Part shown: in pieces, positions 1 through 35,145 of the stretch
Layout of the letters: each line of letters opens with the position of its first letter
Position numbering within the stretch: position 1 is the stretch's first letter
Source: a virus
Virus record (IMG/VR): IMGVR_UViG_3300017989_000260
Span: 1 to 35,145 of that record
Strand: one strand, 5' to 3'
DNA length: 35,145 nucleotides
The notes under the pieces: generated by a model
Seen by the model: only the letters and a program-made list of their open reading frames with translations
The model's database searches: none
What the model was told of the DNA's origin: nothing
Made by a program: the position numbers and the translations under genes

Positions 1-129
1 AAATTGTATTATAAGTTTACCATCTTTTATAAATGGTTTAGCAGTTACATTTCCGATACTACTGTATGTATCGTCAGGGTTTTTGGTTAGATTTTGTTTT
101 TTGATTGCTTTTTGTAGTTTTGTCTCCAT
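1..129 (-). CDS. Partial hypothetical protein, cut by left edge
   Basis: A 43-codon reading frame is open to the left edge, so the C-terminus is missing. It starts at the ATG ending at 129, four bases after AAAGGAGG, one of the best ribosome binding sites in the window. The visible part is Lys/Gln-rich at the start (METKLQKAIKKQ) and then polar, with no recognised domain. Its first 56 bases overlap the 3' end of the upstream gene (74-361) in another frame. It is the last visible member of the leftward group and is presumably served by the promoter at 1219-1247. The function is unknown. The strong start signal, identical to that of the gene at 826-1167, is the main reason to believe it. Confidence 0.6.
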   Translation of the reverse strand, partial: METKLQKAIKKQNLTKNPDDTYSSIGNVTAKPFIKDGKLIIQF

Positions 130-361
130 TTCTCCTCCTTTTTAATATATTTTTTGATGAGATAATATCATAAAAATTATTTAATCCTAAAATTTTTTTG
201 CCCGTTTTTGTTTGGGCTACCCATAAAAGATTGGGATTCTTAATGCTTTCTTGACGCACTTCTGTTTTAGTCATAGCATAAACTATATTGACGTTGACGA
301 GAGGATTTTTTGAATTTTGAATTTCTGTTCCTATACAATGGATAATTTGAGATTGTTTCAT
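74..361 (-). CDS. Hypothetical small protein
   Basis: A 95-residue frame with a plausible soluble core (about residues 1-70, ending near LNNFYDIISSKN) and a Lys/Arg/Asn-rich tail. I recognise no family. The ATG has no convincing ribosome binding site, only an A/T run, so translation may depend on coupling to the gene at 384-776, whose stop lies 22 bases upstream. The last 56 bases overlap the start of the next leftward gene in a different frame. The low-complexity basic tail is mostly what that overlap encodes, so the essential part probably ends before it. It ends in TGA, whereas most genes here end in TAA. Confidence 0.5.
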   Translation of the reverse strand: MKQSQIIHCIGTEIQNSKNPLVNVNIVYAMTKTEVRQESIKNPNLLWVAQTKTGKKILGLNNFYDIISSKNILKRRRNGDKTTKSNQKTKSNQKP

Positions 362-383
362 ATTAAAAAGTTTAGGTTTATAG

Positions 384-776
384 TTATATATTATAACCCT
401 TTTTACGAAGTGTACCTATTCTTGTTGATATAGCAGTTTTAATTTTATTTCTATTATCATCGGGTAATTGATTAAGTACCTCAGTTATTATATCTTCTTT
501 TGATTTATTAGCGAGAAGTAAAGGATCAATTATAGAAGCTCTGGTAATGCCCGATTTTGTTTTTTTGTTTTTTTGTATATTGTCTTTTGGTAATTTAGTA
601 TCGGGACAAAGAGTTAGTTTATAGTTAAGAGGTAGATTTATATCATTTCCAGTTGTAGTAGAAGTAACGATAGCTTTATTGTCTTCAATACGTTTGAAAC
701 GTATTATGATACCCGTTTTTCCTTTATAGTATGTGCCTTGTTGTCCTTCTTTTGCTTCTATTTGTTGTTCCATCAT
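384..776 (-). CDS. Hypothetical protein with a helical, DNA-binding-like C-terminus
   Basis: 130 residues. The N-terminal half looks like a small beta domain (GKTGIIIRFKRIEDNKAIV around residues 19-37). After a Lys-rich linker, the C-terminal 50 residues look helical: a segment with LLLANKSKEDIITEVLNQL, then DDNRNKIKTAISTRIGTLRK. That spacing is compatible with a helix-turn-helix or with a chromatin-type accessory protein, but I cannot assign a family. The first ATG (776) lies about eight bases after AAGGAAA and is preferred over the second ATG one codon in. It is the second gene of the leftward group, upstream of 74-361. A regulatory role is only inference. Confidence 0.6.
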   Translation of the reverse strand: MMEQQIEAKEGQQGTYYKGKTGIIIRFKRIEDNKAIVTSTTTGNDINLPLNYKLTLCPDTKLPKDNIQKNKKTKSGITRASIIDPLLLANKSKEDIITEVLNQLPDDNRNKIKTAISTRIGTLRKKGYNI

Positions 777-825
777 TTAAAATTTCCTTTTTAAATTTAT
801 AAATATAGTTTAATAAACATATAAA

Positions 826-1167
826 TTACGCACCAATAAGGGCATAGTAACCGGGTGCCGTGACTTGAACTTTACCATTTTTAAGGGGAGTAATATTGCA
901 ACAACCACCAGCAAAGAAACCTACAGCATCTATAATATATGGATATTCTTTTTCTGTGGCCTTAATAACTTTATTAATTGGGTATTTCCAATTTTTAGAA
1001 TTTTGAACTTTATTGAAATATTTATGATGTCGTGCTTGTTCTTTTTCCATTTTACCCGTATTAAAACAATAATAACAAGTTCCTTTCTTTTTTCTATCGT
1101 CTTTACAATAGGGGCAAGTAACCATTTCTATTTCTTCTTCAATTAATTGTTCTATCGCTAATTCCAT
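826..1167 (-). CDS. Small zinc-ribbon-like protein
   Basis: 113 residues, first gene of the leftward operon. An acidic N-terminus (EEEIE) is followed by CPYC at residues 18-21 and CYYC at 31-34, a Cys4 arrangement that should bind one zinc. CYYCFNTG resembles one CxxCxGxG-type repeat. The C-terminal segment IIDAVGFFAGGCCNITPL followed by GYYALIGA resembles the ending of small uncharacterised phage proteins that finish in GYYxYIGA; this is recall, not a search. The start is well supported by AAAAAGGAGGAG just before the ATG. The promoter at 1219-1247 lies about 45 bases upstream. The function is unknown; nucleic acid or protein binding through the zinc site is inferred. Confidence 0.7.
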   Translation of the reverse strand: MELAIEQLIEEEIEMVTCPYCKDDRKKKGTCYYCFNTGKMEKEQARHHKYFNKVQNSKNWKYPINKVIKATEKEYPYIIDAVGFFAGGCCNITPLKNGKVQVTAPGYYALIGA

Positions 1168-1218
1168 TTCTCCTCCTTTTTTAAATTCTTTTTTACTTTA
1201 TTTTTCCTTTCTATTAAT

Positions 1219-1247
1219 AATATAGCATTTTTTTCCGCAAAAGCCAA
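1219..1247 (-). promoter_or_regulatory. Leftward sigma70-type promoter with extended -10
   Basis: On the minus strand: TTGGCT (1247-1242), a 17-base spacer, then TATATT (1224-1219), preceded by TGC so that the -10 is of the extended TGn type. The predicted start is near 1212, which gives a leader of about 45 bases carrying the strong ribosome binding site of the 826-1167 gene. Called by eye from the sigma70 consensus; no experimental support. Confidence 0.65.
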
Positions 1248-1280
1248 ACATTTTTTAATATTTTTTAACATTTTATTTAA
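1248..1280 (-). promoter_or_regulatory. Phased A-tracts / possible UP element
   Basis: Directly upstream of the leftward -35 there are A-tracts on the minus strand whose plus-strand T-runs begin at 1251, 1261 and 1271, exactly one helical turn apart. Such tracts bend DNA and resemble UP elements bound by the RNA polymerase alpha C-terminal domain. The activity is inferred. Confidence 0.5.
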
Positions 1281-1418
1281 ACGATTAAATGCGTTTTTTA
1301 GTTAAAAAATAAGGATTTTTATATTATTACTATAATAATATACAATATTTAAACATAAAAGCTGCATGTAAATGGACTAAAATGTTATTTATATACAGGA
1401 TTTTTAATTTATTATAAA

Positions 1419-1444
1419 GGGCGGGAAGTGTGGGATTGGCCGGG
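1419..1444 (+). promoter_or_regulatory. G-quadruplex motif upstream of head-operon promoter
   Basis: Four GGG tracts at 1419-1421, 1423-1425, 1432-1434 and 1442-1444 with loops of 1, 6 and 7 bases, which satisfies the classical G3N1-7 rule. It lies 18 bases before the -35 element at 1463 on the non-template strand, in otherwise very AT-rich DNA. Folding and function are untested. Confidence 0.5.
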
Positions 1445-1462
1445 TTTTTTGCGAAATTTGTG

Positions 1463-1491
1463 TTGTTTTTTCATAATTGCCGTAATATAAT
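1463..1491 (+). promoter_or_regulatory. Rightward sigma70-type promoter for head operon
   Basis: TTGTTT (1463-1468), 17-base spacer, perfect TATAAT (1486-1491). The predicted start is near 1498, leaving a leader of about 30 bases before the ATG at 1530. No Shine-Dalgarno sequence is visible in that leader. This is the only convincing rightward promoter I found in the window. Confidence 0.65.
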
Positions 1492-1529
1492 ATTTTATGA
1501 ATTACCATTTCTAAAATTATACTTATACC

Positions 1530-2510
1530 ATGATTACTAAAACTGCAGAATACCAAGTACCATACGTTATCTGTCCTACTGATGTAAATAACTCCTCTAA
1601 TGCCAATTTTGGTAATAATTCTTCTTGGACTCCTGATACTAAAAAATTAGCATCTGAATTATCTAAAATAACTAAGTATGATCCTGATTATCGTTTTATA
1701 AGGGTGCGGGCAATCGGTAATTTAGAAGTCGATGGAGATAATGCTAATTGTGATGCTTTTCCATATAGTGAATTTATTGATGAAAGAGATGGTTATGGTT
1801 ATAAGTCTTTTATCGGAAAGAACGCTTTTAGAGAACACCAATCTGATGATATAAATAACAGTATTGGGTATTTACCGGAAGCTTATCTGAATGCTTTCGA
1901 TTTAAGGCAGTATGCTGAACGGAATTGGTCAGCTTTAGATTCCAAAGAACGTATTGATATTTTAAATTTTGATAATCAGAAAGATGGTTCGATTGAAGTA
2001 TTAATGGCTATTGATGCCTCTCGCGAACCGGTTATTGCAAGAAAAATTGATAAAGGAGAACCACTTGGTGTATCCATGGGTACCAATATTACTCATTCTA
2101 CGTGTAGTGTTTGCGGCAATACCGCGTATTTTGAACCAGAATATTGTAATCATATTGCTTATGGTAAAGGAGCTACAATTGCCGTACAAGCTAATCAAAT
2201 ACGAGATAATTTAAATAAAGGATTAATGAGGGAAGAGTGGTTACCTTTTGTTTTAACAAGAGTTGCTGATAGAAAAGAAGTTGTTAATGGTTCTAGAAAT
2301 AAAATAGTTTTAGCAAGGACTTTTGAAATTAATTATGGTTGTTCATTTTTTGAATTATCTGCCGTAGCCAACCCAGCTTATACGAGAGGTTATCAATTGG
2401 AAAAAGTTGCAAGTAGGATGGATTATTCAAATATTAATTGGAGTAACTATAGTAACGATCAATTGACAGAAATATATAATTTTATAAATGGGGTTGTTAA
2501 TGGCCGTTAA
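1530..2510 (+). CDS. Prohead maturation protease
   Basis: 326 residues. Likely cleaves the scaffold/core and perhaps capsid N-termini during head maturation. Seen: H103 in REHQSDDINNSIGYL, matching the His motif of phage prohead serine proteases; S182 in GEPLGVSMGT, matching the nucleophile motif; and FFELSAVANPAYTRGY near residues 273-288, matching the conserved closing strand. A Cys/His cluster follows the Ser: C192, C195, C206 and H208, which could hold a zinc. The N-terminal 45 residues are low-complexity and may be a removable pro-segment. It is first in the rightward operon, just after the promoter, but with no visible Shine-Dalgarno. Its stop overlaps the start of the scaffold gene, and protease before scaffold before capsid is the usual order. 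Family membership is inferred from motifs only. Confidence 0.85.
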   Translation: MITKTAEYQVPYVICPTDVNNSSNANFGNNSSWTPDTKKLASELSKITKYDPDYRFIRVRAIGNLEVDGDNANCDAFPYSEFIDERDGYGYKSFIGKNAFREHQSDDINNSIGYLPEAYLNAFDLRQYAERNWSALDSKERIDILNFDNQKDGSIEVLMAIDASREPVIARKIDKGEPLGVSMGTNITHSTCSVCGNTAYFEPEYCNHIAYGKGATIAVQANQIRDNLNKGLMREEWLPFVLTRVADRKEVVNGSRNKIVLARTFEINYGCSFFELSAVANPAYTRGYQLEKVASRMDYSNINWSNYSNDQLTEIYNFINGVVNGR

Positions 2511-5500
2511 TAATATACAAGCTTTAAGACAAGAAATGCAAAAACGTGGTTTATTAAAAGGATTGCAAAAACAAGCTGGAAATTTACTTGAAGAATTTAA
2601 AGAACGCTTATCTAAAAGTAGGGCGACTGAAGAAATAAAGCGCTTGATTATTAATAGTGAAACATGGGATGAATTATTTTATTACCTAGAAGGTGTCGAG
2701 TATTTAAATAATGAAGAATTTCTTGATAGACTTTTAAGTTTTCTTAATTCAAAAAATGCTAATAAAAAGAATAACCAATTAACAGAGGCAGGCAATGAAA
2801 CTCCTGCTGACAATTCAAATCAAAAGGAGGGTAATAATATGGCTGACAAGCGAATAAATACAGCAGCTGGTCAGCGGAGGCAGAGTGTTTCTTTACAGAG
2901 ACAAGCTGAATACAAAAACCTGCCTAACGATGTTGTTGATCCGGGAGAGAAAGATATCGGATCAGTAGCTGCTGATTTAGGGGATTGGGCGGAAATGGCT
3001 CAAGCTGGTCGTACAGCTATTAATGAAAATGAGGATATTAAAAAAATACTTGGTCCTGCAGTAGTAGCTGATATTAAAAAGGGTCCCAAGACTGCCTTAA
3101 CCGCTATTTATAATATAAGAAAGACAGCTGAACGAGTAAAGATGAAGGTTGCAGAGATGCCGGAGCAGTTAAAGAAGGTGAAAGAAAAAGCAGAAGAGAA
3201 ACCAGAACTTGATAAATCGCTAGTTAAAGATCTGGGTAAAGCTGAAGATAATCTTGAAAAATTAGAAGATATTCTAGAAGATCATACAGAAGAAATGAAA
3301 GCGGCTGAGAGTCGGTTACAATCTATTTTATCTAACAAAAGAAAGTCTTCTATTAAATATGCTACTAATTTGATATCTACTGCAGAAACTGCGGTTTCTG
3401 ATATTAACAAAGCATTAGATATAGTAGATGATGTTGAAGAGGTTGTAGGAGAAGCCCAGGAAGCGGTAGCTGACGAATTAGGTATTAAGTTGCCCGAAAA
3501 AAAAGAGCCGCATAAAGATGAACCAGAAGAAGTAGCTGATAAAGTATCTGGTTGGATGAAAGCGTTAAATAAAATATCTCAATTGCTTGGTATGGGTGGG
3601 AATTTTAATCAGTATAATATGAATACCGGTAACTCAAAAGGAGAAGTGGAAAAACATCCAGAGCGTATGAATACTAATTATGATTCTGGGGCTAGGGAGA
3701 ATAACGATCAATATTATAAACACATGGAACATGCAGGCGGTAAACAGTCCGCAGATACAAATTATAATAGAGGCAATAAAATGCGCGATACCAGTACTTA
3801 TAAAAATATGATTAATGGTACTGGAGCTGCTGGTGCTGATGACCAGTTTTTGAAATACGAACCTCAATATTATACTCCCAGTAAACAAAATACACAGGTA
3901 CAAGAAGGTACTTACGCTAATAAGAAAAAAGCAGAATATCATAATTTACCTAATGATGTTGTGAATCCGCAAGAGAAAGATGTCAATTCTGTATCTAATG
4001 AATTAAGTGCCTGGGATAGACAGGATGTGGAATCACAGGCACAAAGACAAGCAGAACATAAATATGAACCGGCTATTGGTAATTTCGAAACTAGTCGGGG
4101 TGTTAATGCTTCTCTTGTTTTAAGTAAGATTCCTGCAAAGACTGCATACAAAATTACTGATGGAAAGAAAATACTTATAGCTACTTTTGCTGACGCAGCT
4201 GAAGGCAACATGACTGAAGAGAATTATAATAGATTTGTATCTCCTGAGTATAAAGCAGAGATTGAATCTGTTAATAATATTGATGATATAGCTGCTGATA
4301 TGGGTGGCAAGTGGGTTGCTAAAGTGTTGACCATTGATAAAAAAGCTGTAAATGAAATGAAGTTTAAACAGCTTACGGCAAAAGCTAGACGCAATTCAAA
4401 AGTTGCTGCGTTTATAAGTCATTATCCGAGATATTGGAATAAGTTGGCTTCTAGCGCTGTTGAAGGCATTAAATATTCTTATGATGAATATATGGATGAA
4501 ATGGATCAATTGAATTATGATGAAACAGATGCTAATGAAATATATAATGAAATATATGAAAACGAAGCTTTAGTTACAGGACCTGGAGGTCATATCCCTG
4601 ATGGTACTGGCCCTTATGGAAGGGGTATGGGTCCCGGTCAAGGTCGTGGAGATGGTTCAGGTATGGAAAGTTTACTTCAAAATCGTACCTATAAAAGAAA
4701 TAGAAATCCTAAAAGAGCCTCTGTAAAAAAAGGTCAAGGGGTTTCTAAAACACAAATAGATACAATGAATGAAGCAGAGTTGCGGAAGTATTATACTGAT
4801 GCTTATGGAGATGTTTCATATGCTAAAGAGTTGGTAGAAGCAGAAATGCGGCGTAGAAGGCAAGTTGCTGCTGCAGAACAAAAAACGAAAGAAGCAGAAC
4901 AAGAATTGGCTACGCGTAAAAAAGCTGCTAAAGCTTTAGAGATAGCAAAATTGCTTATTCCAAAAAATGCTAAAAAAGAACAACTTGTAGCCAAAACTAA
5001 AGAAGTTATGGCTATGAATGAAGCTGGAGTTAAAGTATTACTTGATACTTTAAGAACTCAAGGAGCTAAAGTACCTACAGGTCCGACTAGATCTCAAGAT
5101 TTGGATATTGAATCTGGTATAGTTTTTAACAGTCCTACGGGAGTTGAAACCGTAATGCCTACTGTTGATACTGAAAATTTGAAACCAGATTATAATAAAG
5201 CTAAAGGAGCTGAAGGTGTAGTTATGACTCCGAATCCGAAACCGAAACCGAAAGCTTCGAAAAGGGCTGATGTTATGAATCAACCTATTGATATTCAAAA
5301 TCAAGAAGGTCAAGTAGATGGATTTACGGATCTAGAAAACCAAAATCCAGAAGAAGAAGCTTTTGTAAATGGTCAATTAAACAGTTCTGATCCAATAGAT
5401 GCTAGTACAAGAGCTCATATTAGAGAATCTGCAGTAGTACCGCAAATGACTAAAACTGCTGCTACTGAAAATGGCGGAGTACTGGTACAGTTTGGGTTGC

Positions 5501-5598
5501 CGAATAATTTATCAGATTATATGACTACTACCCCAAAAAAATTAAAACAAATGGGTGTGAATTATATGTCACATAATTCATACAGAACTAACTTTTAA
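2488..5598 (+). CDS. Scaffold / prohead core protein, large, with internal start
   Basis: 1036 residues, far longer than most phage scaffolds. Position between protease and capsid genes and composition (charged, helical, Ala/Glu/Lys-rich) point to an internal core protein cleaved by the upstream protease. Seen: a helical N-terminus (about 1-90); a strong in-frame start at residue 118; coiled-coil-like stretch about 220-290; a 28-residue motif occurring twice (140-167 and 482-509, both with LPNDVV); a compact-looking domain about 525-660; a Gly-rich stretch near residue 700 with GTGPYGRGMGPGQGRGDG; a second coiled coil about 775-850; and a disordered Pro/Lys/Asn region before a conserved-looking C-terminus. 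ATG 2488 lacks a ribosome binding site. ATG 2500, four codons in and six bases after GGGG, is equally likely. No specific family is recognised. Confidence 0.75.
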   Translation: MGLLMAVNNIQALRQEMQKRGLLKGLQKQAGNLLEEFKERLSKSRATEEIKRLIINSETWDELFYYLEGVEYLNNEEFLDRLLSFLNSKNANKKNNQLTEAGNETPADNSNQKEGNNMADKRINTAAGQRRQSVSLQRQAEYKNLPNDVVDPGEKDIGSVAADLGDWAEMAQAGRTAINENEDIKKILGPAVVADIKKGPKTALTAIYNIRKTAERVKMKVAEMPEQLKKVKEKAEEKPELDKSLVKDLGKAEDNLEKLEDILEDHTEEMKAAESRLQSILSNKRKSSIKYATNLISTAETAVSDINKALDIVDDVEEVVGEAQEAVADELGIKLPEKKEPHKDEPEEVADKVSGWMKALNKISQLLGMGGNFNQYNMNTGNSKGEVEKHPERMNTNYDSGARENNDQYYKHMEHAGGKQSADTNYNRGNKMRDTSTYKNMINGTGAAGADDQFLKYEPQYYTPSKQNTQVQEGTYANKKKAEYHNLPNDVVNPQEKDVNSVSNELSAWDRQDVESQAQRQAEHKYEPAIGNFETSRGVNASLVLSKIPAKTAYKITDGKKILIATFADAAEGNMTEENYNRFVSPEYKAEIESVNNIDDIAADMGGKWVAKVLTIDKKAVNEMKFKQLTAKARRNSKVAAFISHYPRYWNKLASSAVEGIKYSYDEYMDEMDQLNYDETDANEIYNEIYENEALVTGPGGHIPDGTGPYGRGMGPGQGRGDGSGMESLLQNRTYKRNRNPKRASVKKGQGVSKTQIDTMNEAELRKYYTDAYGDVSYAKELVEAEMRRRRQVAAAEQKTKEAEQELATRKKAAKALEIAKLLIPKNAKKEQLVAKTKEVMAMNEAGVKVLLDTLRTQGAKVPTGPTRSQDLDIESGIVFNSPTGVETVMPTVDTENLKPDYNKAKGAEGVVMTPNPKPKPKASKRADVMNQPIDIQNQEGQVDGFTDLENQNPEEEAFVNGQLNSSDPIDASTRAHIRESAVVPQMTKTAATENGGVLVQFGLPNNLSDYMTTTPKKLKQMGVNYMSHNSYRTNF
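2823..2841 (+). promoter_or_regulatory. Strong internal ribosome binding site and start in scaffold gene
   Basis: AAAGGAGG (2823-2830) lies eight bases before an ATG at 2839 that is in frame with the 2488-5598 gene (residue 118, MADKRINTAAGQ). This is better than the gene's own start and comparable to the capsid gene leaders. It would yield a 919-residue C-terminal isoform. Nested scaffold products are established in other phages, for example lambda Nu3 within C. Confidence 0.6.
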
Positions 5599-5605
5599 CA
5601 AAAGA

Positions 5606-5627
5606 TAATTAACGATTCAGTTAATTA
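5606..5627 (+). promoter_or_regulatory. Hairpin in leader of decoration gene
   Basis: Perfect 8-bp inverted repeat, TAATTAAC (5606-5613) and GTTAATTA (5620-5627), with a 6-base loop, ending about ten bases before the AGGAGG of the next gene. With no G+C-rich stem or U-run it is not a terminator. An mRNA-stability or processing element is more likely. Confidence 0.45.
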
Positions 5628-5651
5628 GTTTAAATAGGAGGTGAATTCTAT

Positions 5652-6101
5652 ATGGCTAACAAAGTAACAAGAAGGTATTCTGGTATAGAAGATCAATTAC
5701 CTGCGTCTTCTTCAGTTGCAAGTACTGGATGGTATCCAGGGCAGTTCGGTTGTAAAAATGCTACTGATGGTACTATGGAATTGTATGACGGTACGCAAGA
5801 CGAAGTCTACGGAATGATTATTGATGATGATAATGAACTTCGTAATCCGCCTACTGGAAATCTTGTAACGATAGTTGGTGGTATGGCAAAAATGGAAGTT
5901 CAAAATAGTGCTGTCAATGAAAGTTATGTAAATACTACATGGCAATTGATGGATACTATTTATGTAGATACCAATGCGCGTATGACGCCGCATTATAACG
6001 CTACTGCCACCGTAGGTTCAGGTTCTATTAGAGTCGGCGCTTGTTATCAGGTACCTACGGCTAATAATAGCTATACTATCGGTGTGCTACTTAGATTGTA
6101 A
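5652..6101 (+). CDS. Capsid decoration (cement) protein candidate
   Basis: 149 residues, immediately before the major capsid gene, the usual place for head decoration proteins. The sequence is beta-rich with many Gly/Asn/Thr turns, has no membrane or signal segment, and carries segments such as GNLVTIVGGMAKMEVQN and GSIRVGACYQVP that look like a small beta-barrel. This resembles the DUF2190/gpD-like cement type, but I cannot confirm the family. The start is fixed by AATAGGAGGTGAATT directly upstream, nearly the same leader as the capsid gene, which suggests expression at similar copy number. Preceded by the hairpin at 5606-5627. Another small head protein cannot be excluded. Confidence 0.65.
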   Translation: MANKVTRRYSGIEDQLPASSSVASTGWYPGQFGCKNATDGTMELYDGTQDEVYGMIIDDDNELRNPPTGNLVTIVGGMAKMEVQNSAVNESYVNTTWQLMDTIYVDTNARMTPHYNATATVGSGSIRVGACYQVPTANNSYTIGVLLRL

Positions 6102-6118
6102 TTTTATACTTTAACTGG

Positions 6119-6140
6119 TCTTTATTATTAAAAATAAAGA
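6119..6140 (+). promoter_or_regulatory. Hairpin in leader of major capsid gene
   Basis: Inverted repeat TCTTTATT (6119-6126) and AATAAAGA (6133-6140), 8 bp with a 6-base loop, placed before the AGGAGG of the capsid gene just as the 5606-5627 hairpin precedes the decoration gene. The stem sequence differs while the arrangement is conserved. Confidence 0.4.
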
Positions 6141-6171
6141 TATCAATAATTAAATAGGAGGTGAATTTTAT

Positions 6172-7251
6172 ATGGTCACAGGAATGCAAAAGAAAGCTTC
6201 AAGTTATCCGCCCGGATATAGAGGTAATACTGTAAGGAATTCTTATCAAGATCCCCGATTTCAAAATCAGAATAGAGTATCGCAGTATAATCCTGGTAAT
6301 GGTTTTGCGGTAGTTTCTAACCAAAATCAAAACCAGAATAGAATTCAAGCACAAGGTGCGGGTTATAATACTGATATGAATGATCCTTATCAACAGTATA
6401 ACCAAGCTAACCAGCAAGATAACTTGTGGCGGGCTTTAATGACTGAAGCTGGTCGTCAAGCTATAGGAGCTCAACTCGCGGTACCTATTAGGACGCAACT
6501 TGATTATCAAGGAGTTTCTCGTAGATTCTTTGAAATTGATGTATTGGCTCAAGGTCAAATTGCTCGTTATGATAAAGATATTGAAGGTTTTGCAGCTGTT
6601 GTGGCAAAAAGAGCTGAATCTATTGAGTTTACAATTGAAGGTGAATACGTAGAACCTACTACATGGGAAATTTTTTCTCCGACTTCTATTAGGTTGAGTA
6701 ACATTCAACAGAGAAGGTTTAATGTTCTTGATAGGATGCAAGAGAAAATTCGTATTTATACGCAGATTCAAGAAGATACTCAATTTTTGCAGTTGATTGC
6801 TACTACTACTGCCGGTAATACAGCCAATAACGCTATTGTAACTAGTACCGCTGGCGTATCTAAGAGTTTCTTGAATAGGTTATCAGCTGAAGTTATGAAA
6901 CATGACTTACCGGGTTATGCTTTCTTAATGAATTTTGATGCTTATAGGGATATTCGCGCGTGGACGACTACGGATCTTGATCCGGTAACGTTACGCGAGA
7001 TACAACAATCGGGTTTGTATGCTAATATATGGGGCATTGATATTATAGTTAGCCGGCTTGTTCCGGATAATACTGTATATTGTTTATCTGAACCTCGTTT
7101 TACTGGTGTACTGCCTATCAGAACAGATATGATGGTTATGCCTGATGATGTTCCGAGGAAAGCTCGTATAGGTTACGTAGGTTACGAAGAAATTGGAATG
7201 TTGATGGTAAATGCTAACGCTGTTGCTAAAGGTACTTTTACTCGGTCTTAA
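6172..7251 (+). CDS. Major capsid protein (HK97 fold)
   Basis: 359 residues, the shell subunit. The first ~85 residues are Asn/Gln/Tyr-rich and probably disordered or removed by the protease. From about residue 86 the sequence follows an HK97-type capsid plan: a helix (ALMTEAGRQAIGAQLAVPIR), an E-loop/spine region with RRFFEIDVLAQGQIARYDKD, a long spine helix near RRFNVLDRMQEKIRIYTQI, and a P-domain/A-domain end with YAFLMNFDAYRDIRAW, LYANIWGIDIIVSRLVP and ARIGYVGYEEIGMLMVN. The last resembles the typical capsid C-terminal strand. The start is set by AATAGGAGGTGAATT, nearly identical to that of the preceding gene. A strong terminator follows at 7279-7321, as expected for the most expressed gene of the module. 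Confidence 0.92.
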   Translation: MVTGMQKKASSYPPGYRGNTVRNSYQDPRFQNQNRVSQYNPGNGFAVVSNQNQNQNRIQAQGAGYNTDMNDPYQQYNQANQQDNLWRALMTEAGRQAIGAQLAVPIRTQLDYQGVSRRFFEIDVLAQGQIARYDKDIEGFAAVVAKRAESIEFTIEGEYVEPTTWEIFSPTSIRLSNIQQRRFNVLDRMQEKIRIYTQIQEDTQFLQLIATTTAGNTANNAIVTSTAGVSKSFLNRLSAEVMKHDLPGYAFLMNFDAYRDIRAWTTTDLDPVTLREIQQSGLYANIWGIDIIVSRLVPDNTVYCLSEPRFTGVLPIRTDMMVMPDDVPRKARIGYVGYEEIGMLMVNANAVAKGTFTRS

Positions 7252-7278
7252 TTAGCTGAGTAATTGTCGCACAAATAG

Positions 7279-7321
7279 AAAGGGGTAAAAGAACCTATTA
7301 TTCATTTTACCCCTTTTTTTT
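7279..7321 (+). terminator. Rho-independent terminator after capsid gene
   Basis: Stem AAAGGGGTAAAA (7279-7290) pairs with TTTTACCCCTTT (7305-7316), loop of 14 bases, followed by an unbroken U-run to 7321. It is the strongest terminator in the window and lies 28 bases after the capsid stop. Some read-through must occur, as no promoter is visible before 7349. Confidence 0.85.
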
Positions 7322-7348
7322 AAAAAAATTAATTAGGAGGAACCTAAA

Positions 7349-8206
7349 ATGAGTTTACCTGCAAAAATTATTGCAAAACCTGGTCATTCAGTGTCTTGTA
7401 TTGTAGCAGGAGTTGAAATTGAAGTCACTTCAAAAGCTCCTTCAAATCTTTTAAGAAGATTTACACAAGAACAAATTGATCAGTCTGTTACATTAAAAGA
7501 ATGTTTAAATAGTGGTTTATTACAGACCTACATAGACGGTGCTGTAGTTGAACAATCAAAAGAAGTGCCAATTCCAGAGGCTAGAATAAAGTCCCAAATT
7601 AATCCGACGGTTTCTGTTTCTTCTAATAAAAAAGAAATTATACAGAAACAAAGGGATTTGGATAAGGCAATTATAACTAATGATTTTAATACTTTAAAAC
7701 AACAAGTCGGGGAAATAAAAATACCGAAAGAAATAAAAGATAAATTAAAAACTGCATCAAAACAAAACAAGGGTCGTAAGCAAACGGTTGATGCAGATTA
7801 TTTTGAACAAAGGGATCAAGAAATAAATCAGATAGATGAAGAGTCTGATGATGATAAAATTTTGAAGTTGCTAGGTAAAGAAAGGGCTAAGCCAACTACA
7901 GAAATAAAAACTGTAAGTGCTAAAGAATTAGTAAATAAGGCTAGTGATGGTATAAAAGTATCTAAAGATATGTTAAAAGCCCAAACTACTAAACCAAAAG
8001 TTACAGTTAAGGGAAATAAGAAAAAAGGACGCAAAAGCACTATGATTCCAACTGAAGCTTATATAGAAAAAGACATACCGACACAACTTCATGTTATTAG
8101 AACTAAAATAACTAATAAAAATCAACTTAGATCGATTATAAAGAGTCCTTCTTTTGCTCAAACAGTAAAAACTGTAGCAAAGGAAAAGTTAGACTCCTTA
8201 AAATAA
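7349..8206 (+). CDS. Lys-rich virion-module protein, unassigned
   Basis: 285 residues, very rich in Lys, Glu and Ile/Thr, with no signal peptide or membrane segment. The N-terminal 70 residues (GHSVSCIVAGVEIEVTS, then a helical ECLNSGLLQTYIDG) look like a small folded domain. Residues 75-230 look extended or helical with basic clusters (GNKKKGRKST). The C-terminal 45 residues look like a helical bundle ending in TVAKEKLDSLK. The ribosome binding site TTAGGAGG is strong, as for the capsid genes, so it may be abundant. Position after the capsid gene suggests a head or head-completion role, but no family is recognised. A basic internal protein packed with DNA is one possibility. Confidence 0.6.
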   Translation: MSLPAKIIAKPGHSVSCIVAGVEIEVTSKAPSNLLRRFTQEQIDQSVTLKECLNSGLLQTYIDGAVVEQSKEVPIPEARIKSQINPTVSVSSNKKEIIQKQRDLDKAIITNDFNTLKQQVGEIKIPKEIKDKLKTASKQNKGRKQTVDADYFEQRDQEINQIDEESDDDKILKLLGKERAKPTTEIKTVSAKELVNKASDGIKVSKDMLKAQTTKPKVTVKGNKKKGRKSTMIPTEAYIEKDIPTQLHVIRTKITNKNQLRSIIKSPSFAQTVKTVAKEKLDSLK

Positions 8207-8221
8207 AAAGGGGTTTGTTAT

Positions 8222-8869
8222 ATGGCAAAATTGACACCTGGCGAGTTATACGGAGTAGATGAAGGTATTGGGCGTAGTTTTAGTCCTGATTATAATGCAT
8301 TAAGAGTCTTAATGCATGATGGTTTTGGCAATGCCGTAACCTCGTCTGGATCGGTTTCTTCTTCTGTTCGGGCACTTGATGTATCTGTTAAATCTATGAG
8401 TGCTGGGGATATACAAATCGGCGCTGTAGAATTGAAAGATGGCGATTCTGATACTAGAGCTGATATAGAAGCAGATGGCGCAAAAAATGCTTTATTTATA
8501 CAATCTAATAATCCAGTATCTACTTATCCAAAAGTACAAGGAGATAAATGGAGAGTCTGTGGTTCTGGTTCCGCGTTTTCAAGTTCAATTATACAATCAA
8601 CCCCAGGATCTGGATCTTATTTAAATTTAACTTATATTTATTTTTCTATTGATGCTATAGGATCTGTAGGCCTTGAGGATACAGACGGAGGTTGCGTATC
8701 TGCTCCAGCACATTTTGGAGCGAGAGGTGGTATGTGTACTTCTATACCGCCAGAGACAGCATTAGAATTGCCTGAGAATACAGGATTAGTATTAACTTTA
8801 ACAAATACAGCTTCAGGTTCTACTCCTAATCTATCTTATACTATTGCCGGATATACGAGGAGTAGTTAA
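8222..8869 (+). CDS. Beta-rich virion protein, possible head decoration or fibre adaptor
   Basis: 215 residues. A Ser/Gly-rich first part is followed by IQIGAVELKDGDSDTRADIE (about 75-94), a motif I associate with phage structural proteins that bridge shell and appendages. It then forms a likely jelly-roll C-terminal domain (about 100-215) ending in GLVLTLTNTASGS and SYTIAGYTRSS. The domain holds GARGGMCTSIPPETALELPE. Four Cys (in RVCG, GGCVS, GGMCTS) show no clear metal motif. The ribosome binding site is AAAAGGGG, 15 bases after the 7349 gene, so the two are co-transcribed. It precedes the adhesin genes. Assignment to a decoration or adaptor role is inference. Confidence 0.5.
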   Translation: MAKLTPGELYGVDEGIGRSFSPDYNALRVLMHDGFGNAVTSSGSVSSSVRALDVSVKSMSAGDIQIGAVELKDGDSDTRADIEADGAKNALFIQSNNPVSTYPKVQGDKWRVCGSGSAFSSSIIQSTPGSGSYLNLTYIYFSIDAIGSVGLEDTDGGCVSAPAHFGARGGMCTSIPPETALELPENTGLVLTLTNTASGSTPNLSYTIAGYTRSS

Positions 8870-8872
8870 TAT

Positions 8873-8962
8873 ATGTACAGTTTTGTAATTTTAGACAGAA
8901 TAAAACCGATTTTAACAAGTATTGTTGTTATAGTATCTTGTTTAATCGGTTTTTTTATATAG
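8873..8962 (+). CDS. Possible 29-residue membrane peptide overlapping terminator
   Basis: ATG at 8873 follows GAGGAG (8857-8862) by ten bases and opens 29 codons ending in TAG: MYSFVILDRIKP, then a stretch of about 17 hydrophobic residues (ILTSIVVIVSCLIGFFI). The same DNA forms the terminator hairpin at 8902-8957, and the Phe codons come from its U-run. The hydrophobic stretch could therefore be an accident of the terminator. Weakly supported. Confidence 0.2.
   Translation: MYSFVILDRIKPILTSIVVIVSCLIGFFI
8902..8957 (+). terminator. Rho-independent terminator before adhesin genes
   Basis: AAAACCGATT (8902-8911) pairs with AATCGGTTTT (8944-8953). The stem extends inward through AACAAG and CTTGTT with a one-base bulge, and a run of Ts follows the stem. 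It separates the high-expression head genes from the adhesin genes. Confidence 0.75.
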
Positions 8963-8975
8963 GAATTAATGTGTT

Positions 8976-10412
8976 ATGGAATTAATAAAAAGAACTACTT
9001 ATTCTAACCAATATTTTGTAAAAGAGCAACAATATCAATTAGATTTAGGTGGTGTACCTAATGTTATAATTGATGCAAATAAAAATTTAGCGCCTTTAGA
9101 TAATACTATAAGTTTTTTTGATCGTAGTACTAATTATAATTATACTATAAAAAGAAGTAATTTTTATGTGCATTTAGGAGATAAAAAAAGTGTTGGCAAA
9201 TACAAACGTTTTATAAAATCTAAAATAGATAAGGATGTTTGGATTTTAATTACTTTAAAAAATTTAAATACTCAGTTATCAACTACTTTTCAAGAAGGGC
9301 AATTGAATAACAAGATAGAATGGGTTAGCGATAAGATTAAATTTAATAGTTTTATAACTGAAAAACGTTTTAAAGAAACAATACATCAACCAAAAGGGCA
9401 AACAATTATATATCAATATGAAATTAATGGTTTAAAAGCCGTTTTAAAAAATCATATAGTAAAATTTTATACTATAACTGATAATAAACTTTTTGCTTTA
9501 ATTGAACGTCCATTTTATCAAGAAAGTGGTATAATTTTTGATTATGTATGGAAACAAACAGCTATAAATATTTTTGAATTGACCTTACCGGCTCCTAAAA
9601 AAGATAGTATAATAGATCCAACTATAACTTTCGGTGAAGCTACAGGAGCAGATGTCACAGGTGTACATAAAGACACTTTTTTAGCTGGGGGGTCATATTC
9701 TAATAGATCTTATGGAGCTTATGCATACATGATACATAGCCAGACGGCTACAGACCAGAGTGATAGAGCGGGGATATTACGGTTTGATTTGAATACTATA
9801 CCTAATTGTTCTATAGTTAATAATGCTTCATTGAGATTAACATTATCAAATAACGGATTTCCTGCTGGCGGTGATAGGGTTTTTAATATAAGACGTATGA
9901 TTACTAATTGGGGTAAAACATTAATAGAGGAAGGAGGTACAAATACTCCTGCCGCAGCTAATGAAGCAACTTGGGATAATGCTTTTGCTGGAGGAGCCCA
10001 ATGGTCTGGTGGTGCTGGAGGATATTGGCTGGTAAATGATAGTGAAAATCCAGAAAGTAACATTTTTATTCCTCAAGGAACAGTACAAGGTACGCAATTT
10101 GATTTTGATATTACGAGTAATATACAATATCAAGTTGTAAATCCAGCTTTAAACTATGGATTAGCTATACAAGAAGATATATCTGATAGAGTAGATTTTG
10201 CTGCACAAGAACACGATACTGTTGGTTATAGACCTTTATTATCTGTTGTTTATACAATACCTACTAATACTAAAATTTTTGGTATGCATCCTGCAAGTAA
10301 TGTTACGGGTATTCATAAAGATACTTTTATAACTTCTACTAATGGCGATAGTGCTTACGGAGATAATACAGAATTGCGTGTAAGCAGTAGAGATTTTGCC
10401 CCTTTATTATAA
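8976..10412 (+). CDS. Adhesin/fibre protein with one DNRLRE domain and the front of a second
   Basis: 478 residues. Residues 1-210 form a Lys/Asn/Tyr-rich beta-type domain of unknown family. Residues 213-428 form a complete DNRLRE-type beta-sandwich: GVHKDTF, then GILRFDL, NNASLRLTLS, EATWDNAF, and RPLLSVVYT as last strand. From residue 435 a second copy begins (GIHKDTF with H447, then NTELRVSS) but stops at RDFAPLL, exactly where the partner copies continue with LLRFDL. The missing rest (RFDVSLLPTD onward) is found 1.4 kb downstream inside the next gene. This C-terminus therefore looks created by an insertion. DNRLRE domains occur in extracellular and phage appendage proteins. AGGAA precedes the ATG, just after the terminator. 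Role: receptor or glycan binding on the virion, inferred. Confidence 0.7.
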   Translation: MELIKRTTYSNQYFVKEQQYQLDLGGVPNVIIDANKNLAPLDNTISFFDRSTNYNYTIKRSNFYVHLGDKKSVGKYKRFIKSKIDKDVWILITLKNLNTQLSTTFQEGQLNNKIEWVSDKIKFNSFITEKRFKETIHQPKGQTIIYQYEINGLKAVLKNHIVKFYTITDNKLFALIERPFYQESGIIFDYVWKQTAINIFELTLPAPKKDSIIDPTITFGEATGADVTGVHKDTFLAGGSYSNRSYGAYAYMIHSQTATDQSDRAGILRFDLNTIPNCSIVNNASLRLTLSNNGFPAGGDRVFNIRRMITNWGKTLIEEGGTNTPAAANEATWDNAFAGGAQWSGGAGGYWLVNDSENPESNIFIPQGTVQGTQFDFDITSNIQYQVVNPALNYGLAIQEDISDRVDFAAQEHDTVGYRPLLSVVYTIPTNTKIFGMHPASNVTGIHKDTFITSTNGDSAYGDNTELRVSSRDFAPLL

Positions 10413-11823
10413 TTAAATTATGAACCAAATAAAATTAGATCCTAATTACATATACCCAGTCTTTAAAGTCGGAGATAAACAAACCGCCAAAGGCAAAGAG
10501 TATCTCGGCATTAAAGACGGTATGTTAGCTGACGTGCTTGATCCACAAGACTGGAAAAACGGAGAATTAGTTATATCAGACCGGATGCAAAAGGTTTATA
10601 GGATAGGGAAAGTAAATCGTTTAGAAAAAAACAAGTTTCTATCAGGACAAAACGAATATGGCGCAACTATAGACAAAGGAGTTAAATCAGTTGATATAAA
10701 ATCTTACCGGCACTCTGCCATGTTTGTTGATTTTGCAGATTTGGGTAACGCCCTGAAAACTAATCTGCGAGCAGACAAAGACCACGGTATTTTAGATTTA
10801 ACTAAAGTTTCTCAAATATTATTCAAAGACTCAAAAGACATTGATTTTACAAAACGAATTATATCTGACCTGAACGCTATTTCAATAGGAACTTGCACCA
10901 TTGGAACTGCCGGAGATTACACCACCTGGCGATTGTTTGCAAATGATTTGGCAGACTTAACCGGAGATCTTACAGCAACCCAGATATCAGATACGACAGA
11001 AACAGATAAATCAACCCTAACAGAAGACCTTAATAACCACCATTTAAAATTAACAGCGAATAAAATAATTAATGGTAACCCAAATTATGGGTGGAAATCC
11101 ATCCTTAGCGTAGCGGGAAAATTCTTTTTTGAAATACAAATAGAAGGCCCGGGAACTTGTACCTTTGAAAACCTATATACCTATTCTACAGCAAACAGAT
11201 TAACATTGGCAGACTTTCAAACAGCAAATGTTGTAGCAGCCTTCAATCTTAATATGCACAATATTATGATTGACGGCAATGGGATGCAAAATTTTGGTTT
11301 CCATTTTACGACCAACACGCCCACAGTAAAAGTCCATAACTGTAAAATATGGGATTCACGATTTAGTTTCTACTCCCAAATTTCCGGGGCCAATCTCACA
11401 GCTGAAAATATCACCATTGATAATGATGGTCATTCGGCTTATGATTTAGCAGACCAGGCCGTCAACTTAAATAACTGTGTTGCTATAAATTCAACAATCG
11501 CAGATTTTCGGAATCACGGCAATGCCACCGGCAACAACAATGCTTCGGATGACGGAACAGCGGCTAACGGCAATTGGAATGTTGGGAACAACAATATTAT
11601 AAACATAACACCAGCGGATGAATTTATAAGTACTAAAGATACAGATGATAATTATTTAAATATAAAAAGAACAGCCACAATTAGGGATGCTGGTTGTACT
11701 CCGACTATTGCCACCAATACAACCGGTATGAGAACTAACTATCGTCCGCATCTTGATTTTGATGGTAATGATAAATATACAATAGGCGGTGATGAATTTT
11801 TTCCGGAATATGATATAGCAGGC
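10410..11823 (+). other. Inserted beta-helix segment splitting a DNRLRE domain
   Basis: The segment between RDFAPLL (end of the 8976-10412 gene) and RFDVSLLP (from 11824) interrupts one DNRLRE domain. It supplies the in-frame TAA at 10410, a new ATG at 10420 and a beta-helix domain ending in TIGGDEF. Codon use is visibly richer in C (for example 24 of 60 bases G+C at 10441-10500 against 19 of 60 at 12121-12180). No transposase, inverted repeats or convincing target duplication are visible, so illegitimate or modular recombination is more likely than transposition. Confidence 0.55.
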
Positions 11824-13956
11824 CGTTTTGATGTATCTTTATTACCTACTGATACTACTATTACCTCTGCAACTATATCATTGGTTAAAAAAGATGATAA
11901 TCTAGGAGCTAGTGATACTTTAACTGTACAATTAAGAGAAATTACTCCCGATTGGGGTATTCATAAATTAGATGAAGGAGTAGAAGAAGATCCAGCAACA
12001 AATGGTCAAGCTACATGGAGAAGAAAAAGAGATTATAACGGAGCTGGAGGAGACGAATTTTGGTTATCAGGAGCTGATTTCTCAAGTAGTGATTATGGGG
12101 ATACAATTTATGATTCAAAGGATGTAACCAGTTCTACGGCTAATTATACAAGACTTTATTGGGAATGTAAAGATTTAGTACAAAAATGGATAAATAATCC
12201 AAATTCTAATTTGGGTTTCGTATTTGTAGGTACTGGAGTCGATGGTTGTAATGATGTTGTTTTTTATTCTCAAGAAGAAGGTATAGAAGCTTTTAGACCA
12301 CAACTTACTATTACTTATACTACTCCTGATTGCGTTACAGTTTTTGGTGGTGTAGATGGGGCAGATTATCCGAATAATCATAAAGATACATATATTAATT
12401 CGGGATCTGTACATGCAGCCTATGGTTCTGATACTCAATTACAAGTTGCCGGATTGGGTAAAAGTTCTTTATTACGATTTGATTTAAGACAAATACCAGA
12501 TTATGCATATATTCAAAGTGCTAAATTAAAAATGACTTATGCTGGAGGTGCCATAGCTGGGGCAGTAGAGGCAAGAAGATTAAAAGTTAATTGGGGACAG
12601 TCTCAAACTATTGAAGGTATATCCGAAAGTCCAGCATCAAGTGGACAAGCTACATGGGCTGCTGCTTTTGATTGTAATGGCGGAGGTGCCGGCCCCGATT
12701 GGTGGCGCCCTTGTTATAATTATAGAAGACCAATTACTATAACAAATAACACAGGTGGTAATGCGGTGGTTAATACTATAGTAGCTTTTGATATGGCAAC
12801 TAATGCCTTAATTACTGCGGGAAAAGTAAGAGCTGATACTAAAGATTGGAGATTAGTCTATTGGGATGGCGCGAATAATACAGAGATAGCAAGAGATGTA
12901 TATAGTGGTTGGAATACAGCTAATACAGAGACGTGGTTTAGATTACAAGCTCAAATAAATAATGGTAATAATGATAGTGGTTATTATATTTATTATGGTT
13001 GTCCAGCAGAATCTGGTGTTCCAACAGGATTAGGATTATCAGAATTAACTTTACGTAGTCAAATTAATAATACAGGTAATATGACAGCTGATTATAATGA
13101 CGATCAATGGAGTATAGGACAAAAATATACATATACTCCGCCTAATACTAGTTGGTTTATAATTACTAAAATGGATTTAAGTGTGGCTAGTCAACCTGGT
13201 GGCGGTACTACGTATTTATTAGCTCCTTATGTATTTGATGCTGCGGCGGGTAATCATGGAAATCAAATAACAAACGGCATTGGAGATACTAAAGCCAATA
13301 ATTCTCTATCTGTACCCGGTTTTAATTCTTTTACTTTTTCAAATCCTCATCCAAGACCAAAAAGAGCTGTATCTTACTATTATTCTATCCAGCCATATAA
13401 CGATAGGGCGGGTTCCGGTTTAAATGGTTATTTTCAAGTTAATTATAAAAATGCTGGAGGGGAAAATTATTATAGAATAAATAAGGATGGTACATGGAAT
13501 ATATACAGCGCAAATGGCGAAGCTACATGGAAGTTGTATGGTAAAGAAGCGCCTAACGATGAATGTGCTGATAGTATGGGCGCTGAAGAAACACCGCCTA
13601 GTGCTGACGCGGATGTACCTTGGACATCGGGAGGTAATTTTTCGAGTAATGATTATGGACCTAATGCTTGTGCTACTAATGTCATTACAGGATCAGAAGT
13701 TGTAGGCGATGTTTTTACTTTTGATATAACTTGTGCAGTAAGAGGTTGTCATTGCGGAGAATGTCATAATTTAGGTTGGTTATATAACAATCATGGCATA
13801 ACATTACTTGGGGAGGATTTAAATAGTAGCATAAATTTCTTTTCCAAGGAATTCGCCTCAGGCGCTTTACGTCCATATCTTGCAGTACAATGGTCTACAG
13901 GACATATATTGGATACCACACCACAATATTGGGGAGATACAGTTTGTGCTTCATAA
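10420..13956 (+). CDS. Chimeric adhesin: beta-helix, DNRLRE halves, DUF2341 insertion
   Basis: 1178 residues. Residues 1-150: unknown domain (IYPVFKVGDKQTAKGKEYLG near the start). Residues 150-460: right-handed beta-helix of pectate-lyase type, with repeated NIT/IDN/LNNC turns and the usual family ending (AGCTPTIATNTTG, NYRPHLDFDG, TIGGDEF). Residues 469-635: rear part of the DNRLRE domain begun in the previous gene. Residues 637-761: front of a third DNRLRE (H654 in NHKDTYINS, SSLLRFDLRQIP). Residues 762-1067: DUF2341 (YNYRRPITITNN, then GYYIYYGCP) plus a second beta domain. Residues 1068-1160: rest of the third DNRLRE. The ATG has no ribosome binding site and lies 7 bases after the previous stop, so it may rely on reinitiation. 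Eight or more Cys cluster near the C-terminus (RGCHCGECHN). A terminator follows at 13984. Confidence 0.7.
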   Translation: MNQIKLDPNYIYPVFKVGDKQTAKGKEYLGIKDGMLADVLDPQDWKNGELVISDRMQKVYRIGKVNRLEKNKFLSGQNEYGATIDKGVKSVDIKSYRHSAMFVDFADLGNALKTNLRADKDHGILDLTKVSQILFKDSKDIDFTKRIISDLNAISIGTCTIGTAGDYTTWRLFANDLADLTGDLTATQISDTTETDKSTLTEDLNNHHLKLTANKIINGNPNYGWKSILSVAGKFFFEIQIEGPGTCTFENLYTYSTANRLTLADFQTANVVAAFNLNMHNIMIDGNGMQNFGFHFTTNTPTVKVHNCKIWDSRFSFYSQISGANLTAENITIDNDGHSAYDLADQAVNLNNCVAINSTIADFRNHGNATGNNNASDDGTAANGNWNVGNNNIINITPADEFISTKDTDDNYLNIKRTATIRDAGCTPTIATNTTGMRTNYRPHLDFDGNDKYTIGGDEFFPEYDIAGRFDVSLLPTDTTITSATISLVKKDDNLGASDTLTVQLREITPDWGIHKLDEGVEEDPATNGQATWRRKRDYNGAGGDEFWLSGADFSSSDYGDTIYDSKDVTSSTANYTRLYWECKDLVQKWINNPNSNLGFVFVGTGVDGCNDVVFYSQEEGIEAFRPQLTITYTTPDCVTVFGGVDGADYPNNHKDTYINSGSVHAAYGSDTQLQVAGLGKSSLLRFDLRQIPDYAYIQSAKLKMTYAGGAIAGAVEARRLKVNWGQSQTIEGISESPASSGQATWAAAFDCNGGGAGPDWWRPCYNYRRPITITNNTGGNAVVNTIVAFDMATNALITAGKVRADTKDWRLVYWDGANNTEIARDVYSGWNTANTETWFRLQAQINNGNNDSGYYIYYGCPAESGVPTGLGLSELTLRSQINNTGNMTADYNDDQWSIGQKYTYTPPNTSWFIITKMDLSVASQPGGGTTYLLAPYVFDAAAGNHGNQITNGIGDTKANNSLSVPGFNSFTFSNPHPRPKRAVSYYYSIQPYNDRAGSGLNGYFQVNYKNAGGENYYRINKDGTWNIYSANGEATWKLYGKEAPNDECADSMGAEETPPSADADVPWTSGGNFSSNDYGPNACATNVITGSEVVGDVFTFDITCAVRGCHCGECHNLGWLYNNHGITLLGEDLNSSINFFSKEFASGALRPYLAVQWSTGHILDTTPQYWGDTVCAS
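12703..13620 (+). other. DUF2341-containing insertion within third DNRLRE domain
   Basis: Copy B reads GGDEFWLSGADFSSSDYG without a break. Copy C reads AGPDW, then about 306 residues of DUF2341 plus another beta domain, then WTSGGNFSSNDYG. The insertion thus lies at the tryptophan. The front junction (12680-12712) is an island of G+C in AT-rich DNA. Base composition of the rest matches the neighbours, unlike the 10410-11823 segment. Confidence 0.5.
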
Positions 13957-13983
13957 GTTGATATTATACTTTATACTTTAAAT

Positions 13984-14007
13984 AAACAGGTATAAAAGCC
14001 TGTTTTT
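13984..14007 (+). terminator. Rho-independent terminator between adhesin and neck genes
   Basis: AAACAGG (13984-13990) pairs with CCTGTTT (13999-14005) around an 8-base loop, with a run of five Ts at 14003-14007. Moderate strength; it sits 17 bases before the next ATG. Confidence 0.65.
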
Positions 14008-14024
14008 CATGAAAAGGTTATATT

Positions 14025-14546
14025 ATGGCATATACTACATTAGAACAAAATTTAATAGATCACGTTAAAATGGCTATAGCTCATTCGACAGAAGAATCTT
14101 CTGTTTATGTATTACCTAGAAGATTAGCAGACGGAGAAATTTATGCGGGATTGGAAAGAGCTTTAATGAAATGGAATGCTACACCGCCTAGATTCACTAC
14201 TCATGTTTTTACAGATTTTGATACAAATGGTGCAGTAGAAGGTTTAAAAGAAATTTTAATTTTAGGCGGAGAATTGTGGGCTACATATAAAATTATTTAT
14301 TTTGAAGCGGGTAAGCATTTTTCAGTATCAGATTCAGGACATACTTTTACGAGAGATAGATCACAAAAATTTTTATCTATATTGCAACAAAAAATGAATG
14401 AATATTTAGAACTATTAAAAATATCAAAGAAGATGTATTTAATGGGATCACTTACACCACTTGGTCAATTTTCTGCTACTGCTGGAATGCCATTACAACT
14501 TGATAGGGCGTTGCGAGGAGTGCGTAAATGGAATAAATTTAGTTAA
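14025..14546 (+). CDS. Putative neck / head-tail connector protein
   Basis: 173 residues, soluble and mixed alpha/beta. IYAGLERALMKWNATPPR (about residues 38-55) and ILILGGELWATYKIIYFEAG (about 84-103) look like the core of a small virion protein. The C-terminus is helical and basic (DRALRGVRKWNKF). This resembles what I recall of virion proteins in large myoviruses with an ALxRWNATPP-like segment, but the family is not certain. AAAAGG lies upstream of the ATG, just after the terminator. It begins the block between capsid and sheath, where connectors and tail terminators usually lie. Its stop touches the next gene. Could also be a baseplate component. Confidence 0.5.
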   Translation: MAYTTLEQNLIDHVKMAIAHSTEESSVYVLPRRLADGEIYAGLERALMKWNATPPRFTTHVFTDFDTNGAVEGLKEILILGGELWATYKIIYFEAGKHFSVSDSGHTFTRDRSQKFLSILQQKMNEYLELLKISKKMYLMGSLTPLGQFSATAGMPLQLDRALRGVRKWNKFS

Positions 14547-14557
14547 TGGAGTTTATT

Positions 14558-14767
14558 ATGGCCGTTGATGATCAAGAATATCACTTTTATGATGTAGATT
14601 CTGAAATTGTAGATTATACAAAAGAAAATAATTTACTCACCCTAATGCAAGTTGGAGAAGAAGTAGCTTTGTTTAAAAAAAAGAGTTCTGGATCTGCTAT
14701 TGCAAAGACAGAAATTAGTTCTTGGGATGATCCGTATGAATATAGTGAGTATAAACCTTCTTATTAA
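14558..14767 (+). CDS. Small acidic protein, unassigned
   Basis: 69 residues from ATG 14558, which lies six bases after GGAG. An upstream in-frame ATG at 14546 would add four residues but has no binding site and overlaps the previous stop. The protein is acidic and Tyr-rich (DDQEYHFYDVDSEIVDY; tail SSWDDPYEYSEYKPSY), with a middle segment LMQVGEEVALFKKKSSG that could be a small beta domain. No family is recognised. It sits between a connector candidate and a wedge-like protein, 10 bases before the latter, so a structural adaptor role is possible. Confidence 0.55.
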   Translation: MAVDDQEYHFYDVDSEIVDYTKENNLLTLMQVGEEVALFKKKSSGSAIAKTEISSWDDPYEYSEYKPSY

Positions 14768-14777
14768 AGGGTAATAA

Positions 14778-16475
14778 ATGGCAAACAGAAAAGTAGGTTT
14801 AGGACAAACTTATAATAATTTAAAAGCTTTACAAGATGCTGGGGATTTACAGAATAATGATATCATACTTATATATTCTGATATAACAGAAACAGCAGAT
14901 AGTAGCTTTACAGAGACTGAGGTTACTTTACAACCAGTAGGAGACACTAGATATACTATTGATATGGATGGTCATTCTCTTACTTTTGCGAGTGGTTGGA
15001 CTATACAAGATTTAAAATTTATAAATATAATTTATTTACAATCTCAAAATACAGCTCCTATATCAAATGTGTCAATAAGAAGAAATATTATAATAACAGC
15101 CTCTAATATGGCACCTCTAGGTAAAGGAGTTGTAGAATTGTTTCCGGGTAATGGTAACGCCCTTACTAATATAACAGTAGAAAATAATTATATAAAATAT
15201 ACATCATCAAACGGCGATTTTATATTAATTCATATTTATACAGCATTGGTTACTAGTACTAATATATATGTAAATAATAACACACTTGTTTCAGATTCCC
15301 CAGTTGGTTGTGGCGTAGCTTTTATAACTTTTCAAGCTGGGGGTCCGGGAGCAGAATTTCAAGATATAGTATCTGTAAATAATATATTTGTTAATTTATC
15401 TTCTTATATAGTTTTTTATGGTATTTATGCTTATGATGAAGGCATGAGTAATGGTGGTATTATAAAAAAGGGTTATAATACTGTTTATGGTAAAGTATTA
15501 GATTATAAAAAAGATGCTGTTTTTTCATGGATAGATTTAGGTAATGATATTACAGAAGATCCTAGATTAATACAGGATTATAAAATATACACTACCTCTC
15601 CTTGTCATAATACAGGTATAGGACATAGTCAAGAGGCTACAGTACCGACTGATGATATAGATGGAAACAGTAGAGCTACAGATATGGGTTGTTTTGAATC
15701 ATCTCTTGTACCTACGGGTACTTGGTCTATTGTTTATAATTTTCAAGAGGAAGTACAGCTATACAGATTACATTGGACAGCTTTATCAGGTTCTGTAACA
15801 GCACACTTTAGAATGGCTAGAACAAAAGATGCCTTAACTTATGCTGGTTGGGTTAAAGCATTAAATAATGTTGATGCTTCTTTTAATAAAGGTTATTGGT
15901 GCCAAATACAACTAACGCTTATAGGAGCGGAAGTATCGTCTTTTAAAGCTTGTTATAATGCTTATAATCATCTTGAAAAATATACATTAAATGCTTGTCC
16001 AAAATGTCTAGGTACCGGTTATGTGTGGGATTTAGCATGGGATAGATTGGGTTATACTGAAAAAATAAAACAGTCCTCAAAATTGCAACAAGAATTAGAA
16101 AAAATTATACTTTCTAAACTTTTTAGAAACCCTTATCATATGAGTTACGGTACTCGTATTAAATATTATATATTTAATGCAGTACCAGATACTGCTGCGA
16201 CTCAATTAAGAAGTGATATTGTAGCTGCTATATCTCGGTTACAATTTTTACAAGATGAAGAAGTAGGTAGTTTAAAAACTATACCAGATACTGAACGTAT
16301 TAGTAAAATAGCTTATGTTGATACGCAATTTAGTAAAACAGAACCAAGACAATTAAGTATTAGAGTTGGGGTTGTTACTATGTCTGGAGAATTAATTACT
16401 GCTAATACAGAGATTTCTAAAAGACTTTCTGGGTCTAAATCTAAAAGTATGTCAATTTATCCGGCAGGTTATTAA
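14778..16475 (+). CDS. Beta-helix fused to gp25-like wedge domain
   Basis: 565 residues. Residues 1-310: right-handed beta-helix (repeats such as NVSIRRNIIITASNM and NITVENNYIKY, closing with SPCHNTGIGHS and DIDGNSRATDMGCFE, the standard end of such helices). Residues 315-400: a beta-sandwich-like linker (GTWSIVYNFQEEVQLYRLHW). About 407-414: CPKCLGTG, half of a zinc site. Residues 430-545: GPW/gp25-like pattern (KLQQELEKIILSKLFRNPY, HMSYGTRI, RSDIVAAISRLQFLQDEE, QLSIRVGVVTMSGE). T4 gp25 is a baseplate wedge protein, normally about 130 residues and alone. Here the domain carries an adhesin-type helix and lies among neck genes, which is unusual, so it may instead be a neck protein of similar fold. 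Weak AAAGGG before the ATG. Confidence 0.6.
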   Translation: MANRKVGLGQTYNNLKALQDAGDLQNNDIILIYSDITETADSSFTETEVTLQPVGDTRYTIDMDGHSLTFASGWTIQDLKFINIIYLQSQNTAPISNVSIRRNIIITASNMAPLGKGVVELFPGNGNALTNITVENNYIKYTSSNGDFILIHIYTALVTSTNIYVNNNTLVSDSPVGCGVAFITFQAGGPGAEFQDIVSVNNIFVNLSSYIVFYGIYAYDEGMSNGGIIKKGYNTVYGKVLDYKKDAVFSWIDLGNDITEDPRLIQDYKIYTTSPCHNTGIGHSQEATVPTDDIDGNSRATDMGCFESSLVPTGTWSIVYNFQEEVQLYRLHWTALSGSVTAHFRMARTKDALTYAGWVKALNNVDASFNKGYWCQIQLTLIGAEVSSFKACYNAYNHLEKYTLNACPKCLGTGYVWDLAWDRLGYTEKIKQSSKLQQELEKIILSKLFRNPYHMSYGTRIKYYIFNAVPDTAATQLRSDIVAAISRLQFLQDEEVGSLKTIPDTERISKIAYVDTQFSKTEPRQLSIRVGVVTMSGELITANTEISKRLSGSKSKSMSIYPAGY

Positions 16476-16477
16476 TT

Positions 16478-16651
16478 ATGTTTTATGATGTAAAATTAAA
16501 AAGAAAATGCGATCACATGCTTACTACTCATATTTATGATTGTTTCGAGATAGATGATACTGATGAATGGTCAAATGGTATAGAAAATTCAGAAACACCA
16601 GAGACAGATACTATTATTATAACAGATTCAGGAACTATTAAAGCAGGTTAA
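16478..16651 (+). CDS. Small protein of 57 residues, unassigned
   Basis: 57 codons from ATG 16478 to TAA 16651, filling exactly the gap between the stop at 16475 and the ATG at 16656. Start MFYDVKLKRKCDHML, then an acidic tail rich in Thr/Glu/Asp ending GTIKAG. Two Cys and two His in the first 22 residues (KCDHML, THIYDC) could bind a metal. The frame is open and codon use matches the neighbours; there is no clear ribosome binding site beyond AGG. Translation probably depends on coupling to the gene at 14778-16475. Confidence 0.6.
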   Translation: MFYDVKLKRKCDHMLTTHIYDCFEIDDTDEWSNGIENSETPETDTIIITDSGTIKAG

Positions 16652-16655
16652 ATAA

Positions 16656-17630
16656 ATGGCTAGTTTTGAAGCCCCTACCCTATTTACATTACAAGCAGGT
16701 TCTTGGCACGGACAATTGAATTTATCTTGGACACAAGGAATAGGCTCTCAAGGTACTATTATTAAAAGAAAAAAACTATCTAGGCCCAGTTCTTATTCTG
16801 ATGGTACATTAGTTTATTCCGGTTCTATGGGAACTTATATAGATAATAGTTTAGATACAGACGCCATTTATTATTACAAAGCTTTTGCTATATCTGGTTC
16901 CACTTATTCTACAGGAGTACTGCCCACTCCTGCTGGATTACCGGGTACAAAAAAGAAACCTTATACAAAAATTATTTGGCAATCAAGCGATAGACTTAAT
17001 CATCCAGATTTAAGAGAGAATACTAATGACGGTTCTGGATCTATTGCTGTTTATATAAATGGAGATAGAGCAGAAAGGGTTTTAAATTATAATGATTTTG
17101 AAAGTCAAAATCAATTTTTTATAGATGTTAATGAAAGTAATACTATAGCTATTGTAATGCATCCAGAATTTGAAACTTCTGGTTCTACTATTGAATATAG
17201 TTATACAACTATGTGTTCTTGTGTTAATCCTAAAGAATTACAACCAGATAGAAAATGTACTATTTGTTATGGTACTATGTGGGAAGGGGGTTATACTTAT
17301 TATACTACTTCTGCAACAAGTTATAAAAGAGAAAATTCAATATTAGTTGTTTTTCCGCCAGTTAAAGAAGATTACAAAATAGATGACATACAAGGTAAAG
17401 TTAAATCAGAACTTACTACACATTGGACAAATTGGGAAACTATTGTAAATGATTTTGATGTTATAGTGGGTATAAATGCTTCAGGTTCTCATTATCATAA
17501 TGTTTTTGAATGCGTAGATTTAACAAGGTCTGATGTAAGGGGTCAATTGTTAAGTCAAGGTTTTAATACTGTTTATATTGAACAAGATGATATAAGATAT
17601 AATTTAATACCCGATCGCGGGTTACCATAA
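16656..17630 (+). CDS. Neck/tail-completion candidate with FN3-like N-terminus and zinc motif
   Basis: 324 residues. About residues 5-90 look like a fibronectin type III domain (APTLFTL, GQLNLSWTQ, GTYIDNSLD, AIYYYKAFAISG). The rest is a beta-rich virion-type domain. CSC at about residues 188-190 and CTICYGTMWEGGYTYY from about 203 form a Cys4 cluster, and CTICYGT resembles the CxxCxGT motif I associate with virion proteins of large myoviruses. The C-terminal part (VNDFDVIVGINASGSHYHN, LIPDRGLP) resembles a conserved core. The last base of its TAA is the first base of the next ATG, so the two are translationally coupled. The exact role (neck, tail completion) is inferred from position. Confidence 0.5.
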   Translation: MASFEAPTLFTLQAGSWHGQLNLSWTQGIGSQGTIIKRKKLSRPSSYSDGTLVYSGSMGTYIDNSLDTDAIYYYKAFAISGSTYSTGVLPTPAGLPGTKKKPYTKIIWQSSDRLNHPDLRENTNDGSGSIAVYINGDRAERVLNYNDFESQNQFFIDVNESNTIAIVMHPEFETSGSTIEYSYTTMCSCVNPKELQPDRKCTICYGTMWEGGYTYYTTSATSYKRENSILVVFPPVKEDYKIDDIQGKVKSELTTHWTNWETIVNDFDVIVGINASGSHYHNVFECVDLTRSDVRGQLLSQGFNTVYIEQDDIRYNLIPDRGLP

Positions 17631-18157
17631 TGTTTGATGTTAACGTTATAAAACGTGGACCCAATATTATTGAAAATTTGTCTAATTATACCCTTTGGCA
17701 AAAATGGTCCCTTTCAATGTTAAAAAATATGGGAGATGGTATAACAGCGGAAATAGAACAAATTAAAACTCCAGGAGACCAGAGTGTTGTAAGTTATGAA
17801 ATGCGTCCGGGCGATATTAGTTTGCTTGTTTTTGTAGAAGATAGGGATTCTTATTTAACGGAAGAATGGTGGTATCCTAAAGAAACTAAAAAAGAAGAAG
17901 CATTAGCAAATTATCTAGTATTTAGAACAGATAAAAAAATTGAGTTAGCAGAAAGAGATAGAATAAGATTAATTAAACACAATTTACCAGGAATATCAGT
18001 TATAAAAGAACAAGAAAGTGAATTGTGGTGGTTTGCTGGAGAAGAGGAATCGACAACTACTGCTTTGTTACCAGAATTTTCGGATAAGATTTTTAATTTA
18101 ATACAAAATAATTTAAATAAATTCTTTTTAAAAGTCGTTTATAATAAAGAAATTTAA
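17630..18157 (+). CDS. Virion-module protein, unassigned
   Basis: 175 residues, no signal or membrane segment. Rich in Trp and acidic residues (EEWWYPKETKKEE, ESELWWFAGEEES), with SNYTLWQKWSLSMLKNMGDG near the start, a likely beta core (GDISLLVFVEDRDSYL), and a helical C-terminus rich in Asn (FNLIQNNLNKFFLKVVYN). I recognise no family. Coupled to the preceding gene by a one-base overlap (TAATG) and followed by a 44-base AT-rich gap. Position among neck and tail-terminator candidates suggests a head-tail joining role, but nothing in the sequence proves it. Confidence 0.5.
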   Translation: MFDVNVIKRGPNIIENLSNYTLWQKWSLSMLKNMGDGITAEIEQIKTPGDQSVVSYEMRPGDISLLVFVEDRDSYLTEEWWYPKETKKEEALANYLVFRTDKKIELAERDRIRLIKHNLPGISVIKEQESELWWFAGEEESTTTALLPEFSDKIFNLIQNNLNKFFLKVVYNKEI

Positions 18158-18201
18158 TTGTTGTAAAAGTTTAAAAACAGTAATATTTATTTATATATAA
18201 T

Positions 18202-19227
18202 ATGTATTTCGCATTTAAACGATCAGTAAAAAGGGCGTGGGTTGAATATTTTAAAAGAATTTTTAAAACATACAATACTTTCTACAATGCCGATATTGAG
18301 ACTATAACTTTAAGAGATAAGAAACATGATATCCGTCCTTTGGTTGTTGAAAACTATAGATATACAGGAGAAGAATATCCAGCAATAGTCGTATCTGCTG
18401 GTGGCGGCGGAGATATAGATTCTTTAGATTTTAGAGAATATATTGGTACAGCTCATCAAGAATACAACATGGGAGATAGTTTAAATTCTTATGTAGAAGT
18501 AGGCGGCAGTGAGGAAACAACGCAAGTATCAAGAATTTATTTAGACACAGCTTTAACTCCTGTACAGTCTTGTGAAATATATTTAAGTTATGCATCAGGT
18601 AACACGTCTGATATAACCGTATCCTTTTTAGCCGACAACGATGGTGAACCGAGTGATACAGTTTTAGCTTCAGGTTCAATAGCAGGTTTTTCAAATACAC
18701 AACCTGTTAGTAAAATTCCGGTGTTATCCAATGATGTAAATTTAGCAGAAAAAACAGTTTATTGGTTAAAAGTACAAACAGAGGCAGATTCCGTCTATAA
18801 TTTATTTACAGATGAAGTTGATGATACAGTACGAATGACTCAAGTATCTGGCGGTTCCTGGACAGCTACAAATAATGAAACTATATGGTATAAATTGTAT
18901 GGAGATTATAATGAAAAATTTGGTACTGATGCTAATGTACCAATAACCATACAGATAGCAGCAAAAGACGCTCCAGTAATGGAACGTTTATTTGATATAT
19001 GTTTGACTTATGCTTCACTTGTTAAAACAGATACTACAGGGCAATTTTTAGCTCACGGTATAAAAGTAAATAGAATTACTTTTGCTGGAGACCAACCACC
19101 AAGAGAAAAAGGAAATGATAAAATATTTATTGGACAAATTAATATTGAATGCAGAGCTGGTTGGACAGAAGAATTTTCTAAAAATCTATTAAAAGAAATA
19201 AGATTAGACTCAGTAACTGCTTATTAG
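18202..19227 (+). CDS. Tail terminator/neck candidate interrupted by a choice-of-anchor-like beta domain
   Basis: 341 residues. The outer parts (1-80: FKRSVKRAWVEYFKRIFKTY, IRPLVVENYRYTGEEYPAIV; 245-341: VPITIQIAAKDAPVMERLFD, KIFIGQINIECRAGWTEEF) read like one small tail-completion protein that senses the sheath end. Between them, residues 95-235 look like an inserted beta-sandwich (SRIYLDTALTPVQSCEIYLS, SFLADNDGEPSDTVLASGS, KTVYWLKVQTEADS), similar to choice-of-anchor or carbohydrate-binding domains. No ribosome binding site precedes the ATG. The stop is TAG, followed two codons later by TAA. Assignment as tail terminator rests on position before the sheath and is moderate. Confidence 0.5.
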   Translation: MYFAFKRSVKRAWVEYFKRIFKTYNTFYNADIETITLRDKKHDIRPLVVENYRYTGEEYPAIVVSAGGGGDIDSLDFREYIGTAHQEYNMGDSLNSYVEVGGSEETTQVSRIYLDTALTPVQSCEIYLSYASGNTSDITVSFLADNDGEPSDTVLASGSIAGFSNTQPVSKIPVLSNDVNLAEKTVYWLKVQTEADSVYNLFTDEVDDTVRMTQVSGGSWTATNNETIWYKLYGDYNEKFGTDANVPITIQIAAKDAPVMERLFDICLTYASLVKTDTTGQFLAHGIKVNRITFAGDQPPREKGNDKIFIGQINIECRAGWTEEFSKNLLKEIRLDSVTAY

Positions 19228-19235
19228 TTTTAATT

Positions 19236-19529
19236 ATGAGTGACACACATAAAATACAAGATAGGCCAATGACTTATCATGATGATGATGATTCAGATTT
19301 TAATTTTGGAGTTAATACTATGCATTTAGATGAAGTAACAGATAGAAAAAAATATTTAGAATTACAGAATAATTATACAGAACAAGATAAGCAGTCGTTA
19401 TCCCCAAGTAATTTTACAACAGTCGATGTACCGGGTACAGATAGAGCACAACAAGAAATTTATAACAAATATAATGGTTTGTATGAAAATAACGCTTACG
19501 GTCATTTAAATATGAGAGGTAGAAGATGA
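19236..19529 (+). CDS. Small hydrophilic protein, unassigned
   Basis: 97 residues, very hydrophilic. An acidic run (HDDDDSDFNFG) near residue 15 is followed by a Tyr/Asn/Gln-rich body and a basic end (MRGRR). No predicted membrane segment or known domain; probably largely unstructured. No ribosome binding site is visible. It ends in TGA overlapping the next ATG (ATGA), so the next gene is translationally coupled. Co-directional and tightly packed, so it is a real gene of the tail module, but its role is unknown. Confidence 0.55.
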   Translation: MSDTHKIQDRPMTYHDDDDSDFNFGVNTMHLDEVTDRKKYLELQNNYTEQDKQSLSPSNFTTVDVPGTDRAQQEIYNKYNGLYENNAYGHLNMRGRR

Positions 19530-20170
19530 CTGAAAAAGAATTAAAAAAATTAAAAAAGACAGCAGTAGTGAAAAAAGCCGAATTGTTAAAAATTGATATT
19601 AAAGATCTTACAAAAAAAGAACTTATTAAACAAATATTAATAGCCCAGGAAGCTTATTCAGAACCTAAACCTATTACAGTAAAAGATATCGTAAAACCAG
19701 GAATTATTGTAAAAGAAGAAATAAAACCTACTATAGAAAATAAAAAAGCAGCGAAAAGTATTTTTAAAGAAGTTTCTAAAATAGAATATCCAAAACCAAA
19801 ATTAAAACGCATAATTCCAATATCTGTACAACCCGATGTAATGATTCGTTCTGGTAATGTTTTGGATAAAAATGATATATGGTTACAAGGTACTAAAGGT
19901 TCTTTTATTTTTAATTTTTCTAGAACTTATTGTATTAGTAAAATAACCATTATAGCTGGGCATACATTTAAAGCTTGTTGTTTTAAGAAAATATTATTAA
20001 TTTCAAATAACAACAATATTGAAAAATTTAAATTACCCATTATAAAAAGTAAAGAGCAAGTATCTTTTAATTTAAATTTCATAACTAAAAGTATTAAATT
20101 TCATTTTATTTCTAAATATGGCGGTGACGCTAAACTCTGTTTTAATCAAATATTGTTTTATGAAGAATAA
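19526..20170 (+). CDS. SAP-like N-terminus with discoidin-like C-terminal domain
   Basis: 214 residues. Residues 1-42 (KKAELLKIDIKDLTKKELIK) look like a SAP/Rho-N type helix-extension-helix. About 45-95 is a Lys/Pro/Ile linker. About 100-214 has the pattern of an F5/8 type C (galactose-binding-like) beta-sandwich: GSFIFNFSRTYCISKITIIA, KKILLISNNNNIEKFKLP, KSIKFHFISKYGGDAKLCFN. Both assignments are by eye and moderate. It begins within the stop of the 19236-19529 gene and ends 35 bases before the sheath gene. It may coat the tail or bind surface glycans; a baseplate or chaperone role is also possible. Confidence 0.45.
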   Translation: MTEKELKKLKKTAVVKKAELLKIDIKDLTKKELIKQILIAQEAYSEPKPITVKDIVKPGIIVKEEIKPTIENKKAAKSIFKEVSKIEYPKPKLKRIIPISVQPDVMIRSGNVLDKNDIWLQGTKGSFIFNFSRTYCISKITIIAGHTFKACCFKKILLISNNNNIEKFKLPIIKSKEQVSFNLNFITKSIKFHFISKYGGDAKLCFNQILFYEE

Positions 20171-20205
20171 TTATTTTAAAGTTTTTGAAAGGAAGGTGGT
20201 TTCTA

Positions 20206-21663
20206 ATGGGAGTTGCTAACACAAGACGTCCGGGCGTGATTGTTGATGTTGTTGCAAATACTCGTATAATCAACATAACAGACCAGGTACGAGTTCCTGC
20301 GGTAGTAGGTCTTGGTCCTACTCAATTATCAATTACAGATGAAGCAGTTATCCGCGGAAAACCGGGCACTGCTGATGAACTTGCAAATGAGGGTAATGTT
20401 ACTGTATCTCAAATTATGAATATTCCTGGATTAACTTCTGGTTCTTATGGGTATGCTGATAACTTATATTCTGAATCTGATTATACAGTTTCAGAAAATA
20501 CTATCACGTGGGAATCTGGAGCTGCTACTACAAATGGTGGTACCTTGACGCAAGGGGATATTTATTATGTTACTTATACGGCTCCTGTACCTAGTACGTA
20601 TCTTGATCCAAAAATTTATGTAGATGGTCAAGATATATTGGATGAAAGAGGTCCAGAGGATTTAACTGATGGTATATTATCTATTGGTGGTCGTTTAGAA
20701 TTAGAAAATGGAGCACCTGCTGTATGGTTAGTACAAGCTTCGGGTTCTACTTTTTCTTCTTCTGAATATAAAACGGCTATTGATAAATTAAAGAAAAAGA
20801 AAAATGTAGCTTATATTACTGCTGTATTTCCAAGCGGTTCTGTAACGCAATCTGAAATTGAAACTATTCATAGTTATCTAGTATCTCACGCAAGTCAAAT
20901 GAGCCAACCGGCCGTCGGTAAAGAAAGGGCTATTATACTTGGAGATGGTAATTCTGATACTGTTTCTACTGGTGGAATAGATAATGTTGGTGACGCTACT
21001 ACTGCTAGTACGTTAGTATATCAAGCGGATAGATTTGATGATGCTAATGTTGTTTATATGGTACCAAATAAGGCTACAAGACCAGATGCTTCGGGTAACA
21101 CTATGACTCTTGATGGTAATTTTGTAGGTTGTGCTATGGCGGGATTAGTTACCGGACAAAATAAGCCAGTTACACCAGTAACTGGTCAATCATTAACGGG
21201 TATTACAATAGAGAATGAATTATATAATGATTTTGAAAACGAAGCTTTACTTGCAGCTGGTGCCTGTCTTATAGAAAGTCGTGGAGGTATAACAAAAGTA
21301 GTGCACGCACAGACTACAGATATTACAAATGCTGATACTAATGAGATATCAGTTAAAGATTCTGAACGTAGAGTTAAAAGGGCTGTTAGAGAGGGTTTAG
21401 ATGCTATCTATATGGGTAAGGGTATTGTAGTAACCCCAGAAACGCCATCAGATGTCGCAGGATCAACACAAGTTATGTTAGATCAACTGGCGAGAGATGG
21501 GGAGATTTATGATTACGGTACTACCTCTGATCCAGTAACAGGAGAAGTGCCTATTTCGGCGAAACAAAATTCTTCTGAACCTAGAAGAATTGATGTGACT
21601 TTTAGTTTTAAACATTTATATCCATTAAATTGGATTAGGGTGACGGTAAATACATACGTATAA
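20206..21663 (+). CDS. Tail sheath protein
   Basis: 485 residues from ATG 20206, chosen because GAAAGGAAGG lies about eight bases upstream. A TTG seven codons earlier is inside that binding site and is rejected. The start MGVANTRRPGVIVDVVANTR and RVPAVVGLGPTQL match the N-terminal sheath arm and first beta strands. A middle domain has a nucleotide-fold-like pattern (YKTAIDKLKKKKNVAYITAV; ERAIILGDGNSD; FDDANVVYMVPNKATRP; NFVGCAMAGLVTGQNKPV). The C-terminal domain ends SFKHLYPLNWIRVTVN, typical of sheath proteins that interlock with neighbours. It is followed 46 bases later by the tube gene, the normal order in contractile tails. Length fits the family. Confidence 0.94.
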   Translation: MGVANTRRPGVIVDVVANTRIINITDQVRVPAVVGLGPTQLSITDEAVIRGKPGTADELANEGNVTVSQIMNIPGLTSGSYGYADNLYSESDYTVSENTITWESGAATTNGGTLTQGDIYYVTYTAPVPSTYLDPKIYVDGQDILDERGPEDLTDGILSIGGRLELENGAPAVWLVQASGSTFSSSEYKTAIDKLKKKKNVAYITAVFPSGSVTQSEIETIHSYLVSHASQMSQPAVGKERAIILGDGNSDTVSTGGIDNVGDATTASTLVYQADRFDDANVVYMVPNKATRPDASGNTMTLDGNFVGCAMAGLVTGQNKPVTPVTGQSLTGITIENELYNDFENEALLAAGACLIESRGGITKVVHAQTTDITNADTNEISVKDSERRVKRAVREGLDAIYMGKGIVVTPETPSDVAGSTQVMLDQLARDGEIYDYGTTSDPVTGEVPISAKQNSSEPRRIDVTFSFKHLYPLNWIRVTVNTYV

Positions 21664-21672
21664 TATTATAAT

Positions 21673-21690
21673 AACAAGAATAGCCTTGTT
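21673..21690 (+). promoter_or_regulatory. Weak hairpin between sheath and tube genes
   Basis: AACAAG (21673-21678) and CTTGTT (21685-21690) form a 6-bp stem with a 6-base loop, followed by two more Ts and directly by the GAAAGGAAGG binding site of the tube gene. Too short to be an efficient terminator; it may tune sheath to tube ratio or mark an RNA processing point. Confidence 0.3.
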
Positions 21691-21709
21691 TTGAAAGGAA
21701 GGTGATATT

Positions 21710-22210
21710 ATGGCTTTAGCTCCTCCTGGATCCCGTTCTGCAGTATTTTATTCTTATGATGTATTAATGGGCGGAAAAAAAGTAGGTACTTTGCAGCGAT
21801 TTAATCCGAGTTCTGAACGCGACTTGCAAAGAGTTAGACAAATAGCCGCTTCTGCTACAGATACGGTTGAGATAGTACCTGGTAGAACAGATCGGCAAAT
21901 TACAATAGATAGATTTGAAACTTATCCTAATGCTTTAATTCAAGCAATGGGTTATGTTTTTCAAGATATCGGAGAGATTACAGTACCCATAAATATAGTT
22001 GAAAAATTGTTTAAACCGGGTGTTGCCAAAACAGAACAAAGAACTATCACTTATGCTAACTGTTGGCCAAAAAGTTGGAGTAAAACAGTACAAGAAGGTA
22101 CAGTTCTAATAACTGAAAGTATGACTGTATGGGTTACTGCTATTATTGTAGGTGGCATTACAGATCCCGAATCTCCTGATCCGTCAGGATCTTCAGTAAC
22201 GGGTTCTTAA
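21710..22210 (+). CDS. Tail tube protein
   Basis: 166 residues, directly after the sheath gene. Beta-rich pattern of the gp19-type/Hcp-like fold: SAVFYSYDVLMGGKKVGTLQ, then QITIDRFETYPNALIQAMGY, TVPINIVEKLF and TITYANCWPKSWSKTVQE, closing with ITESMTVWVTAIIVGG. The C-terminal 16 residues are a Pro/Ser/Gly-rich flexible tail (DPESPDPSGSS). The ribosome binding site GAAAGGAAGGTGAT is almost the same as for the sheath, consistent with both being needed in many copies. No cleavable signal. I am confident because of the synteny; the family match is by pattern. Confidence 0.85.
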   Translation: MALAPPGSRSAVFYSYDVLMGGKKVGTLQRFNPSSERDLQRVRQIAASATDTVEIVPGRTDRQITIDRFETYPNALIQAMGYVFQDIGEITVPINIVEKLFKPGVAKTEQRTITYANCWPKSWSKTVQEGTVLITESMTVWVTAIIVGGITDPESPDPSGSSVTGS

Positions 22211-22240
22211 TATAAATAATCACATACTTTATTAATATCT

Positions 22241-22255
22241 GGAAGAAGGACTTCC
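22241..22255 (+). promoter_or_regulatory. Hairpin presenting the ribosome binding site in its loop
   Basis: GGAAG (22241-22245) pairs with CTTCC (22251-22255). The five-base loop is AAGGA, the only Shine-Dalgarno for the ATG at 22257. It could reduce or gate translation of this gene relative to the tube gene just upstream. Confidence 0.45.
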
Positions 22256-22256
22256 T

Positions 22257-23057
22257 ATGGTTAATATACCTAAAATTACTAATACTTTAAATACTCTTAT
22301 AAATAAAGAAACAGCTTCTAATCCTTTAGAACAACTAATCTTTGTTGCGGATGTGGGGATACAAACAGTATATCCTTTTAAAGATTGGAATATAGATAGG
22401 CAAGAACAAAAAGCTGAAATAAGACTGCTCAACGTAGAAGAGACTATTGAAGCCACTGAATACGCTGAGCAGTTTCCTGTTTATACGAGAGAGAATAAAC
22501 TTAAGATAGAACTTTTAATCAGATATCTTGTTACTGTTGGGGGTGTTGCTTTATGTACTTCTGATGATGTCAAGAAGTTTAGCAACCATTTTAATTTGTT
22601 TTCTACAAAAAATGAAATATCAGAATTAGAATATAAAAGGGTTTTAGTGTCCTGTTGGGAACACTATGTGGTTAATACTTTTGATTCTATATATTTACAA
22701 CTACAAGCAAAACAAAAAAGAGACGTTTTAGGTCATGTTTTGTGCGGTACTTGCGGTTCTTTATATTCTAAAAATGATACAGTAGTAAAAGAAGGACAAA
22801 TAATTGATAAATACCCACAACAAAAAGGTTTATATATAGCGGAAATAATTTGTCAAAATTGTTTAAAAAAGCAACCAAAAAAAGAACAAAGTAAAAAACC
22901 CCTTATAGATGAAAACATTAAATTTAAAAAAGAAGTAGTTAAACAACAAAAAGAAGAACTTAAATGTCTTTATTGCCAAGAAATCTTTAAAGATGAAAAG
23001 ACTCTTTTTGAACATATAAAAATTTGTAAGAAGAATCCTATTAACAATGTTGAATGA
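22257..23057 (+). CDS. Zinc-finger protein in the tail assembly chaperone position
   Basis: 266 residues between tube and tape measure, the usual place of tail assembly chaperones. About 1-155 is a mostly helical domain (ASNPLEQLIFVADVGIQTVY; a central ENKLKIELLIRYLVTVGGVA; VSCWEHYVVNTFDSIYLQLQ). Residues 163-202 carry a four-Cys ribbon (C163, C166, C199, C202). After a Lys/Gln linker, C237, C240, H253 and C257 form a classical C2HC finger (CLYCQEIF through HIKIC). Zinc fingers are not usual in known tail chaperones. The ribosome binding site lies in a hairpin loop. The gene ends in TGA and overlaps the next ATG by 11 bases. Chaperone role inferred from position; DNA or protein binding through the fingers is also possible. 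Confidence 0.55.
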   Translation: MVNIPKITNTLNTLINKETASNPLEQLIFVADVGIQTVYPFKDWNIDRQEQKAEIRLLNVEETIEATEYAEQFPVYTRENKLKIELLIRYLVTVGGVALCTSDDVKKFSNHFNLFSTKNEISELEYKRVLVSCWEHYVVNTFDSIYLQLQAKQKRDVLGHVLCGTCGSLYSKNDTVVKEGQIIDKYPQQKGLYIAEIICQNCLKKQPKKEQSKKPLIDENIKFKKEVVKQQKEELKCLYCQEIFKDEKTLFEHIKICKKNPINNVE

Positions 23058-23790
23058 AAAAACAAAACAAGAAATTGTAGATGCTATAATTGAAGGTAAT
23101 TATCCAATTAGGGTGATACAGAATGTTTTTGGCAAAGAAGGAGATAAGCGTATTTGGCATATCGGATTAAAATTGTTTGATTTGAGAAAAGCTTCTATAG
23201 ATATATTTGATATGGTTGATCTTGTAACTAACTGTTTATACTCAGTAAATGATTTACTTATAAAACAAGATTATAAAATAAAATTAACTTATGTAAAAGC
23301 TTTTCCTCCTTTTTACTTACATACTATCGCTAATAAATTTATTTTCTTTTTATCAAAATGGTATAATGTTTTGTATGATATTACAGATTTATTCAATCAA
23401 GATTATTTACGCAGTTTGTGGCAATTATCAACAGAGACGGGCTTAAATTCTGTTGTTACAATAAAAGATAATAAATTAAATTTAATACAGCAGCGTTGGG
23501 TTTTGTGGAATAAGAATAAAGATAAAGAATTAAAAAATAAAGAATTTAATACTTGGGCTGATGAGTTGCGTTTTTGGTTACAGCCAGAAATGTATAAAAA
23601 AGCAAAAGAACAAGAAGAAGCGAGAGTTAATATTAATTATGAAAAACAACACGCAGCAATGATTGCTGGAACTTTTGGAGATACAAAAGAAAATACAAAT
23701 AAAGAAAATATAGGTAAAGAAAATAAAAATACGGATTGGGAGAGTACTAAAAATAAGTATGGGGTTAACGGAAAAGAGGTTTATTTATAA
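23047..23790 (+). CDS. Second tail-chaperone-position protein
   Basis: 247 residues, starting 11 bases before the end of the previous gene in another frame, so it is translationally coupled. The N-terminal half is mixed and hydrophobic (DMVDLVTNCLYSVNDLLIKQ; AFPPFYLHTIANKFIFFLSK), and a middle segment has Trp/Lys/Asn-rich helices (RWVLWNKNKDKELKNK). The C-terminal 60 residues are Lys/Asn/Glu-rich and probably disordered. Its last base is the first of the tape measure ATG. Paired overlapping genes here are typical of chaperones, but I see no slippery heptamer joining this gene to the previous one. Family unknown. Confidence 0.5.
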   Translation: MLNEKTKQEIVDAIIEGNYPIRVIQNVFGKEGDKRIWHIGLKLFDLRKASIDIFDMVDLVTNCLYSVNDLLIKQDYKIKLTYVKAFPPFYLHTIANKFIFFLSKWYNVLYDITDLFNQDYLRSLWQLSTETGLNSVVTIKDNKLNLIQQRWVLWNKNKDKELKNKEFNTWADELRFWLQPEMYKKAKEQEEARVNINYEKQHAAMIAGTFGDTKENTNKENIGKENKNTDWESTKNKYGVNGKEVYL

Positions 23791-25925
23791 TGCCCGATAT
23801 ACCAGGTCAAAATTATTCATTTGAATTTGATACAAAAGGAGCAGAACAAGTTACTGCAGCTGTTGGTGATATACATTCTGCTTTTGATAGTTTATTAAGG
23901 GTAGGTCTTAGACCTTTACTTATTGGTCAATTATTTAATAGAACTGTTGAATTTATTGGTACTATGCGCAAATTAGATACTCAAACTATGAATACAGTAC
24001 GTACTCAAGCAGGTTTTTGGAGTAAAGTAATTACTGTTGCGACAGAAGCGGGTTTTGCGGTATCTAATGTGGGAGAAGACTATGAAGATATGGCGACCAA
24101 AGCTAATCTGGCATTACACAATTTAGATATGTCTTCAGAAGATTATTTATCTTTGATTGGGGATATGAGTGATAAATATGGAGGTTTAGGACGTAAAGTT
24201 GCTTTTGATGTAATACCTCAATTACTTGCAACAAGAGATCCTATATTACAATCCGAAGAAGATCTGAACACGTTAATAGGTACTTTTACTTTATTTGAAT
24301 CTGTAGTACCTGGAGCTACAAGAGAAGCCACACAATTAATGTATTCTCTTGGTGGAGGTATTAGTAATGCCATACAAGATTTTTATGAAATCAATGCCGT
24401 AGCCCGCAATTTTAATTTAAATGCTGATCGTTACGCTGGTGTTATAACTTCTCTTACTAGAAGTTTACACGAATTTGGTATTACTACACAAGACGCCCAA
24501 TCTTACACAGCATATTTTTATAATGCTTTAACCACACGAAATAAGGAACTTGCTATATCTTATCAAGACGTAGGAGCTGTAGTACAGAATTTAATGGAAT
24601 TCAGATTACCGGGGGCAACAGGACAAAGATTGCAGTTTGGTGCTATGTTAAATCAGGCTTTTGAATATTTACCCGAACAAATACAAACTGCTTTGGATGC
24701 GGCATCTATGGAAACTTACGGAGTAAGGTTTAGAGGTTTAGAACCTTTTGGTATGTCTGATTTACTTCGTTCTTTACCTCAAGAAGAATTAATGAATATA
24801 AGAAGAAGTCTTCCTGCTACGCTTGCTTTAATGTTAACGGGTTTTGATAATTTGTCGGGTAAAGCGACAGATGCCGCTTCTATGTTAGATTATGTAACCA
24901 ATCGTTCTGAAGCAACGGGTACAGATTTGGGCAATTTGCGAGGTAGAGTTACTCATTTATATGATGCTTTCGCTAGAATGCTTGGTATACCACAGAAAGA
25001 AATAGAAACTACGGATAAAGCATTAAGAGCTAGAGACATGGAAAGAATAGCAACAGGGCAAACAATGGATGATATTAGAACTAGGATGAGTAAGGCGGTT
25101 GAAGATTATGAAGGTGTATTAAGAGATTCCCAAAAAGCTTTACAACACTGGACAGATACAGTATTGGCGTCAGCTAAACAACTTGGCTCTGAATTAGCTG
25201 TTCCCATGTTTCAACGTTTTGGTCCTGCAGCTACTGGCGTTGTAGGCGGTGGTATAGCTGGCATACTTGGAGCGGCTGGTACAGCTTTTCTAGGAAAATC
25301 AGCTTTGGGTTTTCTTCGTAATTTATTCGGAGCTGGAGCAACCAAGTTATCTGCCGCAGCTGCCGGGCAACAAATGTCTCTTCTTCCAGAATTACTTGGC
25401 AAAACAGGATCAAAAATTGGAGCAAGGACTGTTGGTAGAACTGCCACAAGACTTGGAGGTTCTGTAATACCTGTTCTTGGCGCCGCATGGTCTGTTAAAG
25501 AACTTGTTGAAGGTATACATGATTTAGTTACTGGTTCTACAGAAGAAGCTAAATATAGATTACTTGGGGGGGCTGCGGGTTTAGGCGGAGATTTAGCAGC
25601 CTTATTCGCCCCAGTTAGTGGTGGCGCTTCATTGGGTATAACGGCGGCAAGTACTGCAGGAGAGATAGCTTTAATATCTAAAGCTAATAAGTTAGAAGAT
25701 GCTACGGATAGGTTGCGAGAAATTCAAGCGAAAGAAAAAGAACAATTGTTTCAACCAGAAGCTTTTAGACAAAAAGCGATGATTGATACTGTTAATGTTC
25801 GAGGGGTTACAATGAATATGACAGTAGACAATGAAGGTCTTGCAACACATCTTGAAAGAAACTTAAAGCCTGCTGTGACACAGCTTGTGAGAGAAGAAAT
25901 AAAAAATTATTATAGTCAAAGGTAA
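23790..25925 (+). CDS. Tape measure protein
   Basis: 711 residues, which by the usual 1.5 angstrom per residue predicts a tail of about 105 nm. Mostly helical: about residues 1-450 are long amphipathic helices (GAEQVTAAVGDIHSAFDSLL; RNFNLNADRYAGVITSLTRS; GLEPFGMSDLLRSLPQEEL). About 475-640 is Gly/Ala-rich and hydrophobic (GVVGGGIAGILGAAGTAFLG; GGAAGLGGDLAALFAPVSGG), the usual membrane-interacting stretch of tape measures. The C-terminal 60 residues are helical and charged (QPEAFRQKAMIDTVNVRG; LVREEIKNYYSQR). Overlaps the preceding gene by one base. Position between chaperones and hub, size and composition all agree. No lytic or Zn-peptidase domain is visible in it. Confidence 0.85.
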   Translation: MPDIPGQNYSFEFDTKGAEQVTAAVGDIHSAFDSLLRVGLRPLLIGQLFNRTVEFIGTMRKLDTQTMNTVRTQAGFWSKVITVATEAGFAVSNVGEDYEDMATKANLALHNLDMSSEDYLSLIGDMSDKYGGLGRKVAFDVIPQLLATRDPILQSEEDLNTLIGTFTLFESVVPGATREATQLMYSLGGGISNAIQDFYEINAVARNFNLNADRYAGVITSLTRSLHEFGITTQDAQSYTAYFYNALTTRNKELAISYQDVGAVVQNLMEFRLPGATGQRLQFGAMLNQAFEYLPEQIQTALDAASMETYGVRFRGLEPFGMSDLLRSLPQEELMNIRRSLPATLALMLTGFDNLSGKATDAASMLDYVTNRSEATGTDLGNLRGRVTHLYDAFARMLGIPQKEIETTDKALRARDMERIATGQTMDDIRTRMSKAVEDYEGVLRDSQKALQHWTDTVLASAKQLGSELAVPMFQRFGPAATGVVGGGIAGILGAAGTAFLGKSALGFLRNLFGAGATKLSAAAAGQQMSLLPELLGKTGSKIGARTVGRTATRLGGSVIPVLGAAWSVKELVEGIHDLVTGSTEEAKYRLLGGAAGLGGDLAALFAPVSGGASLGITAASTAGEIALISKANKLEDATDRLREIQAKEKEQLFQPEAFRQKAMIDTVNVRGVTMNMTVDNEGLATHLERNLKPAVTQLVREEIKNYYSQR

Positions 25926-25930
25926 TAATT

Positions 25931-26947
25931 ATGGCAACAAAGAAAATTCCAGAAGCAAAAATGCGTATTTTTAAAATACCTGTTATATCTCAAGATGAAG
26001 TTAATAGTCTTGAAAACGACATATCTCAAGTTGCAGAAGATGATTTTTTTCCCGATGACGAAAACGGTCCTGTAGATCAAAATAGAATAGCAGCAGGTTA
26101 TCTAGAAGAAAATGATAAAATTCAAATAGATTATATTACGTATAAGCCAACAAAAGAGACGTGGGCTTATTTATATATTAAAGAAGATACTATAGGTAAA
26201 TATTTATATATGACAGAAGAAATGTTACCTTATTTTAAAAATAAAACTAGTGCAGCAAAAAATTATGATACACTTACTAAATTTTATATAAAAGGTACTA
26301 CCAAGTATGAACAAAAACTATTAAGTATAGCAGAAAGTAATAAAACAGACATAAGTACTTTTGTTTTTTATAGAAACCCAGATCATTGGAATGAAGCGTG
26401 GAACAAAAATAAAACAAAAATGAAAAGTAGGGTTGGTTGGGAATTCCAACATTGGGGTAATGATATTATGGTTATATCTGTACAAGGTAAAACGGGAGGA
26501 ATGTTAGAATCCGAACCTTATCAAGCAGTAACAGAAGAAAATACAGGAGTAGTTGGAGCTTCAAGGACTTACTTGAAGAATAAATTTATAAAGCCCCCTC
26601 CAGCATCTATATCAAAAAAGCAGATAGCTATTACTAAAACGGAAGCTTATAGGAAACTTTCAGAATTGAAAGCTTTATATAAAGAAGATCATGATGATAG
26701 AAACGCAGAAGATATTCTATTACTCGGCTTGTATTATAGAGATACTGTTTATGTGGGCCATTTTGATAGTTTTACGTTCGATGAAGATAAAGATCAACCA
26801 TATCTTTTTGATTATAGTTTTAAGTTTAGTGTAGAAAGTATAGATGATACTACAACTAATATTTCTAAACTTAGTACTAATTTAGTAAAGAATAATTTAA
26901 AACGAAGAACTGCAGCTGAAATTAAAGATATTAAGGAACAATTTTAA
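25931..26947 (+). CDS. Baseplate/tail-tip protein next to the hub
   Basis: 338 residues. Residues 1-60 are acidic (AEDDFFPDDENGPVDQN), and a central alpha/beta region runs to about 270. The C-terminal part LLLGLYYRDTVYVGHFDSFT followed by LFDYSFKFSVESIDD resembles a conserved ending of baseplate hub-associated proteins in large myoviruses. No peptidase or lysozyme motif is seen. Short 3-base gap to the hub gene, and AAAGG before the ATG. Likely joins tape measure tip to hub, by analogy with gp53 or Dit-like proteins; this is inference. Confidence 0.5.
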   Translation: MATKKIPEAKMRIFKIPVISQDEVNSLENDISQVAEDDFFPDDENGPVDQNRIAAGYLEENDKIQIDYITYKPTKETWAYLYIKEDTIGKYLYMTEEMLPYFKNKTSAAKNYDTLTKFYIKGTTKYEQKLLSIAESNKTDISTFVFYRNPDHWNEAWNKNKTKMKSRVGWEFQHWGNDIMVISVQGKTGGMLESEPYQAVTEENTGVVGASRTYLKNKFIKPPPASISKKQIAITKTEAYRKLSELKALYKEDHDDRNAEDILLLGLYYRDTVYVGHFDSFTFDEDKDQPYLFDYSFKFSVESIDDTTTNISKLSTNLVKNNLKRRTAAEIKDIKEQF

Positions 26948-26950
26948 ATT

Positions 26951-29650
26951 ATGGCAGAACCAGTTACTCATTATTTCCCTGATGCGAGAGTTTTTTTTGC
27001 TAAAGTACCTCAGAATTTTAGTGAAAGAGATTCTATTAAATGGATTACTTTAGATGTATCTGATGTTATCCAATTGAATACTACATTAACTCTCGCAAAT
27101 AGTCCGGGTACTTTTTCATTGACTATTCAAAATAAAGGGAATAAATATTTTGTAAAAGATGAGCCAAAAGATCAAATAAGTGATATTTATAAAAATGAAG
27201 ATGAAATACGTTCTAAGTTAATGCAGGCGGTAGAAAAAGCTAAATTAGAAGGTCTAAGTCGGAATCAAATGGTATCTTTTTATCCCTATCAGCATGGTAA
27301 AGCGTGGCTTGAAGAAGAGCATGAAGTGATAATTGAAGCGTGGGGTCCATATCCTATTTATAAAACATACGATGTATCAAAAATTGATTCTTCAGGTAAA
27401 CACGCTGTTTTAAACAGATATTGTTATAAACCAGATCGTAAAACCGGAAAATTAGAATGGCGTATAGTTAATAAATCAGGAAATACATATACAGATACTA
27501 AAACAGGTAAGAGATTAATAGTTAAAACTTTTAAGAATGAACAATTTTATACTAAATATCAAGGACAATTAGAACAAGGAAAATGTGTTTTTGAAGCTCA
27601 AGATTTAATATTAATTTATCTATCTAAACGTTTTGCGAGGAGTTTTACTACTACAGAATTGACATCAGAAAGACCAAAAAATTTAAGAAATGATTTAATA
27701 AGAGTTTTTACAGGATTAGTTAATCACGTAAATGATCAATACGGAGAAGATAATGATAAGATTCAAATAGCGGGGGAAGATATTACTAAATGGTTACGAT
27801 TATCTCAAGTGAATATAAATCCTGCACTTGGTGGGTTTAAAGAATTAGAAACCGATTTAGTAAACCAATTTAAGATGTTTACTAAACGCTTTTCTGGTTG
27901 GAGACCGGATTGGATTATCAGAGCTATGATTTTAGGTACTACAGATAAAGAATTAGCATCAAGAGGTTCCGATATGGATAAAGCGTCTCTTACGGGGGTG
28001 GGTACTTTTAAAGAAGCTAATAATGATCCATCAGGTTTAGAACGATTAACTTTACAACAAAAAGATTCTTATTTATCGCCCCCATCAATAACAGATGCTT
28101 TATTCAACCAAAGTAAATTAAGAATACAAGAACCTCCATATACAGATAAAAACGCGAAGGATGAAAATGGGCAAGTATTTATAGAATGGGCTCCTTATAA
28201 TAGATTTACGCAAGAAACTAATGTACAATTTGAATCTGAATATAAAACGCGTAGGGATATTTGTTATGATACTGCAAAAACTGTTAATTTTGAATTTTAT
28301 GCTGATACTGACGGCAATATAAATTTCCATCAGCCAAGATATGAAAATTATCATATATTAACTGCCGCCACTCCGGATGTTTATATATTACAAGATACAG
28401 ATATTCTTTCATGGAGTTTTCTAGAATCTGATGATGATATACAAACCCATATAAGAGTTACGGGGGAAAAAGATTTTTTACAGGGAGCTTTAGAACCTAA
28501 AATGTCTCGAGTTAATTGGTATCAAGATGATACATTAATTTTAAAATATGGTATGCGTTTTATGACTTTATCCCAACCTTTGTGTAAAGATAATGATGAT
28601 TGTTTTTATTACGCCAAATCCATTATGATGCGATTATTTAGAAATCGCTTACAAGGGGAAGTTACTATAACAGGAAGGGCAGAAATTACGCAAGGATTCC
28701 CGGTATACATACCTTTCCGTAATATGATTTATTATACCCATAGTATATCGCATAGTTTTTCTTTCGGTGATAGATTTGTTACTACTTTAAGTTTACAATA
28801 TGGTAGAAAGCCGTGGGAAATAGCTCCAGAGATATTAGATTATCAATCTGGCAAATCTATAAATATTACGGAAGTTGCAGAAAGACAAAAAAAACGAAGG
28901 GCTTATACACAAGAACAAGATGTAGCAGAATCCGGGGGTAAAAGATTTACTACAGATTTACAATATATTATGTTACACCACACCGCAGGGGAATCAGAAG
29001 AAACATTGGAAGGTTTAGCCAAATATTTTAGATACGAAAAGAAAGATGATCAATCAGGTAAAAAAGGTTATGCATGGGGTATAGGATATGACTTTGTTGT
29101 GACTAAACTTGGTAAAATTGCCGCATCTCGTAGATGGACTAGAAATAAAAGTAATGAATATAGTATTTTATATGATCCTTGTAATCCTATCCCAGATCCT
29201 AATTTTACAGCGCCAATAACTTTACTTATTAGTAGATTGTATGATATTGAGGAAGCCAATAGTGGGATTCATGCTTATGCTGCGGCTTGTCCTACTGGTA
29301 ATATGAATAAAAACGCTGTTCATGTTTCTATTATGGGTAATTATAGTAAGCAACCATTTGTTGTAGGTACTGCCCAATATAATGGTTTAATGATAATTGC
29401 GACAGCCCTACTTAAACAATTTTTTTATAGTAAAGTAAATTTTAATTCTGGTAGTAAAGCCGTTACTACTTTAAATACCACAAATGCTGGAGTAATAAAT
29501 ACTATGAAAATGCATCATGATTATGGCAACACTGAATGTCCAGGTACTGATTTCTGGAAAAATAGCAATAAAAATTTTGTTCAATTGATACAAAACATTA
29601 TTGAATTCGGACAAAAAGATAAAACAAAGTATCCAAAAGGGGTTTTATAA
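26951..29650 (+). CDS. Baseplate hub fused to N-acetylmuramoyl-L-alanine amidase
   Basis: 899 residues. Residues 1-640 form a hub (gp27/late control D-like): beta-rich start with TLTLANSPGTFSLTIQN, KGYxxYxQ-free linker helices, and hub landmarks such as DTDILSWSFLESDDDIQTHI and INFHQPRYEN. About 660-890 is an Amidase_2 domain: H676-H677 in MLHHTAGE, H855-H856 in MHHDYG and C863 in NTECPGT are the expected zinc ligands and neighbours, as in T7 lysozyme; HVSIMGNYSKQP is the usual middle strand. It would cleave the amide bond between muramic acid and the stem peptide during penetration. T4 instead carries a glycosidase on a separate gp5. A basic linker (KKRRAYTQEQD, residues 650-660) joins the parts. 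One base from the spike gene. Confidence 0.88.
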   Translation: MAEPVTHYFPDARVFFAKVPQNFSERDSIKWITLDVSDVIQLNTTLTLANSPGTFSLTIQNKGNKYFVKDEPKDQISDIYKNEDEIRSKLMQAVEKAKLEGLSRNQMVSFYPYQHGKAWLEEEHEVIIEAWGPYPIYKTYDVSKIDSSGKHAVLNRYCYKPDRKTGKLEWRIVNKSGNTYTDTKTGKRLIVKTFKNEQFYTKYQGQLEQGKCVFEAQDLILIYLSKRFARSFTTTELTSERPKNLRNDLIRVFTGLVNHVNDQYGEDNDKIQIAGEDITKWLRLSQVNINPALGGFKELETDLVNQFKMFTKRFSGWRPDWIIRAMILGTTDKELASRGSDMDKASLTGVGTFKEANNDPSGLERLTLQQKDSYLSPPSITDALFNQSKLRIQEPPYTDKNAKDENGQVFIEWAPYNRFTQETNVQFESEYKTRRDICYDTAKTVNFEFYADTDGNINFHQPRYENYHILTAATPDVYILQDTDILSWSFLESDDDIQTHIRVTGEKDFLQGALEPKMSRVNWYQDDTLILKYGMRFMTLSQPLCKDNDDCFYYAKSIMMRLFRNRLQGEVTITGRAEITQGFPVYIPFRNMIYYTHSISHSFSFGDRFVTTLSLQYGRKPWEIAPEILDYQSGKSINITEVAERQKKRRAYTQEQDVAESGGKRFTTDLQYIMLHHTAGESEETLEGLAKYFRYEKKDDQSGKKGYAWGIGYDFVVTKLGKIAASRRWTRNKSNEYSILYDPCNPIPDPNFTAPITLLISRLYDIEEANSGIHAYAAACPTGNMNKNAVHVSIMGNYSKQPFVVGTAQYNGLMIIATALLKQFFYSKVNFNSGSKAVTTLNTTNAGVINTMKMHHDYGNTECPGTDFWKNSNKNFVQLIQNIIEFGQKDKTKYPKGVL

Positions 29651-30955
29651 ATGCCTAATTTTCTAGGTATGGGCAATAGCGGTAAATTATTATTTCCTGG
29701 GGAGAAACAATATGAAGGATTAGGAGATTGGTATAGCAGTAAACTTGCTCTACGTATAGGACAAATAGAAGAAATTAACGAGACTGGATGGTATATGACA
29801 ATTAATTGGTTAGATCATCCAGGAGGCAGAACTAAAGTTCCTATTACCCAAAGTAATTGGGGATTTTATTCTTGTCCCGTAAAAGATTCTATTATTATAT
29901 GTGGTTTTAATACTGCAGAAGAATTATTTATTTTAAGATATATAACACCGGGGTATCCAGAACAAGTAACTACCCAAAAAGTAAGACAAGTACATAGTGG
30001 CGAACAACTTATAAAAAGTTATGGAGGATCAGATATATTAGGATCAGAAATTTTTATGAATAAAAAGGGAGATATAGAATTAAAAACAGCTTTTGGTGAA
30101 TATATAAGATTAGTTAGAGAAGAAAGTTTACTTGAACATTTAACTAGAAATTGGAAAGCCCGAACAGAAGCTGGAGAATTGTTTATGGGCGTATTACAGA
30201 GACCTTTTATAGATCCTACAACAGGAGAAACAGAAGATACACCAGTATTAAAGAATGTTGCCTTACCTATAGATGTAGGAAATAATGTATTGACAGAAAC
30301 ACATTTAAAAATAATAGAAACATCAGATGATGATTTGGGGCTACAAGAATCCGATACTCCAATGCTTGAATGTATATTAGGTACTGAAGTTAATGATTTA
30401 AGACAAAAAGTTAGTTTCTCTGGACTACCTCCATCTCCAGTTACAGCAAGATCAGATCAAATAGCTGTACATTTTTTATTAAGAGATGAAAAAATTTTAG
30501 CAAATCCTTTTCCTATTACTAAATATGATTTTAAATTAAGTAAGGCCGGAAGTGTTAAATATGATATTAAAGGAAGTTATGAAAAAACTATCAGTCTAGG
30601 AGAAACGGTAAATATTACAGGGGGTTCAAAAAAAACAATTATAGGAAACGTTTCTGATTCTATTACCGGAACTTATACTATAACTACAACAGGGAAAATA
30701 GAGTTAGAATCCATAACCGATATAGTTTTAAAATCTGGAGCAGTAGGGAATGTTAAAATAGGAGGAGATAATAGTCAAGTTCAATCTTTACTTACAGACA
30801 GTTTTGGTACTACTGTTTTTGATACTCATGTACATATCGGAAATTTAGGTATCCCGACAGTTATACCTGTTATTCCTTATACTACTTTTTCTGCCGCAGC
30901 CGAAGCAAGTCCAAGTGTAACTAATGTAAAAACTTATAATACAAAGGCACAATAA
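29651..30955 (+). CDS. Baseplate central spike protein
   Basis: 434 residues directly after the hub. Residues about 30-105 look like an OB-fold (LALRIGQIEEINETGWYMTI; STGGRTKVP-like loop read as GGRTKVPITQ; KDSIIICGFNTAEELFIL), as in gpV/gp5 spikes. About 300-395 is a beta-helix-like run of short repeats (SVKYDIKGSYEKTIS, GETVNITGG, KKTIIGNVSDSITGTYTITT, DIVLKSGAVGNVKIGG). The end carries THVHIGNLGIP, similar to the HxH tip that holds iron in many spikes. AAAGGGG before the ATG. Its stop overlaps the next ATG by one base. Confidence is good for spike, less so for metal binding. Confidence 0.75.
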   Translation: MPNFLGMGNSGKLLFPGEKQYEGLGDWYSSKLALRIGQIEEINETGWYMTINWLDHPGGRTKVPITQSNWGFYSCPVKDSIIICGFNTAEELFILRYITPGYPEQVTTQKVRQVHSGEQLIKSYGGSDILGSEIFMNKKGDIELKTAFGEYIRLVREESLLEHLTRNWKARTEAGELFMGVLQRPFIDPTTGETEDTPVLKNVALPIDVGNNVLTETHLKIIETSDDDLGLQESDTPMLECILGTEVNDLRQKVSFSGLPPSPVTARSDQIAVHFLLRDEKILANPFPITKYDFKLSKAGSVKYDIKGSYEKTISLGETVNITGGSKKTIIGNVSDSITGTYTITTTGKIELESITDIVLKSGAVGNVKIGGDNSQVQSLLTDSFGTTVFDTHVHIGNLGIPTVIPVIPYTTFSAAAEASPSVTNVKTYNTKAQ

Positions 30956-31476
30956 TGGCATTACTTATAGGTGATATAACTTTTATTACTACAGCAACTA
31001 TTTCAGGAAATTTATCTTCTACTATAAGAGAATTAAAAGCTTTTGAAGGTACCGGGCTGGTTTTGGCTTTAGCCAATGGTATGCTTACAAATAATTTATT
31101 TAAAACTGAATTACCTAATCAAATTACAGCTATTGATGCTATTGCAGTATCAGAACTCGCAACAGTAACTGGACACGATGCTCCTAAAAGTACTAGTAAA
31201 TTAGTTGCTAATTTGAAAGCTACAGCAACAGGTATAATAGAACATTTTCAGAATAATGCAAGTCTAGAAGTTAAAAGTAATATTACAGTAGATGCTTCTT
31301 TTTGGGGTTGGCTTACAGGATTAATTGGAATATTTCAAACATGGGTGCCTATTCCTATGGATGGCGGTTTAAGTTTAAAAACGGCTTTAACTATATATTT
31401 AACAACCAATCCAATTCCTACGTCACTTACATCAAAAGGTAATACTACAACGCAACCAACTGGGGGAATAAGTTAA
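30955..31476 (+). CDS. Baseplate-module protein with hydrophobic segment, unassigned
   Basis: 173 residues, begins on the last base of the spike stop (TAATG). Contains FWGWLTGLIGIFQTWVPIP (about residues 114-132), a hydrophobic, Trp-rich stretch compatible with membrane contact or a buried core. The rest is Thr/Ala/Asn-rich beta and helix; no signal peptide. C-terminal tail is Thr-rich (STTTQP-like; seen as GNTTTQPTGG). No family is recognised. Position between spike and wedge genes suggests a baseplate role. Confidence 0.5.
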   Translation: MALLIGDITFITTATISGNLSSTIRELKAFEGTGLVLALANGMLTNNLFKTELPNQITAIDAIAVSELATVTGHDAPKSTSKLVANLKATATGIIEHFQNNASLEVKSNITVDASFWGWLTGLIGIFQTWVPIPMDGGLSLKTALTIYLTTNPIPTSLTSKGNTTTQPTGGIS

Positions 31477-31477
31477 T

Positions 31478-32017
31478 ATGTCAAAAATAGAAACAGCTTT
31501 AACTAGAGAACAAGAGACCTTGGCTTCAAAGCTTGCAGGTAAATATAGTGTAGCTAAATGTTTTGTATCGTTTTTACTGTTTTTATCTGTTTCGTATCGT
31601 ACTGCATTCAAAACTTGGTTACAGCAACAGAAGGCCAGGTATGCTATGGATTTAAGTAAAATATCAGCAGAGGCTTTACGTTTTGATTTATTATCAAGAC
31701 AAGCAAGAGCTACTTTTGATACTATTAATGCTAAAATACAAAGTTATGTTAATCTTTTTGATCAAATACCTTTTCGAGAATTTGCGCGCGACTGTAAAGA
31801 AGCTTCAGATTTAGTTTATGAAATTATTGAAGGGGTTGGCACATTACGCAAACGTATGTTTCCTACATTACAAGCAGAATTACAATATTGGGAAGATCAA
31901 GTTGTTAAATATACAGCGTTAACCACTTATACTGAAACCACAAAACAGGCAATAATACAAAGTACAGAAAAATTTAATAAATATATAGAAATGATTGATG
32001 CTATGAATGCTTTATAA
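31478..32017 (+). CDS. Helical baseplate-module protein, unassigned
   Basis: 179 residues, nearly all predicted helix (AGKYSVAKCFVSFLLFLSVS near residues 20-39; QQQKARYAMDLSKISAEALR; QAELQYWEDQVVKYTALTTY). The early stretch FVSFLLFLSVS is hydrophobic but short and flanked by charge, so a membrane anchor is uncertain. No known domain. Starts one base after the previous stop, with GGGG nine bases upstream. Its place before the J protein suggests a baseplate-assembly or wedge role. Confidence 0.5.
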   Translation: MSKIETALTREQETLASKLAGKYSVAKCFVSFLLFLSVSYRTAFKTWLQQQKARYAMDLSKISAEALRFDLLSRQARATFDTINAKIQSYVNLFDQIPFREFARDCKEASDLVYEIIEGVGTLRKRMFPTLQAELQYWEDQVVKYTALTTYTETTKQAIIQSTEKFNKYIEMIDAMNAL

Positions 32018-32037
32018 TTTTAACGGAGTAGTGATAT

Positions 32038-33456
32038 ATGTCAAGATCTTTAACCACCATAATACAATCAATAATAAATTATATTAAAACCGTAACCTTT
32101 AATGTAGATACTAAAGAAGGTACCTATACTAGAGATGTAGTAATAGACGCTCCTGCGGGGGAATTTGCAAGACTGTTTGAACAGAATGAATTAGTATCTA
32201 ATGCCCAAAGTCCAGCAACAGGAACAGATAATGATATTATAGAACTTGCAGAAAATTTACAGTTGTCTCGTAAAAATGCTGTTAGAGCAACAGGTACTGT
32301 ATCTTTTTTTAAGTCTTCTGCACCAACTGTTGATATTACAATACCTTTTGGTACTACTATAGCAACACTTTCTACAGCAGAAAAGAAATCAGTATCTTTT
32401 CGTACTACGCAATCTGTAGTTATGTATGTGTCTCAAGCATCTAGTTATTTTGATCCCGCATCTTCTAAATATGAAATAGATGCTAATATTGAAGCGGTAG
32501 AAGCGGGAGATGATGGTAATATAGGTTCTAGGAACATTACTGTTATGTCTACAGCAATATCAGGTATTGATGGGGTTTATAATGAAAATGCTACATCTGG
32601 AGGCGCGGATATTGAAACTATTGATGCTTTAAAAGCAAGAATACTTGCTCGTATTGCCGGTAATAATATAGGGACTATAGATGGTTATTATACACTAATT
32701 AGTGCTGCAGATGATAATGTGGTTGACGTAAAAGTAGTATCAAGTAGGGATTCTGAAATGACTCGACAAATTGCTGGTGCTGTAGATATTTATGTAAAAG
32801 GCTCTACAGTGGCAGAAGCTACCGATACCTACGCGCCAACCATATACCCACCATTAGATTATATAGTACAAACACAACCACCAATAACAGCAAGTAATGC
32901 TACAGTAGTAAATTCCGCTTCTGGATCATTAACAGCAGGTGTTGATTATGAATGGGAAGAAGATAATAGTTCTGGTTATGGTTGGTCTATAATGGGGCAA
33001 GCTAAAATAAAATGGTTAGTAGATTATCCAGGTTCTTTTATTATAACTTATCAATATAATTCATTAGTTAATAGATTGCAGACCTTAATTAATGGAGATT
33101 CGGAACACATTGTTGCAGCTGATGTATTAATAAAACAAGCAATACCTTCTTACATTAATGTTAGTGCCACTATAACAGTTGAAGCTGGTTATGATCCTCT
33201 TACTGTAGTAGAAGATGTAGAATTGGCGATAGGTGATAAATTAAGTAATTATTTAATAGGGGAAGAAATACAACAAGCAGATATTGTGGAAGAAATAACC
33301 GATGTTGCAGGAGTAGATGATGTTTTACTTCCATTATCTACTTTTGAGCCGGCATCAGGATCTGTAGGAACGAAAGATAATACCACTGGCAATATCTCAA
33401 TGCCTTCAACAGCATACGCAACAACGGGTACCATAACTGTTACTCAATCAACATAG
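32038..33456 (+). CDS. Baseplate wedge J-like protein
   Basis: 472 residues. The Baseplate_J pattern is clear: GTDNDIIELAENLQLSRKNA (about 62-81), ATGTVSFFKSSAPTVDITIP with a preceding strand, EAVEAGDDGNIGSRNI and GGADIETIDALKARILARIA. A further region (260-330) is extra beta material, and a second domain near residues 370-430 (INVSATITVEAGYDPLTVVE; ADIVEEITDVAGVDDVLLPL) is typical of the C-terminal part of J. In P2 J and T4 gp6 this forms the ring of the baseplate. GGAG lies upstream of the ATG. The stop is TAG, followed three codons later by TAA. Next gene starts 9 bases on. Confidence 0.88.
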   Translation: MSRSLTTIIQSIINYIKTVTFNVDTKEGTYTRDVVIDAPAGEFARLFEQNELVSNAQSPATGTDNDIIELAENLQLSRKNAVRATGTVSFFKSSAPTVDITIPFGTTIATLSTAEKKSVSFRTTQSVVMYVSQASSYFDPASSKYEIDANIEAVEAGDDGNIGSRNITVMSTAISGIDGVYNENATSGGADIETIDALKARILARIAGNNIGTIDGYYTLISAADDNVVDVKVVSSRDSEMTRQIAGAVDIYVKGSTVAEATDTYAPTIYPPLDYIVQTQPPITASNATVVNSASGSLTAGVDYEWEEDNSSGYGWSIMGQAKIKWLVDYPGSFIITYQYNSLVNRLQTLINGDSEHIVAADVLIKQAIPSYINVSATITVEAGYDPLTVVEDVELAIGDKLSNYLIGEEIQQADIVEEITDVAGVDDVLLPLSTFEPASGSVGTKDNTTGNISMPSTAYATTGTITVTQST

Positions 33457-33465
33457 GATTTATAA

Positions 33466-34170
33466 ATGGCGGATTATGTAAGTAAATTTGTATCTGGTTC
33501 AGTAGATCAATTTGTTTTTAAATTATTCAGATCTCTCGATGAAGAAGTATATCCTGTAAACCTAATAGGAACAAATACTTATCATATTTTCAGAGCGTAC
33601 GCAAGGGAATTTGTATCTGCCTCTGTGGATCTTGGTGTTATATATGATAATTTATCTTTAGATAAAGTACGTTCTAGTGCTATATATAATAATTTTGGTG
33701 TATATGTAGACACTAATAAAATGTTTTATCAAGATAGTTATTCTTATCATAGCAATACCGGATTGCAAGGATATAGAAAAGGTATTAACTTTTTGTGGGA
33801 TGCAGCAATGAATGGTTCTACAGAAAGGGCAGTACATAGAATAGGTCATGCATATTCTGGAGTAGGTTGTTTGCTAGAAGAACATTATGATACGCCAAGA
33901 TGGAGATTAAAAACAGATTCTGGATCTATTATATCAATGGCTGCGCATAATATTATAATGGATAGTACCAAAATGTGGTGGCCGAAAAATAAATGGAAGT
34001 ATGCTTTATTACAAATAACTAGTGGTTCTACTCCGTATATACCTTCTGGGGCAGTACAAGATAGTTATGATTCATGGGCTTTTATGGGATGGGATGATTG
34101 GCAAGATAGTTATGATTCAAAAGATGCTGCTCCAGATCAAGGTTATGATATACAAGATGACTATAACTAA
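33466..34170 (+). CDS. Baseplate protein, tail protein I-like by position
   Basis: 234 residues, directly after J, where P2-like tails place protein I and other phages place a fibre-attachment protein. Helical N-terminus (SVDQFVFKLFRSLDEEVYPV; FRAYAREFVSASVDLGVIYD), then an alpha/beta region. The C-terminal 32 residues are rich in Asp, Tyr, Trp and Gln and contain QDSYDS twice, encoded by an exact 18-base direct repeat. No family motif is certain. AGGA before the ATG. It may anchor the fibre encoded next. A wedge protein is the alternative. Confidence 0.5.
   Translation: MADYVSKFVSGSVDQFVFKLFRSLDEEVYPVNLIGTNTYHIFRAYAREFVSASVDLGVIYDNLSLDKVRSSAIYNNFGVYVDTNKMFYQDSYSYHSNTGLQGYRKGINFLWDAAMNGSTERAVHRIGHAYSGVGCLLEEHYDTPRWRLKTDSGSIISMAAHNIIMDSTKMWWPKNKWKYALLQITSGSTPYIPSGAVQDSYDSWAFMGWDDWQDSYDSKDAAPDQGYDIQDDYN
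34057..34119 (+). repeat. 18-bp direct repeat in acidic C-terminus
   Basis: CAAGATAGTTATGATTCA at 34057-34074 and again at 34102-34119, period 45 bases (15 codons), in frame, giving QDSYDS twice. Exact identity suggests a recent tandem event in a fast-evolving tail. Confidence 0.7.
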
Positions 34171-34185
34171 AAAGGAGATTTAATT

Positions 34186-35145
34186 ATGGCAGAAGAAGTA
34201 AAACATAAAATAACAAGAATTAATAATACCAGAGCCGATTTACAAGCAAATTTAAAGAAGAATCAAATAGCGGTAGAAACCGATAATGATGGGAATTTAG
34301 TATATAAGGATAATAGTAGCGCTTATCATATAACAGCAAATTTAACTGAGGATGCAACTTTTGCGGATGTTGTAACTACCGGTACTTTATTAGTAAATAA
34401 TGCTCCGGCAGATTCTACCTGCGCTATTAGAAATCAAGCTGCAGGCTGGGCATTAAAAATTAGGGGTACAACTAACACAGAAGGTGGGGGTTTTTATGAA
34501 GATGCTACGAGGGATATGGATTTGCGAATAAATGATAGCGCCGGCAGCACAAAGGTGCTTTTGGATTCTGACGGAGATAGTTATTTCACCGGTGGTAATG
34601 TAGGAATAGGTATGGACTCACCAATTGGCCGGTTGCATGTTCAAAAATCAGACGACCCCAGCATCTATATCGAAAATTCAGGGACAGATGCCAGTCAGAC
34701 CTGCACGATTAGTTTAAGGCAAGGCGGTTTTTCAGCGACCAGAATAAGGGCTGTTTCCGATGACCCTTTTTTGTCTGGTAAAAGCCGTTTTGATGTTCTT
34801 ACCGACGATACGATAAGAGTGAGTATAGGGAGTGGTGGAAATATGGGTGTCGGAGATACCACGCCGGCCAAAAAACTTGAAGTAGTTGATAGTTCAGCGG
34901 CACAGCTACGGCTATCCCATACAGCAGACACTCATTATACTGATTTCCAGGTAGATGGGAGCGGAAATTTAAAAGTATCTGTATCCGGGACGTATATTGA
35001 TTTTGACATGGCATCTGACAATACAGAAGGTTTAGAAAAATGCGGTTATATAGAAGTAGTAGCGGAAAATTCTATGGCGCCTCCTGCAGCCGCTAATGCA
35101 GGATTTATGAAAATGTGGTTATGTGATGGTACTCACAATATACCT
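34186..35145 (+). CDS. Tail fibre protein, partial at right edge
   Basis: 320 codons open to the right edge; the C-terminus is missing. ATG follows AAAGGAGA by seven bases. The N-terminal 60 residues (MAEEVKHKITRINNTRADLQ) are AT-rich in codon use and likely a baseplate-binding segment with a coiled coil. From about residue 78 codon use is richer in G and C. Seen: FTGGNVGIGMDSPIGRLHV (about 137-155) and GNMGVGDTTPAKKLEVV (about 217-233), both variants of the VGIGTTSPxxKLHV repeat of trimeric tail fibres. It probably binds the host receptor through the missing end. No chaperone-peptidase end is visible because of the truncation. Confidence 0.7.
   Translation, partial: MAEEVKHKITRINNTRADLQANLKKNQIAVETDNDGNLVYKDNSSAYHITANLTEDATFADVVTTGTLLVNNAPADSTCAIRNQAAGWALKIRGTTNTEGGGFYEDATRDMDLRINDSAGSTKVLLDSDGDSYFTGGNVGIGMDSPIGRLHVQKSDDPSIYIENSGTDASQTCTISLRQGGFSATRIRAVSDDPFLSGKSRFDVLTDDTIRVSIGSGGNMGVGDTTPAKKLEVVDSSAAQLRLSHTADTHYTDFQVDGSGNLKVSVSGTYIDFDMASDNTEGLEKCGYIEVVAENSMAPPAAANAGFMKMWLCDGTHNIP

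Follow-up and report, generated by a model that had tools for sequence, protein, structure and literature searches.

How does a gene for what appears to be a virion-surface protein come to be read as two adjacent open reading frames (ORFs), with one conserved domain shared out between them? The virus record IMGVR_UViG_3300017989_000260 raises this question; its 35,145 bases were analysed as a whole and are called the window here. Judging by its genes (head maturation protease, major capsid protein, baseplate wedge protein and endolysin-type domains), the phage is contractile-tailed. An earlier note on this DNA had observed that the product of P0001 stops in the middle of a DNRLRE domain and that the continuation lies farther downstream, and the translations bear this out. 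P0001 ends in SSRDFAPLL, that is, HKDTFITSTNGDSAYGDNTELRVSSRDFAPLL directly before the stop, within its second DNRLRE domain, while the continuation RFDVSLLPTD begins at 11824, in frame within P0002, which reads RFDVSLLPTDTTITSATISL there. Along with the stop, the intervening block contributes a new ATG and a module rich in repeats, and one reading frame has thereby been turned into two (Table 1). We consider it probable that an adhesin-like module was acquired horizontally in a cargo hot spot, which broke one gene into two.

Table 1. Features of the split locus, with comparable sites in related phages (positions are those of the window unless a locus is named).
Feature	Position	Strand	Basis
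Major capsid protein, left border of variable slot	6172..7251	+	phrog_2522, 3.8e-52
P0001, upstream half of split gene: N-terminal region, domain A, start of domain B	8976..10412	+	ORF, translation
DNRLRE domain A, complete	9669..10247	+	NF033679 positions 1-163
DNRLRE domain B, first part, profile 1-35	10317..10409	+	joined-domain match begins at joined residue 22
Left junction, three stops and new ATG	10410..10423	+	sequence, start-site list
Segment of foreign codon usage, C-rich third positions	10410..11616	+	change-point scan
P0002, downstream ORF with block module, remainder of domain B and domain C	10420..13956	+	ORF, translation
Native-coded right end of inserted block, beta-helix-like end DFDGNDKYTIGGDEF	11617..11823	+	codon counts, translation
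DNRLRE domain B, remainder, profile 36-164	11824..12315	+	profile match
DNRLRE domain C, first part, profile 1-86	12382..12609	+	profile match
In-frame insert inside domain C, unclassified, edges approximate	12709..13600	+	interval separating the two domain C matches
DNRLRE domain C, last part, profile 102-163	13681..13887	+	profile match
Conserved structural gene, probably head-tail adaptor, right border of slot	14025..14546	+	conserved, syntenic in relatives
Endonuclease-like genes between structural genes of relatives	L010 6409-6999; L012 12517-13191; L007 12663-13454; L008 9980-10912; L051 9468-10280		
Capsid group I introns of relatives	L021 8497-9343; L028 3191-3409; L030 2134-2364		

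That domain B is a single divided domain follows from its behaviour against the profile NF033679, for which the curated cut-off is 34 bits and a match over the full length is required. The joined halves score 74 bits in a single stretch over positions 1-164, as compared with 60.4 bits for the domain in the arrangement as encoded and 59.3 bits, over profile positions 36-164, for the second half by itself. A full-length match of copy B above the cut-off was obtained solely with the halves joined; as encoded, the copy is spread over two ORFs, and every frame meets a stop at 10410-10423. A wrong register at the join (three residues removed or six added) gave 68.8 bits, and a hand-scrambled first half placed before the second half gave 60.0 bits. 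In a MAFFT alignment with the third copy, the joined domain runs over the join without a gap (ELRVSSRDFAPLL followed by RFDVSLLP, against QLQVAGLGKSSLLRFDLRQIP). A search of genome contigs with the DNRLRE alignment recovered bacterial proteins only, in eight DNRLRE loci; in six of these eight a single match crosses the position of the join, and in the same six this through-match beats the second half alone by about 4-7 bits. Domain A, joined domain B and domain C of the window all match NF033679, as bacterial DNRLRE/CBM96 domains do (the matches of P0001 itself are CBM96 at 2.7e-10 and DNRLRE at 1.9e-14); unlike the bacterial domains, they are carried by a phage, with copy B lying over two ORFs and copy C containing an in-frame insert. 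One DNRLRE domain and its gene are thus split by a segment of foreign codon usage, and for the split of the domain the evidence is solid.

The anatomy of the left junction bears on how the two products are made. Within 14 nt, each of the three forward frames runs into a stop, namely TAA (10410-10412), TAA (10414-10416) and TGA (10421-10423), so that a fusion of P0001 and P0002 by readthrough or simple frameshifting is ruled out. The new ATG of P0002 stands at 10420 and lacks a Shine-Dalgarno-like motif, which most, not all, genes of the window have; since this ATG sits only 7 nt beyond the stop of P0001, P0002 is probably translated through reinitiation. That the tail of P0001 makes up in trans for the first strands of domain B that P0002 lacks strikes us as improbable; if true, the half-domains would form a strand-complementation link joining two virion surface proteins.

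The insertion point lies between the Leu and Arg codons of the LLRFD motif of domain B. The break had been proposed to fall exactly between two strands, a placement we do not retain: the join falls within the contiguous motif ILRFDL/LLRFDL of intact copies, and a low-confidence model (pLDDT 42) draws it in one strand. There is no target-site duplication at 10410/11824. The sequence CTTTATTA adjoins both edges and was judged a chance occurrence as a junction repeat, because joining there would lose RFDVSLL. At the right junction, GCCGTTTTGATGT (11822) has a second copy at 34784, within the distal part of the tail-fibre-like gene P0003 (34546-34815, to the record end), a part with the same C-rich foreign codon usage as the block; a 13-mer repeat that close to a random position has a chance of about 8%, given which a short-homology mechanism through this sequence is a lead only.

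In order to delimit the incoming DNA, codon composition is more informative than total G+C. The block had been described as richer in G+C and in C-ending codons than its flanks. The first part holds against P0001 (0.374 versus 0.304) and hardly against the rest of P0002 (0.364), which is barely lower, whereas the second stands: third-position C/(C+T) reaches 0.38 within the block as compared with 0.09 and 0.12 in the flanks, and the C share of pyrimidine-ending codons elsewhere is 0.12. The signal is therefore a synonymous one of third-position C. Equally long native runs never exceed 0.17, and a change-point scan gave a log-likelihood ratio (LLR) of 49 as compared with at most 10.3 in 100 permutations. 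On the left, the compositional edge (10320-10453) takes in position 10410, where the anatomical junction lies. On the right, it is best placed at 11602-11617, with 3-nat support for 11572-11749, and disagrees with the anatomical edge by about 200 bp.

This disagreement is what decides against the simplest history. Insertion of one complete foreign segment (10410-11823) in a single clean step, as the earlier note had proposed, would agree with the domain picking up exactly at 11824, and the native-like end of the segment would then reflect chance or a local constraint. Yet moving the edge from 11617 to 11824 worsens the fit by 6.2 nats, and the stretch 11617-11823 (207 bp, 69 residues) looks native, with C in 7 of 45 pyrimidine-ending codons (P=1.4e-4 under the foreign rate). 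We thus hold the one-step insertion to be unlikely, if by no means negligible. The codon usage leaves the genome's native range from 10410 to about 11616 only, so that the clearly foreign DNA, from 10410 to about 11610, amounts to ~1.2 kb and the remainder of the block is native-coded. As the foreign signal ends about 200 bp before the domain resumes, two recombination steps or a mosaic donor are likelier than a single clean insertion. Some related phages use C-rich codons (0.27-0.39, nearly matching the block), and the block donor may therefore be a cousin phage.

A second history would dispense with an intact ancestral domain B altogether. Fusion or unequal recombination of two DNRLRE-repeat genes broken at the same position would draw on the readiness with which tandem repeats recombine; halves taken from any two copies would be likewise complementary, and replacement or fusion at homologous DNRLRE points could give the same picture. 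It leaves unexplained, however, why a C-rich block begins at the left junction, and we regard it as distinctly improbable. An assembly chimera in the metagenome contig is a still poorer account: the record is that of an uncultured virus and its composition changes abruptly, but the longest repeats by the junctions (10 and 13 nt) are short for k-mer misassembly, and the chimera would call for two false joins that coincide in a single codon boundary of a single domain, with the frame kept at the right-hand join. Removal of the block as a self-splicing intron or intein, giving an intact product, can practically be set aside in spite of the group I introns in the capsid gene of three relatives, given that the RF00028 ribozyme core is not matched in the window by the same search that finds it in L028 and L030, that almost the entire block codes for protein in the frame of the downstream half, and that stops in every frame exclude an intein.

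Horizontal acquisition, our preferred reading, is also to be seen against the surroundings of the gene. Relatives were collected in IMG/VR by an alignment-based search with the capsid protein (26 loci), and a few more were added by a search with an alignment of the 14025-14546 product. The interval from the capsid gene to this latter gene spans 6.8 kb in the window, about 0.1 kb in L027, 0.2 kb in L023 and L066, 1.2 kb in L025, 2.4-3.2 kb in L010-L016, 3.8 kb in L051 and over 8 kb in L009 and L021. In relatives it holds Laminin_G_3 lectin-like proteins, GIY-YIG/NUMOD3 and DUF559/NUMOD3 endonuclease-like proteins and an amidase. Since both length and cargo vary, the split gene can be said to occupy a cargo slot next to the capsid gene. 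This position, between the major capsid gene and a conserved structural gene, casts doubt on the assignment of the gene to the tail made earlier; by gene order, its product would as likely be a head or neck decoration as a tail adhesin or fibre. A swap of host specificity, which the earlier note put forward as a consequence, would be conjecture. Genes composed of many short repeats of the LHRLDGPAxExxxGxKEWxxxGK type also lie by the capsid gene in L004 (11550-13336) and L066 (156-1316).

Neither the DNRLRE domain nor the block occurs in any of the relatives searched. Viral contigs gave no match to the block, P0001, the distal flank or the DNRLRE alignment, and genome contigs gave none to the block; across viral contigs, genome contigs, phages and plasmids, neither a donor nor a relative with an empty site came to light.

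Mobile elements are a recurrent presence in this part of the related genomes. Free-standing GIY-YIG, DUF559 and HNH endonuclease-like genes with NUMOD3 lie between structural genes, and several of them occupy the same capsid-to-adaptor slot. Group I introns interrupt the capsid genes of L021, L028 and L030 close to one shared position (about residue 102), and the intron of L021 carries a LAGLIDADG endonuclease ORF (8600-9256). These introns and homing endonucleases likewise split a conserved virion gene precisely and in the same gene cluster; unlike them, the block of the window contains neither a ribozyme core nor a recognised nuclease gene.

As to what the block does encode, an adhesin-like, beta-helical module is plausible from the character of its sequence. 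The beta-helix proposed in the earlier note agrees with this character and with the end of the block, DFDGNDKYTIGGDEF; no beta-helix match was found in Pfam, PHROG or PDB sequences, and the structure model, which had too few sequences to inform it, reached a pLDDT of 32. Weak Shiga-toxin-B-like matches of the block (E 0.02-0.95, far below curated cut-offs where these are given) were judged to be chance. Elsewhere in the window, P0006 (14778-16475), which has native codon usage, appears to consist of a beta-helix-like N-terminal half fused to a conserved C-terminal half (residues about 400-545) that is kept in relatives lacking that N-terminal part.

Domain C has been invaded as well, being interrupted in frame by a few hundred residues of native codon usage, part of which weakly matches a protein of Eggerthella phage LE2-3. 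The insert resembles a DUF2341-type module, for which a Pfam search brought no confirmation, and it would be older than the block. This second insert counts in favour of acquisition, as do the C-richer related phages as possible donors.

Taken as a sequence of events, horizontal acquisition could have proceeded as follows. The ancestor would have been a virion-surface protein in which the DNRLRE (CBM96-like) domains A, B and C followed one another in tandem. A piece of DNA with foreign codon usage, coding for an adhesin-like and probably beta-helical module, would then have entered domain B inside LLRFD. It would have supplied a stop codon, another start codon and a right end that keeps the frame, leaving two adjacent ORFs, the second probably reached by reinitiation. 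We infer that the block was built by two recombination steps or came from an already mosaic donor, and breaks made by homing endonucleases in the slot would be a plausible driver.

Such rebuilding has close parallels. The receptor-binding domains of phage tailspikes and tail fibres undergo modular exchange (PMC10408124), and in both cases a gene for a virion surface protein takes up adhesin-like modules horizontally, leaving mosaic edges that are sharp. In tailspike exchange the anchor is kept, the distal domain is swapped and a single reading frame is preserved (PMC10408124), whereas in the window the DNA landed inside a domain, turned the gene into two ORFs and adjoins the capsid gene. Fragments of phage proteins are also reported to be shuffled on an ongoing basis (PMC10684548), and the split locus resembles this shuffling in its domain-level mosaicism of proteins that meet the host.

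Altogether, modular mosaicism among the surface proteins of phages explains the event well, and the event is a fairly ordinary example of it, the less usual detail being that it broke both a domain and a gene. The locus offers a clear snapshot of a phage surface protein being rebuilt by a sharp-edged foreign segment, in a lineage that refills the same capsid-side slot repeatedly with differing surface modules and homing endonucleases. Because neither ORF holds all of domain B, a split of this kind may conceal a domain from ordinary annotation.
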